DNA of 64,000 nt, taken from an uncultured SAR116 cluster alpha proteobacterium. Its GTDB lineage: Bacteria > Pseudomonadota > Alphaproteobacteria > Puniceispirillales > Marisalimonadaceae. The stretch lies in NCBI GenBank assembly GCA_902543145.1, contig CACBXG010000007.1, positions 35,417-99,416 of the forward strand, given 5' to 3'. The first letter of the stretch is position 1, and every line of letters starts with the position of its first letter. Below the pieces are notes generated by a model, which was not told the DNA's origin, did not search any database, and worked only from the letters and a program-made list of their open reading frames with translations. Shown here one piece after another: positions 1 through 64,000 of this stretch. Position numbers and translations under genes: made by a program.

Positions 1-135
1 TAATCGAACATCATAAAATGCAGCTATCACAGGAATTGTTATTATAGGCGCTCCCGCACCAGTCGCACCTTTAAGTGTTCCTGCTAAAGCAAAAGCAGCT
101 AAAATTGCACAAATCGTAATTGGATCAAAAGTCAT
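1..135 (-). CDS. TauE/SafE-family membrane exporter, N-terminal fragment
   Basis: Only the first 45 codons lie in the window; the frame runs open through base 1. The N-terminus is hydrophobic and carries a Gly-rich GATGAGAP segment in the first membrane helix, typical of the TauE/SafE (DUF81) family of sulfite/organosulfonate or other anion exporters. It starts 7 bases after the stop of the MDR oxidoreductase on the same strand, so it is probably the last-transcribed gene of the dehydrogenase-aldolase-oxidoreductase operon and may move a small organic acid or sulfonate linked to that pathway. Family assignment rests on a short stretch; the substrate is unknown. It is too short for the ORF track. 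Confidence 0.6.
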   Translation of the reverse strand, partial: MTFDPITICAILAAFALAGTLKGATGAGAPIITIPVIAAFYDVRL

Positions 136-142
136 AAAATCT

Positions 143-1114
143 TTAAACTTTTAAAATCAATTTTCCAAAATGTTGATTCTCTCTCATACATGACAAAGCA
201 TCAGCAACATCATTAAATTCAAAAATCTTTTCTATTGGTAAAGATAGTTTTCCTATAACAACTAAATCACCTAAATCACTCCACATTTTTGAGTAGACTT
301 CTCTGATTTCGTTTATTGATCTAGTTCTAAAAGTGACACCATGATAATTTATTCTTCTTAAAGCATGAAGATCACAATTAAATTCTGTATTACCTCCAGC
401 TAACCTTCCTACATTTACAATTGTTCCTTTTACTTTGGATGCTCTCATATTTTCGTTGATTGTGTAACCAGAAAGTTGATCTATAATTAAATCTACACCT
501 TCATAATTAGTTGCTTGTAATACATGATCAACCCAGTCTTTATCTTTTGAATTTACCACTAGGTCAGCACCAAAGGATTTTAATTTATCAAATTTTTCTG
601 GCTTTGTAGATGTTCCTATAATTAGTTTAGCCCCTAAATATTTTGCTATTTGGAGTCCCATAAGACCAACACCTGAACTTGCTCCTTGTATTAAAATTGT
701 TTGTCCTTTACTAAAATTACCAATTGTAACAATAGCATTATGCATCGTTGCTAGAGCTATGGGTAATGTACTAGCTGTAGCAAAATCCATATTATTATCA
801 GGTATCTTTATTACTCTTCCATAATCTGCAATTGCATATTCAGCCCAAACTGAAGCTCCTGAACACATAACTCTATCCCCAATTGAGAGATTTTTTACAT
901 GTTCTCCACATTGAATTATTTCTCCTGAAAACTCCATCCCAACAATTGTACCGGGACCTCCAGCCGCACCATGTGCTCCACCATCAGCTACAACTAAATC
1001 AGCTCTATTCAATCCACATGCATGTACCTTTACGAGAACCTCAGTATCATTGGGAGATGGGGTATCTACATCAATTATTTGAACTCCAGATTCAACTACA
1101 GTAACTGCTTTCAT
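143..1114 (-). CDS. Zinc-independent MDR oxidoreductase (quinone oxidoreductase-like)
   Basis: A 323-residue medium-chain dehydrogenase/reductase. The N-terminal GroES-like half contains CGLNRADL near residue 34, typical of the NADPH:quinone oxidoreductase branch, and the Rossmann half has the nucleotide loop GASSGVG near residue 144. The cysteine-rich structural zinc loop of alcohol dehydrogenases is absent, so it is probably an NADPH-dependent quinone/enoyl reductase rather than a zinc alcohol dehydrogenase. It lies 25 bases downstream of an HpcH/HpaI aldolase on the same strand, which suggests that it reduces or oxidises a product of that pathway. The family call is firm; the substrate cannot be read from sequence. 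Confidence 0.8.
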   Translation of the reverse strand: MKAVTVVESGVQIIDVDTPSPNDTEVLVKVHACGLNRADLVVADGGAHGAAGGPGTIVGMEFSGEIIQCGEHVKNLSIGDRVMCSGASVWAEYAIADYGRVIKIPDNNMDFATASTLPIALATMHNAIVTIGNFSKGQTILIQGASSGVGLMGLQIAKYLGAKLIIGTSTKPEKFDKLKSFGADLVVNSKDKDWVDHVLQATNYEGVDLIIDQLSGYTINENMRASKVKGTIVNVGRLAGGNTEFNCDLHALRRINYHGVTFRTRSINEIREVYSKMWSDLGDLVVIGKLSLPIEKIFEFNDVADALSCMRENQHFGKLILKV

Positions 1115-1139
1115 TCTTATCCTCTCAAATATTTGAATT

Positions 1140-1898
1140 TTATGATCTTGCTTCTTTAATTTTGTTACTCAAACCTTCAGCATAAATTCTAACATCACTA
1201 GCCAATGTAGCTAAATCATAACCATTAGATAGTTTTTCTTTTAAATAAGCAGGAGAAAGACAATGTATACCAACTTTAATATTATTGCTTTTACAAGCAT
1301 CATAAATTTTGTTTATAGCACTAATCATTTCAGGTTCAACTCTATCTAAACCAGGATTGAAACCCATAGAAATACTAAGATCTGAAGGCCCAATATAAAT
1401 TCCTGTTAATCCTTCAGTTGCGGCTATTTTTTCAACATTTTCAAGAGCTTCAACTGTTTCTATCATAGCTAACGAAATAATTTTGTCATTTGCCTCATCA
1501 TGATAGTTTGCACCATGAACCATTAAAGCTCTTGTTGGCCCAGAACTTCGGTGTCCTTCAGGAGCATATCTGGTAGCACCTACAAAATTAATAGCATCTT
1601 CGGGGGTATTAATCATTGGACATATAATACCTAAGGCACCTGCATCAAGTGACTTCATTATAATTCCTGGCTCGTTCCATGGGACCCTTACCATAGGGGT
1701 TTTACCTGAACCTGAAATAACTTGTAACATATTTAATGCAGCTTGATAATCAACAAGTCCATGTTGCATATCAATTGTAATAGAATCAAAATCATTCATA
1801 GACATCATTTCAGCAGTCACAGCACTTGGTATCGAACACCAAGCATTGATGGCCCCTTTTTCTTTTGTCCAACAATCTCTTAATGTTTGTTGTTTCAT
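1140..1898 (-). CDS. HpcH/HpaI-family class II aldolase (copy 1)
   Basis: A 252-residue protein of the HpcH/HpaI aldolase/citrate lyase family, which cleaves 2-keto-3-deoxy or 4-hydroxy-2-oxo acids to pyruvate (or a related oxoacid) plus an aldehyde in a metal-dependent TIM barrel. Visible motifs are DMQHG near residue 43 (catalytic His), MVRVPW near 70 (oxoacid-binding Arg), AMIET (metal-binding Glu) and GPSDLS (metal-binding Asp). Length fits the family. It is 9 bases downstream of a 2-hydroxyacid dehydrogenase and upstream of an MDR oxidoreductase, so it likely works in a sugar-acid or hydroxyacid catabolic route. A divergent paralogue with the same kind of neighbours is at 37.5 kb. Confidence 0.85.
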   Translation of the reverse strand: MKQQTLRDCWTKEKGAINAWCSIPSAVTAEMMSMNDFDSITIDMQHGLVDYQAALNMLQVISGSGKTPMVRVPWNEPGIIMKSLDAGALGIICPMINTPEDAINFVGATRYAPEGHRSSGPTRALMVHGANYHDEANDKIISLAMIETVEALENVEKIAATEGLTGIYIGPSDLSISMGFNPGLDRVEPEMISAINKIYDACKSNNIKVGIHCLSPAYLKEKLSNGYDLATLASDVRIYAEGLSNKIKEARS

Positions 1899-1907
1899 TT
1901 TTTTCTC

Positions 1908-2891
1908 CTATAAAACATTCTTGTTAATAATAACTTCTGGATCTACTTTGTTATCAAATACATCAAGTACATTTTGAACAGCTTGTTTGGACATCCTTAT
2001 TGTTGCCTCTTGAGTAACTCCTGCAATATGAGGAGAAAGTAGAATATTATCTAGACTAAATAATGGATTTGAAGACGTAGATGGCTCATCGTCGTAAACA
2101 TCTAAACCAGCAGCTCTAATTTTATTAGATTTTAGAGCATCTAATAATGCGACTTCATTAATAATTCCTCCTCTGGCACAATTAATTAAAAAAGCACTTT
2201 CTTTCATAATTTTAAACTCATTTTCAGAAAACATATTAGTTGTTTCTTCATTTTTAGGGCAATGTAATGAAACGGCATCCATTTGAGGTAAAATATCAAG
2301 AAAGTTACTTACATAATTGGCACCTGATTTTTTTATTTCTGACTCATCTACATAAGGATCGTAAACAAATACTTTCATATCAAATGCAAGAGCCCTTTTA
2401 ACTAATCTAGAACCTATTCTACCAAAACCAATTACTAACAAATTCTTATCTGCAAGATCCCACGCCCTTATATCCCAACGGGTTGACCAATCAGCTTTGC
2501 GGGCAAATTTGTCATAGTAAAAAACATTTTTTGATAATGCTAATAACATAAACATTGCATGTTCAGCTACGGAAATCATATTTGAATGAGCAGCAATGGC
2601 TAAGGGTATGCCAAAATCATTTAAAGCTTCAACATCAATAGAATCATAACCTACACCGTGTCTTGAGACCACTTGTAGATTTTTTGAGTTTTCAATTATA
2701 TTTCTAGAAATATTAGCAGTTCTTACTGTGATCCCATGAACTTCTTTTGCAGCTTCAAGAATTTCATCTTCATTTGCTGACATTATTGTAATGGGTTCAA
2801 TATCGTCTCTTTGCAATAATAGTTTTTGACCCTCTTCATGGAGACCTTGAATCATTAAAACTTTCTTTTTATTATTAAAATTTTTGCTCAT
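1908..2891 (-). CDS. D-2-hydroxyacid dehydrogenase (phosphoglycerate dehydrogenase-like)
   Basis: A 327-residue NAD(P)-dependent D-isomer 2-hydroxyacid dehydrogenase. The Rossmann motif VIGFGRIGSRL lies near residue 152, followed by the catalytic Arg in NCARGGIINE, and the C-terminal His in SPHIAGVTQEA. It lacks the ACT domain of long SerA enzymes. As first gene of an operon with an HpcH/HpaI aldolase and an MDR oxidoreductase, it is more likely a catabolic hydroxyacid or hydroxypyruvate enzyme than the serine-biosynthesis SerA. It is transcribed from the 150-bp region shared with the divergent DUF1800 gene; I saw no convincing promoter or operator there. Confidence 0.85.
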   Translation of the reverse strand: MSKNFNNKKKVLMIQGLHEEGQKLLLQRDDIEPITIMSANEDEILEAAKEVHGITVRTANISRNIIENSKNLQVVSRHGVGYDSIDVEALNDFGIPLAIAAHSNMISVAEHAMFMLLALSKNVFYYDKFARKADWSTRWDIRAWDLADKNLLVIGFGRIGSRLVKRALAFDMKVFVYDPYVDESEIKKSGANYVSNFLDILPQMDAVSLHCPKNEETTNMFSENEFKIMKESAFLINCARGGIINEVALLDALKSNKIRAAGLDVYDDEPSTSSNPLFSLDNILLSPHIAGVTQEATIRMSKQAVQNVLDVFDNKVDPEVIINKNVL

Positions 2892-3041
2892 AATATTGCC
2901 CCTTAAATCAAGAACTAAATAAAAATTATTTAAACTTAAATATATTTTTCTAAATAATTTAGCTAAAATGGTAGTCTATAGAAATAAAATTTGTAAGCAA
3001 AATTTATTGAAAACAAAATTTCATTAAATTATTATTGATTA

Positions 3042-5225
3042 ATGAAAACATTTTATCAACTCTGTACTTTTTTAATTTTTATTTTATTTAATAGTTTAAT
3101 TTTAGAAAAAACTTATGCAAAAACCACTTTCAAAGGTGGTATAATAACACAGAGTAAGAGTCTGAAAACGGTAGCGCCTAAAACTAGGAATGACTTAGAA
3201 TTTGATTTAAGTTCATTTGATGACAATCATTTGAGTAAAATGATCAACAAACTAGAAGCAATAAGGTTTGAAAGAAGAATTGGTTATGGTGTGCCTCTTA
3301 AAAGAGTTAAACTTCATATCAACAAAACAAGAAAAGAGGCTGTTGATAATGTTATATCAGATTTAAAACAATACCAGGATGATGTTAACTGGCCACTTTG
3401 GACAGAAAAAGCTATACCTACAAGTTTTATGGAACAAGGATTGAGAGCACAAAAAACCTTTTGCGAGGATGGAGCATTTCTTAACTCACTTAAGGGTGTA
3501 TGGTTAGAAAAATTATCATCTTCAAACACGCCTCAATTTGAGCGATTAGCTATTTTTTGGTTGAATCATTTCTCTGTAAATTTTGATATGTATAAACAAA
3601 AACACGCTTTCTTTCACCATTTAAAATTCATTAGACAAAATGCTAATAAAAGTTACTTAGGTTTCTTAAAAGGAATACTTGAAGACCCTGCAATGATAAC
3701 TTATCTGAATAATGAAAAAAGCTATGCTCAAAATCCCAATGAAAATTTAGCAAGAGAATTTCTTGAGTTATTTAGTCTTGGTCAGGGTCATTACCATGAA
3801 AACGACATAAAAAATTTAGCAAGACATATTTCTGGAAATTCTATTAATTTTGTTACAGAAAAGTTTCATAAATATCATTATAAAACATCAACCAAAATAT
3901 ATTCTGCATTTGGAAAAAAATACAAAAGTGATCGAGAATTTATTGAAATTTTAAAAAATCATCCATCTTTCGGAGAATTTATAGCTAAAAAATTTTACAG
4001 GGAATATGTAGAATTGGAGGAACCATCTAAAGAAGATTTAGCATATTTAGTAACTTACTTTAAAAAATCAAACTTTGAAATTCCAGAAATGCTTCGTGCT
4101 ATATTATATTTAAAAAAGTTTTGGGAAAAAAAATTATCATTGATTAAATCACCTTTAGAACTATTTTATGGAACGGCTAGAACATTAAATTACTCAGGTT
4201 TAGATAATAATCATATAAGCCTCATAGATAATATGGAAGAAAGTGGTCAAAGGCTTTTTAATCCTCCTAACATAGCGGGATGGCCTTATGGGAAAGAATG
4301 GCTTGGTGGGCAAAAATTAGAAAAAAGAATTAACCTTCTAAGGGAAAATTTTAAAAACATTCCAACTACAGTTAATATTTTAAGAAATAATACAGAAGAA
4401 AATATAAATGATATTAAAAATTCTTATAATGAAATCTTGGAAAAATTCTTCTTAGACACTTCAAAAAACCAAATGGCAATCGAAACTATTTTGTTAGGAT
4501 ATATACCTAAAGATTTTGCAACAAGAAAATGGGCTGACTTTAGAGTATATTTTTATAACGTCAAATTCTTAGGAAAAAGATGGAAAGGTATAGAAGTTCA
4601 ATTTGGAACAGATAAAAATAATACAAAACAATACAAAGAAATGAATAGATTTACTTTTTATGACGGTTTTAGTTCACCTCAAATAATTACAAATTGGAAA
4701 TGGAATTGGTTTTCAGATTGGCGAGCTACTCGAGGTTTATCAAGTTCTTTCCCATCAGGACCTAAAATGGAAAAGTTTTATAATCAAAGTAAAGAAACAC
4801 AAAAATTATTATACTATCTTTTATTATCCATGGAGCATGTATTAAAAAAACAGAAGATATTTTATAACAGGCTATATGAGAACAAAGATGCGAGCTTATT
4901 CTTACAAGAACGAGTTAAAGAAGTAAAAAAAATATTAAACCTTGATAAAAATAAAGTTCATACAAAATTATTTTCATATCCACAAAATGGTTATTTTACT
5001 GTAGAAAAAGGTAAACATAATTTATTTAATTGTGGAATAACAAGGTATGGATTAAATTTTTTCAATATATTTCAAAGTAACACTTTTGAAAATTTTTCTG
5101 GTTTAAATGTAATTAATAATAGTGGTATTGACATAGCTGAATTATTAATTCCTGACTTAAATTTTAATATTGAAAAAGATAATTACATGGAGCTTCTTAC
5201 TCATGAGGGTTATCAATTAAAATGA
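3042..5225 (+). CDS. DUF1800-family exported protein with long C-terminal extension
   Basis: A 727-residue protein with an N-terminal hydrophobic stretch (about residues 5-26, ending in an Ala-Lys) that looks like a Sec signal peptide. DUF1800 hallmarks are clear: FWLNHFSV, DPAMITYL, PNENLAREFLELFSLG and PPNIAGWPYGKEWL, spread over about residues 170-430. The usual family member is about 450-600 residues; here a Trp/Tyr-rich tail of roughly 250 residues follows with no motif I recognise. Its stop overlaps the start of the DUF1501 gene by 4 bases, so the two are translationally coupled. The biochemical role of DUF1800 is not established; the context suggests an envelope or secreted complex. 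Confidence 0.85.
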   Translation: MKTFYQLCTFLIFILFNSLILEKTYAKTTFKGGIITQSKSLKTVAPKTRNDLEFDLSSFDDNHLSKMINKLEAIRFERRIGYGVPLKRVKLHINKTRKEAVDNVISDLKQYQDDVNWPLWTEKAIPTSFMEQGLRAQKTFCEDGAFLNSLKGVWLEKLSSSNTPQFERLAIFWLNHFSVNFDMYKQKHAFFHHLKFIRQNANKSYLGFLKGILEDPAMITYLNNEKSYAQNPNENLAREFLELFSLGQGHYHENDIKNLARHISGNSINFVTEKFHKYHYKTSTKIYSAFGKKYKSDREFIEILKNHPSFGEFIAKKFYREYVELEEPSKEDLAYLVTYFKKSNFEIPEMLRAILYLKKFWEKKLSLIKSPLELFYGTARTLNYSGLDNNHISLIDNMEESGQRLFNPPNIAGWPYGKEWLGGQKLEKRINLLRENFKNIPTTVNILRNNTEENINDIKNSYNEILEKFFLDTSKNQMAIETILLGYIPKDFATRKWADFRVYFYNVKFLGKRWKGIEVQFGTDKNNTKQYKEMNRFTFYDGFSSPQIITNWKWNWFSDWRATRGLSSSFPSGPKMEKFYNQSKETQKLLYYLLLSMEHVLKKQKIFYNRLYENKDASLFLQERVKEVKKILNLDKNKVHTKLFSYPQNGYFTVEKGKHNLFNCGITRYGLNFFNIFQSNTFENFSGLNVINNSGIDIAELLIPDLNFNIEKDNYMELLTHEGYQLK

Positions 5226-6397
5226 AAATAAACAGAAGAAATTTTTTAACGCTTGCTGGTAATACTTTTTTATTTTCACATTTTCCGTCTTTTGCATGGT
5301 CTCAAATTAATAATAATAAAATCTTAATACTAATTGAGCTACAAGGAGCTAATGATGGATTAAATACAGTTATTCCTTATACCCAAAAATTCTATTATAA
5401 TTTAAGACCAACTATTGGGATAGAGAAAAGCAAAATTTTAACAATCGATAAAGAAAATGGTCTCCATTATAGCTTAAAATCCCTTTCAAATCTATTTGAG
5501 AAAGGAGAGCTAAAAATTGTTCAAAATTTGGGATATCCACACCCAGTTTTATCTCATTTTAGATCAATTGATATATGGGAGACAGGAGGGGATGGTAAAT
5601 CTCAAAGTAGAAATGGATGGCTAGTCAAATCACTTGAGGATTATGTCCAAAAAACAAGTGTTGATGCTAAAGCAATTTTTTTAGATAATTCAAATTCTAT
5701 ATTTAGAGGTGGACACGAAGGTTATCTTGGTCCTAATGCTCTTGGCCTTGAACCACAAAAGATAGAGGTAAGAGATACAATAGTTCCTGTTGACGATAGA
5801 AAAAATTTTGGATTACTAAATGATTTAATAGAAAAAAGAAAATCTAGTAATGAAACTTTAAATAAATTTTCTTATAAACTTAAACAAAGTAAAAAAAGTT
5901 TTCAATTCGGAGGGCGAAGAAATAAAGGTGGTCAATTAGCTGTTCAGCTTGAAAATGTATGTAATATGATTGGAGCTGGAATAAATATACCAGTTTTTAA
6001 AACAGCCTTAGGTAGTTTTGACACTCATAACAATCAAGATGCGACACATAGGCGTCTATTACAGAATCTTGATGTTTCAATTTCCTTAACAGTAAAAGCT
6101 CTAAAAAAAATTGGTGTTTGGGAAAATACAATCATTATGACTTATTCAGAATTTGGCCGAAGGGCTAAAGAAAATGGTTCAAGAGGAACTGATCATGGCA
6201 TGGCGGCGCCACATTTTCTTATAGGTGGGAAAATAAATGGTGGTATTATTGGTGAATATGATGACCTTAGCAGATTATGGAACAACAATATTAATTATAA
6301 AATTGACTATCGATCTTTATATGATTTTATTCTTCGTGAACATTTTAATATAAAAAACAACCCATTTTCCAAATTTAATAATAAGCTTATAGTTTAA
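5222..6397 (+). CDS. DUF1501-family Tat-exported protein
   Basis: A 391-residue protein beginning with a twin-arginine signal (NRRNFLTLAG, residues 4-13) followed by a hydrophobic segment and an Ala-Trp-Ser region, so it is probably folded in the cytoplasm and exported by Tat. Family motifs include ELQGANDGLNTV near residue 37, GSFDTHNNQ near 265 and EFGRRAKENGSRGTDHG near 305; the Asp/His residues recall the alkaline phosphatase/sulfatase-like fold to which DUF1501 is related. It overlaps DUF1800 in an ATGA junction; this two-gene pairing is widespread in proteobacteria but of unknown function. A catalytic role is inference from fold only. Confidence 0.85.
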   Translation: MKINRRNFLTLAGNTFLFSHFPSFAWSQINNNKILILIELQGANDGLNTVIPYTQKFYYNLRPTIGIEKSKILTIDKENGLHYSLKSLSNLFEKGELKIVQNLGYPHPVLSHFRSIDIWETGGDGKSQSRNGWLVKSLEDYVQKTSVDAKAIFLDNSNSIFRGGHEGYLGPNALGLEPQKIEVRDTIVPVDDRKNFGLLNDLIEKRKSSNETLNKFSYKLKQSKKSFQFGGRRNKGGQLAVQLENVCNMIGAGINIPVFKTALGSFDTHNNQDATHRRLLQNLDVSISLTVKALKKIGVWENTIIMTYSEFGRRAKENGSRGTDHGMAAPHFLIGGKINGGIIGEYDDLSRLWNNNINYKIDYRSLYDFILREHFNIKNNPFSKFNNKLIV

Positions 6398-6467
6398 TAT
6401 TCAAAAAATAAGGAATAAACAAATGGGATATTACTAACGGTTTAGTTAAAACTTTAAAATTAAAAAG

Positions 6468-6543
6468 TGGTGCCCGGGGGCGGATTCGAACCACCGACAC
6501 GAGGATTTTCAGTCCTCTGCTCTACCTACTGAGCTACCCGGGC
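6468..6543 (-). tRNA. tRNA-Phe (GAA)
   Basis: A 76-nt cloverleaf reads on the minus strand from GCCCGGGTAGCTCAGT to ...CCCCCGGGCACCA. The acceptor stem GCCCGGG pairs with the 3' CCCGGGC, the anticodon loop CTGAAAA gives GAA, and the T-loop is GGTTCGAATCC. The CCA end is encoded. It follows yacG, a position commonly seen in Alphaproteobacteria. Confidence 0.97.
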
Positions 6544-6602
6544 TATGATTAAATTATCTATAACGTGATCATCACATTATGTCTAGCTAACAAAAAAAAA
6601 AA

Positions 6603-6773
6603 TTAAATATCCTTTTCATAATCATCTTCATTTATATGGATTGAGTATTTTTCACCCAACCAATTGCTTAAATCTATATCACTACAACGTTTAGAACAGA
6701 ATGGTTTTGTATCTAATGTGACATCAAATTCTTTATCACAATTAACACATTTTATTTTTTGATTTTCTCTCAT
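6603..6773 (-). CDS. yacG: DNA gyrase inhibitor / zinc-binding protein YacG
   Basis: A 56-codon ORF missing from the ORF track. It has the YacG zinc knuckle CVNC near residue 9 and the strongly conserved KPFCSKRCSDIDL segment near residue 23, so four Cys ligands are present, followed by WLGEKYSI. In E. coli YacG binds GyrB and inhibits gyrase. The start overlaps the stop of the RNase E/G gene by one base (TAATG), and tRNA-Phe follows, matching the conserved alphaproteobacterial maf-RNase-yacG-tRNA-Phe order. Length is near the family norm of about 60 residues. Confidence 0.92.
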   Translation of the reverse strand: MRENQKIKCVNCDKEFDVTLDTKPFCSKRCSDIDLSNWLGEKYSIHINEDDYEKDI

Positions 6774-7792
6774 TATATTTTTTTTTCTAATAACTCGCCA
6801 TAATCCTTTGGCAGATCTATTCTTTCAATAATATTTATGAATTCTGGTATTTTTTTAAGCTTTAATCTTTTATAGAGATTTTTACCACATAAAAACTCAA
6901 TGTTATTTTTAGATTTGATTTTCTTAGATGCTCTCCATAATGATCTTAAGTGATTTTGAAAATCAAATTCATTTTTGTTAATATAAAAACTCTCTAGAGA
7001 TTTGAAATTTCTTGGTACATACATCTCATAAAGTTGTAATCTAGAAAAACCTAGAAAATTACTATCTAAAAATTTTTTTATTCCTTCTTTAATAATAAAT
7101 TCATGAAGATTTTTTTTTCTAATCAACGACATTCTAGGAAAATCAATAAGTATCATACCTCCTATATTTCTCAATTTGATTTCATCCATACATTTGAGAA
7201 ACACATTTTTACAAAACTTTAACATTTCATCTTCATTATTAATTAATACATTTTTAGTATCAACATCAATAAGAGTGGCTGTTTTTGTTTTTTCAATCCA
7301 TAAAACACCACCATCCTTAATTTTAATCATTGGATCTAGAGCGTTTAAAAAACAATAATCTAAATCCATATCATTCCAATAGATTGCATGATTGTCTTCT
7401 ATAACAGGTATGTTTTTATTAAAGAAAAGATCAATTATCCGTTTTACATTATTTATTTTTTGTAAATCACAATTTCCTGACCACAATTTTGCTTGTATAG
7501 GCTTATCTTCAAACTCTTCACTAGTGATTATAACTTTAATTTTTGCATTATTTTTAAAAAATTTTGTCCCTACTCTGACTGTGATCATTTTTTTAGCATT
7601 TAAACTAGCCCTAACAATCCCACTATTTAATGTTTTTAAAACTGTTGCATCTAAAATATTACCTATTAATGGAGGCTTCTCATCTTGCCAACAAATAATC
7701 TTAACAATTTTGTTACTCTTAATTTCAACTATCCTTGTTTGTTCGGCGCATTTATCTACCAAGATAAAATGATCTTTAATTTCATTAATCAT
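6773..7792 (-). CDS. Short ribonuclease E/G family protein
   Basis: A member of the RNase E/G endoribonuclease family that acts in RNA processing and decay. The catalytic region shows ATLIDVDTKN and GGMILIDFPRM, corresponding to the two metal-binding Asp segments of RNase E (the usual Asn of the first is Asp here). At about 339 residues it is shorter than RNase G (about 490) and lacks a visible CPxC zinc-link. It sits between maf and yacG, where alphaproteobacteria carry this short form. The track start (7810) is a TTG that overlaps maf by 26 bases with no clear ribosome site; the internal ATG at 7792 leaves an 8-base overlap and is preferred. Confidence 0.75.
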   Translation of the reverse strand: MINEIKDHFILVDKCAEQTRIVEIKSNKIVKIICWQDEKPPLIGNILDATVLKTLNSGIVRASLNAKKMITVRVGTKFFKNNAKIKVIITSEEFEDKPIQAKLWSGNCDLQKINNVKRIIDLFFNKNIPVIEDNHAIYWNDMDLDYCFLNALDPMIKIKDGGVLWIEKTKTATLIDVDTKNVLINNEDEMLKFCKNVFLKCMDEIKLRNIGGMILIDFPRMSLIRKKNLHEFIIKEGIKKFLDSNFLGFSRLQLYEMYVPRNFKSLESFYINKNEFDFQNHLRSLWRASKKIKSKNNIEFLCGKNLYKRLKLKKIPEFINIIERIDLPKDYGELLEKKI

Positions 7793-8384
7793 TTTTGAAA
7801 TTATATCCAATAGAAATTAATACTCTGTAAAGATCTGCCAGAGGTAAACCTACCACATTGCTATATGAACCAGATATAAAATTTATAAACGATGCAGCAA
7901 TTCCTTGTATAGCGTAACCTCCTGCTTTCCCTTCCCATTCCTTTGTATCAAGGTAAAAAGTTATTTCATCTGGATGTAACCTTTTAAATTTAATTATTGA
8001 TTGTATGGTTTTTGTTTTGAGAGAATTTTTTGGTGAATAAAGAGTGAAACTTGTATAAACTTTATGTCTTCTTCCTGAAATTAGTTTTAAGCACTCCTTT
8101 GCTGTATTTATATCCATAGTTTTTGGTAATATTCTTCTGCCAACAGAAACCACCGTGTCAGCAGTAAGTATTATTGATTGAGGGTATTTTTGTTGAAAAA
8201 CTCTATTTTTTTCTATAGACATTCTTTTAACATATATACGGGGTAGTTCTTTAGAAAATATCTTTTCATCAATATTTGGTGATAATATTAAATTAGGTTT
8301 AATACCTATTTGTCTTAGAAGTTCAAGTCGTCTTTGTGAACTAGATGCTAGTATAAAATGTTTGTTCAATTTATTTTTATCCAT
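7785..8384 (-). CDS. maf: Maf-like nucleoside triphosphate pyrophosphatase
   Basis: A 199-residue Maf/Ham1-superfamily protein that hydrolyses modified or canonical NTPs (m7GTP, dTTP, UTP) to the monophosphate. The N-terminal ILASSSQRRLELL motif (about residues 11-23), the TADTVV segment near 90 and the EGKAGGYAIQG motif near 150 are diagnostic. It follows infA by 24 bases and overlaps the RNase E/G gene, as in many alphaproteobacteria. Which Maf subfamily, and hence which nucleotide, is not determined. Confidence 0.93.
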   Translation of the reverse strand: MDKNKLNKHFILASSSQRRLELLRQIGIKPNLILSPNIDEKIFSKELPRIYVKRMSIEKNRVFQQKYPQSIILTADTVVSVGRRILPKTMDINTAKECLKLISGRRHKVYTSFTLYSPKNSLKTKTIQSIIKFKRLHPDEITFYLDTKEWEGKAGGYAIQGIAASFINFISGSYSNVVGLPLADLYRVLISIGYNFKND

Positions 8385-8408
8385 AAAACAAACTTAACAC
8401 ATCAGAAT

Positions 8409-8627
8409 TTATTTATATCTAAATGTAATTCTTCCTTTAGTTAAATCATAAGGTGTCATTTCTACATTTACTCTGTCACCAAGTAATACTCGAATACGAT
8501 TTTTCCTCATTTTACCACTTGTATGGGCTAGTACCTCATGGTCATTATCAAGTTTAACTCTGAACATAGCATTAGGTAGAAGTTCTTCTACAATACCAGA
8601 AAATTCTATTACACCTTCTTTAGCCAT
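8409..8627 (-). CDS. infA: Translation initiation factor IF-1
   Basis: A 72-residue single S1/OB-fold protein, exactly the family length, beginning [15 protein letters not shown] and ending in [10 protein letters not shown]-1 binds the ribosomal A site during initiation. It follows hisD by 79 bases and precedes maf, a conserved alphaproteobacterial order. Assignment is secure from length and near-invariant motifs such as [12 protein letters not shown]. Confidence 0.98.
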
Positions 8628-8706
8628 TTAATCTCTTCTTTAAAATTTAAGTTTAATCTCACTATTATGTCTAATTAGTCAAGATTTTTATATAATATTT
8701 TTTATA

Positions 8707-10014
8707 TTATTTATCTATTCTGATTGAAATAGACCTTGCATGTGCCTCTAAACCTTCTGCTTCAGCTAATGTTATTACATGTTTTCCAAGTTCATTAAGG
8801 CTGTTTTTATTAAAGTTAACTATAGTGGTTCTTTTATAAAAATCTATAACTCCTAATCCACTCGAAAATTTTGCTGTTCCGTTTGTTGGAAGAACGTGAT
8901 TTGGTCCAGCAATATAATCACCCACTGCTTCAGGAGTATAAGGGCCAACAAAGATCGCTCCTGCATTTTTTATTTCTTTTATAACCTTTGGTGCATTTTT
9001 AAGAATTAATTGTAAATGTTCAGGTGCTTTTTTATTTATTAATTCAATAGCTTGATTTAAGTTTTCAACTAAAATTATAGCTCCAAAATCATACCATGAA
9101 GAACTAGCTATTTTGGATCTAGAAATTTGCAAAAGAAGTTTTTCTACCGAAAGCTTCACTTTCGCTGCTATTTCTTTACTTGTTGTTATTAAAATAGACT
9201 GGGCTAATTCATCATGTTCTGCCTGTGATAAAAGATCTATAGCTACATGATCAGCATTAGCTGTTTCATCACAGACAATTAAAACCTCTGAAGGTCCAGC
9301 AATTGAGTCAATTCCTACTTGACCAAACACTTGTCTTTTAGCTTCGGCAACGTAAGCATTTCCAGGACCCACAATTTTATCTACAGATGAAATAGACTTA
9401 GTACCGTATGCGAGTGCAGCAACAGCATGGGCTCCACCCATACGAATAAATTCTGTCACTTTTGCAACATGAGCAGCTGCAAGAACAATAGATGATTGAT
9501 TTATATCTGAGATTGGACTTACAAGTACTCTCCTGTCAACACCAGCAACTAAAGCGGGTATTGCGTTCATTAGTACTGATGATGGATAAATTGCTTTACC
9601 CCCAGGGACATAAAAACCTACGGAGTTTATTGGATAATAAGATAAACCTAAATTAACTTTTAGATTATCTTTATAACTAAAGTTTTTAGGAATTTGTTGA
9701 TTATGAAATTGCCTTATTCTTTTGGCTGCAATATTTAATGCTTTTTTCTGTTCGGTTTTAAGTCCATCGTATGCTTTTTTCAAGGTGTCTTTTGAAATGA
9801 ATAGGTCTTTAATTTTTTTAACTTTTATTTTATCAAATTCACTTACATAATAATTTAGACCATCATCACCCTTTTCAAGTATTTCTTTTAAAATTTTTGT
9901 GACTGTAAGATTAATTTTAATGTTCGATTTTCTTTCATCATTTATCAAATTCTCAAATTTTTTTTTAAAACCTCTATCTGTATAATTAATATATCTAGTT
10001 TTAAGTTTATACAT
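8707..10014 (-). CDS. hisD: Histidinol dehydrogenase
   Basis: A 435-residue enzyme catalysing the last two oxidations of histidine synthesis (L-histidinol to L-histidine, two NAD+). Signature segments are VDKIVGPGNAYV near residue 213, IAGPSEVLIVCDE near 238 and SQAEHDELAQS, holding zinc-binding Gln/His and the catalytic Glu-His. Its start overlaps hisG by 8 bases, so the two are coupled. hisG-hisD next to murA and infA is the usual alphaproteobacterial arrangement; the other his genes are outside the window. Confidence 0.98.
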   Translation of the reverse strand: MYKLKTRYINYTDRGFKKKFENLINDERKSNIKINLTVTKILKEILEKGDDGLNYYVSEFDKIKVKKIKDLFISKDTLKKAYDGLKTEQKKALNIAAKRIRQFHNQQIPKNFSYKDNLKVNLGLSYYPINSVGFYVPGGKAIYPSSVLMNAIPALVAGVDRRVLVSPISDINQSSIVLAAAHVAKVTEFIRMGGAHAVAALAYGTKSISSVDKIVGPGNAYVAEAKRQVFGQVGIDSIAGPSEVLIVCDETANADHVAIDLLSQAEHDELAQSILITTSKEIAAKVKLSVEKLLLQISRSKIASSSWYDFGAIILVENLNQAIELINKKAPEHLQLILKNAPKVIKEIKNAGAIFVGPYTPEAVGDYIAGPNHVLPTNGTAKFSSGLGVIDFYKRTTIVNFNKNSLNELGKHVITLAEAEGLEAHARSISIRIDK

Positions 10015-10666
10015 TTATTGCATCCTCAACCTTTTGAATCCAAGGTTGTATAGTTTTCAAGTTAGTTTTCATGTAACTTCTATTTACTGCTAATCTGGTT
10101 GAAACTTCACAAATTTTCTCAACTATAACCAAACCGTTAGCTTTTAAAGTAGAGCCAGTTTCAACCAAATCTACTATTCTTTTACATAAACCCATTGACG
10201 GAGCAAGTTCCATCGCACCATTTAATTTTATACATTCTGCATGAACACCTCTAGCTTCAAAATATTTTCTTGTGATATTAGGATATTTAGTAGCTACACG
10301 TACATGACTCCAAGACCTTGGATCTTCATTGGCAATAATATCTTTTTCAGCTGCAACAACCATTTTGCAGTTCCCTACATTGAGATCTAAAGGAGAATAA
10401 ACTTCAGCATGATTAAATTCATTTAAAATGTCACTGCCTACAAACGCCATTTGAGCAGCGCCATAGGCTAAAAATGTGACAACATCAAAAGATCTTACTC
10501 TTATTATATCTATATTATTTATATTTGTTTTAAACTTCAACTTACGGTCGTTTATATCAAAAAAAGATTTTTCAGGTTCAATACCAACTTTTAACAAAAT
10601 TGGAAGCACTGAATCTAAGATCCTACCCTTTGGCAAAGCAATGTTTAAACTTTTATTTAAAGTCAT
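10007..10666 (-). CDS. hisG: ATP phosphoribosyltransferase, short form catalytic subunit
   Basis: A 219-residue HisG, the first and feedback-regulated enzyme of histidine synthesis (ATP + PRPP to phosphoribosyl-ATP). Motifs NIALPKGRILD at the N-terminus and DLVETGSTLKANGL near residue 165 (PRPP loop) are clear. The length matches the short HisGs form, which lacks the C-terminal regulatory domain and normally needs a HisZ partner; HisZ is not in this window. It overlaps hisD by 8 bases and follows the DUF2948 gene by 18. Confidence 0.96.
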   Translation of the reverse strand: MTLNKSLNIALPKGRILDSVLPILLKVGIEPEKSFFDINDRKLKFKTNINNIDIIRVRSFDVVTFLAYGAAQMAFVGSDILNEFNHAEVYSPLDLNVGNCKMVVAAEKDIIANEDPRSWSHVRVATKYPNITRKYFEARGVHAECIKLNGAMELAPSMGLCKRIVDLVETGSTLKANGLVIVEKICEVSTRLAVNRSYMKTNLKTIQPWIQKVEDAINV

Positions 10667-10684
10667 TGATTATTTCCTATAAAA

Positions 10685-11104
10685 TTATTTGTGCAAGGGT
10701 TTTAGCTTGGTTGGCCAGGGAATATCTATATCCTCTATAGTAGCATTAATTTTCTTACAATCTAACTTTATTTTTGAAGACATTGATAAATTGAGAATAA
10801 CATTTTCTTTTTCATAAGTTATCGCTAGTAAATTATAAAAAGGTATTTTAGTTTTAAGGTTAATATATTCAACATTTTTAACATTTCTAATTTGCAAACC
10901 TGTTACAACTCTATAGTTAATATTTTTGTCATTCAATTTTTGTTGTTCCCAACAATATCTTGTTAATGTAGCTACAAACATTTTGTTTTTTTTATCATAA
11001 AAAATTTCTTCTTTAGAAATTATCGCGTCTTGGCAAAGAAATGAGAAAATTTTTAAATCATCATTATTTGAAGCATTAAGTCGGATTTTGTTTTCAATAG
11101 TCAT
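10685..11104 (-). CDS. DUF2948 family protein
   Basis: A 139-residue protein between murA and hisG, the position in which DUF2948 proteins are found across Alphaproteobacteria. Recognisable segments are LNASNNDDLKIFSFLCQDA near residue 8 and DIDIPWPTKLKPLHK at the C-terminus (conserved W-P). There is no signal peptide or membrane segment, so it is probably cytoplasmic. Its function is unknown; linkage to hisG and murA is positional only. Confidence 0.8.
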   Translation of the reverse strand: MTIENKIRLNASNNDDLKIFSFLCQDAIISKEEIFYDKKNKMFVATLTRYCWEQQKLNDKNINYRVVTGLQIRNVKNVEYINLKTKIPFYNLLAITYEKENVILNLSMSSKIKLDCKKINATIEDIDIPWPTKLKPLHK

Positions 11105-11131
11105 TAAACTCGCTATAAAATTTTTCTATTA

Positions 11132-12409
11132 TCAATTTGACCTTTTTATTATTGCACCAAGGTTAGTTAATTTATCTTCTAAATTTTCATACCCTCTATC
11201 TAAATGGTTTAATCCATCAATTTCACTTGTGCCAGAAGCAGCTAATGCTGCAATTATTAAACACATAGAAGCTCTTAAATCCGAAGCCATTACTTTAGCA
11301 CCTTTTAAATTTTTTACTCCATGGATTTCTGCTTCTTGATGGTTTACAGATATTTTTGCTCCCATTCTCATTAGTTCAGGAACATGCATAAACCTATTTT
11401 CAAAAATAGTTTCTTTAATAAATGTTTTTCCATTCGCTATTGCCATTAGTGCCATATATTGAGCTTGTAAATCAGTTGGAAACCCAGGATAAGGATTTGT
11501 ATCTACATTAAAAGTTTTAGGTCTTTGTAAACAAGAAACGTTCATTGAATTTTCAAAAATTTCAACTTTACTTCCAGTAAATTTAAGAACATTTATAAAC
11601 TCAGTTAAATTTTCAGGGTTAATATTATTTATTTCAACATTACCCATGGTTATACTAGATGCTATTGCAAAAGATCCTGCTTCTATTCTATCAGAAACAA
11701 CTGAATGAGAAACTTGGTTCAACTCTTTTACACCATTAATTATTAAATTGTCAGTTCCCACACCCTTTATATCTGCACCTGCTTTGTTCAAGCAAAGTGC
11801 TAAGTCAGTTACTTCTGGTTCTTTTGCAGCATTGAAGATTTTTGTTTGCCCTTTCGCCAACACAGCAGTCATTAATGCACTTTCAGTAGCACCTACTGAA
11901 ACTTTAGGAAAATTAATAATACCACCTTTTAATCCCTCATTACTTAAAGAACTTATTATAAAACCACTATCAAATTTGACATTTGCTCCAAGCGCTTCCA
12001 TTACCATAACATGTAAATCAATAGGCCTACTACCTATAGCACATCCCCCTGGAAGAGGTACTTTTGCTGAACCTTTTGAAGCTAACAAAGGACCTAAAAC
12101 AAGAATTGATGCTCTCATCTGCCTAACTAAATCATAAGAAGCCTCATCTTTTTTTGGTTTTCCGTAAAAGTTTAAATTTCCTTTTTTCCAGTTTATTGCA
12201 ATACCTAAATCAATCAATAAGTTAGACATTAATCTGGTGTCAGCTAAATCAGGAACATTATAAAGATTAAAATCTTCATTAATTATTAGAGAAAGTGCCA
12301 TTAGTGGCAAAGCGGCATTTTTGGCTCCACTAATATTAACCATTCCAGTTAATTTTTGTTCACCTGTAATATAAATTTTTTCGATATTATTGTTAGTAAA
12401 ATTATTCAT
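11132..12409 (-). CDS. murA: UDP-N-acetylglucosamine 1-carboxyvinyltransferase
   Basis: A 425-residue EPSP synthase-like enzyme that transfers enolpyruvate from PEP to UDP-GlcNAc, the committed cytoplasmic step of peptidoglycan synthesis. The N-terminal GAKNAALPLMA and the active-site loop PGGCAIGSRPIDLH, with the catalytic Cys that is the fosfomycin target, are present; the C-terminal DLRASMCLIIAALAASG is typical. Length is standard. It is preceded 11 bases upstream by a small basic protein and followed by DUF2948-hisG-hisD. Confidence 0.98.
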   Translation of the reverse strand: MNNFTNNNIEKIYITGEQKLTGMVNISGAKNAALPLMALSLIINEDFNLYNVPDLADTRLMSNLLIDLGIAINWKKGNLNFYGKPKKDEASYDLVRQMRASILVLGPLLASKGSAKVPLPGGCAIGSRPIDLHVMVMEALGANVKFDSGFIISSLSNEGLKGGIINFPKVSVGATESALMTAVLAKGQTKIFNAAKEPEVTDLALCLNKAGADIKGVGTDNLIINGVKELNQVSHSVVSDRIEAGSFAIASSITMGNVEINNINPENLTEFINVLKFTGSKVEIFENSMNVSCLQRPKTFNVDTNPYPGFPTDLQAQYMALMAIANGKTFIKETIFENRFMHVPELMRMGAKISVNHQEAEIHGVKNLKGAKVMASDLRASMCLIIAALAASGTSEIDGLNHLDRGYENLEDKLTNLGAIIKRSN

Positions 12410-12420
12410 TTTAATTTAAA

Positions 12421-12588
12421 TTACTTTTTATCATCTTTATCAAAAAGTCTTGATTGACCAATTTTATTAGTCCTTTTCCCAATAATTTTTTTGTCATCTC
12501 GTTCTGAAACCTGCTTTTTTCTTAGCTTCAAATTACTTTTTAAAGAAGCTGCTAAATTATTTTCGTAGTCAATATTTTTTTTAGTCAT
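12421..12588 (-). CDS. Small basic conserved protein upstream of murA
   Basis: A 55-codon ORF too short for the track, starting ATG at 12588 and ending TAA 11 bases before murA. The protein is very Lys/Asp-rich (MTKKNIDYENNLAASLKSN at the start, LFDKDDKK at the end) and has a helical pattern LAASLKSNLKLRKKQ resembling small alphaproteobacterial proteins of the form LxxNLxRRKxQ. No known function; the position suggests it is the first gene of the murA-hisGD transcript. It could be spurious, but the amphipathic helix and tight spacing favour a real gene. Confidence 0.6.
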   Translation of the reverse strand: MTKKNIDYENNLAASLKSNLKLRKKQVSERDDKKIIGKRTNKIGQSRLFDKDDKK

Positions 12589-12700
12589 ATTTTTGAAATC
12601 TTACAAGTTTTAGTTATATAGTTTTAAGTACATATATTACTATATATCCATAAAAATACTTGTCATTAATGAAAACATATTTAAGTTAAAATGATATTGT

Positions 12701-12776
12701 GCCGCCATAGCTCCAGCGGTAGAGCGCGTCATTGGTAATGACGAGGTCACTGGTTCAAATCCAGTTGGCGGCACCA
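12701..12776 (+). tRNA. tRNA-Thr (GGT)
   Basis: A 76-nt cloverleaf: acceptor GCCGCCA pairs with TGGCGGC, D-arm AGCTCCAGCGGTAGAGC, anticodon loop TTGGTAA giving GGU, T-arm CTGGTTCAAATCCAG and encoded CCA. It is a lone plus-strand gene that runs toward pheT, 20 bases from the pheT stop. Confidence 0.97.
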
Positions 12777-12796
12777 TTTAAAGTTAGTTTGTTTAA

Positions 12797-15199
12797 TTAA
12801 ATTTCTCTTAAAGAGCCTGATAATTTTTTCTCAATAGAATTTATTATGTTAGCACTTATTCCTTCTAATTCAGAATCTGTTAATGTTTCTTGAATAGGTT
12901 GAATTGTAACTTTAATCGCAACAGATTTCATGTCTTGAGGAATTTTTTCACCTTTATATATGTCAAGTATTATCACGTCTGTTATTAAATCTTTGTTAAT
13001 AGATTTAGCAACCTGACAAACTTTTTCAGATTCTATTTCTTCATTGATAAGAAATGCAAACTCTCTTGTTACTGGTTGCAAATTAGAAATTTTTAACATT
13101 GGTCTAGAAATCTTATTTCTTTTTGGTAATGGAATATTTTCGTAAAATATTTCAAAACCAATAGCTGATTTATTAAATCCAAAAGAATCTCCAATTTCAG
13201 GGTGAATTTCACCAAAATTGGCTATAATATTTTGACCAATTTTAAAAACCGCACTTCTACCTGGATGGAAATAACCTGGAGCATCTTGAAAAATTTTTAG
13301 ACTATTTTTAGGAACCCCTATTGCATCCAAAGCCTTAATTACATCAAGCTTAATTTCATAGAAATCAAATTGGACAGCTTCTTTTTTCCAATCTTTTTTA
13401 ATTTTGTCACCGTATCTTATTCCAGTAATTGTGCTTATTTGCTCAGTAGGAGAAGCACCTTTAAAAATTGGGCCAATCTCAAAAAAAGAAAGATCTTGAG
13501 ATCCTATATTTACATTCTTCTGCACAGCTAATAATAAATTAGGAATAATTGAAGGTCTCATATCCGTCAGCTCTGAAGAAATAGGATTGACTAGATTTAA
13601 AGCAAAATCACCTCCATTGAATTGATCAGCCATTGTCTTATTTAAAAATGAAAAAGTAATTACTTCATTATAACCCCTAGTTGCTAGTGTTCTTGAAGCA
13701 AAAAAAGCTTGACGATGCTTAACACTCATTGCTGGCTTTGCAATATAATTACTCCTTGATAATTTTATTGAAGGTATTTTGTCATACCCATTTATTCTGA
13801 TGATTTCTTCAACAATATCTGCGATACCATCTATATCTGGTCTCCAACTAGGAGGTGTTATATCCCAAACATCATCTTGAGATAGAATTTGGAAGCCCAA
13901 TTTTTCTAAAATTGATTTAGATAATTCATTTTCAATTTTAACGCCTGTTAGTTGATAAATAATATTTGGATCAAATTTAATTATTTTGTTTTTTTGTTCT
14001 AATTTAAAATTGACTATTTTGCTAAATTTTCCTCCACAAATTTTATTGAACATTGCCGCTGCATAATGCATTACTGTTTCTGGAGAGTTATAATCTAAAC
14101 CTCTTTCAAATCTATATCTGGCATCAGAATTTAAGTTTAATTCTCTTCCGGTGTTCGCTATTGAAACTGGGTCAAAAATAGCGGCCTCCAAAAACATACT
14201 TGTTGTGTTTTCAGTAACGCCTGTTCTTTCTCCACCCATTATACCAGCTAAATCGTCAATACTTTGTTCATCAGAAATAACAAGCATGTTATCATCTAAC
14301 TCGTAAGTATTTCCATTTAGTGCAAAAAACTTATCACCTTTTTTTGATTTTGAAATTTTAAGAGTTGTACCTTTTATCTTATCTATATCATATGCATGTA
14401 GAGGTCTTCCAATATCTATCATAATATAATTTGTTATATCTACAATAGAACTTATTGGTCTTTGATCAACGGCTATTAATCTGTTTTTAAGCCATAATGG
14501 AGATTCATTATTTTTCAGATTAGTAAATGATCTCCCAAAAATTTTAGGACAAAGATATTTTTCATTTTCACCCAAATCAACGTGCCAATTAATAATACTG
14601 TCAAATTCACCTTCACTAAATATGATATCTAAATCCTTTAAATTTCCCATTCCAGCTGCTGCTAAATCTCTAGCGATACCTCTTACACCCAAGCAATCAC
14701 CTCTATTAGGAGTAATTTCAATTTCTATAATTGGGTCATTCAAATCCATAACATCTGAAATTGACAAACCAAGTTCAGATGAAGCTTCTAGTTCGATGAT
14801 GCCGTTATGATTTTCAGATAAAGTCAACTCTTTTTCTGAACATAACATACCAAAGGATTCTTCTCCTCTAATTTTTCCTTTCTTTAATTTTAAATTTAGA
14901 CCTGGAATAAATGTTCCTATATTTGCAAAAACACTTTTCATACCTAACTTGACATTAGGAGCTCCGCAAACAACATCAAATGTATTTTTTCCATCAAATA
15001 CCTTACAAACATTAAGTTTATCTGCATTTGGGTGTTTTTTTACATCTATGATTTCGACGGATATAAAACTTCTTAGGTCCTCTGCTAAATTGACAACTGA
15101 AGAAACCTCTAAACCAAGTTTAGGAAGTGTCTCTAAAATCTCAGATAAAATTTTGTCAGTTTCCAGGTGATCTAGTAACCATTTCCATGTAAATTTCAT
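12797..15199 (-). CDS. pheT: Phenylalanyl-tRNA synthetase beta subunit
   Basis: An 800-residue PheT with the usual bacterial architecture: N-terminal tRNA-binding EMAP/OB domain (HPNADKLNVCKV near residue 57), B3/B4 editing domain (residues about 210-390), B5 domain and a C-terminal FDX anticodon-binding domain ending near ISANIINSIEKKL. With PheS it forms the alpha2beta2 enzyme that charges tRNA-Phe and removes mischarged Tyr. Its start overlaps the pheS stop by 4 bases, indicating coupled translation. Confidence 0.98.
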   Translation of the reverse strand: MKFTWKWLLDHLETDKILSEILETLPKLGLEVSSVVNLAEDLRSFISVEIIDVKKHPNADKLNVCKVFDGKNTFDVVCGAPNVKLGMKSVFANIGTFIPGLNLKLKKGKIRGEESFGMLCSEKELTLSENHNGIIELEASSELGLSISDVMDLNDPIIEIEITPNRGDCLGVRGIARDLAAAGMGNLKDLDIIFSEGEFDSIINWHVDLGENEKYLCPKIFGRSFTNLKNNESPLWLKNRLIAVDQRPISSIVDITNYIMIDIGRPLHAYDIDKIKGTTLKISKSKKGDKFFALNGNTYELDDNMLVISDEQSIDDLAGIMGGERTGVTENTTSMFLEAAIFDPVSIANTGRELNLNSDARYRFERGLDYNSPETVMHYAAAMFNKICGGKFSKIVNFKLEQKNKIIKFDPNIIYQLTGVKIENELSKSILEKLGFQILSQDDVWDITPPSWRPDIDGIADIVEEIIRINGYDKIPSIKLSRSNYIAKPAMSVKHRQAFFASRTLATRGYNEVITFSFLNKTMADQFNGGDFALNLVNPISSELTDMRPSIIPNLLLAVQKNVNIGSQDLSFFEIGPIFKGASPTEQISTITGIRYGDKIKKDWKKEAVQFDFYEIKLDVIKALDAIGVPKNSLKIFQDAPGYFHPGRSAVFKIGQNIIANFGEIHPEIGDSFGFNKSAIGFEIFYENIPLPKRNKISRPMLKISNLQPVTREFAFLINEEIESEKVCQVAKSINKDLITDVIILDIYKGEKIPQDMKSVAIKVTIQPIQETLTDSELEGISANIINSIEKKLSGSLREI

Positions 15200-16311
15200 G
15201 AAAAGACACCATTCAAACCAGAGTGTAAGCTTGGATTGTCAACGGGTATAAATCCATAATGTTTTAACCATCGTAGATCACTATCATAAAAAGGTCTTAA
15301 GTCAGGTATTCCGTACTTTAGCATAGTTAATCTTTCTAAACCCATTCCAAATGCAAATCCTTGATATTTTGATGGATCTATTCCTACACCTTGTAAAACT
15401 CTTGGATGGACCATACCTGATCCTAAAATTTCTAACCAATCTTCTCCCTCACCTATTACTAGGCTGCCATCATTTTCTTTTTTACAACCAATATCTACTT
15501 CTGCTGAGGGTTCAGTAAAAGGGAAATAACTTGGTCTAAAACGAACTGGTAAATTGTCTTCATTAAAATAAGTTCTACAAAATTCTATTAAACATCCTTT
15601 TAAGTGACCCATATTTATATTTTTACCAAGAACTAAGCCTTCACATTGATGAAACATAGGAGAATGTGTCGCATCATGATCAGATCTATATGTTCTTCCT
15701 GGTATAATATACCTGATCTCATCGAAATTTTTTAGATCAATTTTTTCCATTGTTCTAATCTGAACCGGGCTTGTATGTGTCCTTAAAACTTTCCTTTGTC
15801 CATTAATATCTGGTTGAAGATAAAACGTATCATGCTCTTGACGTGCTGGGTGCTCTTCAGGGATATTCAATGCAGTGAAGTTATAATAATCACTTTCAAT
15901 ATCAGGACCATCTACAATAGAAAAACCCATGTCCGCAAAAATAGCACATAATTCTTCAATTGTTCTAGAAAGAGGATGTAAAGTACCTATTTCAGCCTCA
16001 TAAGGTGTGAGAGAAATATCTATTTTTTCTGAATTAAGTTTATCTTCTAAATGTGCTTTTTTAAAAAAATTTCTTTTATCTAAAATTAATTTATTAATTT
16101 GGCTTTTTATATCATTTAAATGAGAACCAATTTCTTTTTTTGTTTCTAAATCGTAATCTCTTATATTTTTTAAATATATAGTAATAGAACCTTTTTTACC
16201 TAAAGAATTAACTCTAATATTTTCAAGTTCAGATGATGATTTGGAATTTTGTATACTTATTATGATATCATTTAATAAGTTTTGAAGATCATCCTTTAGT
16301 TCAGAAAGCAT
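15196..16311 (-). CDS. pheS: Phenylalanyl-tRNA synthetase alpha subunit
   Basis: A 371-residue class II synthetase subunit with an N-terminal coiled-coil region (residues about 1-100) and the catalytic core. Motif 2 is visible around LRTHTSPVQIRTM and YRSDHDATHSPMFHQ, and motif 3 as GFAFGMGLERLTMLKYG near residue 320. Distal to thrS-infC-rpmI-rplT on the same strand, it lies 67 bases after rplT; pheT follows with a 4-base overlap. The whole set probably forms one translation-related transcript. Confidence 0.98.
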   Translation of the reverse strand: MLSELKDDLQNLLNDIIISIQNSKSSSELENIRVNSLGKKGSITIYLKNIRDYDLETKKEIGSHLNDIKSQINKLILDKRNFFKKAHLEDKLNSEKIDISLTPYEAEIGTLHPLSRTIEELCAIFADMGFSIVDGPDIESDYYNFTALNIPEEHPARQEHDTFYLQPDINGQRKVLRTHTSPVQIRTMEKIDLKNFDEIRYIIPGRTYRSDHDATHSPMFHQCEGLVLGKNINMGHLKGCLIEFCRTYFNEDNLPVRFRPSYFPFTEPSAEVDIGCKKENDGSLVIGEGEDWLEILGSGMVHPRVLQGVGIDPSKYQGFAFGMGLERLTMLKYGIPDLRPFYDSDLRWLKHYGFIPVDNPSLHSGLNGVFS

Positions 16312-16378
16312 ATTGTTATTAAAAACCTAATTTAATGAATTTGCAATAATCTATATTACTTATTGAAAATTTTAAATA

Positions 16379-16735
16379 TCAAGCAGAAGCAGATTTGGCT
16401 TTTGAAACTAATTCTTCAAATGCTAGTGGTTCATAAACAGCTAAATCTGATAAAATTTTTCTATCTATTTCAATGCCAGCTAATTTAAGCCCATTCATAA
16501 ACTTAGAGTAATTTAATCCATGTAAACGAGAACCTGCATTGATTCTTTGTATCCAAAGACCCCTAAAATTGCGCTTCTTATTTCTACGATCCCTATACGC
16601 ATATTGACTGGCTTTTTCAACAGCTTGAGTTGCTACAGTAAATAAATTTTTTCTAGCTCCATAATAACCTTTTGCAGCTTTAATTACTTTTTGGTGTCTA
16701 GCATGAGTAGTAACACCTCTTTTTACTCTAGCCAT
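16379..16735 (-). CDS. rplT: 50S ribosomal protein L20
   Basis: A 118-residue basic ribosomal protein of the standard L20 length, beginning [19 protein letters not shown] and with the [14 protein letters not shown] and [11 protein letters not shown] segments of the family. L20 nucleates 23S rRNA assembly and in E. coli represses its own operon. It follows rpmI by 12 bases. No L20-like mRNA operator was discernible here. Confidence 0.98.
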
Positions 16736-16747
16736 TAATTAACTCCT

Positions 16748-16945
16748 TTAAGCATAGGGTATAAATTGCTTGACAATTTTTGCATCGGATTCATTAAGTA
16801 TCATTGTACCACGAGCTTGTCTTTTCATTTTTTGAGATCTTTTACGAAGGTTATGACTAAGAAAGGCTGGGCTGCATTTAACCTTACCTGATGAAGTAAG
16901 ACTAAATCTTTTTTTTGCGCCACTTTTAGTTTTTAGTTTAGGCAT
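16748..16945 (-). CDS. rpmI: 50S ribosomal protein L35
   Basis: A 65-residue basic protein of standard L35 length, beginning [14 protein letters not shown] and containing [16 protein letters not shown]. It lies 102 bases after infC and 12 bases before rplT, the universal infC-rpmI-rplT order. The 102-base gap before it could hold a promoter or leader, but nothing distinct was found. Confidence 0.97.
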
Positions 16946-17047
16946 AATATTCTCTCAATATTTTAGTAGTTATTTCAAAGCTTATACATAAGCTAAATAA
17001 AGTTAGCAACATAAAGTTTTATTTTATTATTAATATTATTATATCTG

Positions 17048-17581
17048 CTATTTGGGTGCTAATATCATCACCATTTGTCTACCTTCTAACTTTGGTGATG
17101 TTTCCACCTTACATAATTCTTCTGTATTATCTTTAACTCTATCTAAAACAGTGGCACCTAAAGTGTGATGAGCCATTTCTCTTCCTCTGAACCTTAGGGT
17201 TATCTTTACTTTATCACCATTTTCAATGAACTTTTTAACTTGTTTCATTTTTACAAAAAAATCATTATTGTCTATGTTTGGTCTTAATTTAATTTCTTTT
17301 ACATCAATAATCTTTTGCTTTTTTCTAGCCTCATTCTTTCTTTTTTGAGCTTCATATTTAAATTTACCATAATCAAGAATTTTACAAACAGGTGGATCCA
17401 CATTTGGTTGGATTTCAACTAAATCTAGGCTTAAATTTTCTGCTATCTTAAGTGCTTCATTAATGGATATGACACCTAGTTGCTCCCCATCTGCCCCAAT
17501 ACAACGCACGCTATCAGCTCTAATTAAATCATTAATCCTAGGCCCATCTTGACTTGCTGAGGTATTATTTAATCCAACTAT
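17048..17581 (-). CDS. infC: Translation initiation factor IF-3, probable AUA start
   Basis: IF-3 prevents premature subunit joining and proofreads initiator tRNA and start codon. The track begins at an internal GTG (17509), but the frame is open upstream and encodes the conserved N-terminal segment [20 protein letters not shown], which that start would cut. The only well-placed ribosome site, AAAGGAG, lies 8 bases before an in-frame AUA at 17581, with no ATG, GTG or TTG between. From there the protein is 177 residues, the normal family length. infC in E. coli begins with a rare AUU that is used for autoregulation; AUA here would serve the same logic. The start codon is inference. Confidence 0.9.
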
Positions 17582-17589
17582 ATGAAAAT

Positions 17590-17596
17590 CTCCTTT
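17590..17596 (-). promoter_or_regulatory. Shine-Dalgarno of infC deciding an AUA start
   Basis: The minus strand reads AAAGGAG followed by 8 bases and then AUA GUU GGA in the IF-3 frame. It is the only strong ribosome-binding site upstream of the conserved IF-3 coding sequence and supports a non-canonical start. Confidence 0.6.
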
Positions 17597-17689
17597 ATTG
17601 TTTAAATTTCAATTAGTAATACAACATTTTATAGAAATTTGTTATTAAATTTCAAAAAATTAGTTAACAAAGCAACAAATAATTTTAAT

Positions 17690-19612
17690 TTAATTGTCCA
17701 ACAAATCAGGAGGGGTGCATTTATTGACAATATTTTCTAAGAATTCATTTAAACCCAATAACTCCTGTTTTTTTGAGCCTAAGTATCTAACAGCTACGCT
17801 TTTATTTTCTTGTTCTTGTTTACCTATGACTAAAATGATTGGAATAGCTTGATTAGAGTGTTCCCTAATTTTGTAACCAATTTTTTCATTTCTTAAGTCT
17901 ATTTCGCACCTAATACCATATTTATCTAATTTGTTTTTAATCTCATATATATAATCATTAGTTGAATCAACTATAGAGCAAACCAAAACTTGTATAGGAG
18001 AAAGCCATAATGGCATTCTTCCTGAATATTGTTCGATTAAAATACCAATCCATCTCTCTAAAGACCCTAAAATTGCTCGATGTAGCATTACAGGATGCTT
18101 TTTACTCCCGTCAACATCTATATAATATGCGCCTAACCTTTCTGGTAAGACAAAATCCACTTGAAGAGTTCCACACTGCCAATCTCTTCCAATTGCATCT
18201 GTAAGTACAAATTCAAGTTTTGGGCCATAGAATGCACCTTCTCCAGGATTTAAGGTGTAGCTAATTTCAGCTGCTTCTATTGCTACCATAAGTGCCTTCT
18301 CAGCTTTATCCCAAGTGGTATTGTCTCCAGCACGAGTTATAGGTCTATCAGAAAATTTAACCTTTAATTCTGCAAAACCAAAATCTTTATAAATTTTTTG
18401 GAGTAACTCGCAAAATTTAACACATTCTGATGTAATTTGAGAACTCATACAAAAAATGTGAGCATCATCTTGAGTAAATTGTCTTACTCTCATAATACCA
18501 TGCAAAGCCCCTGAAGGTTCATTGCGGTGACAAGAACCAAACTCTGCCATTCTAATAGGTAGGTCTTTATACGATTTTAAACCTTGTTTATAGATTTGTA
18601 CATGACCAGGACAATTCATAGGTTTTAAAGCTAGTACCTTTTCATCGTCACCTTTTGCCATAAACATGTGCTCTTGGAATTTATCCCAATGCCCAGATTT
18701 TTCCCATAAAGATCTATCTATGACTTGAGGTGTTTTCACTTCTTCGTATGTTTTACTCAATCTCCTTCTTATATATGACTCAATTTCAAGATAAATTGAC
18801 CATCCTTTTTTGTGCCAAAAAACTGATCCAACAGCTTCTTCTTGAAGATGAAATAAATTTAATTCTTTTCCTAATTTTCTATGATCTCTTTTCTCAGCTT
18901 CTTCAATCATGAAAAGATAATCTTTTAAATCCTTATCATTAAAAAAAGCAGTTCCATAAATTCTTTGTAAGACTTGGTTCTTGCTATCGCCTCTCCAATA
19001 TGATCCTGCTAATTTGGTAAGCTTGAAAGAATGACCAAGTTTTTTTGTTGAAGATGTGTGGGGGCCTCTACATAAATCTAGAAATTTTCCTTGCCTATAA
19101 AATGAAACTGTTTCATGATCTGGAATGGCTTTCACTAATTCCAATTTAAATTTTTCATTGTTTTTTTTGAAGTGATCTATTGCTTTTTTTCTAGGCCAAA
19201 CTTCTCTTGAAATCTTTTCATCTCTGTCAACTATTTCGTGCATTCTTTTTTCAATAATTTCTAAATCAGATAAAACAAATTTCTTTTCTCTATAAAAATC
19301 GTAGTAAAAACCATCTTCAATAGAAGGACCTATGGTGACTTGAGTTTCTGGAAACAATTCTAAAACTGCTTCTGCCATAATATGTGCCGCATCATGTCTT
19401 ATAACATCCAATGTTTCTTTATTTTTTTTTGTCAATATTGCAATTGTACTATCTACTTCGATTGGCCTATCTAAATCCCATAGTTCACCATTTACTATTG
19501 AAACTAGTGCATCAGATTTAAGTTTTTCAGAAATATCATTAGCAATTTCAGCAGATGTTACTGATTTATCATATTGTTTTTTATCATTACTTGGAAGTGT
19601 AATTGTAATCAT
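17690..19612 (-). CDS. thrS: Threonyl-tRNA synthetase
   Basis: A 640-residue class II synthetase. It has an N-terminal TGS domain, the editing domain with [11 protein letters not shown] near residue 74 and a zinc-ligand Cys-His pattern, the catalytic core ([51 protein letters not shown]) and an anticodon-binding domain from about residue 540. The CPGH and HRAI segments supply zinc-binding Cys and His. It is the likely first gene of thrS-infC-rpmI-rplT-pheST, with a 108-base gap before infC. Confidence 0.98.
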
Positions 19613-19647
19613 TATATTTTAATTTTAACTTTAATTTCAATATATCA

Positions 19648-20799
19648 CTAACTGTTTATTTTATATTCTGCAATAGATTGTTTATATAATGATAAAGTTA
19701 ATTTACACATTCTATTATGGTTAAAGTTTTTAGATACGAAATTTTTAGCAAATTTACCTATCTTCTCTCTTTTTTGTTGCTTTAAAGATAAAGCAAATGA
19801 AATTTTTTCCGAAAGACTCTCTACTTTTAAGGGCTCTGCTAAAAATCCAGTTTTTCCATCAATTATTGTTTCTGAAGCTCCACCATGATCGAAAGCAATC
19901 GGTATTTTACCTAAAGCTTGTGCCTCTAAAACTATTCTTCCAAAGGGTTCAGGAGTTATTGATGGCATCAAAATTAAGTCACCTAAGATCATTGCAGCTT
20001 GGATGTCCCTGGTAGAGTTAATAAGTCTTATTTTAGTTTCTAACTTTGATTGGGTAATTTTATTGATTAAAATTTTTTGAAATTTTTTGTTTCCATCAGC
20101 AGCTCCAATTAAAACACATTGAAAATCATGTTTAACTTTTGATAGAGCTTTGATAAGGATTTGATAACCTTTCCACATTGCTGGTCTTGCTGCCATAATT
20201 ATAACAGGAACATTATCTTTTAAATTTAAATGCTTTGATTGAGCTATTATTCTAGCAGGATTTATTTTGTTCGGATCAAATTGATTTAAATCAACACCTC
20301 TATGAATAATTTTAATTTTACTACTTACTTTTGGAAAATAAGTTTTTATACTTTCTTCAATATGCTTAGAAATAGCAATTATGGTGTTACCTTTAGTTAA
20401 AATACTATTATAGTATTTTTTAAATAAATTAGATTTTCTAAATCTCATGTGAACCGACGTAATAATTGGTATATCTAAGATAGCTCCAAGTGGAACACCG
20501 ATCCATGCAGGGGCTCGAGAACAAAAATGAATTAGATCTACGTTTTCACTTTCTAAAATTATCTTCAACTCACTTCTAATTTTTGGCCATTTTAATGGGT
20601 TTTTAGTAGCTACATCAAGATCATAGTGTATTCCGCCGTGTCTAGTTATTTGGGAAACCATAGGTCCACCAGAAGAAATAACAATTGATCTAAAATTATT
20701 CTCAACTAATGCTTTAGAAATTTCAACAACACCTCTCTCAACACCACCCGTATTTAAAGCTGGTAAAATCTGGACAATAGTATATTTATTTTTATTCAT
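19648..20799 (-). CDS. GT4-family glycosyltransferase
   Basis: A 383-residue GT-B glycosyltransferase. The N-terminal LPALNTGGVERGV (about residues 12-24) is the acceptor-side glycine motif of GT4 enzymes, and EPFGRIVLEAQALG near residue 290 is the EX7E nucleotide-sugar motif. Likely adds a sugar to lipopolysaccharide or another surface glycan at the inner face of the membrane. It stands 36 bases from thrS on the same strand and only 31 bases from a divergent hydrolase gene. Donor and acceptor are unknown. Confidence 0.88.
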   Translation of the reverse strand: MNKNKYTIVQILPALNTGGVERGVVEISKALVENNFRSIVISSGGPMVSQITRHGGIHYDLDVATKNPLKWPKIRSELKIILESENVDLIHFCSRAPAWIGVPLGAILDIPIITSVHMRFRKSNLFKKYYNSILTKGNTIIAISKHIEESIKTYFPKVSSKIKIIHRGVDLNQFDPNKINPARIIAQSKHLNLKDNVPVIIMAARPAMWKGYQILIKALSKVKHDFQCVLIGAADGNKKFQKILINKITQSKLETKIRLINSTRDIQAAMILGDLILMPSITPEPFGRIVLEAQALGKIPIAFDHGGASETIIDGKTGFLAEPLKVESLSEKISFALSLKQQKREKIGKFAKNFVSKNFNHNRMCKLTLSLYKQSIAEYKINS

Positions 20800-20830
20800 T
20801 TTTTTAACCTTAAATCAAACGGATTTGTAG

Positions 20831-21577
20831 ATGACCAAGTTTATTAAAAGATTAGATAATAACATTATAGCATATAACCAATTAACAGGTAAAAATTTAG
20901 GTATTGTATTCTTAAGTGGTTTTAACTCAGATATGCAAGGTAAAAAAGCATTATATATAGAAAAATGGGCAAAAGAAAATAATCATAGCTTTTTGAGATT
21001 TGATTATTCTGGTCACGGTCAATCGTCAGGAACAATTAACAGTACGTGTTTTTCTGATTGGTATCAGGATGCTGAGTATTTGATAAATAAACTTACTCAA
21101 GACAAACAGATTTTGATTGGATCATCAATGGGCGCATGGATTATGCTGATGTTAGCAAAAAGAATTCCACAAAAAATCTCTGCAATTATAGGTTTAGCTC
21201 CTGCTCCAGATTTTCCTAAACTTTTGATATGGGATAAAATGTCAGGTAGTGAAAAAAGAAAATTAGTAAAAAACAGAAAGACAAGTATAAAATATGAAGA
21301 TGGATCAAAAAATGATTTTTCATACAAATTAATAAAAGATAGTTTCAAAAACCTTACTTTGTCAAAGAGTATAACTTTTAATGGTCCTGTCTACTTATAC
21401 CATGGTATGGCTGATGATGCCGTTCCATATGATTTGAGCATAAAAATAATAAATAATTTTACAGGAACGAAAGACGTTAAATTATTGTTGGAAAAAGATG
21501 CTGGTCATAGACTATCTGACATACACCAACTAAGAACCATTACAAATATTATTGAAGAAATAAAAATTAAAATATAA
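20831..21577 (+). CDS. Alpha/beta hydrolase, serine esterase-like
   Basis: A 248-residue alpha/beta hydrolase. The lid-side motif RFDYSGHGQSSG lies near residue 57, the nucleophile elbow GSSMGAW near 97 (Ser), an acidic residue in GMADDAVP near 197 and the His in DAGHRLS near 222, so the catalytic triad looks complete. It resembles the ABHD10/Frsa-like thioesterase/esterase group more than haloalkane dehalogenases, but the substrate is unknown. The gene ends immediately before the convergent GST-like gene. Ribosome site is weak. Confidence 0.8.
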   Translation: MTKFIKRLDNNIIAYNQLTGKNLGIVFLSGFNSDMQGKKALYIEKWAKENNHSFLRFDYSGHGQSSGTINSTCFSDWYQDAEYLINKLTQDKQILIGSSMGAWIMLMLAKRIPQKISAIIGLAPAPDFPKLLIWDKMSGSEKRKLVKNRKTSIKYEDGSKNDFSYKLIKDSFKNLTLSKSITFNGPVYLYHGMADDAVPYDLSIKIINNFTGTKDVKLLLEKDAGHRLSDIHQLRTITNIIEEIKIKI

Positions 21578-22246
21578 TTAAATATCCATATTTTTATAGT
21601 TTTCATGGGGGTTAAGTCCAACTATTTGGTCTTTTAGTAATGTTCTAAATGAAGGCCTTGACTTTAGTTTGAAATACCATTCCTTTATATTATCATGATT
21701 TTTTAAATTTAATAATCCTAGATAGTCCAAAACTGAAAAATTTGCAGCAGCTAGAAAATCTAAATAAGTTAACTCATCTTTGATAAAATAATTTTTGTTA
21801 TTTAGTAAGTAATTAAAATATTGAATATGAAAATCCAAATTTTGAAGAGCTGCTCTTATATTCTCACTATTTGGAGTTATATTTTCTACTATCCTTGAAT
21901 ATACTTTTTCATAAATAATTGGGTCGAAAACTTCTTTTTTAAAAATTACTTCAAACCAATGGACTAATCTATTTATTTCAGCTTTATCTTTATAATTCTC
22001 CACAAAAAATTTAGACCTTAATTCAAGATCTTTAATATACTCTACACAAGCATTTGCTCCAATAACTGGAAAATTTTCTTCATTGACCAGAACCGGTAAA
22101 TGACCAGCTGGATTGAGCTCCAGAAAATCATTTTGTGGTTTCCAATAATTTTCTAGCTGGGTTTGATATGATATTTTATGTTCTTTTAAAATAAGCCTAA
22201 TATACCTTGATGATGAACATAAGTAATAGTGATAAAGAGTAATCAT
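21578..22246 (-). CDS. Glutathione S-transferase family protein
   Basis: A 222-residue protein with an N-terminal thioredoxin-like GST domain (YHYYLCSSSRYIRLIL near residue 5, NPAGHLPVLV near 45) and an all-helical C-terminal domain, with FSVLDYLGLL near 170. It belongs to the cytosolic GST superfamily, used for glutathione conjugation, dehalogenation or stress functions. The cysteine-serine-serine at residues 10-13 could be the catalytic site. It follows a GNAT gene by 8 bases; the specific reaction is not determined. Confidence 0.82.
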   Translation of the reverse strand: MITLYHYYLCSSSRYIRLILKEHKISYQTQLENYWKPQNDFLELNPAGHLPVLVNEENFPVIGANACVEYIKDLELRSKFFVENYKDKAEINRLVHWFEVIFKKEVFDPIIYEKVYSRIVENITPNSENIRAALQNLDFHIQYFNYLLNNKNYFIKDELTYLDFLAAANFSVLDYLGLLNLKNHDNIKEWYFKLKSRPSFRTLLKDQIVGLNPHENYKNMDI

Positions 22247-22254
22247 AATTTAAA

Positions 22255-22770
22255 TTATTTTTCAGGAAGAAGTTGTGCCTTTAAAGGTAATAAGTTTATA
22301 CAATCTTTTTTTAGCTCTTTAACAAGAAGTTCACCATATGTTAAATCACCTGACGTGTGAATAATCAGATTTTTACTACTTAATTTAAAAAAATCAAATT
22401 CTTTGTAGTAGTCATATTTACCTGAAACAAAACATATAACTTCATTTTTTTGCTTAGCAATTTCTAATCCTTTTCTTACTAGTATTTTACCAAAACCTTT
22501 TCCTTGGAAAAGATCACTAACTGCTAAAGGACCAAGAAGTAGGCAATTAATATTGCTAACTAATATTCTGTAAAAAGTAATGGTACCAATTACGGTATTT
22601 GAATCTTCATTTAAACAAGATACAAGAGACAAACCTTTGATAGGCGGTTTTTTACGATATAAATATACAGTCCTTTGATGTCTGTTTTCACCAAAATTTT
22701 TATTTAAAATATTTTCAATTTGATCATTATCTGTTTCTTTTTTTTTTCTAACAATGATTGTAGGATCCAT
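22255..22770 (-). CDS. GNAT-family N-acetyltransferase
   Basis: A 171-residue acetyl-CoA-dependent acyltransferase. The acetyl-CoA pyrophosphate loop is visible as LFQGKGFGKILVRKGLE near residue 85 (Q/R-x-x-G-x-G), preceded by the strand LLGPLAVS. It is similar to the YhbS-type predicted acetyltransferases, with a second beta bulge around VICFVSGKYDYY. Substrate unknown. It is 68 bases after gltD and shares a strand with the downstream GST gene. Confidence 0.82.
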   Translation of the reverse strand: MDPTIIVRKKKETDNDQIENILNKNFGENRHQRTVYLYRKKPPIKGLSLVSCLNEDSNTVIGTITFYRILVSNINCLLLGPLAVSDLFQGKGFGKILVRKGLEIAKQKNEVICFVSGKYDYYKEFDFFKLSSKNLIIHTSGDLTYGELLVKELKKDCINLLPLKAQLLPEK

Positions 22771-22838
22771 TTAAATTTCACATTTCAATTTAGAATAATG
22801 TAAATAAGGTTTTAATATTTTATTAAGATAAAAATTTG

Positions 22839-24281
22839 CTAATTTGGTAGTTCAGATTTTCCCATTAAAAACGTATCGATAGATCTTGCACATTGTCTGC
22901 CTTCTCTTATTGCCCAAACAACTAATGACTGACCGCGTCTTGAGTCACCAGCTGCAAATAAATTATCAATGGATGTCTTATATTCTGTGTCATTTGCATC
23001 TAAATTACCCGCTGTAGTTAGGTTAACCCCTATACTGTTTATTAAACCTTCATGAATTGGATGCACGAAGCCCATTGCAAGTAACACAAGATCTGCTTCA
23101 AAAGAAAATTCAGTACCTGTAACCTCACTCATTTTCATTCTTCCATTATCATCTTTTGACCATTCAACTTTAACGCAATTTAGTTTGTTAACTTTGCCAT
23201 CAAGACCTTCAAATGATTTTGTTAAAACAGACCAATTTCTATCGCATCCTTCTTGATGAGATGTTGAGGTTCTAAGTTTTAAAGGCCAATCGGGCCAGGT
23301 AAGTGCTTTATTTTCTTTTTCAGGTGGTTGATCTAGTAATTCGAGTTGAGTAACTGACTTAGCACCTTGACGATTAGAAGTGCCAACGCAATCTGATCCA
23401 GTATCTCCACCACCAATTACAAGAACATTCTTGCCTTTTGCTGAGATTTCAACCTTTGGATCTATTTTATTACCTGCAACTCTATCATTTTGTTGAGAGA
23501 GGAACTCCATAGCAAAATAAATACCCTTTAGTTCTCTACCCTTGACTGGTAAATCTCTTGGATTTTCTGATCCTCCACAAAAAGCAATTGCATCAAAATC
23601 ATTATTTAATTCTTCGATTTTAACATTTTTACCAATGTGAGAATTAACTCTGAACTCTACACCTTCAGCCTCCATTTGAAACATTCTTCTATCAATAAGA
23701 TGTTTTTCCATTTTGAAATCAGGTATACCAATTCTAAGAAGACCACCTATTCTAGAATTTTTTTCAAACACGACAACAGAATGACCTGCTCTAGCTAGTT
23801 GTTGAGCACAAGCTAAACCAGAAGGCCCAGAACCAATAACAGCAACTTTCTTACCTGTTTTTTTATTACTAATGATTGGTTTAATCCAACCTTCTTCCCA
23901 CCCTTTATCTACAATGGAACATTCAATTGTTTTAATAGCTACAGGATTATCTGTAATATTCAAAGTACATGATGCTTCACAAGGTGCTGGACAGATTCTA
24001 CCTGTAAATTCTGGAAAATTATTTGTCGATTGGAGTAAATCAAGAGCTTCTTTCCATTTATTATTGTAAATTAAATCATTCCAATCAGGAATTAGATTAT
24101 TAACAGGACAACCTTGATGACAATATGGAATCCCACAATCCATACATCTAGCACCTTGTTCTGAAACTTTTTTTTGGTCTAGAGGAATTAAGAACTCTTT
24201 AAAATGTTTTATTCTGTCCTCTACCGGTTCATAACCTCTTTCAACTCGGTCTAATTCCATAAATCCAGTTACCTTACCCAT
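22839..24281 (-). CDS. gltD: Glutamate synthase (NADPH) small subunit
   Basis: GltD transfers electrons from NADPH through FAD and two 4Fe-4S clusters to GltB. The Cys-rich [15 protein letters not shown] near the N-terminus, a second Cys group ([11 protein letters not shown]), and two Rossmann motifs ([33 protein letters not shown]) are clear. The track start MLENDM overlaps gltB by 14 bases; the ATG at 24281, placed 6 bases after a GGAG that lies in the gltB stop region, gives a 480-residue protein starting MGKVTGF and is preferred. Confidence 0.97.
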
Positions 24282-24282
24282 A

Positions 24283-27200
24283 TCATTCTCCAGCAATTCT
24301 ATTTGGTACTTTAATTTCTTCTTTAAGTTTTTGTTTTCTTTCGCTTAAAGCTCTCTTAAAATCAAAAGGGGTTATTTTATAAAAAAGATTAAGATATTTA
24401 TTCCAATCATCTAAAATTAATCTGGCTTTTTCACTTTTAGTATATTTTAGATGTCTTTGAATTATTAATTTTAATCGTGCTTCATCAAAATCAAGTAAAT
24501 CATTATCAATATCTTTTGCTGAAGGAGTACCAAAGTTTCTTAAATTTTGTAACTTCTCTAAACCTACCATAGCTTTATTACACTTCGTTTCAAATGTACC
24601 ATCTTCATCTAAAATATAGGCTATTCCACCAGACATTCCTGCCGCAAAATTCCTACCTGTTTTTCCAAGTATAATAACAACACCACCTGTCATATATTCA
24701 CACCCATGATCACCACAACCTTCAACAACAGTTGTAGCACCTGAGTTTCTAACTGCAAAACGTTCTCCTACAACTCCTCTAAGATAACATTCTCCAGAGA
24801 TTGCACCGTACAAGAGCGTGTTTCCAGCAATAATATTATTTTCAGGAATAATTTCACTTGTTTCATGAGGACTCACGGATATTCTACCACCAGATAGGCC
24901 CTTACCTACATAATCGTTAGCATCACCTTTTAAGTTAAAATTAATACCTTTTGATAACCAAGCTCCAAAACTTTGGCCAGCGTTACCTGTAAAATCAACA
25001 TTTATTGTATCCTTGGGCAATCCTTTATGACCGTACTTTTTTGCTATAACCCCTGATAACATTCCGCCAACAGTTCTATTAGTATTTACAATTTTTGATG
25101 AAATATTTACTTTTATTTTGTCTGAGATAGCTTTTTTTGATTTTGAAATTAATTCATTATCAAGAGCAAGTTCTAACCTATGATTTTGTTCTTTTGAATT
25201 ATAAAAAGTCTCATCTTTTTCTTTTTCCAAACTTACAATAAGTTTTCTTAAATCCAATCCGTGAGCTTTCCAATGTTCTTCTGCTCCATTAAAATCAATA
25301 AGATCTCTTCTTCCAATTAAATCGTTAAACTTTCTAATACCAAGCTTTGCCATTATCTCTCTTACTTCATTAGCAATGAAAACAAAAAAGTTTACGACAT
25401 GGTCTGGTGTTCCAGTAAAATTTTTTCTAAGTTCTGGGTCTTGTGTAGCAACCCCTACAGGACAAGTATTTAAATGACACTTTCTCATCATTATGCATCC
25501 TTCAGAAATAAGGGCAGCAGTTGCAAATCCAAACTCATCAGCACCCAAAATTGCTCCAATTACAACATCTCTTCCAGTTCTTAATCCTCCGTCAACTTGG
25601 ACAGCTATTCTTTCTCTTAATCCGTTCATGACAAGTGTTTGATGGGTTTCAGCTAAACCAGTTTCCCAAGGACCACCAGCATTTAACAAAGATGTAATTG
25701 GACTTGCACCAGTACCACCATCATTTCCTGAAATAGTTACGTGATCAGCATAAGCCTTACTAACTCCAGCAGCGACGGTTCCAACACCAATCTCAGATAC
25801 AAGTTTTACAGAAACTCTAGCTTTTGGATTAACATTTTTTAGATCATGTATAAGTTGTGCTAAATCTTCAATTGAATAAATATCGTGATGAGGTGGTGGT
25901 GATATTAAACCAACACCTGGTGTTGAATGTCTAATTTTAGCAATAAATTCATCAACTTTTCCACCTGGGAGCTGTCCACCCTCACCTGGCTTAGCACCTT
26001 GTGCCATTTTGATCTGAATATCTGTCGCGTTTGATAAATATTCAGTTGTAACCCCAAATCTGCCGGATGCAACTTGTTTTATTCTGGAGTTCATAGAATC
26101 ACCATTAGAAAGAGGAACAAATCTTGATGTCTCTTCTCCACCTTCTCCTGTGTTAGATCTTCCTCCAAGACGGTTCATTGCAATTGCTAAGGTTGTATGA
26201 GCTTCTGTGGATATTGATCCAAGTGACATAGCACCTGTAGCAAATCTTTTAACTATTTCAGATGTAGGTTCTACCTTATCTATATTTATAGCTTTTTCTT
26301 TATTTGTGAACTTAAATAAACCTCTCAAATTTTTTAATTTTATAGAGTGATCATTAATTTTCTTAGTGTATTTTTTGAAAGTATCATAATTAGCACTTCT
26401 AACTGAATGTTGAAGCATTCCAATAGTTTCAGGGGTCCAAACATGTTCTTCACCTCGAATTCGAAAGCTTAAATCACCACCAACATCAAGATCATTAGAT
26501 AATATTGGAGAATCACCAAAAGCTAATTCATGTCTATTCTCTGTTTCTATTTGAATTTCTTCTAAGTCAATACCTTCAACTTTTGACGATGTGCCGCAAA
26601 AGTATCTATCAACAAGATTAGAAGAAAGACCTACTGCATCAAAAATTTGAGCACCAGAATAAGATTGATATGTAGAAATACCCATTTTAGACATTACTTT
26701 AAGCATGCCTTTTGTTACAGCTTTGATATATTTTGTGTAAGCTTCTTTTTCTTCAATTTCCTGATTATGATTTTTAATTATGTTTGATAAGGTATAGAAA
26801 GCTAAGTATGGGTTTATAGCTTCTGCTCCATAACCTGCAAGAAGACATAGATCATGGACCCTTCTTGCTTCTCCAGTTTCTATTATTAATCCTACTTTTG
26901 TTCTTAAACCTTTTTTTATTAAATGATGATGTACTGAGCTCGTAGCAAGCAATGCAGGAATTGCAATGTTATTTTGATCAACTTCTCTATCTGATAAGAT
27001 AATTATATTACAAGCATTGCTATTTATAACTCTTTCAGCTTCAATACAAATTCTTTGTAAAAATTTTTCAATTTCTAAATTAGGATTTTCTTTTTTATTA
27101 TAACAAATACTTAAAGTAACGGACCTTAACTTATTAGAAGTGAATTTATCTATATTTCTAATCTTTTCTATATCTAAATTATCTAATATTGGATGGTCAA

Positions 27201-28920
27201 CTTCAATTAACTTTTGATTTTTACCTGATTTAGGATCAAGCAAATTTGGCCTTGGTCCTATGAAATTCATCAAAGACATTACCAACTCTTCTCGAATTGG
27301 GTCTATAGGAGGGTTTGTTACCTGAGCAAAATTTTGAAAAAAATAGTCATATAAAAGCCTGTTTTTATCTGATAACGTAGCTAAGGGTATGTCTCTTCCC
27401 ATTGATCCAATTGGATCTTGCCCCTCTAAAATCATTGGCTCAAGAAAAAATTTGAGATCTTCTTTGTTATATCCAAATGCTTGCTGTAAGTCTAATAAAA
27501 CACTATTCTCTGGCAATGTTTTATTTGTATTAAATTCAATTGATTTAATATTAACTTTCGAATTTTTTACCCACTCGTCATAAGGATACAAATTAACTAA
27601 ATTATCCTTAAGCTCTTCATCTGAAATTATTCTTTTTTCATCCAAATCAACCAGAAGCATTTTTCCTGGTTGTAACCGCCATTTTTGAATAATCTTATGT
27701 TCTGGAATATCTCTAAGAACACCTACTTCTGATGACATTATAACCAAGTCATCATCTGTTACGACATATCTAGCTGGTCTTAAACCATTGCGATCTAAAG
27801 TAGCAGCAACTTGAACACCATCTGTAAAAGCCATTGCAGCTGGACCATCCCATGGCTCCATTAATGCAGAGTAATATTCATAAAATGAATATCTTTTTGG
27901 ATCCATTAATGAGTTATCTTTCCAAGCTTCAGGTATCATTAGCATCATTGCATGAGGTAGTGAATAACCACCCATTACAAGAAGTTCTAGAGCATTATCA
28001 AATGTTGCTGAGTCTGATGGTGATTTCTCAATAACTGGCCATAGTTTCTTTAGATCATCTCCTAAAAGTTCAGAATACATACTATATCGTCTAGAGTTCA
28101 TCCAATTTGTATTCCCTTTTACAGTATTAATCTCACCATTGTGACATAAATATCTAAAAGGTTGGGCTAGACGCCATGATGGAAATGTGTTTGTTGAAAA
28201 CCTTTGATGGAAAAGAGCTATAGCAGTTTTAAAATTCTTATTTTGAAAATCAATATAAAATTTTGATAGGTTTGGTGCTAATACCATTCCTTTAAATATT
28301 ATCGTTCTCGTTGAGAGTGATACAATATAAAAATCATGGCAATCATCTTGTAATTTTTGTTGAAGTAAGAAAAGACTTTGTTTTCTTATAACATATAATT
28401 TTCTTTGAAATTCTTTTTCAGTTTTTGTGTTTTTTCCTTTTTGAATAAAAAATTGCCTAATAATCGGCGCATTATTTTTTACAGTTTCTCCTAAAACAGA
28501 ATCATCAACTGGAACATCTCTCCATCCAATTAGAGATTGACCTTCTTTATTGATTGCTTCTTCAACTGATTTGATTGCAGAACTAGCTCTATTTTTTTCT
28601 GGAGGCAGGAAAATCATGCCGACCCCATAATTACCAATTTCTGGAAGTTTTATATCAGTCTTTAAAAATTCTTCTTTAAAAAAATCATGTGGTATTTGAA
28701 TTAAAATACCAGCACCATCACCCGCTAAAGGGTCAGCCCCAATAGCACCTCTATGGTCAAGGTTATGAACAATCTCCAGGGCTTGATGAACTATCTCATG
28801 TTTGGGTTCATTTTTAATATTTGCAATAAAACCAAAACCACAATTCTCATGTTCGTTATCTGAGTCATATAAACCATATTTTTCAGGAAAACCCATTTTG
28901 TTCAATTTTTTAATACTCAT
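24283..28920 (-). CDS. gltB: Glutamate synthase (NADPH) large subunit
   Basis: A 1545-residue GltB: with GltD it makes two glutamates from 2-oxoglutarate and glutamine, the second half of the GS-GOGAT nitrogen assimilation route. After a short propeptide the class II amidotransferase Cys lies in ENCGFGF near residue 27. The central FMN domain holds [22 protein letters not shown]-like and the 3Fe-4S motif [15 protein letters not shown] near 1150, and the C-terminal GXGXG beta-helix domain ends the protein. It is the longest gene of the window and precedes gltD by one base. A LysR gene and a dyad site lie just upstream. Confidence 0.98.
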
Positions 28921-29046
28921 TTAATTCCTGTAAATCTATAAAATCAATTAACTATAATTAATGCTTAATATACTTATTCCCTAATGAAGAACGTGGAACA
29001 TAGAGAATTTACATTTATTTGTAAAATTATTCATTATATGTCAGAT

Positions 29047-29061
29047 ATGCATCAATTGCAT
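29047..29061. promoter_or_regulatory. Candidate LysR-type T-N11-A operator upstream of gltB
   Basis: ATGCATCAATTGCAT is an inverted repeat (ATGCA-N5-TGCAT) that contains a T-N11-A core, the classical LysR-type binding pattern. It lies 8 bases upstream of a minus-strand TATAAT at 29033-29038, about 130 bases before gltB, and just after the LysR gene itself. Short AT-rich dyads arise by chance, so support is moderate. Confidence 0.35.
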
Positions 29062-29084
29062 TACAAAATTGATTAACGAATTAA

Positions 29085-29978
29085 TTAATTAATTATCTCT
29101 GCTTCTTTAATCATAAAATCCTTAAATGCCTTAATTCTAGAATCATTTCTCAACTCATAATTAAAACATAAAGAAATTGACATTTTAGGTCCTTCTAGTT
29201 GTGATAAAATTTCTATTAATTCTATCATTTCAAATTCCATCCAATCTGGTAATGAGGCTATTCCCATACCAACCTCAGTTGCCTTTGCTATTCCATATAT
29301 ACTAGAAACCTCTAAAATTGGCTTTCTTGGTCTTTTATTTTCTTTTCCAATTGTTAATAGCCAATTCAATCGATGCCTATCAAGAGGGGGTTGTGCATCT
29401 TCTCCATAAGATATTATTTTATGATTATCCAAATCAGTACTAGTTTTTGGATATCCATTTTTAGAAATATATTCATTTGATGCAAATATCTTATATCTAC
29501 AGTCAGCTAATTTAATTTGAATATCGTCTTGGGAAACACTGGGTGTCATTCTAACCTCAATGTCAGAGTTAAAATTGGTAACTCGAGGTTCAGAATCTCT
29601 TAGGCTAAGCGCAACATTTATTTCTGGAAATAAATTTTTGAATTTTGACATTCTAGGAGCAACCCATAAAGCCCCAAACGCATTTGTAGCACTAACATTC
29701 AATCTACCCGATGGAACGTCCATATCCTCAAGAAGTTGGTTGTGAGTCTTGCTTATATCAGAGGCTAAAATTTGAACAGAAGAAGATAATCTCATACCGG
29801 CTTTAGTTAGAGAAATACCATCTGAGTTTCTTAAAAAAAGCCTAACACCCAATTCATTTTCCAGCGCCTTCATTTGTCTGCTCAATGCAGACTGACTCAT
29901 TTGCAAGATATAAGAAGCTTCGGTAATATTTCGAGTTTGGGCAACGATATTAAATAATCTTAATCTATCCCACTTCAT
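29085..29978 (-). CDS. LysR-type transcriptional regulator
   Basis: A 297-residue LTTR. The N-terminal winged helix-turn-helix (residues about 1-60) has the family pattern ASYILQMSQSALSRQMKALENELGVRLF, and a periplasmic-binding-like effector domain fills the rest. It lies in the same direction immediately upstream of gltB, separated by 164 bases that hold a candidate LTTR dyad. It may control gltBD in response to a nitrogen signal, but LysR proteins often control divergent or distant genes, so this is inference. Confidence 0.9.
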   Translation of the reverse strand: MKWDRLRLFNIVAQTRNITEASYILQMSQSALSRQMKALENELGVRLFLRNSDGISLTKAGMRLSSSVQILASDISKTHNQLLEDMDVPSGRLNVSATNAFGALWVAPRMSKFKNLFPEINVALSLRDSEPRVTNFNSDIEVRMTPSVSQDDIQIKLADCRYKIFASNEYISKNGYPKTSTDLDNHKIISYGEDAQPPLDRHRLNWLLTIGKENKRPRKPILEVSSIYGIAKATEVGMGIASLPDWMEFEMIELIEILSQLEGPKMSISLCFNYELRNDSRIKAFKDFMIKEAEIIN

Positions 29979-30018
29979 AAATAACCTCTATACTCTTTTA
30001 AATTTTATAATAATCTTT

Positions 30019-31137
30019 TTAATACACATCTAATAAATATCTTTTTTCTTTTTTTAACATTTTTAAATATTCCAAAGCTTTTTTGTCGTCACATTTAAGC
30101 TCTTTTGCAATTATATTTATAATTGTGACTTCAACATCTTTAGCCATTTTTTGAGCATCTCCACATACGTAAATTATTGCATCATTTTCTAACCATTGGA
30201 AAAATTCATAACTTCTTTCATAAATTTTATCCTGTACATAAATTTTTTTATCTTGATCTCTTGAAAAAGCAGTATCTAAATTATTCAAAATTTTTTCTTC
30301 TACAAAATTTAAAATTTGATCACCATATATAAAATCATTTTTCCTAGTCTGAGCACCAAAGAACAACCAATTTTTCCCATTACTCTTTAGATATTTTCTT
30401 TCTTGTATAAAAGATAAAAAGGGCGCCACACCTGTACCAGGACCAATCATAATTATTGGCTTATTTTGGTTATCAGGCAATTTGAACAATTTATTTGGAA
30501 TTAAGAAGACCTTTATTTTATCACCTAATTCACAACTATCAGATAAAAAAGTCGAACAAACACCATCATAATCTCTTTTTTTTCTTTGCCATCGTTGAGT
30601 TGAAACAGTTAGATGCACTGAGTTTTTAAAAATTAAGTTACTTGATGCAATAGAATATGATCTATGCTGTAGTGGTTTTAAAAGAGTTAAAAAATGCAAT
30701 ATATCAAATTTAAGACTTTCATCTAAATTCATGAAATCTAAAACATCTTTTCCATATTTAAAATCCATCAATATATTAATGTTTTTAGTATCTAAAGCAT
30801 AATTTAATTCTTTATGATTAATATTATCGTTAACAAATTTTATTAATCTGTTCGTTGGCGTAAGAATCTCAAATTTTTTTTCAAGTAACTCATAAATGTT
30901 AAGATCATACCCTTCTGGTATGTATGTGGGATTTATTTGTAATCTATTTATAATAGCTCTTACTAAAGTATCATTATTTACTGGGAAAATTCCTAAGCTA
31001 TCTCCAGGTTGATAAATAATACCACTATCACCCAGAGAAATTTCATAATGAAAAACTTCTTTGTTTGACTGTTTGCCAGATAAAAGTTTTTTTGAAGTGA
31101 TTTTAGCTAAATATGGGTTATGTCTATTCCAATTCAT
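30019..31137 (-). CDS. CysJ-like FAD/NADPH reductase lacking the flavodoxin domain
   Basis: A 372-residue protein homologous to the C-terminal part of sulfite reductase flavoprotein and P450 reductase. It has the connecting/FAD domain (PGDSLGIFPVN near residue 45, HRSYSIASS near 158), the NADPH-binding motif GPGTGVAPFLSFIQER near 228, a YVCGDAQKMAKDV near 325 and an aromatic C-terminus YLLDVY. The FMN flavodoxin domain of E. coli CysJ (599 residues) is absent, so electrons must leave by another carrier or the protein works with a separate partner. It is 40 bases upstream of the LysR gene on the same strand. The acceptor is unknown; assimilatory sulfite reductase is one option. Confidence 0.8.
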   Translation of the reverse strand: MNWNRHNPYLAKITSKKLLSGKQSNKEVFHYEISLGDSGIIYQPGDSLGIFPVNNDTLVRAIINRLQINPTYIPEGYDLNIYELLEKKFEILTPTNRLIKFVNDNINHKELNYALDTKNINILMDFKYGKDVLDFMNLDESLKFDILHFLTLLKPLQHRSYSIASSNLIFKNSVHLTVSTQRWQRKKRDYDGVCSTFLSDSCELGDKIKVFLIPNKLFKLPDNQNKPIIMIGPGTGVAPFLSFIQERKYLKSNGKNWLFFGAQTRKNDFIYGDQILNFVEEKILNNLDTAFSRDQDKKIYVQDKIYERSYEFFQWLENDAIIYVCGDAQKMAKDVEVTIINIIAKELKCDDKKALEYLKMLKKEKRYLLDVY

Positions 31138-31252
31138 ACAATTACAGCTTAAAAAATTTTAAAAGAAATTAAAATAATAATTAATCCTATTTTTAATTAG
31201 ATATTATCAATATATAAGATAAATAAAGTTTATGTAAAAGATAGAGTTTTAA

Positions 31253-32044
31253 ATGGCTTTAGAAATAATAATTATTTTATCATTAATTCAAGGAATTACA
31301 GAATTTTTACCTATTTCATCTAGTGCCCATCTAATCATAATACCTGAATTTTTTTTTAATGTAGATTCCAGCAGAGGATTTGACGTCTCTCTTCACTTTG
31401 GGTCTTTATTAGCTGTAATATATTATTTAAAGAAGGATTTAATGAAAATAATTTCAGATACAATATATTTTAAAATAGATAACGAAGGCTTTATTATTTT
31501 AAAAAATCTAATAATAAGCACTATACCAGTTATTATTGTAGGATTTTTGGTTCATATAAATAATTTTGATATAATTAGAAGCTTAGAAGTCATTGGATGG
31601 ACCACCTTAATATTTGGAATATTATTAGGTATTACAGACAGAAATCTTAAAGTTATAAAATATTTTAAAAATTTGAATTTAAAGGACGCACTTGTAATTG
31701 GCATTGCTCAGACACTAGCAATTATTCCTGGAACTAGTAGATCAGGCATTGTTATAACTGCTGGATTATATATGGGTTTCAGCCGTTTTGATGCGTCTAA
31801 ATATTCTCTTTTATTATCAATCCCAGTTATAATAGCCGCAACTACTTTGGAAAGCATAAACTTGTTCATCGAAAAAGGTTTCTTTTTTAATAATGAAATG
31901 ATTATGGGTATCATTTTAAGTTTTTGCGTCGCTTTAATTACGATTAGGTTATTTATGAACTGGATTAATAAAGCTTCACTTAAAATTTTCGTTGCATATA
32001 GAATTATGCTTGGGATTCTGATCTTAATATATGCTTACATTTAA
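31253..32044 (+). CDS. uppP: Undecaprenyl-diphosphatase UppP/BacA
   Basis: A 263-residue multi-spanning membrane protein that dephosphorylates undecaprenyl pyrophosphate to recycle the lipid carrier for peptidoglycan and O-antigen. The two hallmark motifs are present: ITEFLPISSSAHLII near residue 15 and PGTSRSGIVITAG near 160, with the catalytic Glu/Ser/Arg residues. About eight hydrophobic segments are visible. It ends 10 bases from the convergent NDUFA9-like gene. Confidence 0.96.
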   Translation: MALEIIIILSLIQGITEFLPISSSAHLIIIPEFFFNVDSSRGFDVSLHFGSLLAVIYYLKKDLMKIISDTIYFKIDNEGFIILKNLIISTIPVIIVGFLVHINNFDIIRSLEVIGWTTLIFGILLGITDRNLKVIKYFKNLNLKDALVIGIAQTLAIIPGTSRSGIVITAGLYMGFSRFDASKYSLLLSIPVIIAATTLESINLFIEKGFFFNNEMIMGIILSFCVALITIRLFMNWINKASLKIFVAYRIMLGILILIYAYI

Positions 32045-32054
32045 CTTAGTTTTA

Positions 32055-32966
32055 TTAATATATCTTAAGAAGCTCAGTTTTCATGTCAGATGTTTTAATA
32101 CCTAAATCTTTTAACCCAGGTAAACCATTCTTTAATATATTATCTGTTTTAAGAAGTATCATTTGATCTACTGTAAAAGGAGGTTTAGGTAAATTTTGTA
32201 AAAAAAAAGCAGGAATCATCATGAGTTTTGGATTTAGCGGAATAAGAAATCTTTTAATATTTTTAATTTCTAATAAGATTTTTAACAGTTCTTCAAAAGA
32301 GAAGATTGTATCACCTGCTAATTCATAAATATTATTTTTATTTTTTCTATCTTTTATTAATTTTATTATTGCTTTTGCAACATCTTCAACAAAAACTGGT
32401 TGGAATTTTGTTGATCTAGATATTAATGGCAAAAAGGGAGAAATCTTAGTCATGTCAGAAAACTGTCCAAAAAAATTATCGCCCTTACCATAGAGTAATG
32501 AAGGTCTTAAAATTTTTCCATTAGGAAAATGTTTTAGCAATTGGTATTCTCCCTCTGCTTTACTTCTAGAATATTTACTTTCAGAATTCGTAGATACACC
32601 AAGTGCAGAAACATGAATTAAAGTATTTATTTTATGTTTTGAAGAAATCTTTCCTAAAAAAGCAGGAATATCTGTATGTACTCTAAAAAAATCACCACTT
32701 TTATTTTCAAAAAGAATACCACATAAATTAATTATAGAATCTACATTTTTAATATTTTCTTCAATGATATTTAAATTGTTAATATTCCACTGAATACATT
32801 TAATATTATTGTCAGGAAAAATTTTGTTTAAATTTTTTTGATAATTATTTTTTCGTGTAAATAAAATTATTTCAGCATTTACATTTAAAAGTAATTTCAA
32901 CAATAATTTTCCTAAAAACCCACTACCCCCAATAACTGCAATTTTTTTATTTATATTTGTTCCCAT
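32055..32966 (-). CDS. NDUFA9-like NAD(P)-binding epimerase family protein
   Basis: A 303-residue atypical short-chain dehydrogenase with the N-terminal Rossmann loop GGSGFLGKLLLKLL and, near residue 130, the YSRSKAEGE segment holding the Tyr-x3-Lys pair. LRPSLLYGKGDNFF near 155 matches the complex I NDUFA9 subunit family, which in alphaproteobacteria is found beside uppP and is sometimes linked to ubiquinone or complex I assembly. It is a single gene convergent with uppP. Exact role is not established. Confidence 0.8.
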   Translation of the reverse strand: MGTNINKKIAVIGGSGFLGKLLLKLLLNVNAEIILFTRKNNYQKNLNKIFPDNNIKCIQWNINNLNIIEENIKNVDSIINLCGILFENKSGDFFRVHTDIPAFLGKISSKHKINTLIHVSALGVSTNSESKYSRSKAEGEYQLLKHFPNGKILRPSLLYGKGDNFFGQFSDMTKISPFLPLISRSTKFQPVFVEDVAKAIIKLIKDRKNKNNIYELAGDTIFSFEELLKILLEIKNIKRFLIPLNPKLMMIPAFFLQNLPKPPFTVDQMILLKTDNILKNGLPGLKDLGIKTSDMKTELLKIY

Positions 32967-33075
32967 TGGATTTACCTTTTATGCTATATTGAAATATGAT
33001 TTTGTTTATAGATTTATTTAACTACTTATTATATTTAGTCATGACACATATTTTTTAAAGTTTTATGGATAATAA

Positions 33076-33699
33076 ATGACTTATTTTTTATATAATGATG
33101 ACATTTCATCTGAAGTGAAGTTTGGTGATGTTATAGCAATTGACACTGAAACTATGGGACTCAATATTAATAGAGATAGATTATGTTTGATACAGCTATC
33201 AAGTGGAGATGGAAATGCGCATCTTGTTCAAATATCCAAAAAAAGCTTAGAAAAAGAAAATAATTTTACTAATCTAAAAAATATTTTTAAAAATCCAAAT
33301 TCAACAAAATTATTTCATTTTGCAAGATTTGATATAGCTGTTATAGAAAAAAATATATGTAAATTAGATGGTCCATTGTATTGTACAAAAATAGCATCAA
33401 AGTTATCGAGAACTTTTGGCGCAAAACATGGTCTAGCTGACTTATGTAAAGATCTTTTGAATTTAGAGTTAGATAAACAAAATCAAACTTCTGATTGGGG
33501 ATTAGAAAATCTTAGTGAGGCTCAATTAAAATACGCCGCTTCAGATGTTCTTCATCTACATCAAATAAAGAATAAATTAGATCAATTACTTATACGTGAG
33601 AATAAAGAAGAAATTGCTCAAAAGTGTTTTGAATTTTTAAAAACACGATCAGAATTAGATTTAATTGGATTTGATAATTTAGATATATTTGCTCATTGA
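33076..33699 (+). CDS. rnd: Ribonuclease D-like 3'-5' exonuclease (short)
   Basis: A 207-residue DEDDy exonuclease: Exo I AIDTETMGL near residue 23, Exo II FHFARFDIAV near 83 and Exo III YAASDVLHL near 155 are all present. It lacks the C-terminal HRDC domains of E. coli RNase D (375 residues), which is the normal short form of alphaproteobacteria. It would trim 3' ends of tRNA and other small RNAs. It precedes lptC-lptA-lptB, a conserved alphaproteobacterial neighbourhood. Confidence 0.9.
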   Translation: MTYFLYNDDISSEVKFGDVIAIDTETMGLNINRDRLCLIQLSSGDGNAHLVQISKKSLEKENNFTNLKNIFKNPNSTKLFHFARFDIAVIEKNICKLDGPLYCTKIASKLSRTFGAKHGLADLCKDLLNLELDKQNQTSDWGLENLSEAQLKYAASDVLHLHQIKNKLDQLLIRENKEEIAQKCFEFLKTRSELDLIGFDNLDIFAH

Positions 33700-33733
33700 T
33701 AAATTAAAACTTAACAAAAATTTTTAGATAAAA

Positions 33734-34309
33734 ATGAAAATAATTAGTGGTAAAATAATCTTCGCTTCTTTAGTTTTTCTTCTTATTATGAGTTTTGTGG
33801 TTAATAATTTCTTAAACAACGATGATTTTTTTAGAGAGAAAGATAAATATAAAAGAAGCTCACAGAACCAAGATAAGATAATTGGTGTTGAAATAAGACA
33901 ACAAAATAAACAAGGAGATAAATTCTTAATTATGGCTGATACCTTAGAAGAAATAAAATCAAAAGAGAAGAAGGTCATTTTAGAAAATTCTTTAACAACA
34001 ATTGATCAAAAAGGTATTTTAACTAAAATTTCAGCAGGAAATGCAATCATAACCAATGATTACAATGATTTCATTTTTTCAAACAAAGTAAAAATCACAA
34101 AAAAAACTAGAAAATTCACTCTTACTACAAAATCATTAACTGGAACTTTTAAAAAAGGTAATTATCATACAAATGATGATGTCGATATAGTTTCTGGGAA
34201 TACCGTAATAACAGGTAAAGGTATTCAAATTAAAAAAAATGGTGAATATATAAAAATTAAAGGAAAAGCAAAATTAAAAATGCTTTTATCACAAAAAAAT
34301 GCCAACTAA
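33734..34309 (+). CDS. lptC: LPS export ABC transporter periplasmic protein LptC
   Basis: A 191-residue protein with a single N-terminal membrane anchor (residues about 8-28) and a beta-strand-rich OstA-like periplasmic domain. LptC sits between the LptBFG ATPase complex and LptA and passes lipopolysaccharide toward the outer membrane. Sequence similarity is diffuse as usual for the family; the call depends on the anchor, length and the lptA and lptB genes that follow. It overlaps lptA by 11 bases. Confidence 0.85.
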   Translation: MKIISGKIIFASLVFLLIMSFVVNNFLNNDDFFREKDKYKRSSQNQDKIIGVEIRQQNKQGDKFLIMADTLEEIKSKEKKVILENSLTTIDQKGILTKISAGNAIITNDYNDFIFSNKVKITKKTRKFTLTTKSLTGTFKKGNYHTNDDVDIVSGNTVITGKGIQIKKNGEYIKIKGKAKLKMLLSQKNAN

Positions 34310-35096
34310 TAAATTAACTTTACTTGTTTTAATTTTGATTACTTCTTTTTCACAACCAGTGTGGGCAAAAACAAATAATAAGTCAGAATTAACTGTGGAG
34401 GCTGACGAATCATTAGAATGGTTTGAAAAGGAAAAATACTATCTTGCAAAAGGAAATGTTATTTTGAAAAAAGATGGTGTTATTCTAAAAGCAAATACTG
34501 TTAAAGCTGATTATGTTCTTCAAAATGGAGAAAATATTTTGAAAAAAATAATTGCAAAAGATAAAGTTGTTTTAACAAAAGAAAACACAAAAGCAACTGG
34601 TCAATATATAACATATAATTTAAATGACAAGATTGCAAAGATATCAGGTACTTTCCAGACATTTTCATCTCCATCTGGATACGTAGAATCAACAAAAAAT
34701 ATTATTTTTGACGATGTGAATAACAAAGCCGAAGCAGAAGGAAATGTTAAAATAATTTTATCAAATAAAACTATAATTTATGCAGATAATGTTAAAGCTA
34801 ATTTTGAACCTACTAACAAATCTTTAAAAAAGGCTATTGCTAAGGGAAATGTTATCATTGAAAACAAGGCAAAAGATAGAACATCTAAAGCTGATTTTGG
34901 AGTTTATAATGCAAATGATGAAATTATACGATTAACCGGTAATGTTGTAATAATTAACCAAAAATCTAAACTTTCAGGCTCTAAAGGTGTTACAAATTTG
35001 AGAACTGGTATTAGTAATATTGTTGGTGATAAAAAAAATAAGAAACGTGTTAAAGGCACTTTTTCTCCCGTTAAAAAACAAAAAAAAGGAGATTAA
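34299..35096 (+). CDS. lptA: LPS transport periplasmic protein LptA
   Basis: A 265-residue protein with a cleavable signal peptide (hydrophobic residues 5-20, then a QPVWA-K cleavage region) and repeated OstA beta-jellyroll strands of the pattern AKGNVIL, AEGNVKI, AKGNVII, LTGNVVI. LptA oligomers form the periplasmic bridge for lipopolysaccharide. It is longer than E. coli LptA (185 residues) and ends in a basic Lys-rich tail. It overlaps lptC, and an apparent lptB start lies directly after its stop. Confidence 0.9.
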   Translation: MPTNKLTLLVLILITSFSQPVWAKTNNKSELTVEADESLEWFEKEKYYLAKGNVILKKDGVILKANTVKADYVLQNGENILKKIIAKDKVVLTKENTKATGQYITYNLNDKIAKISGTFQTFSSPSGYVESTKNIIFDDVNNKAEAEGNVKIILSNKTIIYADNVKANFEPTNKSLKKAIAKGNVIIENKAKDRTSKADFGVYNANDEIIRLTGNVVIINQKSKLSGSKGVTNLRTGISNIVGDKKNKKRVKGTFSPVKKQKKGD

Positions 35097-35097
35097 A

Positions 35098-35925
35098 CTG
35101 ACTAGTTTAGAAGAAGAGCTCAAACGTTTAAAATCATCATTAAGTGATAAAAACAATAAAAATGCTTCTATATCTTATGCATTTAATAAATCTAAAGATA
35201 CAATTCCAAGTCAAGAATTAAAAGTAAATTCTATTTCTAAATCATACAACAAAAGAAAAGTTGTTAATAAAGTTTCTTTAAAGTTAAATAGAGGAGAAGC
35301 TGTTGGGCTTCTTGGCCCAAATGGAGCTGGTAAAACTACCTGTTTTTACATGATTGCAGGACTTATTGATACTGATGAAGGTGACATTTTTTTAAATAAA
35401 GAACGTATTAATCACTTGCCAATGCATATGCGTTCAAAAGAAGGGATTGGTTACTTACCACAAGAATCATCTATTTTTAGAGGATTAACAGTTGAAGAAA
35501 ATATATTGTCTATTTTGGAAGTACAAAAATATAACAAGAACTATAAATTTCAAATTTTAGAAGAACTATTGGCTGAATTTAATTTAAATAAAATAAGAAA
35601 CTCAAATGGTGCAACATTGTCTGGGGGAGAAAGAAGAAGAACTGAGATTGCTCGAGCCTTAGCTTCAAGTCCAAGTTTCATTCTTCTAGATGAACCGCTT
35701 GCAGGTATAGATCCCATTGCAATTAATGATGTTAGAAATTTAATCAATAAATTAAAATCAAAAAATATAGGTGTACTTATTACAGATCACAACGTCAGAG
35801 AAACTCTAAGTATAGTTGACAGAGCATATATACTTTTTGATGGGTCTGTTATCATGTCAGGCAGCCCAAGCGAAATTAAAATAGATAGTACCGTTAGAGA
35901 TGTATATCTTGGAAATAATTTTTAA
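35098..35925 (+). CDS. lptB: LPS export ABC transporter ATP-binding protein LptB, probable CUG start
   Basis: The ATPase of the LptBFG complex that powers lipopolysaccharide extraction. Walker A GPNGAGKTT, the signature LSGGERRR, Walker B SFILLDEPLAGID and the switch DHNVRET are all present. The track start (ATG 35020) would overlap lptA by 77 bases. A strong GGAG lies 6 bases before an in-frame CTG at 35098, one base after the lptA stop, with no ATG, GTG or TTG nearby, so a CUG start is the best reading. From there the protein is 275 residues, with an unusual Lys/Ser-rich extension of about 45 residues ahead of the ABC domain. Confidence 0.88.
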   Translation: MTSLEEELKRLKSSLSDKNNKNASISYAFNKSKDTIPSQELKVNSISKSYNKRKVVNKVSLKLNRGEAVGLLGPNGAGKTTCFYMIAGLIDTDEGDIFLNKERINHLPMHMRSKEGIGYLPQESSIFRGLTVEENILSILEVQKYNKNYKFQILEELLAEFNLNKIRNSNGATLSGGERRRTEIARALASSPSFILLDEPLAGIDPIAINDVRNLINKLKSKNIGVLITDHNVRETLSIVDRAYILFDGSVIMSGSPSEIKIDSTVRDVYLGNNF

Positions 35926-35949
35926 AACTAAAGTTTTTAAAATATATAC

Positions 35950-35994
35950 TTGACTGATGTCGAAGTTGGTATTAATTAAACGAACACTTAATTA
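35950..35994 (+). promoter_or_regulatory. Candidate promoter and dyad between lptB and ptsN
   Basis: The 95-base gap between lptB and ptsN holds a TTGACT (35950) that could be a -35 box and the inverted repeat TAATTAA-N8-TTAATTA (35973-35994), about 25 bases before the ptsN start. A dyad of pure A/T arises easily in this background, so it is only a candidate. Confidence 0.25.
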
Positions 35995-36020
35995 GTTATT
36001 CCTAAAATCGAAGGTTAAAT

Positions 36021-36485
36021 ATGAATATCAATGATATGTTGTCTGATGATGCTTTCTTAGTGAATTTTGAGGGCACGAGTAAAAAACAAGTATTAGACGA
36101 ATTAAGTAAATTAGCAGAAACCAAACTAGGAATAAATTCTAGAAAACTTTTAGAAGATTTAGCAAAAAGAGAAAAATTAGGCTCAACAGCAGTTGGAAAT
36201 GGAATTGCTATTCCTCATGCTAATGTAACAAATATTGATAAACCTTATGTTTTTGTATCAACACTAGTTAATGGATTAGACTTTAATTCTTCAGATGATA
36301 TGCCTGTGGATATTATCTTTCTATTAATTGCTCCAGACAACAAAGGCTCAGAACATCTACAAGCTCTAGCCCTAATATCACGATTATTAAGAAACAAAGA
36401 GCTTACAACAAAATTAAGAGGTTGCAAAAGCAATGAAAGTGCTCTTGCTGTAATTTCTCAATCAATTAGAGAAGAAGCTGCATAA
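36021..36485 (+). CDS. ptsN: PTS EIIA-Ntr-like regulator PtsN
   Basis: A 154-residue EIIA(Ntr) domain. The phosphorylatable His is in NGIAIPHANV near residue 67, and the DMPVDIIFLLIAP segment near 92 matches the fold. PtsN normally takes phosphate from NPr/EI-Ntr and regulates K+ transport, nitrogen or envelope stress. In other proteobacteria lptB is followed by rpoN and hpf before ptsN; both are absent here. It ends 4 bases from a convergent dehydrogenase gene. Its phosphodonor is not in this window. Confidence 0.93.
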   Translation: MNINDMLSDDAFLVNFEGTSKKQVLDELSKLAETKLGINSRKLLEDLAKREKLGSTAVGNGIAIPHANVTNIDKPYVFVSTLVNGLDFNSSDDMPVDIIFLLIAPDNKGSEHLQALALISRLLRNKELTTKLRGCKSNESALAVISQSIREEAA

Positions 36486-36489
36486 TAAA

Positions 36490-37467
36490 TCATTTGTTTA
36501 CTTGGTTTAATATCGGTTTTTTATCTATATAGTTTAGTATAGAACTTATTGCTTCCGTTGCTATATCGTTAAAACACTCATCTGTCCAACAAAGAGCATG
36601 AGGAGTTATTATAACATTTTGATATTTTAATAATTTACTGTCTGTTGAAAGAGGTTCTTTTTCGGTCACATCTAGACCAGCACCCGCAATTTCATTTTCT
36701 TGAAGTGCATTTTCCAAATGACTTTCATTAATTACAGGGCCTCTTGATAAATTAAAAATATAAGCACTTTTTTTCATATTTGAAAAAAAATTACTTTGAA
36801 TCATGCCTTTTGTATTACTATCAAGATTACAGAGAATTACAATAAAATCGCTTTTACATGCTAATTCAATCAGATCAACTTTAATTGCACCAATTTCTGT
36901 TAATTGTTTTTCCGATTTAAATGGATCATATGCTAAAATATTCTTAAAGAAAGGCTTTGACAACTTAATTGTCTCACTGCCTATACTTCCTGCTCCTATG
37001 ACCCCTAATGTCTTTTGCGCTAACCCTGTGCCCATAAAATTAGTTCTGTCATTCCATTTACCACTCCTTACAAGATGATCTTTTTGTAATAATTTTCCAG
37101 CTGTTGCAAAAATCATTGTTAAAGCTGCAACGGCAACTGGTCTTCTAACTGCATTAGGAGTATTAGTAACTATAATATCTTTCTTTTTCATAGCTTCAAT
37201 ATCGACAGAATCAAAACCAACACCAAATCTAGAGATTATTTTTAATTTACAATTAGAATCAGACACACAATTTGCATTTGCTTTTGGTAAATTCAAAAGA
37301 ATTGCATCAAATTTTGAAGTCATTTCTGTGTCTAATTCAATTATTGATTTATCCATCCAATATATTTCAATATCTTCTCTGTGTTTTAAGAGATTTAATG
37401 GTTCCATTCCAAAACATGGCTCATCACGACTATTTAACAAATCACCTGAAATACCAACCCTAAACAT
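36490..37467 (-). CDS. D-2-hydroxyacid dehydrogenase (copy 2)
   Basis: A 325-residue D-isomer-specific 2-hydroxyacid dehydrogenase with the NAD motif GVIGAGSIGSETIK near residue 150, catalytic Arg in NLSRGPVINE near 240 and the His in TPHALCWTDE near 288. It begins with a domain that carries MEPLNLLKHRE. It is the last gene of a minus-strand set with an HpcH/HpaI aldolase and a GhrA-like reductase, parallel to the operon at 1-3 kb. Substrate unknown. Confidence 0.87.
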   Translation of the reverse strand: MFRVGISGDLLNSRDEPCFGMEPLNLLKHREDIEIYWMDKSIIELDTEMTSKFDAILLNLPKANANCVSDSNCKLKIISRFGVGFDSVDIEAMKKKDIIVTNTPNAVRRPVAVAALTMIFATAGKLLQKDHLVRSGKWNDRTNFMGTGLAQKTLGVIGAGSIGSETIKLSKPFFKNILAYDPFKSEKQLTEIGAIKVDLIELACKSDFIVILCNLDSNTKGMIQSNFFSNMKKSAYIFNLSRGPVINESHLENALQENEIAGAGLDVTEKEPLSTDSKLLKYQNVIITPHALCWTDECFNDIATEAISSILNYIDKKPILNQVNK

Positions 37468-37497
37468 AATTTTACTCCATAATTTTTATTATCAAAA

Positions 37498-38244
37498 TTA
37501 TTTTAAAATTTGAGAAATTGATCTTGATAAAATATTCATTTCTGTTCCAACTGCAATCATATTAAAACCAAGTTTGGAATAAGTCTCTAATTCTTGTTTA
37601 TTATTAACCATTATACCTAGGCTTTTATTGTAAGAATTCGCAGCAAAAGCAATTTCATTAATTGCATCTAGATATATCGTTGAAGAAAAATCTCCAGGTA
37701 TTCCTAAAAAATTAGTTAAATCAAAATGTCCAACCCATAGACAATCCACACCATCTACTGAAGCAATTTCTTTTACATTTTCCAAACCTTGTTTTGTTTC
37801 AATTTGAATAATGTTGATTAGAGAATTATTTGCTTTTTCAATATAAGATAAAGGGTTTTGATTAATATAATTATCGTGTGCAAAACCAAACCCAGCACCA
37901 CGTTTACCCTTTGGAGGATATTTAGATGATTGGACAATTTTTATTGCATCATTAGGTGTATTTACCATTGGAACCATAATACCTGATGCACCTAAATCTA
38001 AAGCTCTAGCTATATAATTATAATTAATTTCAGGAATTCTTAAAAATGGTGCAATTTTATTCGCATTAGATATTATTGAAAGAGTCTTAAATTGTTCTAA
38101 AGAAAGACCTCCATGCTCCATGTCAAAAATTATGAACTCGCAACCTGCATTTTTAAGTATAATTGGTATTCCAGGACTAAAAAATTCAAAAATCATTGCA
38201 CCACGTAGTTGAGTCGATGTTGTTACCTTTTTTTTTAAGTCCAT
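37498..38244 (-). CDS. HpcH/HpaI-family aldolase (copy 2)
   Basis: A 248-residue aldolase of the same family as the gene at 1.1 kb but quite divergent from it. Catalytic motifs are present: FDMEHGG near residue 40 (His), PFLRIPE near 66 (Arg), IQIET near 145 (Glu) and WVGHFDLTNF near 168 (Asp). It is 30 bases upstream of one hydroxyacid dehydrogenase and 25 bases downstream of another, so aldol cleavage and reduction or oxidation of the products are probably linked. Substrate unknown. Confidence 0.87.
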   Translation of the reverse strand: MDLKKKVTTSTQLRGAMIFEFFSPGIPIILKNAGCEFIIFDMEHGGLSLEQFKTLSIISNANKIAPFLRIPEINYNYIARALDLGASGIMVPMVNTPNDAIKIVQSSKYPPKGKRGAGFGFAHDNYINQNPLSYIEKANNSLINIIQIETKQGLENVKEIASVDGVDCLWVGHFDLTNFLGIPGDFSSTIYLDAINEIAFAANSYNKSLGIMVNNKQELETYSKLGFNMIAVGTEMNILSRSISQILK

Positions 38245-38269
38245 AAGTAACTCCCCAAAATTTTAAACA

Positions 38270-39208
38270 TTAATAACCTAGTTTTCTTTCTATTGTGTTA
38301 GGCGGTATTTCCCCATTTTCAATATGTTTTATTGCATTTGCAATTTGTTTGGCGGCAGTTTCAGGATTTGTTTCTGCAGCTACATGAGGCCAAATTCTTA
38401 TTTCTTTTAGATCCCACAGCTTACTCTCTTTTGGTAATGGTTCTTTACGGTAAACATCTAGTATTCCAGCTGAAATATGACCTGATTTACAGTTTTCAAT
38501 CAAATGTTCTTCCACTACTTGTTCTCCCCTTCCAGCATTTATGAAACATGAACCATGTTTCATGATTTTAAATGAAGAGTTATTAAAAATGTTATTTGTC
38601 TCGATTGTTAATGGGAGCAGACAAATATGAATGTCACAGGTTTCGAGAAGATATTTAAATTTATCTTTACCAATAAAACAATTTATACCAGGAATATTTT
38701 TTTGAGTTCTACTCCACCCATAAACTTTAAATCCTAATTGTTTCAGGTCTAAAGCAACAACACTACCTATGGCTCCAACACCATAAACCGCAATTTTTAA
38801 GGTAGTAAAGTTAATTTCCTTTCTAGGTTTATATATTTTATTTTTTTGCTGCGTATCATAACCAAATGTATCCCTAATGTAGTTGAGAATTGACATTACC
38901 ACCCAATGACTCATTGATTTCGCCATAAAAGGATCTACTACTCTAACAATCGGTATTTCATAATCAATTATGTTGTCTTTTAGTATGTGATCTACACCTT
39001 GACCTAAGGATATTAAACCCTTCAAGTTTTTTAATTTTTTTACTCTTTCAAGCGGTGCTTTCCACAATAGGGCAGTTATAGCATATTCTGCATGATCACT
39101 TAACAATGGCACTAAGGTAATTAATGGGTTATATACTTTTAACTTGTTTTCCCATTCTTTTTGCAACTCTAAATTACTTTGATTACTATAAAAAGCAACA
39201 ACCGACAT
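38270..39208 (-). CDS. GhrA-like glyoxylate/hydroxypyruvate reductase
   Basis: A 312-residue hydroxyacid dehydrogenase closest in pattern to GhrA: NAD(P) motif VYGVGAIGSVVA near residue 140, catalytic Arg in NAGRGEQVVEE near 230 and a C-terminal WPHVAAETNP instead of the usual SPHIA. GhrA reduces glyoxylate and hydroxypyruvate. The track start is a TTG at 39220; I prefer the ATG at 39208, which lies 7 bases after a GGA and gives MSVVAFYSN, like GhrA N-termini. It heads the operon with the aldolase and a second dehydrogenase. Confidence 0.85.
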   Translation of the reverse strand: MSVVAFYSNQSNLELQKEWENKLKVYNPLITLVPLLSDHAEYAITALLWKAPLERVKKLKNLKGLISLGQGVDHILKDNIIDYEIPIVRVVDPFMAKSMSHWVVMSILNYIRDTFGYDTQQKNKIYKPRKEINFTTLKIAVYGVGAIGSVVALDLKQLGFKVYGWSRTQKNIPGINCFIGKDKFKYLLETCDIHICLLPLTIETNNIFNNSSFKIMKHGSCFINAGRGEQVVEEHLIENCKSGHISAGILDVYRKEPLPKESKLWDLKEIRIWPHVAAETNPETAAKQIANAIKHIENGEIPPNTIERKLGY

Positions 39209-39271
39209 CATCAATTCCAAATTCTAATAATTAAGTCTGAAAAGTATATATTTTAAAACTCCTGAGGTAAT

Positions 39272-39346
39272 GGTGGAGCTAAGGGGGGTCGAACCCCTGA
39301 CCTCTACACTGCCAGTGTAGCGCTCTCCCAACTGAGCTATAGCCCC
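39272..39346 (-). tRNA. tRNA-Ala (GGC)
   Basis: The minus strand reads GGGGCTATAGCTCAGTTGGG... with acceptor GGGGCTA pairing with TAGCTCC (one G-T pair), anticodon arm CTACA-CTGGCAG-TGTAG giving GGC, and a T-arm with GGTTCGACCC and encoded CCA. It lies between the FYDLN-protein gene and ghrA; the FYDLN / tRNA-Ala / aroA neighbourhood is common in Alphaproteobacteria. Confidence 0.96.
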
Positions 39347-39355
39347 AAAAATATT

Positions 39356-39781
39356 TTAATTCTTGTCATCGTCATTTATTTCTACGTCAATACTATTATC
39401 ATCATCATTTATTTCTACATCAATACTATTATCATCCTCTGTAATTTCATCATCATGAATGAAAGAAATATCGTCTTCTTCATCAACTAATGTATTTTGA
39501 TCATCTTTATTTATTTCAAGTAATGGATCATCGTCACTTACAACTTCAGCATCAGAATCGATCTCAATATCATCAATGTTTTCAATATCATCTGTTAAAT
39601 CATCTTTATTTTCAAGTGATGACTTTGAAGGAACACTTTTACCTTTTCTTGTTCTTAAATGATCGTTGGGGTCAAATTCAGCACCACAATAGGGGCAAAT
39701 AATAGGAAATTTATTAAGATCATAAAATTTTTTTCCACAGGCTTGACAAGTTTTCTTCATACCCCATTCTGGTTTTGCCAT
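39356..39781 (-). CDS. TIGR02300/FYDLN-acid domain protein
   Basis: A 141-residue protein with an N-terminal zinc ribbon CQACGKKFYDLNKFPIICPYC (two CxxC pairs) containing the diagnostic FYDLN, followed by a strongly acidic, probably disordered tail of Asp, Glu and Ile. The family is confined to Alphaproteobacteria; its function is unknown, though a nucleic-acid or RNA-polymerase role has been suggested from such zinc-ribbon/acidic designs. The tail ends in two copies of an 11-residue repeat (DDNSIDVEIND). Confidence 0.9.
   Translation of the reverse strand: MAKPEWGMKKTCQACGKKFYDLNKFPIICPYCGAEFDPNDHLRTRKGKSVPSKSSLENKDDLTDDIENIDDIEIDSDAEVVSDDDPLLEINKDDQNTLVDEEDDISFIHDDEITEDDNSIDVEINDDDNSIDVEINDDDKN
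39371..39436. repeat. Two tandem 33-nt units in the FYDLN gene
   Basis: Two adjacent 33-base units, 31 of 33 identical, encode DDNSIDVEIND twice in the acidic tail. A recent in-frame duplication; units of this type can change copy number by slippage. Confidence 0.9.
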
Positions 39782-39861
39782 GGCTAATCTCCTTAGTAAA
39801 TATTTCCTAATATTGGAATAGACTTAAATTATTGAATATGTCAAAAGTTTTTTTAAGAAAT

Positions 39862-39890
39862 TTGTTAACTTTTGCCAAATTAAATATATA
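39862..39890 (+). promoter_or_regulatory. Candidate sigma-70 promoter for aroA-cmk-rpsA
   Basis: TTGTTA and TATATA are spaced 17 bases apart, 35 bases before the aroA start, in the 143-base gap between divergent genes. Spacing is ideal; the AT-rich background lowers confidence. Confidence 0.35.
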
Positions 39891-39924
39891 TTAAGCTTTT
39901 ACCAATTCAGGAAAAAATTTATAC

Positions 39925-41253
39925 ATGAGTTCTATCTCCTCAAATAAATCTTTAAACTTATCAGGTGTTATCAATGTGCCTGGAGACAAATCAATTTCTC
40001 ATCGTGCTCTCATAATAGGATCATTAGTGACAGGTAAAGTTAAAATTAAAAACCTTCTTGAAAGCGATGATGTTATTGCAACATCAGAGGCATTAAAAAC
40101 TTTAGGAATAAAAATAAAAAAGAATAAAAATATTTGGGAAGTCCTTGGTTGTGGAATCGGAAATTTATCTGGTTCTGATTATAGGTTAGATATGGGTAAT
40201 TCAGGAACTGGATCAAGATTGCTTATGGGACTAATAGCTGGGTCTGATGTTGAAGCAACAATTTTAGGAGATGAATCTTTGTCGAAAAGACCAATGAAAA
40301 GAATAATTAAACCACTCTTAAAAACTGGAGCAATTTTTGATAATCCAATTAATGACAATTTACCAATTAAAATTAGAGGCTCTAAAATTCCATTACCACT
40401 TGAATACAACAGTCCGGTTGCTTCAGCTCAAATAAAATCCAGTATTCTATTGGCCGGATTATCTTCAATAGGAAATACAACAGTTATTGAACCTGCTTTG
40501 TCAAGAGATCACACTGAAAGAATGTTAAAATATTTGGGAGCTGAAATTACTACTACAAAATTATCTAATTCTTCTTGGAAAATTACTTTAAAAGGCTTGC
40601 CTTCGCTTAAACCACTTGACATTGAAATTCCTTCAGATCCGTCAAGTGCAGCGTTTCCTATAGTAGCTTCAATAATAACACCTAATAGTAAGGTTAAAGT
40701 AGTGAATGTATGTGTGAATGATTTAAGGATGGGCTTATATAAAAGCCTCATAGAAATGGGAGCAAATATTTCATTTTCAAACAGACGAGAAATAAATGGT
40801 GAACCAATTGCAGATGTTTCTGCAAAGTATAGTATCCTTAAAGGAATTAATATTCCAAAGTCAAGAGTTGCTTCTATGATAGATGAATTTCCAATACTTT
40901 CTATAGCTGCTATTAGAGCGTTTGGTGAAACAAAGATGGAAGGTATTGAGGAACTTAGATTTAAAGAGACTGATAGAATCCATGCAATGAGTGAGGGTAT
41001 AAGATCAGTTGGTATCGAAACAAAAGAAAAAAAAGATAGTATGATTATAAAGGGTAAAGGATCAGAATATTCTATAAATGGAAACGTTACAATCAAATCT
41101 AGATTGGACCATAGAATTGCTATGTCGTTTTTATGTTTAGGATTAATAACTGAAAATCCTATAAAAGTGCTGGATACTGATACTATAAACTCATCTTTTC
41201 CTTCATTTTTTGAAATAATGAATAAAATTGGTGCTAATTTGATACGTACATAG
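39925..41253 (+). CDS. aroA: 3-phosphoshikimate 1-carboxyvinyltransferase (EPSP synthase)
   Basis: A 442-residue EPSP synthase that joins PEP and shikimate-3-phosphate in the aromatic pathway. GDKSISHRALI near residue 20, the nucleotide/PEP loop DMGNSGTGSRLLMGL near 90, and SRDHTERML near 190 are present. The overall pattern resembles class II (CP4-like) enzymes, but the loop keeps Gly (NSGTG) where CP4 has Ala. It starts a plus-strand block aroA-cmk-rpsA-ihfB that continues into trpFBA-accD-folC, supplying chorismate upstream of tryptophan. Confidence 0.97.
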   Translation: MSSISSNKSLNLSGVINVPGDKSISHRALIIGSLVTGKVKIKNLLESDDVIATSEALKTLGIKIKKNKNIWEVLGCGIGNLSGSDYRLDMGNSGTGSRLLMGLIAGSDVEATILGDESLSKRPMKRIIKPLLKTGAIFDNPINDNLPIKIRGSKIPLPLEYNSPVASAQIKSSILLAGLSSIGNTTVIEPALSRDHTERMLKYLGAEITTTKLSNSSWKITLKGLPSLKPLDIEIPSDPSSAAFPIVASIITPNSKVKVVNVCVNDLRMGLYKSLIEMGANISFSNRREINGEPIADVSAKYSILKGINIPKSRVASMIDEFPILSIAAIRAFGETKMEGIEELRFKETDRIHAMSEGIRSVGIETKEKKDSMIIKGKGSEYSINGNVTIKSRLDHRIAMSFLCLGLITENPIKVLDTDTINSSFPSFFEIMNKIGANLIRT

Positions 41254-41295
41254 ATAGATAAGTAAAATATTTTAATATAAAAAAAGATAGCTTTA

Positions 41296-41949
41296 ATGAT
41301 AGAGATTGCAATAGATGGAACCGCTGCATCCGGCAAAGGTACTTTAGCTAAAAAATTGGCTAAAAAATATGGTTTTGTACATTTAGATACAGGACTTTTG
41401 TATAGAAAAGTTGCTAGTGAGTTAATTGTTAAAAAAAAGCATACTTCTACAAATTTAGAAAATTATAGCTTTGAAATCGCAAGAAATTTAAATTTTATAG
41501 AATTAAGAAAAGAAAATTTAAGATCAGAAGAAATTGCTAAACTAGCATCTCTTATTGCGACTTATCCTAAATTAAGAGAAATATTAAGTTCAAAACAAAA
41601 AGAATTTGTAGATAATAGCAAAACAAAATTTCATGGCTGTATCCTTGATGGTAGGGATATTGGTACAAAAATTCTTCCAAATGCTGATTTCAAATTTTTT
41701 ATTGATGCATTCATAGAAATTAGAGCAAAAAGAAGATTATTAGAAAAAAACATATCTTTCTTGCATGAAAATGATGAAAAGTGTATGTTGCAATCTTTGA
41801 TTAGAGAAATGAAAGAAAGAGATAAGTTAGATAGTAGTAGAATAACATCACCTCTTGTTCCAGCTGTTGATGCGCATGTAATTGATACAAGTTTTATTGA
41901 TGCTGATGAATTATTATTAAAGGTGACTAAAATAATAGAAGGAATTTGA
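41296..41949 (+). CDS. cmk: Cytidylate kinase
   Basis: A 217-residue P-loop kinase that phosphorylates CMP/dCMP. The P-loop AIDGTAASGKGTLAKKLAKK starts at residue 4; LDTGLLYRKVA near 33 and DGRDIGTKILPNADFKFF near 117 are typical. Between aroA (42 bases) and rpsA (92 bases), the common proteobacterial order. Confidence 0.97.
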   Translation: MIEIAIDGTAASGKGTLAKKLAKKYGFVHLDTGLLYRKVASELIVKKKHTSTNLENYSFEIARNLNFIELRKENLRSEEIAKLASLIATYPKLREILSSKQKEFVDNSKTKFHGCILDGRDIGTKILPNADFKFFIDAFIEIRAKRRLLEKNISFLHENDEKCMLQSLIREMKERDKLDSSRITSPLVPAVDAHVIDTSFIDADELLLKVTKIIEGI

Positions 41950-42041
41950 AGTTTTATCAAAATATATTCATTGATTTCTTGACTTTCCATATTTATAACA
42001 TCTAAAAAATGCAAATTGTAGACTTTATATAGGAGAAAATA

Positions 42042-43751
42042 TTGACTCAAACTGAAACCACTGCCAAACCTTCACAAGAAAGCTTCTCAGAGTTATTAGA
42101 CCAAAGCTTTCAAGAAATGACAAGTATTGAAGGTTCAGTAGTATCTGGAACGGTAATTTCTATTGAAAAAGATATCATTATAATCGATGTTGGTTTAAAA
42201 TGTGAAGGTCGTGTTCCTTTAAGAGAATTTGGAAATAATGGAGAAGAAGCGAAGATTAATGTTGGTGACACAGTTGAGGTATATATAGAAAGACTTGAAG
42301 ATATTAATGGCCAAGCAATATTAAGTAGAGAAAAAGCAAGAAGAGAGGAAGCTTGGGTAAATCTTGAGGTTGCTCTTGAAAAACAACAAAGAGTAAACGG
42401 TATTATTTTTGGAAAAGTCAAGGGAGGTTTTACTGTTGATTTAGAAGGTGCAACAGCTTTTTTACCTGGAAGTCAAGTAGATATTCGTCCTATTAAAGAT
42501 CTCGGTGTGTTAATGGGAACACCTCAACCCTTTCAAATACTCAAAATGGATAGAAGAAGGGGTAATATCGTTGTTTCAAGAAGAGCAGTATTGGAAGACA
42601 GCAGAGCTGAAGCTAGAACTGAACTAGTTGCAAATCTACAAGAGGGTCAAGTTTTGCAAGGTGTTATTAAAAATATTACAGATTACGGTGCATTTGTCGA
42701 TTTAGGTGGTGTTGATGGTTTATTGCATGTAACTGATATTTCATGGAAAAGAATCAACCATCCATCTGAAGCGCTTCAAGTGGGCGAGTCTGTTCAAGTC
42801 AAAGTTATAAAATTCAATGATGAAACACAGAGAATATCACTTGGAATAAAACAACTTACTGAGGATCCATGGCTTAAAGTATTTGAAAGGTTTCCTGTAG
42901 GTGCAAAAATGTCAGGAATTGTTACTAATATTACTGATTATGGTTCTTTCGTTGAATTAGAGGACGGTATTGAAGGATTAGTTCATGTATCAGAGATGAG
43001 TTGGACCAAGAAAAACGTTCATCCTGGAAAAATTGTATCTACCTCAGAAAAAGTTGAGGTAATGGTGCTAGAGATTGATGTTCAAAAAAGAAGAATTTCT
43101 CTTGGCATAAAACAATGTGTAGAGAATCCTTGGGAAAAATTTAAAAAAATAAATAAAGTTGATGACATTATTGATGGTGAGATTAGGAATATAACTGAAT
43201 TTGGTCTTTTTATAGCTCTTACAGAGGATATAGATGGTCTGGTACACCTATCAGATATAAGCTGGGATGGTAACGGTGATGAACTTATTAAAAACTATGT
43301 AAAAGGTTCAACTATTCAAGCTAAAATACTAGATATAGACGTTGAAAAAGAAAGAATATCTCTTGGCATTAAACAACTTACAGAGGATATTGCTGCTACT
43401 GAAATCGACAACATTAGAAAAGGTTCAACAGTTACTTGTACAATTTCTGAAATAAATGAAAATGGTTTAGAAGTTAATGTAGGCGATAAATTAAAAGGTT
43501 TTATTAGGAAAAATGATTTATCACGCGAAAGAGCAGATCAAAAGACAGATCGTTATGGTCTTGGTGATAAAGTTGATGCTACTGTTACTAATATTGATAA
43601 AAAAACCAAAAAAATTTCTCTTTCAATCAAGGCTAAAGAAATTGAAGAAGAAAAGAAAGCCATGGCAGAGTACGGATCATCTGATAGTGGAGCAAGTTTA
43701 GGTGATATATTAGGAGCAGCACTGGCGAAAAAAGATGAGAAATCCTCCTAA
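42042..43751 (+). CDS. rpsA: 30S ribosomal protein S1
   Basis: A 569-residue S1 with six successive OB-type S1 repeats, seen from recurring ...FGxFVxLxxxxxGLVHxSDISW and ISLGIKQ segments. S1 binds mRNA and unfolds structured leaders. The start codon is TTG (42042), 9 bases after AGGAG; the first residues MTQTETT are variable. ihfB follows after 11 bases, a highly conserved pair. Confidence 0.97.
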   Translation: MTQTETTAKPSQESFSELLDQSFQEMTSIEGSVVSGTVISIEKDIIIIDVGLKCEGRVPLREFGNNGEEAKINVGDTVEVYIERLEDINGQAILSREKARREEAWVNLEVALEKQQRVNGIIFGKVKGGFTVDLEGATAFLPGSQVDIRPIKDLGVLMGTPQPFQILKMDRRRGNIVVSRRAVLEDSRAEARTELVANLQEGQVLQGVIKNITDYGAFVDLGGVDGLLHVTDISWKRINHPSEALQVGESVQVKVIKFNDETQRISLGIKQLTEDPWLKVFERFPVGAKMSGIVTNITDYGSFVELEDGIEGLVHVSEMSWTKKNVHPGKIVSTSEKVEVMVLEIDVQKRRISLGIKQCVENPWEKFKKINKVDDIIDGEIRNITEFGLFIALTEDIDGLVHLSDISWDGNGDELIKNYVKGSTIQAKILDIDVEKERISLGIKQLTEDIAATEIDNIRKGSTVTCTISEINENGLEVNVGDKLKGFIRKNDLSRERADQKTDRYGLGDKVDATVTNIDKKTKKISLSIKAKEIEEEKKAMAEYGSSDSGASLGDILGAALAKKDEKSS

Positions 43752-43762
43752 AAGGTGTTATT

Positions 43763-44041
43763 TTGAATAAATCAGATCTTATAATTAAAATTGCAAATCT
43801 AAACGCAAGCATTTATCAAAAAGATGCAACTAAAATTGTGAACGTTTTTTTTGATACCATAACCAAAGCTCTTTCTAGAAATGAAAGAGTTGAATTACGA
43901 GGTTTTGGAGTTTTCGATGTAAAAAAAAGAAAAGCACGCATTGCAAGAAATCCAAAAAATGGCGCCGCTGTAGCCGTTCCAGAAAAAAATGTGCCCTATT
44001 TCAGAATGGGTAAAGGCATGAAAGATCGTTTAAATAAATAA
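43763..44041 (+). CDS. ihfB: Integration host factor beta subunit
   Basis: A 92-residue HU/IHF-family DNA-bending protein. RVELRGFGVFDVKKRKARIARNPKNG carries the beta-arm signature of the IHF/HU family, and FRMGKGMKDRLN the C-terminus. It lies right after rpsA, which identifies it as the beta subunit rather than HU. The start is TTG (43763). It forms a heterodimer with IhfA, which is not in this window. Confidence 0.93.
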   Translation: MNKSDLIIKIANLNASIYQKDATKIVNVFFDTITKALSRNERVELRGFGVFDVKKRKARIARNPKNGAAVAVPEKNVPYFRMGKGMKDRLNK

Positions 44042-44086
44042 CTATATTCTTAAATTTTCTAGTACTAAAAAAATATCTAATTTAAA

Positions 44087-44728
44087 ATGAATAGTCTATT
44101 TGAAATCAAAGTTTGTGGTATAAATGATATAACATCAATGAACACAGCACTTAAATGTAAAGTGGATTATATAGGATTGGTTTTTTATCAAAATTCACCA
44201 CGAAACGTCTCGATTAATCTATCTAAAGAATTACTTAAATCAAGAAACAAAATAACTAAAATAGTAGCCCTCACTGTTGACCCTAATGATGATTTTTTAA
44301 ATGAAATTAAAAAAATTATTAATCCTGACTATATACAACTTCACGGAAACGAAAATTCTAGAAGATGTCTTGACATTAAACACAAAATAAATATTCCTTT
44401 GATAAAAGGTATCAATGTTAAGAATAAAATTGATCTAATAAGAAAAAATAAAGAATTTGAGGATATTTGTGATATCCTGTTATTTGACGCTCAATCTGAA
44501 TCCTTACCAGGTGGTAATGGTAAAAAATTTGACTGGGATATCCTTAAGGACTTTAAATCTAAAAAAAAATGGATGCTTGCAGGAGGTTTAAACATAGAAA
44601 ATATAGAAAATGCCATTGATATTACTAAAGCACCAGCAATTGATATTTCTTCGGGTCTGGAAATTAGGAAAGGTCTAAAAGATCCTCAATTAATTAAAGA
44701 TTTTGTAATAAAATGTAAAAGTTTATGA
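44087..44728 (+). CDS. trpF: Phosphoribosylanthranilate isomerase
   Basis: A 213-residue (beta-alpha)8 isomerase of tryptophan synthesis. [15 protein letters not shown] at the N-terminus carries the catalytic Cys-Gly-x-x segment, YIQLHGNE near residue 85 the strand 4 motif, and [11 protein letters not shown] near 142 the phosphate-binding region. Followed by trpB 10 bases later and then trpA: the usual trpF-trpB-trpA cluster. trpC/D/E are elsewhere. Confidence 0.95.
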
Positions 44729-44738
44729 TGGCTTACTT

Positions 44739-45956
44739 ATGACGAAAATGAATTTAAATAGCTTAAGAACTGGTCCAGATGCTTACGGTAAATTTGGTAT
44801 TCATGGTGGAAGATTTGTAGCTGAAACTCTAATGCCATTAATTTTGGATGTTGAAAATGCATATGAAAAGGCAATAAAGGATCAGTCTTTCATTAATGAA
44901 TTAGATATGTATAGAAGAGATTATATTGGAAGGCCTAGTCCATTATATTTTGCAGAAAGACTTACTGAACATTTTGGTGGAGCTAAAATTTATTTGAAAA
45001 GAGATGAACTCAATCACACTGGTGCTCATAAAATTAATAATGTTATAGGTCAAATATTATTAGCAAAAAATATGGGTAAAAATAAAATTATTGCTGAAAC
45101 CGGAGCGGGTCAACATGGAGTTGCTACAGCAACTGCATGTGCCCTTTTTGGTTTTGAGTGTGAAGTCTTTATGGGTGCAAAAGATATTGAGCGTCAAAAA
45201 CCAAATGTACAAAGAATGCAACTATTAGGCGCAAAAATTAATCCAGTAACCTCGGGCACAGGCACATTAAAGGATGCAATGAATGATGCTTTAAGATTCT
45301 GGGTAAGTAATGCAAATACTCATTTTTATATTATTGGAACTGCAGCTGGACCACATCCATATCCTAAAATGGTTAGAGATTTTCAATCAATAATAGGTGA
45401 AGAGGCCAAAAAGCAAATTTTAGAAAAAGAAAATCAACTTCCAAATGCTCTAGTTGCGTGCATTGGAGGAGGATCAAATGCACTAGGTTTGTTTCATCCT
45501 TTCCTTGATGATGAGGAGGTTGAAATATTTGGAGTTGAAGCAGCAGGTAAAGGACTGAATTCTAATTTGCACGCTGCATCTCTTACTGCTGGTTCACCAG
45601 GAGTGCTGCATGGAAATAGAACTTATTTACTTCAAGATGATGATGGTCAAATAATTGATGCTCATTCTATATCTGCAGGTTTGGATTATCCTGGTATCGG
45701 GCCAGAACACTCGTGGCTTCATGATATTGGTAGAATTAAATATTTGTCAACTACAGATGATCAGAGTTTGGATGCTTTTAAGTTATGTAGCAGCTTGGAA
45801 GGTATAATTCCTGCTCTTGAACCTGCTCATGCCCTACATATTACAGGAAAACTAGCTTCTGAGAGAAAAGGCCAAATTATAATTATGAATATGTGTGGTA
45901 GAGGAGACAAAGATTTGTCATCTGTGTTACCATTAATAATGAAAAACGATACTTAA
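44739..45956 (+). CDS. trpB: Tryptophan synthase beta chain
   Basis: A 405-residue PLP enzyme that joins indole and serine. [17 protein letters not shown] near residue 87 contains the PLP-binding Lys, [12 protein letters not shown] near 122 the phosphate loop and [10 protein letters not shown] near 244 another cofactor loop. Standard length. trpA follows 8 bases later; the two proteins form the alpha2beta2 complex. Confidence 0.98.
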
Positions 45957-45964
45957 TATAAACT

Positions 45965-46783
45965 ATGAATCGTATAAAAAAAACTTTTAATAAATTAAAT
46001 AAAGAAAATAAAAAAGCCTTAGGAATTTTTATAACCGCTGGTGACCCTAATTTTGAAAACTCCTTGAAACTCATTACTAATCTGCCTGATAATGGCGCAG
46101 ATTTTATTGAAATTGGCATGCCGTTTTCAGACCCCATGGCGGATGGACCATCAATACAATTATCAAGTCAAAGAGCTCTTAAATCAGGTATGAACATTAA
46201 AAAATGTTTATCACTAATTAAAATTTTTAGAGAAAAAAATATTCATACGCCTCTTATTTTGATGGGATATTACAACCCAATTTATAAGTTTGGAAAAGAA
46301 AAATTTATTAAAAAATGTATAGAGTTCGGTGTAGATGCACTTATCATTGTAGACTTACCTCCTGAAGAAGATGATGAGTTTTATTTTGAAGCTGAAAAAA
46401 ATAACTTATCTATGATAAGATTAGTGACCCCTACCACTGATGAAAAAAGACTTAAAAAGATTTTGTTAAATGCTTCTGGATTTGTGTATTATGTCTCAAT
46501 AACCGGCATAACTGGTACCCAAGCCCCTAATATTAAAAACGTACAAGATAATATAAAAAAAATTAAACAGGTTACAGACTTACCAATTGTTATTGGGTTT
46601 GGGATAAGATCACCAGGTCAAGCAACTTTGATGTCAGATGTATCTGACGGTATTGTTATTGGATCTGCAGTAGTTGATTTAATTAAAAAAAGTATAGATG
46701 GTGAGGGTGTTTCAGGCGGTGAAGAATTAACGACATGTTTAGACTTTACTAAAGAAATATCAAAAGCTTTAAAACATAATTAA
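45965..46783 (+). CDS. trpA: Tryptophan synthase alpha chain
   Basis: A 272-residue TIM barrel that cleaves indole-3-glycerol phosphate. The catalytic Glu is in FIEIGMPFSDPMADGP near residue 50, Asp60-equivalent within the same segment, and GITGTQAPN near 182 and IGFGIRSPGQ near 216 form the phosphate site. Followed by accD after 45 bases; trpFBA-accD-folC is a conserved alphaproteobacterial order. Confidence 0.98.
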   Translation: MNRIKKTFNKLNKENKKALGIFITAGDPNFENSLKLITNLPDNGADFIEIGMPFSDPMADGPSIQLSSQRALKSGMNIKKCLSLIKIFREKNIHTPLILMGYYNPIYKFGKEKFIKKCIEFGVDALIIVDLPPEEDDEFYFEAEKNNLSMIRLVTPTTDEKRLKKILLNASGFVYYVSITGITGTQAPNIKNVQDNIKKIKQVTDLPIVIGFGIRSPGQATLMSDVSDGIVIGSAVVDLIKKSIDGEGVSGGEELTTCLDFTKEISKALKHN

Positions 46784-46828
46784 GCCTTATTTATTTGGTT
46801 AAATAATATTTTAAAAAAGGAAAGATAA

Positions 46829-47683
46829 TTGAATTGGATTAAAGAGACAGTTTTACCTAAGTTTAAAGCTTTTGTTAAAATAAAAGAACCAGAGGAAGTA
46901 TTGTGGGTAAAATGCAAATCTTGTTCTCAAATGATATTTCACAAAGAATTTTCTTCAAATCATAATGTTTGTAAAACATGTGGTTATCATGATCACTTAT
47001 CAGCAAGAGAAAGAATTGAATTTCTTCTTGATAAAGACTCGATAGAAAATATTACAATACCAAAACCAAAATTAGATCCATTAAATTTTAAAGATAAAAA
47101 AAAATATAGCGATAGAATAAAAGATGCTCAAAGCAAAACAAAACTAGATGATGCTTTGTTAGTTAGTTTTGGATTCATTGACAAAACACCAGTAATCTTG
47201 GCATGTTTTGATTTTGCATTTATGGCTGGATCAATGGGAAGATATGTAGGAGATGGATTAATTTTAGCCTCTGAAGAAGCTATAAAAAGAAAATGTTCTC
47301 TTATAGTAGTTCCATCTTCAGGTGGTGCAAGAATGCAAGAAGGCATATTTTCCTTAATGCAAATGCCTAGATCAACAATTGCAATTAATAAAATAAAAAA
47401 AGCAAAGCTTCCATATATAGTTTTACACACAAATCCAACTACTGGTGGTGTTACAGCAAGCTTTGCTATGCTTGGTGATATTCATATTGCAGAACCAGGA
47501 GCTATTATTGGATTTGCTGGTAGAAGAGTTATTGAAGAAACAGTTAAAGAAAAATTACCTGAAGATTTTCAAACAGCTGAATATTTAAAATCTCATGGTA
47601 TGATAGATATTGTTGTTCCTAGATCAGAACAAAAAACTAAAATTTCAAAAATTTTAAAATCTCTAACTTTTTATTTAAATTAG
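46829..47683 (+). CDS. accD: Acetyl-CoA carboxylase carboxyltransferase beta subunit
   Basis: A 284-residue crotonase-fold carboxyltransferase subunit, starting at a TTG (46829). The N-terminal zinc ribbon CKSC...CKTCGYHD (residues about 27-50) and the SSGGARMQEGIFSLMQM loop near 170 are typical. With AccA it makes malonyl-CoA, the first step of fatty acid synthesis. It sits between trpA and folC; the 45-base gap contains a short AT-only inverted repeat. Confidence 0.97.
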   Translation: MNWIKETVLPKFKAFVKIKEPEEVLWVKCKSCSQMIFHKEFSSNHNVCKTCGYHDHLSARERIEFLLDKDSIENITIPKPKLDPLNFKDKKKYSDRIKDAQSKTKLDDALLVSFGFIDKTPVILACFDFAFMAGSMGRYVGDGLILASEEAIKRKCSLIVVPSSGGARMQEGIFSLMQMPRSTIAINKIKKAKLPYIVLHTNPTTGGVTASFAMLGDIHIAEPGAIIGFAGRRVIEETVKEKLPEDFQTAEYLKSHGMIDIVVPRSEQKTKISKILKSLTFYLN

Positions 47684-47705
47684 CACTACAAATTTTTAAT
47701 TTAAA

Positions 47706-48941
47706 TTGAGTAATAATAAAAACAAATTATCTTTAACCTTAAAAAGGATGCTTGATTTACATCCAAAACTTATAGATTTCGATCTAAAAAGATTAAAAAT
47801 TTTAATGGATAAATTTCATAATCCACAAAATAATTTAAACAATGTAGTTCATATAGCAGGGACAAATGGTAAAGGTTCAACTGCAGCATTTCTAAGAGAA
47901 ATTTTAGAAGTTCATAATTTATCTGTTAATATATATACTTCTCCTCATTTAATAAATTTTAATGAACGAATCAGAATAAACAAAAAATTAATTTCAGATA
48001 ACAATTTAATAAATATATTAGAAGAAGTTGAGCTAAAAAATGATCGTAATCCAATAACATTTTTTGAAATTACTACTGCAGCAGCATTTATTGCTTTCAA
48101 ACGATTTCCTGCTGATATTAACATTTTTGAGACTGGGTTAGGTGGAAGGTTAGATGCAACAAATATCATAGAAAATAAAAAGCTTACCATTATAACTAAA
48201 ATTGGCTTTGATCATGAAGAATTTTTAGGAAACAATATTCAAAAAATAGCAAAAGAGAAAGCAGGAATTTTAAGAAAAAATATACCTGTTATTATTGCTA
48301 AACAGAGTAAAGATGAAGCAATGAAAACACTAGTAAATGCAGCAAAAGAATTAAATTCAATGCCGATCAAGGTAAAAAGAATTTCAAAGAATACAAAATT
48401 AGGTTTGGTTGGTGACTTTCAATACGAAAATGCATCAACAGCGTTTACAGCTGGTAAATTTTTAATATCATCGATATCCGCATATAAAGTAAGGCAAGCA
48501 CTTGAGAGTACTTCTTGGTATGGAAGAATTCAAAAGTTAAATGATGGTAAGATTTTCAATCTCAGGGAAAATATTACTATTATTGATGGATCACATAATC
48601 AAGATGGTGCAATTGTTCTTGATCAATATTTGACTAAAAAATCATTAGGTAAATGGAACATTATTATTGGTATGTTGAATAATAGAGAAGTTAAAGATTT
48701 CGTCGAAATTTTTAAAAACCACATTAATCAAATTTATGCCATTACTATTCCTGAATCAAACAATTCACACTCAGCTCTAGACCTAAAATATAAATTAGAT
48801 ACTTTAGGTTTTGATACAAATGTTTCAAACAATTTCGAAGATGCTCTTAGAAAGGCCAACAATAAGATTCCATTATTGATTACTGGATCTTTATATTTAG
48901 CAGGTCATGCATTGAAATTCAACGAAACCATAATTGATTAG
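47706..48941 (+). CDS. folC: Dihydrofolate/folylpolyglutamate synthase
   Basis: A 411-residue Mur-ligase-fold enzyme that adds glutamates to folates. ATP loop GTNGKGSTAAFLREIL near residue 53, SPHLINFNERIRIN near 80 and GLGGRLDATNII near 144 are the family motifs. Start is TTG (47706), 22 bases after accD. The last codons overlap the convergent trxA gene by 4 bases. Confidence 0.96.
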   Translation: MSNNKNKLSLTLKRMLDLHPKLIDFDLKRLKILMDKFHNPQNNLNNVVHIAGTNGKGSTAAFLREILEVHNLSVNIYTSPHLINFNERIRINKKLISDNNLINILEEVELKNDRNPITFFEITTAAAFIAFKRFPADINIFETGLGGRLDATNIIENKKLTIITKIGFDHEEFLGNNIQKIAKEKAGILRKNIPVIIAKQSKDEAMKTLVNAAKELNSMPIKVKRISKNTKLGLVGDFQYENASTAFTAGKFLISSISAYKVRQALESTSWYGRIQKLNDGKIFNLRENITIIDGSHNQDGAIVLDQYLTKKSLGKWNIIIGMLNNREVKDFVEIFKNHINQIYAITIPESNNSHSALDLKYKLDTLGFDTNVSNNFEDALRKANNKIPLLITGSLYLAGHALKFNETIID

Positions 48942-49258
48942 ATTGTATCTTTAATCCATGACTCAAGAGCGGATTTTGGAAGGGCACCCATCTTCTCAGA
49001 GATTTTTTTTCCACCCCTAAAGATCATTAAAGCGGGAATACTTCTAATACTATATGCTTGAGATGTTGAAGGATTTTCATCAACATTAATTTTAACAACT
49101 TTTAATTTGTTACTCATTTCTTCAGATAATTCTTCCAAGGAGGGTGCAATTGCTTTACAAGGTCCACACCATTCTGCCCAAAAATCAACTAACACAGGTT
49201 CTTTAGCTTCTAATACATCTGCTTTAAAGTTTTGATCATCTGTTTTATTTGTCGCCAT
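48938..49258 (-). CDS. trxA: Thioredoxin
   Basis: A 106-residue thioredoxin with the active site WAEWCGPCKAIAP near residue 29 and the cis-Pro in IRSIPALMIF near 75. It keeps ribonucleotide reductase and other thiol enzymes reduced. It follows sbcB by 26 bases and its stop overlaps that of folC. Confidence 0.97.
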   Translation of the reverse strand: MATNKTDDQNFKADVLEAKEPVLVDFWAEWCGPCKAIAPSLEELSEEMSNKLKVVKINVDENPSTSQAYSIRSIPALMIFRGGKKISEKMGALPKSALESWIKDTI

Positions 49259-49284
49259 TTTAATCTCTCCTTAGTTAACAAAAT

Positions 49285-50700
49285 TTAAATTAGTTGATAC
49301 TGTTTTTCAAGATCTTGTAAAAAATGATCCCAATCCTCTAAGAATAACAACTTTTCATCATTACCTTGTCTTTCATATTCTTCACGTAAATTATCTAGCT
49401 CGTGATATGCTTTAGGAATTGTATTCCACTTTTCATTATCAGTGCTTAAAATTTGATTGGCAATAATTTTATGGATATTTTCATAATCAGATTTAGGAAG
49501 TACATGAGGCATCTCTTCATAAATTAATATATGAGCAAAATATTTATAACGTTCATCTTTAAACTGATTAGAAATATAAAATCTTTCTTCCCAATCAGCA
49601 TTATGAAAATCAACCATTTTGGATTTTTCGTGATTATCAGGGAAACCACCAGAATAAATACTTTCTTCTGGCATTAAATCAATCTGTGATTTAGTCATTT
49701 GTCTTGTCTCATGCTCTTCAAAAAGAATTGTTTGGATTTTATTTTTAAAATCAGAACTTTGTTTAATAATTTCTGCTCTGTGAGTTAAAACTTCCATCCC
49801 AATTGATTGATACACTGGGATTTTATCAATAACGCTTGAGTCTAATAAGATTGGATTTTTATTATTTTTAATTTCTTTAATTAATTTAGGTTTTTGTTTC
49901 ATTTTAATTTTTAAATCTTTAATAGACATATCAATATAATCAAGTGGATCATGCAATAAATCAAAACATTGAGGATAATTAAATTGATTCTTGCAAATAT
50001 AAGTAACAGCATGAACATTGAATTTACCAAAAAGATATTCATCCATACAAACAATATTATTTTGGATTAGAAAGTTATCTACATCTATTTTATTATTATT
50101 GTTAAGCCCAGCATTCCAAACTTTATTAGAATTTTTCTGTAAAATTTTAGCAATTTCAATAGTAGCATCTACATCACCCATAGCATCATGAGCATTATGA
50201 AAAATATTATTAAGTTCAGTTAAGACATCTAATTTAAAAACTTGATTACCCTTTTCATTAATTCCAACTTTTAAACAATCAGGAAAATAAAACTTAGATG
50301 CTCTAGTCATTCCTATGACATCAGCTCTTTTATTGCCATGAAATTGTGTTAAATAAGGTTCTAAAAGACTTTTAAAGAAAGTTTTTCTAATAAATTCTTC
50401 ATCAAAGTTTATTGAGTTATATCCAACAAAAATAGCTGGTGACCATTTCTTAAATGTTGTTTCTATTTTTTTTATTAAATCATAATGTGACAAATTTACA
50501 TTTTTTAGAATTTCTACGGATGTTTTATTTACAATCAATGCTTCAGGATAAGGCACTAAACCTTTTTTTAATCGACATCTCTCTTCAATTTTGTCAATTA
50601 CATTAAATTTATTGTCTGTAAGTATAGCTGCCACTTGAATAATTTGATCCCAGGTAGAATTTCTTCCTGTAGTTTCTAAATCATAGAAGACATAATTCAA
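49285..50700 (-). CDS. sbcB: Exodeoxyribonuclease I
   Basis: A 471-residue ExoI-like protein. The DnaQ-like nuclease domain has FYDLETTG near residue 5, VGYNSINFDEEFI near 94 and AHDAMGDVDATIEI near 180 (DEDDh set), followed by an SH3-like and a helical C-terminal domain; E. coli ExoI is 475 residues. It degrades ssDNA 3'-5'. Start is TTG (50700) with a GAGG 8 bases upstream. ExoI is common in gammaproteobacteria but unusual in alphaproteobacteria, where the addAB block normally occupies this spot. Confidence 0.9.
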   Translation of the reverse strand: MNYVFYDLETTGRNSTWDQIIQVAAILTDNKFNVIDKIEERCRLKKGLVPYPEALIVNKTSVEILKNVNLSHYDLIKKIETTFKKWSPAIFVGYNSINFDEEFIRKTFFKSLLEPYLTQFHGNKRADVIGMTRASKFYFPDCLKVGINEKGNQVFKLDVLTELNNIFHNAHDAMGDVDATIEIAKILQKNSNKVWNAGLNNNNKIDVDNFLIQNNIVCMDEYLFGKFNVHAVTYICKNQFNYPQCFDLLHDPLDYIDMSIKDLKIKMKQKPKLIKEIKNNKNPILLDSSVIDKIPVYQSIGMEVLTHRAEIIKQSSDFKNKIQTILFEEHETRQMTKSQIDLMPEESIYSGGFPDNHEKSKMVDFHNADWEERFYISNQFKDERYKYFAHILIYEEMPHVLPKSDYENIHKIIANQILSTDNEKWNTIPKAYHELDNLREEYERQGNDEKLLFLEDWDHFLQDLEKQYQLI

Positions 50701-50710
50701 ATTATTGACC

Positions 50711-51204
50711 TCACAAAGCTAAAAAGTTTCTTAAATTTTTAATTTTATTATCCCATTTTTTTGAACCAGATAAAGTAATTTTTCTATATTCAGATAAATT
50801 ACTTTTATTATTTTTTATAATCTCAATATTAAGGTTCAAGGGATCAAAGTGACTTAATTCAAATTTAAATTTTGGCCACTCAAGAAGAATAATTTTTTTT
50901 TTAAGTCCTCAAAAATACCAATCTCATCTACTTCTTCAAAACTATTAATCCTATAAAAATCACAGTGCCAGATTTCTTTTTCTTTTTGTAATGGATATGT
51001 TTGAACAATATTAAATGTAGGACTTATAACTTCATTAATTTTTGTTAAATAATTTATGATTGATTTACACAGAAAAGTTTTTCCAACACCTAAATCTCCA
51101 TTAAATGTAATAAGATCATTTAGTGAAAATAACTTTGCCAATTGTATACCAAAGTTATGCATTTCAGTTTTAGATTTAATCGTTATTTCTAGTAACAATT
51201 TCAT
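50711..51204 (-). CDS. tsaE: tRNA t6A ATPase TsaE, frame broken at an A10 tract
   Basis: TsaE drives the TsaBD complex that makes the t6A37 modification of ANN-decoding tRNAs. The Walker A GDLGVGKTFLCKSI (about residue 36) and HCDFYRI (about 80) motifs are present. The frame then hits a run of ten A at about 50888-50897; the track ORF ends there at 116 residues with an aberrant tail. Adding one A restores IILLEWP (the family's conserved I-E-W-P) and continues to a TGA at 50711, giving 164 residues of normal family architecture, and leaving a 10-base gap to sbcB. It is a real gene that needs slippage, or carries a one-base error or a mutation. Confidence 0.85.
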
Positions 51205-51207
51205 AAA

Positions 51208-52599
51208 TTAGTATCTATAATTTTCTGATTTAAAAGGTCCTTGAACTGGAACTCCAATATAATCCGCCTGTTCGTTTGAAAGCTTACTTAAAGTAGCGCC
51301 AACTTTATCAAGATGTAATTTAGCAACTTTTTCATCTAAATGTCTTGGCAGAGTATATACCTTATTTACATAATTTTCTGGCTTTTCCCATAACTCTATT
51401 TGTGCAAGAACTTGATTAGTAAAAGAGGCACTCATAACAAAACTAGGATGTCCAGTAGCACATCCCAGGTTTACCAATCTTCCTTTTGCTAAAACTATTA
51501 GACGTTTTCCATCTTGAAATTCAACCTCATCCACTTGAGGCTTAACCTCTGACCATTTCATATTTTGAAGTGACTCAACTTGAATTTCTGAATCAAAATG
51601 ACCAATGTTACATATAATTGCCCTATCTTTCATTTCCCTCATATGATCCACAGTAATAACATCTTTATTCCCAGTTGCTGTTACAAATATATCTCCCCTA
51701 GAACATGCCTCTTCCATTGAACACACTTCATATCCTTCCATTGCAGCTTGTAATGCACAAATAGGGTCAATTTCAGTTACAATCACTCTAGCTCCACCTT
51801 GACGAAGTGAAGCTGCAGATCCTTTTCCTACATCACCATAACCTGCAACAACAGCAACTTTACCAGATAACATCACGTCAGTGGCTCTTCTAATACCATC
51901 TACTAGAGATTCCCTGCATCCATAAAGATTATCAAATTTAGATTTTGTTACTGAATCATTCACATTGATTGCCGGAAAAGGAAGATCGCCTTTTTCTGCC
52001 ATTTGATATAATCTAAGAACCCCTGTAGTTGTTTCTTCAGTAACCCCTTTAATGCTATTTTTTACTTTTGTGAACCATCCTGGAGAACTTTCAAGTCTAG
52101 ATAAAATTTGTGATTTAAGAGCCTCTTCTTCTTCATTAGCAGGGTTAGGTAAAACTTGTTCACCACTTTCTGCTTTAGCGCCTAATATAATGTACAAAGT
52201 TGCATCACCACCATCATCTAGGATCATATTCGCAACTGTATCATCTGACCAAGTAAATATTTGATCTACATAATTCCAATATTCTTTTAAAGTTTCACCT
52301 TTTTTTGCAAAAACTGGAATATCTTGTTTTGCTATTGCCGCAGCTGCGTGATCTTGTGTTGAAAAAATATTACAACTAGCCCATCTAACGCTTGCCCCAA
52401 GACTTGTCAAGGTTTCTATGAGGACTGCTGTTTGAATCGTCATATGCAAACAGCCTGCAATCCTTGTACCTTTTAATGGTTTATCCTTTGAAAATAATTC
52501 TCTACATGCTATTAACCCTGGCATTTCAGTCTCAGCGATTGATATTTCTTTTCTTCCCCATTCAGCAAGTTTTATATCTGTGATTGAATAATCTTTCAT
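51208..52599 (-). CDS. ahcY: Adenosylhomocysteinase
   Basis: A 463-residue SAH hydrolase converting S-adenosylhomocysteine to homocysteine and adenosine. NAD loop [20 protein letters not shown] near residue 250, DDGGDATL near 127 and the C-terminal [14 protein letters not shown] with the NAD-binding Lys-Tyr end (KSENYRY) are diagnostic. It contains the roughly 40-residue insertion typical of many bacterial enzymes. It lies 78 bases after chvG; in many alphaproteobacteria hprK, an EIIA gene and ptsH sit between the two, but not here. Confidence 0.98.
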
Positions 52600-52677
52600 A
52601 ATAATCCTTTTTTAAAATTTGTAATTCTATAACATTTAAAGTCACCCAATTAAAGCTCGAATTAATAAATTTAAAGT

Positions 52678-54282
52678 TTAATTTTTTGCTTCTGCAAAAG
52701 TAACTTTAACACTACCCCCAAGACATTCATTCTTTTGATTTAATCGATTTAAAGCCTCTATTGTTCCATTATGAGCTTCAACGATCTGTTTAGAAATAGA
52801 TAACCCCAAACCTGAATGATTACCAAATTTTTCATTTTTAGGTCTGTCTGTATAAAATCTGTCAAAGACCTTTTTTAGAGATCCTTTTGAAAAACCTGGG
52901 CCATTATCTTCAACCGTAATGGTTACATTTTCTAAATTTTTTTCTATTCTAATATTTATAAAATTATTTTCCTTTGAAAAAGAAGAAGCATTTTGTATCA
53001 AATTATCAAAAACTTGAGCAATCTTATTTTCATCACCTAAAATATGTATATCCTCTACGTGCTTCAAAAGATTAATTTTTGAATTTATTGTAGTTGACCT
53101 TATATCAACAAGAGTTTCAAGAAGATTTGAAATATTGATTTGTTTAATTTCTATTCTTGATAATTCTGCGTCTAATCTAGAAGCAGCAGAAATATCATTT
53201 ATCAATCTATCTATTCTTTCAACGTCATTTTGTATTACTTTAATTAATTTTTTTTGCTCACTCAAACTTTTAACTTTTGTAATAGTTTCAGAAGCTGATC
53301 TAACGGAAGTAATTGGATTTTTTAACTCGTGTGCCACATCAGCAGCAAACTCTGCAATATGATCTATTCTTTTTTGTAACTCATTAGTCATTTTAAAAAA
53401 AGATTGTGCTAAATTACCTATTTCATCTTTCCTATTTCTAAATTTATTTAGATTAAAAGTTTTCAGTGTTTTGTCTTCTGCAATTTTATCTGCTTCATTA
53501 GACAATCTCACTATTGGATTTGTTATTGATCTTCCAAAATAAATAGCCAGAGCAACAGTTGCTAACAATATAAGACCAAAAGCCTTAAAAAGTTCAGTTT
53601 CCAAGTCAACTAATTCTTGTTCAATTTTTTTTCCAGAAACAGAAAGAAGAACAGCTCCTCTAACCATACGAATGTTTTTAATTGGTATAGCTACGGACAA
53701 ATAAAGTTTACCTTTACTATCTTGTCGTAAGATTTTTTTTGTTCTCCCTTTTAAAGCCATAATAATTTCTGGGAAGTCCTCAAATGAAAAAATTGTATTA
53801 TCTCTATAAAGAGGTAAATTAAGAGGTTTTGATATTAAATTTGAGAATAAAGATACAAATTTTGTTAAATTATTTGTTATGGAAAAACTATTGTCAACAG
53901 CTGGTAACGGGCTCACTTTAACAAATGGACTATACTTCATACTTGCTTTTGTATCTGCTATTAAATTTCCATACATATTAAAAAGCCTTGCTCTTATGTT
54001 AGAACCATACTCAACCTTTGGGATAAGACTTTGTAGAGCTGGACTTGATATTTGATTATTCTGGATTAAACCATACTGATTTTCTGCCAACGCAAGCGCT
54101 TTAGTCAGTGTCAAACCTTGTCTTTCAATAGCTGCAAATTCTGACTTAATTAGAATATCTTGATACTTATTAAAATAAATTAAAATGATTGGGTATAATA
54201 TAACAGGTAATAATATTATAAATAAAATCCTCATTTTCAGAGGAAAATATAACTTCTCTAATTTTTTAAAAATAAATTTCAA
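52678..54282 (-). CDS. chvG: Sensor histidine kinase, ChvG/ExoS type
   Basis: A 534-residue membrane kinase: two transmembrane segments around residues 17-40 and about 235-255, a periplasmic sensor of about 190 residues between them, HAMP, then the H-box AADVAHELKNPITSV near 318, and N (DNLIQNASSFS), G1 (DNGPGFSKG) and G2 (GLGLSISKQ) boxes. In Alphaproteobacteria ChvG/ChvI senses acidity and envelope stress. Start is a TTG at 54282; a later ATG at codon 17 would remove part of the first membrane segment. It follows chvI by 3 bases. Confidence 0.9.
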   Translation of the reverse strand: MKFIFKKLEKLYFPLKMRILFIILLPVILYPIILIYFNKYQDILIKSEFAAIERQGLTLTKALALAENQYGLIQNNQISSPALQSLIPKVEYGSNIRARLFNMYGNLIADTKASMKYSPFVKVSPLPAVDNSFSITNNLTKFVSLFSNLISKPLNLPLYRDNTIFSFEDFPEIIMALKGRTKKILRQDSKGKLYLSVAIPIKNIRMVRGAVLLSVSGKKIEQELVDLETELFKAFGLILLATVALAIYFGRSITNPIVRLSNEADKIAEDKTLKTFNLNKFRNRKDEIGNLAQSFFKMTNELQKRIDHIAEFAADVAHELKNPITSVRSASETITKVKSLSEQKKLIKVIQNDVERIDRLINDISAASRLDAELSRIEIKQINISNLLETLVDIRSTTINSKINLLKHVEDIHILGDENKIAQVFDNLIQNASSFSKENNFINIRIEKNLENVTITVEDNGPGFSKGSLKKVFDRFYTDRPKNEKFGNHSGLGLSISKQIVEAHNGTIEALNRLNQKNECLGGSVKVTFAEAKN

Positions 54283-54285
54283 TTT

Positions 54286-54975
54286 TTATGAATCTCTATA
54301 TCTATATCCCACACCATACAAAGTCTCAATATGATCAAAATCTTTATCATAAACTCTAAATTTCCTTCTCATTCTTTTGATATGACTATCAATTGTTCTG
54401 TCATCGACATATATAGTTTCACCATAAGCTGTATCAATGAGTTGATCTCTGTTTTTCACTAACCCAGGTCTTTGAGCTAAAGAATAAAGAATTAAAAATT
54501 CAGTAACTGTAAGTCTTATTTCTTCACCTTTCCATTTACAAAGATGTCTATCTGGATCAAGTGATAAATTATTTCTTTTAATCAACTTATCTGATACATC
54601 ATCATTTTTATATGAACTTCTTCTGAGTACAGCTCTTATTCTTTCAACCAAAAGCTTTTGTGAAAAAGGCTTAGTAATATAATCATCAGCTCCCATTCTA
54701 AGTCCAATTGCTTCGTCAATTTCGTCATCTTTACTTGTTAAAAAAATTACTGGAACATCATTTGTTTCTCTTAGTTTTTTTAAAACTTCCATACCGTCAA
54801 GTTTTGGCATTTTAATGTCTAATATTGCTATATCAGGTGTGTTTCTTTGAAGTGCTATTAGCCCTTGTTCACTATCATTGTAAGTTTCTATCACCCAACC
54901 TTCAGCTTTTAAAGCGACTGAAACTGAGGTTAAAATGTTATTATCATCATCGATCAGAATTATTTTTTCACTCAT
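54286..54975 (-). CDS. chvI: OmpR-family response regulator ChvI
   Basis: A 229-residue response regulator: receiver domain with the phospho-acceptor Asp in [13 protein letters not shown] near residue 52 and Lys in [10 protein letters not shown] near 101, then an OmpR-type winged helix with [19 protein letters not shown] near 190. Paired with the ChvG kinase 3 bases downstream. A 27-base inverted repeat lies about 45-70 bases upstream, overlapping a TATAAT-rich region. Confidence 0.93.
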
Positions 54976-55017
54976 TCTTTTGCCTGTGCTTTTATTAAAA
55001 TTTAATTATATTATAAT

Positions 55018-55044
55018 TTGAATAGAAAATTTTGGTTTATTCAA
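55018..55044. promoter_or_regulatory. Inverted repeat upstream of chvI
   Basis: TTGAATA-N13-TATTCAA is a perfect 7-base dyad centred about 55 bases before the chvI start, directly upstream of two overlapping minus-strand TATAAT boxes (55005-55015). It is a plausible operator, perhaps for ChvI autoregulation; the protein bound is unknown. Confidence 0.35.
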
Positions 55045-55076
55045 GGCTAATTTACGTTAATTTATATACATAATAT

Positions 55077-57926
55077 CTAATGAGCTTCAGCCCAATTATC
55101 TCCAAAACCAGTATCTACTTTCAAATTTACGTTCAACGAAACTCTTGGTAAATTAGCACGCTCCATAATTTCTTGGATAATCTTTGAATATTTATCAATG
55201 CTATTTTCTTTTATCTCAAATACAAGCTCGTCATGAACTTGCATTAGCATTGAAACATCATTTTTATAATTAAATAAATTTTTGTGTATTTTTACCATTG
55301 CTAGTTTTATTATATCGGCCGCTGATCCTTGAATAGGCGCATTGATAGCTTGCCTTTCAGCAAATCCTCTTAACCTTTGATTTTTAGAATTGCTATCATT
55401 TATATAGATTCGTCTATTGAACAGTGTTTCTACGAAGCCATCTTCTTCTAATTTAGATTTAATCTCTTCCATATAATCTCTAATTCTTGGAAATCTTTTG
55501 AAATATGAATCTATAAATTCTTTTGCTTCATTTGCAGAGCACTTCAATTGTTTTGCAAGACCGTATGCAGAAATACCATATATAATTCCAAAGTTTATAG
55601 CTTTAGCTTTCCTTCTTAAATCTGATGTCATATTATTTATTGAAACCCGAAAGACTTTTGAAGCAGTGTCAGAGTGGATGTCTAGATCATTATTAAATGC
55701 ATCCAACATTTTTATTTCATCAGCTATGTGCGCTATTAGCCTTAATTCAATTTGTGAATAGTCCATAGATACTATTTTAAAACCTGGCTTAGACTCAAAA
55801 GCTGTCCTAATTAATCTTCCTTCTTCTGTTTTTATGGGTATATTCTGTAAATTAGGATTTGAAGAAGATAATCTTCCAGTACTTGCGCCAACCATTGAAT
55901 AATTAGTATGGACTCTTTTTGTTTTTGGATTTATTTGTTCAACTAATGCATCAGTATAAGTACTCTTTAACTTAGAAAAATGCCTCCAATTTAGAATTAG
56001 TTGTGCAATTTCATTTCCTAAATCTGATAGATTTTCAAGAACTTCTACACTAGTTTGCCAAGATCCATTTTTGGAGCGTTTACCACCTTCAATCTTCATT
56101 TCATCAAATAAAATTTCTCCTAATTGTTTTGGAGAACCAACATTGAAAGTTTTACCACTATAATCAAAAATTTTATTTTCTAATTTTATAATTTCATCTG
56201 ATAAATTTTTTGAAATTTCTGAGAGTTTTTCAGCATTTATCGTTATACCGGTATTTTCCATTTCAATTAATACATTAATTAATGGAATTTCTAATCTTTT
56301 ATAAACAGAATATTTTTTATCATTAAATACTCTCGGTAAAACTCTATTATATATTGCTAAAGTTATGTCTGCATCTTCAGATGCATAATCCAATGCATCA
56401 GATGGTGACAATTGATTAAATAAGATTTTGTTTTTGCCCTTTCCACAAACATCTTCGTATTTGATTGTATTGTGATTTAATTCACGAAAAGCCATAGCAT
56501 CCAATTTGTGACTATCTACTCTACCTGAATCAACAACATAAGAAAGGCACATAGTATCTCCAATTGGATCAATATTCATACAACCATTATGTAATTGTTT
56601 AACTACTAGCGCATCAAATTTGATGTTATGACCAATTTTTAAAATGGATTTATCCTCTAAAATGGGTTTGAGTAATTCAATGGCATCTTCAAAATGAATT
56701 TGATTAAAAGATTTTACATTATCAAAATTAAAGTCGGATTGATTATCATCTAGTTTTTGTCCATGTCTCAATGGTATATAACAGGCTAAACCTTCTCCAC
56801 ATGAAAGAGAAATCCCTATTAAATCTGCAGTTTTTGCATTTAAAGAATTTGTTTCACAATCAAATCCAATTACTGATTTACTATAACAATTCTCTAAAAA
56901 TTTTATCAATTGATCTTTATTTTCAATTAATTCATATTTTTTGGAAATAGAGCTATATTCGTTTATATTTTTAACAGGATTAATTTTTATCTCAGATTTA
57001 GAGATATTCGTTTGTAGTTCTCTACTATTTTCATATTTATTTAGTATGCTTTTAAAACCATGTGTCTTTAAAAAAGGAATTAATTTATTTAACTCTAATT
57101 CAGAACTTATTTTAAATTCTTCTATCTGAGATTTGATAGGAACATCTTTTTTAAGTGTTACTAATGATCTGGACAATATTGCTTGATTTGCAAACTCTAT
57201 TAAATTTTCTCTCCTTTTATTTTGTTTTATTTCAGAAGCTCTATTTAATAATTGATCGAGGTCTCCATATTCGTTAATCAATTCTGCTGCTGTTTTAATA
57301 CCAATTCCTGGCACACCAGGTATGTTATCACTTGTATCACCTGCAAGAGATTGAACATCAATTACTTTATTAGGATAAACTCCAAATTTTTCAAAAACCT
57401 TATCATCATTTATCCAGAATTGTTTCATAGGATCGAATAAAGTTGTATTTTGATCAACTAGCTGCATCAAATCTTTATCACTAGATACAATTATAACATT
57501 TTTATTCATTTTTGACGCTATATCTGAATATGTAGCAATTAAGTCATCAGCTTCATACCCTTCCATTTCAACAACTGGTAACCCAATCGCGTTAGTGGCA
57601 TCTCGTATAATTGAAAATTGAGGGATTAATTCATCAGGAGGATCAGATCTATTTGCTTTATACAAATCATACAAATCATTTCTAAAAGTTTTTCTAGCAA
57701 CGTCAAATATAACTGCTACATAAATTGGTTTAAAATCTTCAATAAGCTTTAGAAGCATTTTAGTATAACCAAATACTGCATTTACTGGAACACCATCATT
57801 GTTGCTCATTGAAGGTAGGCCATAAAAAGCTCTAAAAATATATCCCGACCCATCAATAAGAAATAAATTATTTGGATCATTTAATTTAAGATTAGGTCTT
57901 GGGTTGTTTTCAATAGATATATTCAT
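55077..57926 (-). CDS. polA: DNA polymerase I
   Basis: A 949-residue Pol I with all three domains: N-terminal 5'-3' FEN-type nuclease (LAGDTSDNIPGVPGIG near residue 193), a 3'-5' proofreading domain with intact Exo I (FDCETNSL, about 353), Exo II (GHNIKFD) and Exo III (YASEDADIT), and the family A polymerase with DYSQIELRLIAHI (motif A, about 722), RRKAKAINFGIIYG (motif B) and MLMQVHDELVFE (motif C). It functions in repair and Okazaki fragment processing. It lies 101 bases upstream of chvI on the same strand; the divergent ABC ATPase is 179 bases away. Confidence 0.98.
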   Translation of the reverse strand: MNISIENNPRPNLKLNDPNNLFLIDGSGYIFRAFYGLPSMSNNDGVPVNAVFGYTKMLLKLIEDFKPIYVAVIFDVARKTFRNDLYDLYKANRSDPPDELIPQFSIIRDATNAIGLPVVEMEGYEADDLIATYSDIASKMNKNVIIVSSDKDLMQLVDQNTTLFDPMKQFWINDDKVFEKFGVYPNKVIDVQSLAGDTSDNIPGVPGIGIKTAAELINEYGDLDQLLNRASEIKQNKRRENLIEFANQAILSRSLVTLKKDVPIKSQIEEFKISSELELNKLIPFLKTHGFKSILNKYENSRELQTNISKSEIKINPVKNINEYSSISKKYELIENKDQLIKFLENCYSKSVIGFDCETNSLNAKTADLIGISLSCGEGLACYIPLRHGQKLDDNQSDFNFDNVKSFNQIHFEDAIELLKPILEDKSILKIGHNIKFDALVVKQLHNGCMNIDPIGDTMCLSYVVDSGRVDSHKLDAMAFRELNHNTIKYEDVCGKGKNKILFNQLSPSDALDYASEDADITLAIYNRVLPRVFNDKKYSVYKRLEIPLINVLIEMENTGITINAEKLSEISKNLSDEIIKLENKIFDYSGKTFNVGSPKQLGEILFDEMKIEGGKRSKNGSWQTSVEVLENLSDLGNEIAQLILNWRHFSKLKSTYTDALVEQINPKTKRVHTNYSMVGASTGRLSSSNPNLQNIPIKTEEGRLIRTAFESKPGFKIVSMDYSQIELRLIAHIADEIKMLDAFNNDLDIHSDTASKVFRVSINNMTSDLRRKAKAINFGIIYGISAYGLAKQLKCSANEAKEFIDSYFKRFPRIRDYMEEIKSKLEEDGFVETLFNRRIYINDSNSKNQRLRGFAERQAINAPIQGSAADIIKLAMVKIHKNLFNYKNDVSMLMQVHDELVFEIKENSIDKYSKIIQEIMERANLPRVSLNVNLKVDTGFGDNWAEAH

Positions 57927-58105
57927 TTAATTTAAGGAATTCTTTTTATTAGATTTATTTTCGTTTAAGAAAAATTGCATTTAAAACTACCTTGCAACCT
58001 ATTTATTAACAGTATTATTATAATTAATTATTAGAGAGTTGTCATTAAATCAAAATTAATGTCATTTTATTAGTTATTATATATTTAAGAAAAGAAAGAT
58101 CTTAA

Positions 58106-59062
58106 GTGGCAGATAAGTATTGGGAAGTTCCACATAATCAATTAGCATTGCAAATTGAAAAGTTATCTAAAATTTATAATGATAAAGTCAATAATATTGC
58201 CTTAGATAATATATCCTTAAATGTCCCCGTTGGAAGTATATTTGGTTTACTTGGACCTAATGGTGCTGGAAAATCAACCCTAATTAATATTATTTCTGGA
58301 GCAGTTATAAAAACTTCTGGGAAAGTAAGTATATGGGGTTTAGATATAGATAAATATAGAAAACAATCTAAACTCGCTGTTGGTGTTGTACCACAAGAAC
58401 TCAATATAGATGCTTTTTTTACACCCAAAGAAACTCTTAATCTGCATTCTGGAATGTTTAATGTTCCAAAAAATAATTGGCGAACAGATGAGCTTTTAAA
58501 ATTAATGGATTTGACTGACAAAGCTGAAATATATAGTCGAAAATTATCTGGCGGAATGAGACGAAGACTATTAGTAGCTAAAGCGATGGTTCATTCACCA
58601 CCTATTATCATATTAGATGAACCAACTGCAGGAGTAGATGTAGAATTAAGACAAAAACTATGGACTTATTTTAAAAAATTAAATGAATTAGGTGTTACAA
58701 TAATATTAACTACACATTATTTAGAAGAGGCTGAATTTTTATGCGATCATATTGCAATAATCAATAAAGGCAAAATTATTGCTAATGAAACAAAAAAATC
58801 ATTGCTTACAAAATCAAGTCAAAAAGTAATATTTATTACATTGACTAACGACAAGATTTCTGAAAAAGATAAGAACTGTCTTAAAAATATTGGTGATGTT
58901 AAAATTCTTAAAAATAAAATTGAAATATACTTCGACCCTAGACACACATCTATGAATAAAATTATAGAAACAATTTATAAAACAGATTTAAAAATATTAG
59001 ATTTATCGACTAAAAACGTCCGCCTTGAAGAAGTTTTTGTTAATTTGATCAAAGATAATTAG
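58106..59062 (+). CDS. ABC-2 type transporter ATP-binding protein (orphan)
   Basis: A 318-residue ATPase with Walker A GPNGAGKSTLI near residue 51, signature KLSGGMRRRLLVAKAM near 146, Walker B IILDEPTAGVD near 165 and the switch His in TTHYLEEAE. The length and C-terminal domain match the YadG-type ATPases that pair with an ABC-2 permease (YadH). No permease gene follows in the window, so the partner is elsewhere or the gene has lost it. Start is GTG (58106). Substrate unknown. Confidence 0.88.
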   Translation: MADKYWEVPHNQLALQIEKLSKIYNDKVNNIALDNISLNVPVGSIFGLLGPNGAGKSTLINIISGAVIKTSGKVSIWGLDIDKYRKQSKLAVGVVPQELNIDAFFTPKETLNLHSGMFNVPKNNWRTDELLKLMDLTDKAEIYSRKLSGGMRRRLLVAKAMVHSPPIIILDEPTAGVDVELRQKLWTYFKKLNELGVTIILTTHYLEEAEFLCDHIAIINKGKIIANETKKSLLTKSSQKVIFITLTNDKISEKDKNCLKNIGDVKILKNKIEIYFDPRHTSMNKIIETIYKTDLKILDLSTKNVRLEEVFVNLIKDN

Positions 59063-59075
59063 ATGAAATAATACA

Positions 59076-59351
59076 ATGAACTGGGTTGTTTATATGTTGA
59101 AATGTAATGATAGTTCTATCTACACTGGGATCTCAAATAATTTAAATAGGAGATTAGATACTCATGCAAAGGGTAATGGTTCAAAATATGTTAGAGCCAA
59201 ATTACCTTTTAAATTAATTTACACTGAGAAGTGCCTAAGTAGAAGCAAAGCTATTAAAAGAGAAATAGAAATAAAAAAACTTGATAAAAAAAATAAAGAA
59301 TTATTAGTCAAATCATATAATAAAAAAAGGAGTCATAATGAGTATTTCTAA
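59076..59351 (+). CDS. GIY-YIG nuclease-domain protein
   Basis: A 91-residue single-domain GIY-YIG protein of the UPF0213/YhbQ kind. VVYMLKCNDSSIYTGISNNLNRRL near residue 3 has the two Tyr of the GIY-YIG core plus the catalytic Arg, and KAIKREIEIKKL near 67 the metal-binding Glu. Such small proteins are inferred DNA or RNA structure nucleases. It lies 13 bases after the ABC ATPase and overlaps the next gene by 14 bases. Confidence 0.88.
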   Translation: MNWVVYMLKCNDSSIYTGISNNLNRRLDTHAKGNGSKYVRAKLPFKLIYTEKCLSRSKAIKREIEIKKLDKKNKELLVKSYNKKRSHNEYF

Positions 59352-59682
59352 ATTTGTTTTTATAGTCTCTATGAATGTTAAAAAAAAATATGAAGATTTA
59401 TTTAATGAAGTATATGATGAAGAACATGTACCGCATTTGCTTAATGTTCCAGGAGTGAATAAAGTAACTAGAGGGAAAGGAATACCTTTTAATTTTTCTA
59501 TAGGTGGTGAAACAAAATCAATGGATTCACCCAATCAAAAGTTTGTAGCTATGTACGAAATTGATAATCCAGAAGTTATCAATAGTAAAGAATGGGCAAT
59601 TGCTGTTGAAAAAGGACGATGGAGTACAGAAGTAAGGCAACATACTTATGATAGATCGCATTTTTTGTATCAATATTGTTAA
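59338..59682 (+). CDS. Predicted dimeric alpha-beta barrel protein (DUF4286/EthD-like)
   Basis: A 114-residue cytoplasmic protein. The N-terminal FVFIVSMNVKKKYEDLFNEV and DEEHVPHLLNVPGV patterns are typical of the dimeric alpha-beta barrel (ferredoxin-like) fold seen in EthD, DUF4286 and related proteins, in which a His-Val-Pro-x-Leu-leucine segment is common. GGAG lies 5 bases upstream of ATG. It is translationally coupled to the GIY-YIG gene. Function unknown. Confidence 0.6.
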   Translation: MSISKFVFIVSMNVKKKYEDLFNEVYDEEHVPHLLNVPGVNKVTRGKGIPFNFSIGGETKSMDSPNQKFVAMYEIDNPEVINSKEWAIAVEKGRWSTEVRQHTYDRSHFLYQYC

Positions 59683-59774
59683 ATTTTAATTTAATATAAA
59701 TAGAGTTTTATTTTGACATATTTTAATTTTTAATATCATAATATTAAATATGCTTAATTTTATGGAGATTAACT

Positions 59775-60023
59775 ATGTCAAACATAATCGAAACTAAATT
59801 TGGTACATTAGTAAATACTAGTAAAATAGCTGCAGGTAGTGCATCTAGTATAAAGAAAAGCGGTGCATTCTATAATTTTTCTATAAGAATAGCCCATGAT
59901 GATATTCGTGAGTATTCATTTACAAATTTAGCGAGAGCTGAGTATATGAGACGAATAATGATTGATCACTTAGAGCAAAAGATCAAAAAAGAATCTAAAA
60001 TTTCAGAAAACAAAGTTAACTAA
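59775..60023 (+). CDS. Hypothetical 82-residue protein
   Basis: An 82-residue protein I do not recognise. It begins ATG with a GGAG 10 bases upstream. The N-terminal half is Ser/Ala-rich with a beta pattern (AFYNFSIRIAHDDIREYSF), and the C-terminal part is a charged helix (RAEYMRRIMIDHLEQKIKKE). No signal peptide or membrane segment. It is 92 bases downstream of the DUF4286-like gene. It may be a small regulatory or nucleic-acid-binding protein, which is inference only. Confidence 0.6.
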   Translation: MSNIIETKFGTLVNTSKIAAGSASSIKKSGAFYNFSIRIAHDDIREYSFTNLARAEYMRRIMIDHLEQKIKKESKISENKVN

Positions 60024-60145
60024 ATTTTTACATTTTCTTTAAACAGCTTATTTCTTAATAATCAATTGTATTTAGAATAGTTGTATAAAATTTAATTAAT
60101 TCAAATTGATTAAATTTTAATTAAATTTAAGTTAATGCATAAAAA

Positions 60146-60170
60146 AATCACATTTAGAGTTTTTGTGATT
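60146..60170. other. Perfect 7-base hairpin in a 222-base intergenic region
   Basis: The gap 60024-60245 between two small unknown genes is the longest on the plus strand. It is very AT-rich and holds AATCACA-N11-TGTGATT, a perfect 7-base stem with an 11-base loop. It could be a weak terminator or an operator; no U-tract follows directly. I see no small RNA gene here. Confidence 0.3.
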
Positions 60171-60245
60171 GAGAAGTTTTTATTATCATTGTTATTAAAA
60201 TAATTTGCAATAAATTTAGTGAGGTAATTTATAGAAGGAAATATA

Positions 60246-60458
60246 ATGTTTTTTGCAATAATGCTAGTTTGCTCTCCTCTCAATCTTATACATCATGGTA
60301 ATGAATGCTTTGGAATTGAAGATACCAATGGCTACTATTTAACAAAGGATAAGTGTAATATCAGAATAAAAGAAATGGAAACTGAACTTTTAATTGCACT
60401 TAGTTACCCTGTCATGATAAGTAAAAGTTGCGTGAGAGTTAATATGAAATCTGCATAA
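60246..60458 (+). CDS. Hypothetical Cys-containing 70-residue protein
   Basis: A 70-residue ORF with a hydrophobic N-terminus (residues 2-15) and four cysteines (about residues 9, 21, 37, 62) spaced as if for disulfides. An AGGA lies 6 bases upstream of ATG. The N-terminus is too short and charge-poor to be sure of a signal peptide, but periplasmic location would fit the cysteines. I do not recognise a family. The next element is tRNA-Leu on the other strand. Confidence 0.5.
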   Translation: MFFAIMLVCSPLNLIHHGNECFGIEDTNGYYLTKDKCNIRIKEMETELLIALSYPVMISKSCVRVNMKSA

Positions 60459-60496
60459 TTCATAAAATTTTAAATAAAATCTATATTTGAAGTATA

Positions 60497-60583
60497 TGGT
60501 GCGGCTGAGAAGACTCGAACTTCCACGGGTTTTATCCCACAGCGACCTCAACGCTGCGCGTCTACCAGTTCCGCCACAGCCGC
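60497..60583 (-). tRNA. tRNA-Leu (GAG)
   Basis: An 87-nt class II tRNA: acceptor GCGGCTG pairs with CAGCCGC, anticodon loop TTGAGGT gives GAG, a long variable arm follows, and the T-arm holds AGTTCGAGTCT with encoded CCA. The G34 codes for CUC/CUU. Confidence 0.95.
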
Positions 60584-60673
60584 AATAAAAATACTCTTCT
60601 GCGATAACAAAATGATATAATTATTGCAAGATAAATAATATATTATGTATTGAATTTAACGGAAGCAATTATT

Positions 60674-61324
60674 TTGATTAATGAAATAGAATGGAAAACA
60701 TCAAATAATCTTGTAGAATATGATTTTGCAGTTTCAGAAATGAAAAAACGTGTTTTAAAGATTAAAAAAAATTCTGCGTTTGAGATGGTCTGGCTGTTAG
60801 AGCATAATTCTATTTTTACTGCTGGAACATCTGCTAAACTAGAAGATTTAAAAAATAGTAAAGTAAATTTTCAATATACCGGTAGAGGTGGACAGTGGAC
60901 TTGGCATGGTCCTGGTCAAAGAGTTGTTTATTTAATGTTAAATTTAAATAATAGATTACAGGATGTGAAAGCATACATATATGCACTAGAGGAATTAATA
61001 ATTCTTACTTTAAAAGATTTCTATATTGATGGTGTAAGAATTAATGGCCAGCCTGGTGTATGGGTAAAAGATAATAATGGATGCGATAAAATTGCTGCAC
61101 TTGGTATTAGAATATCAAGTTGGATAACTTTTCATGGAATATCTATAAATGTAAATCCAAATCTGGATGAATTCAATAATATTGTACCGTGTGGGATAAA
61201 GAATTCTGGTGTTACTAGTTTTTACAAATTAGGTAAAAAAATAGCTCTTAAAGAATTAGATATCCATTTAAAAAAAAATTTTAATAAAGTTTTTGGTAAT
61301 GAAGGTTTATTTAAACTGAAATAA
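60674..61324 (+). CDS. lipB: Octanoyl-ACP:protein octanoyltransferase LipB
   Basis: A cofactor-ligase-like transferase that moves octanoate from ACP to lipoyl domains, the first step of lipoate synthesis. GRGGQWTWHGPGQRVVYLML near residue 73 and GINVNPNLDEF near 170 (with PCGI) are family motifs. The track start (TTG 60650) has no ribosome site; GGAAG at 60661 lies 8 bases before an in-frame TTG at 60674, so I use that (216 residues). It ends 3 bases before the convergent HEPN-like gene. Confidence 0.93.
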   Translation: MINEIEWKTSNNLVEYDFAVSEMKKRVLKIKKNSAFEMVWLLEHNSIFTAGTSAKLEDLKNSKVNFQYTGRGGQWTWHGPGQRVVYLMLNLNNRLQDVKAYIYALEELIILTLKDFYIDGVRINGQPGVWVKDNNGCDKIAALGIRISSWITFHGISINVNPNLDEFNNIVPCGIKNSGVTSFYKLGKKIALKELDIHLKKNFNKVFGNEGLFKLK

Positions 61325-61327
61325 TTT

Positions 61328-61696
61328 TTATTTCCTGAACAGAATATATAAGCATTCTTTTAAGGTCTTGTTAGCACGAACTGCGTCTAATTTTAAAGTT
61401 TTATTACTATCTTTATTTCCAAGAAATCCTTCTATAGGTTTTTCAAAATGCAATATTTGATTACGTCTAATTCTTAACCAATGAAAATCTTTTGAGCTTT
61501 TAAAGTGATTTATATCTAATCCATCAACATAATCTAAATTATCTGTATCATTCAAAATGTTATCAATAATTGTAAGTGATAATATCATGACTGACGCCCA
61601 CATTTTATTTTCGAACGCAATATTGTACTCTTGAAATAACACTTTGGCTTGAGGATTTAATTGTTTTATGAAATCTTCATTTATCTTTTGTGTCAT
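61328..61696 (-). CDS. Hypothetical all-helical protein with HEPN-like R-x4-H motif
   Basis: A 122-residue, largely helical protein with no recognised name. It contains RRNQILHFEKP near residue 77, where R78-N-x-x-x-H83 matches the R-x4-6-H motif of HEPN RNase/nucleotide-binding domains, preceded by a helix AFENKMWASVMILSLTIIDNIL like the first HEPN helices. No nucleotidyltransferase (MNT) partner is adjacent; the neighbours are lipB (convergent) and ATP12. It may be a structural relative without nuclease activity. Family call is tentative. Confidence 0.5.
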   Translation of the reverse strand: MTQKINEDFIKQLNPQAKVLFQEYNIAFENKMWASVMILSLTIIDNILNDTDNLDYVDGLDINHFKSSKDFHWLRIRRNQILHFEKPIEGFLGNKDSNKTLKLDAVRANKTLKECLYILFRK

Positions 61697-61714
61697 ATTA
61701 AAAACAGCTTTTCA

Positions 61715-62407
61715 TTAAAGACAATCTAAAAAAGATATACATTTATTTAACTCAATAGATATTTCTTTTCTTTTCTGTGAAGTTTCTTCGTCAAAACCCC
61801 AATTTTCTGCTTGCCACAATTCATCTAAAAACGACAACTCAAAAACTTCATTTTTTGAAATATCTTTTTTTAAAACACATAATGATAAGAAAATAGATCC
61901 TGTAATATTTGTGATTCTATATAATGCTGAAATCTCAAAAATATCAAACTGATTAATTATATTATTTAACTTAAGATGAATAGTAGCGTGTTGTTTTTTA
62001 GGTAAAACACCTTGAAACACCTCTACTTTAGTCCCAATGTATTTTTCTAGAAGTAAAATTATAGGATCCCATTTGTTTTTTTGGAGTTCAACTAATTCTT
62101 TTGGATTTTCAGCGCGATAACAAATTAAATCAGTATCTATATAATCAAGAATATCGTTAATATACAGATTTTTATTATCTATTATTTTATCTAAAGAAGT
62201 CGATATAAGACCATAAAAAATCATTGATTCAGTATTAATATTTTTTGAATCTTGATCCCATTCTTTTACAATCTCTTGTGCTAAATTTAAGTTTGGTAAT
62301 AATAACTCTCTTTTTAAGGGGGTTTTTAGAATTCTTTTGTCCAACATGACACAAAAAGAATCAGATGATATTTTTTTTATACTTACTTTTTCCCAAAATT
62401 TTTTCAT
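61715..62407 (-). CDS. ATP12 family F1-ATPase assembly chaperone
   Basis: A 230-residue ATP12-family protein. The N-terminal VSIKKISSDSFCVMLDKR and LKTPLKRELLLPN, and AENPKELVELQKNKWDP near residue 120, match the family, which binds the F1 alpha subunit during ATP synthase assembly in mitochondria and is conserved in Alphaproteobacteria. It is 1 base after the Gph-like phosphatase gene and is followed by the HEPN-like gene. The RluC-Gph-ATP12 order is conserved in the class. Confidence 0.88.
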   Translation of the reverse strand: MKKFWEKVSIKKISSDSFCVMLDKRILKTPLKRELLLPNLNLAQEIVKEWDQDSKNINTESMIFYGLISTSLDKIIDNKNLYINDILDYIDTDLICYRAENPKELVELQKNKWDPIILLLEKYIGTKVEVFQGVLPKKQHATIHLKLNNIINQFDIFEISALYRITNITGSIFLSLCVLKKDISKNEVFELSFLDELWQAENWGFDEETSQKRKEISIELNKCISFLDCL

Positions 62408-62408
62408 T

Positions 62409-63080
62409 TTAGGGACATATTATTTTCATTAATCTACTCAATTCAGTCGAGTCATGGACTAAATAACTTGAACCAGCTGAAGATAATAATTCCTCACTAT
62501 TATAACCCCATGTAACTCCTATGCTAATAATACCGGCATTAACTGCTAATCCAATATCATTAATTGTATCGCCAATCATTACACAACGATCCTTTTGCAC
62601 ACCTAAATCATTCATAGCTTTAATTGCCATGGCTGGGTTAGGTTTGGGTATATTTTCGTCTGTACTCATTGTTATATCAAAAATATTAGATAAATCATGT
62701 TTAGCCAAACCATTTGTCAATCCAATTCTAGACTTGTTTGTTGCAATTCCAATTAACCAATTGCTTTTTTTAAGTTCATTCAACAATTCAACCAAACCAG
62801 GGTATAGTGGTTCATTTTGTAATCCTAATCTACCTTGTTCTGCATACCATGTTCTGTAAGCATCTGAAATTTGTTCTGGTGTTACATTAAAACCTGGTGG
62901 CATATAATCATCTAGGGCAATCGCCAGTGGCTTGCCAATATTTTCTCTAACTTTTTTTGGATCGGGGTCTGGTAATCCACACATTCTAAAAGCTTCAATA
63001 GCACCTTTAACAATCATTATCGCAGAGTCGACTATTGTTCCATCATAATCAAATAAAGCTAATTTTAGATCTTCTGACAA
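62409..63080 (-). CDS. HAD-family phosphatase (phosphoglycolate phosphatase-like)
   Basis: A 223-residue HAD subfamily IA hydrolase. Motif I ALFDYDGTIVDSA near residue 8 has both catalytic Asp, motif II is IATNKSRIGL near 112, the Lys lies in NIPKPNPAMA near 143, and motif III is MIGDTINDIGLAVNAG near 169. It is most like Gph/phosphoglycolate or pyrophosphatase PpaX enzymes. Start is TTG (63080) with a GGGGAG 6 bases upstream. The substrate is not certain. Confidence 0.85.
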   Translation of the reverse strand: MSEDLKLALFDYDGTIVDSAIMIVKGAIEAFRMCGLPDPDPKKVRENIGKPLAIALDDYMPPGFNVTPEQISDAYRTWYAEQGRLGLQNEPLYPGLVELLNELKKSNWLIGIATNKSRIGLTNGLAKHDLSNIFDITMSTDENIPKPNPAMAIKAMNDLGVQKDRCVMIGDTINDIGLAVNAGIISIGVTWGYNSEELLSSAGSSYLVHDSTELSRLMKIICP

Positions 63081-63097
63081 TTTGTACTCCCCAACAA

Positions 63098-64000
63098 TTA
63101 AATAAAAATATCATGTAATTTTTTTGGTAATTTTAACCCTAAGAATTTTAGGTTTTGTTTAAAATCTTCTGAGACTTCTGCTGTAATAGTTTCACTCTCA
63201 GGTATTCTAATTGAATAAGCGTGTAATTGTAAGTTATTTATATTATTTGGTATCCATTTAATCTGAGAAAGTTTCTTATGTTCTGGTAAATTTTGAGAAG
63301 ACATATAAACTTCTGATGTACCCCTATATTTATTATCTCCAACTATAGGAGCATTTATATATTCTAGATGAACTCTTAATTGATGAGTGCGACCTGTTTT
63401 TGGAAAAAGAGCAACTAAAGCCACGCGTGATCCAACCTTATCTAAAACTTTATAATCAGTTATAGCTCTTTTACCCATATTTTGGTCAACTGACATTCTT
63501 TGATAGTGTTTGGTACCAGATTTTGATAATGGCAAATCAATAGTACCTCCATGATCATTTGGACAAGGTGAAACAATTGCAAGATATGTTTTAATAATTT
63601 TTCGATCTTTAAAAAAAGATGCAAATTTTTTTGCTGCTTTATTGTCTTTTGCAAGCAACAATAAACCAGATGTGTCTTTGTCAATTCTGTGGACAAGTTT
63701 TAGTAAATTATTTTCAGTAGAAATACACTTTAGCATATCGTCGACATGGAGCTTTTGCTTACTACCTCCTTGTACAGCAAGACCGCTAGGTTTGTTTATC
63801 GCTATATATTCACTTGTTTCTTTTATAAATATTTTTTTAAATAAGTTTTTATATAAAGTTTCACTATAATCACTTATTTTTTTTACTTGAAAAGGCTCCT
63901 CAAAACTTATTTTTTGTGAATAATTTAGTTCTTGGCCAAAAGAAACATTAGTTGATGATTTAACTTTTTTTCCATCTAACAAAATCATTCCAGATCTTAA
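63098..64000 (-). CDS. RluC/RluD-type 23S rRNA pseudouridine synthase (5' part missing)
   Basis: The 301 codons present are open to the right edge, so the N-terminus lies outside. The S4 domain tail LLDGKKVKSSTN and the catalytic domain with LVHRIDKDTSGLLLLAKD near the middle (HRIDKDTSG holds the catalytic Asp) and GRTHQLRVHLEY toward the end place it in the RluC/D family. It would modify 23S rRNA uridines. The track ATG at 63988 cuts the S4 domain and is not the true start. A Gph-like gene follows on the same strand. Confidence 0.93.
   Translation of the reverse strand, partial: LRSGMILLDGKKVKSSTNVSFGQELNYSQKISFEEPFQVKKISDYSETLYKNLFKKIFIKETSEYIAINKPSGLAVQGGSKQKLHVDDMLKCISTENNLLKLVHRIDKDTSGLLLLAKDNKAAKKFASFFKDRKIIKTYLAIVSPCPNDHGGTIDLPLSKSGTKHYQRMSVDQNMGKRAITDYKVLDKVGSRVALVALFPKTGRTHQLRVHLEYINAPIVGDNKYRGTSEVYMSSQNLPEHKKLSQIKWIPNNINNLQLHAYSIRIPESETITAEVSEDFKQNLKFLGLKLPKKLHDIFI

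Follow-up and report, generated by a model that had tools for sequence, protein, structure and literature searches.

The tsaE gene of a family of SAR116 bacteria is probably a conserved recoded gene, read by way of RNA polymerase slippage on a run of ten A that leaves the gene one base out of frame in the DNA. The frame has been kept broken in 25 of the 28 species compared and selection continues to act past the break, so a working protein is very probably made by slippage on the run, most likely during transcription. Although the t6A pathway is near-universal, one of its genes is kept out of frame in the DNA of most species of a marine genus and its sister genus, with the implication that functional TsaE depends on slippage. 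Routine gene callers would report a truncated TsaE for the whole group.

The tsaE locus and its frame break

The window, that is the whole stretch of 64,000 nucleotides that was analysed, belongs to a genome of 1.9 Mb that is 76% complete and has a G+C content of about 30%. Its minus strand carries the genes ahcY, tsaE, sbcB and trxA in this order, and the features around the break are as follows.

51208..52599, minus strand: ahcY, the upstream gene, with its stop 3 bases ahead of the tsaE ATG
50854..51204, minus strand: zero-frame ORF of tsaE, 116 aa, matching Pfam PF02367 and NCBIfam TIGR00150
50893..50902, minus strand: A10 run (T10 on the plus strand), the putative shift site, identical in 25 of 28 species
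50714..50893, minus strand: C-terminal part of TsaE in the -1 frame, 60 codons, IILLEWPKFKFEL...NFLAL, with the EWP motif, under purifying selection in that frame
50711..50713, minus strand: TGA of the full-length (shifted) tsaE frame, overlapping a GAGG Shine-Dalgarno-like stretch, with the sbcB start 10 bases on
49285..50700, minus strand: sbcB (exonuclease I), the downstream gene

Together with its shifted frame tsaE occupies 51204-50711. The 116-aa ORF contains a complete N-terminal part, with Walker A (GDLGVGKT), SPTF and HCDFYR, followed by the A10 run and then by 12 out-of-frame residues to the stop. The run is composed of the third base of the Leu101 codon TTA and of three AAA codons. 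Reading past it in the -1 frame, which amounts to adding a single A to the message, gives KKKIILLEWPKFKFELSHFDPLNL... for 60 codons (50893-50714). Walker A, HxDxYR and EWP are all present in the sequence, but the EWP motif is encoded only in this -1 frame. The frame break at ten A that a preliminary description had reported is confirmed, as the ORF follows TsaE to profile position 95 of 128 (89.5 bits to Pfam from position 2, cut-off 26.6; 68.8 bits to TIGR00150, cut-off 60.1) and then runs off frame. Its proposal that one extra A restores TsaE also held, with the fused protein reaching 104 bits over positions 2-122. Note that the run had been placed at 50888-50897, 5 bases off its actual position, and that the restored codons, put at about 49, number 60 to the TGA at 50713-50711.

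Tract length among relatives

We compared tract length in close relatives, as that description had advised, using the 28 species with tsaE in the same SAR116 family, from the genus AAA536-G10 plus a sister genus. Exactly A10 is found at the same tsaE codon in 25 of them, rather than A11, and the exceptions are three species with an in-frame gene, two with A11 (L057 and L076) and one with T plus A10 (L061). Neither A9 nor A12 occurs at this site among the 28. Past the run the -1 frame is open for 57-63 codons in all 25 A10 species, and the same run followed by the same open frame in 25 species is far beyond chance. The zero frame stops directly after the run in L074 and L075, both among the 25, and in the deep branch L073; L074 and L075 appear to represent the sister genus g285, an assignment made by matching frame lengths and identities.

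A TsaE profile search of 61 genomes gave a congruent picture. Specifically, nearly all genus members end at about profile position 95, three are full-length, and tsaE is intact in the other families sampled; the genus members that lack a TsaE match are incomplete genomes. Among 23 low-scoring other Alphaproteobacteria, none was seen to have TsaE cut off comparably in mid-profile. Partial TsaE matches in G279, G364 and G439 appear to be fragments.

On a tree built from 2.4 kb around tsaE with the run itself left out (length 2.27 substitutions per site), A10 is basal and two state changes are needed, one restoring L057 alone and the other L061 and L076 together. Judged from this tree, A10 is the ancestral state and the frame was restored in two independent events. 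Changes in homopolymer length are among the commonest mutations, and the constancy of the tract despite this suggests that A10 itself is kept. Phase variation was considered and rejected, as it would give mixed tract lengths where 25 of 28 species have exactly A10.

The break is not an error and the gene is not lost

The preliminary description had offered sequencing or assembly error, slippage, and true loss as options. Homopolymers are error-prone and most of the 25 sequences are single-cell Illumina assemblies, which gives the first of these some appeal. However, an identical length recurs in 25 species from several projects and methods, in single-cell genomes from at least two projects (JGI AAA536, SCGC AG-/AH-) and in three metagenome-assembled genomes alike, while A11 and T plus A10 were resolved in three genomes and several intact genes of the window's own assembly span in-frame A/T runs of 10 to 12, in-frame A10 to A12 among them. 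The Fram Strait genome set was sequenced with both Illumina and PacBio (PMC8254474). Error is therefore rejected.

True loss is likewise rejected, since the C-terminal half is present with its -1 frame under purifying selection and tsaB, tsaC and tsaD are kept. In 11 independent sister pairs this C-terminal part shows 135 amino-acid changes and 85 silent ones, a pN/pS of 0.369 (P=6e-12 against neutral expectation), and its dN/dS of 0.31-0.36 in the A10 genomes is near the 0.29 of the three restored genomes; such selection speaks against a plain pseudogene. No genome has a second tsaE copy above cut-off, the 99-100% complete ones included. A search of nine genomes gave homologs of TsaD/TsaB and TsaC in almost every one, with single absences in incomplete assemblies. 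Overall, we regard an artefact or a plain pseudogene as extremely improbable.

Probable slippage on the A run

Slippage on A10 that yields a functional product is the best supported of the three options, and as a conserved state instead of an accident of one genome. Features of programmed slippage are seen in tsaE: a long A run lies at the frame transition, and inserting one nucleotide there fuses both frames into a conserved protein. When transcripts gain bases at A/T runs, it is mostly one base at a time (PMC5574713). Two findings favour RNA polymerase, the first of which is the make-up of the run. Codon 101 is TTA, CTA or ATA in the 25 species, with four first-base changes on the tree, while its third base, the silent tenth A, is invariant in all 25 and changed only in the restored L061; other Leu/Ile columns of tsaE show 3-7 third-base changes. 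The three Lys codons of the run are AAA everywhere, although elsewhere in the gene 21% of Lys codons are AAG.

The second finding comes from run lengths in the genes of two genomes (382 kb and 361 kb), compared with synonymous shuffling. Runs of A10 were two- to threefold rarer than in shuffled genes (7 vs 13.5 and 5 vs 13.9) and runs of A11 or longer were absent (0 vs 7.3 and 0 vs 6.3), while neither A9 nor A_AAA_AAA in shorter runs was avoided in the genes of either genome. An initial test confined to the 64-kb window gave no sign that A9-A10 are avoided; avoidance of A>=10 was clear with the 382 kb and the second genome. Among runs of at least 9, those that reach 10 were 8 of 18 outside ORFs vs 16 of 137 inside (Fisher P=0.0017), for a mechanical ORF set (at least 120 aa, longest frame). 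The drop at 10 A is thus confined to coding DNA and cannot be put down to replication alone. As a general observation on these two genomes, G000 and G021, their coding sequence sharply avoids A>=10 runs and has A7 to A9 over- or normally represented. The run length of tsaE is conserved and, on this indirect evidence, appears prone to slippage in this organism; avoidance of A>=10 in genes could have a cause other than polymerase slippage. Note also that among the transcription errors surveyed in the transcriptomes of E. coli and Buchnera none was detected that restored a frame (PMC5574713).

From these patterns we infer slippage, its transcriptional nature, its efficiency and the reason for its retention. 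Under this model the DNA would carry A10, one base short of an in-frame A11, and RNA polymerase would slip on the run, so that some share of the transcripts would gain an additional A. The A11 messages would give the full TsaE of about 164 aa, and the templated A10 messages a product of about 104-116 aa that lacks the EWP motif. The shifted state would be older than the divergence of genus g1 from g285 and would have been kept since, probably because it limits the output of full-length TsaE and possibly through coupling to sbcB.

Alternative mechanisms

The main rival is programmed -1 ribosomal frameshifting by tRNA-Lys(UUU) on A_AAA_AAA, with the mRNA unchanged, as in E. coli dnaX. Two overlapping A_AAA_AAA heptamers stand in the right phase in all 25 species, and on AAA-AAA-U the ribosomes of E. 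coli slip back to -1 and then read Ile, the same step as in tsaE (PMC9207662). The direction of the shift is also conserved, with all 25 orthologs needing +1 A and none shifted the other way, and by the GeneTack rule a uniform direction points to ribosomal and not transcriptional shifting (PMC3711429); an insertion bias of slippage explains this uniformity too. Against the ribosome, no conserved stem-loop lies near the tsaE run (consensus -1.8 kcal/mol), and the upstream GAGGA stretch is GAAGA in other clades, so a Shine-Dalgarno-like site is not conserved. Furthermore, the heptamer in runs of 9 or less is over-represented in genes (303 vs 235 and 289 vs 231), which makes it hardly harmful, and a heptamer at codons 102-104 has no need of the conserved tenth A. 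We consider ribosomal frameshifting on the whole unlikely, although it deserves more weight than a split protein in which reinitiation near the run makes the C-terminal part a separate chain. The latter is suggested by L074, where the first -1-frame codon is an ATG overlapping the TGA stop. However, no start codon near the run is common to the species, L060, L073 and L075 have no ATG, GTG or TTG anywhere in this part and others have them far downstream only, and the break falls inside the ATPase core, leaving a split protein very hard to credit.

A different question is why the shifted state persists. It may be a frozen accident, in which the loss of one base was neutral because A10 slippage supplies enough TsaE, so that the shifted state is unselected; TsaE would be made by the same mechanism, and this alternative concerns the reason for the shifted state only. 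The lineage is AT-rich, endosymbionts tolerate poly-A frame breaks (PMC5009743), the frame was restored twice on the tree, and in the window's genome a private poly-A break also affects selO. The three genomes with a restored frame indicate that the shifted state is not indispensable. Nevertheless, only two length changes are needed over 2.27 substitutions per site, where drift would mix lengths. We hold a frozen accident to be a serious possibility, though less likely than not.

Comparison with known recoded genes

The tsaE gene is a new gene for an already known kind of recoding; in the literature searched we found no earlier report of such a frameshift in tsaE or yjeE. One close parallel is dnaX of Thermus thermophilus, which undergoes transcriptional slippage on A9 (PMC1088944) and is likewise a cellular housekeeping gene with a coding-strand poly-A run and mixed products of one gene. 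The Thermus gene differs in that its DNA is in frame and slippage gives the shorter form, whereas the tsaE DNA is out of frame and slippage would be needed for full length. Some dnaX relatives have been described that have A10 and consist of two ORFs (PMC3711429). Shigella mxiE and spa13 resemble tsaE in that a non-templated base joins two ORFs into a functional protein (PMC1088944; PMC5009743), and in spa13 slippage also affects the downstream gene (PMC5009743), but these are plasmid secretion genes, mxiE with a T/U run, and not core tRNA-modification genes. Insect endosymbionts share with this clade AT-rich genomes and poly-A frame breaks; slippage corrects 12-50% of transcripts of some of their genes and the breaks are seen as tolerated damage (work cited in PMC5009743), whereas the tsaE run has been retained across 25 species, all planktonic bacteria. 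With the E. coli dnaX -1 ribosomal frameshift (A_AAA_AAG) tsaE shares a Lys-codon heptamer and the -1 direction, but it has a run of ten A and no conserved Shine-Dalgarno-like or hairpin stimulator. Poly-A frame breaks in AT-rich planktonic genomes may thus not always be error or decay.

Function, t6A and possible feedback

The EWP motif, which is encoded in the C-terminal part only, contains the residue equivalent to E. coli E108, and W109. E. coli TsaE with the E108A change no longer binds nucleotide or TsaBD and loses about 60% of its in vitro t6A activity, and a change of W109 stops ATPase activity and not in vitro t6A formation (PMC4330362). The short product is without EWP and is therefore unlikely to stand in for TsaE. 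The TGAGG that closes the long frame lies ten bases ahead of sbcB, and slippage may therefore also tune sbcB.

TsaE is needed for t6A37, and tRNA-Lys(UUU), which reads the three AAA codons of the run, is itself a t6A target, so feedback is possible. The A run would then be a sensor: as t6A falls, tRNA-Lys would slide to -1 more often and full-length TsaE would rise. With its native modifications tRNA-Lys slides up to 25-fold more slowly on AAA codons, a figure in which t6A was not isolated (PMC9207662), and yeast without t6A factors shows more frameshifts (PMC4717488). We regard this circuit as a long shot. If it is real, a tRNA-modification enzyme would be regulating its own production through a frameshift, in the manner of release factor 2. 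The link of the Lys AAA codons to t6A makes the circuit directly testable in a reporter. The species with a restored frame provide a natural control.

Other poly-A breaks and unusual starts

A poly-A break of another form is present in the genus g284 (L077, L079, L175, L176), where tsaE begins ATG ATT A12 TAA in two of three species, with the start codon one base out of frame. The third species has tsaE with an in-frame ATG, as does the genus g286. If the feedback circuit is real, the g284 break would be a convergent form of it; the rival reading for g284 is non-AUG initiation at an in-frame ATA. In a scan of about 0.8 Mb from two genomes for gene-splitting runs, tsaE was the sole clear conserved case, and most of the other runs resembled gene boundaries by eye.

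In the window's genome selO (ydiU) is split at an A10 (L118 around 997; G000:C34:3546-3555). The gene is intact in 15 relatives, and the sister genome G003 has an in-frame A9; the selO break is a private indel, an error or decay. A candidate split at A8 was seen in a CoA-transferase-subunit-like gene (G021 contig C2, around 37388; L166). In a further family of the order (f3; L012, L015, L016) tsaE has no ATG, GTG or TTG before the P-loop, and it may start at an ATA whose position is shared and which is preceded by purine-rich sequence. Finally, in most genus members the open frame that holds the TsaC/Sua5 domain (G000:C3:88188-88733) runs to about 599 codons, which is more than expected and possibly reflects a fusion.
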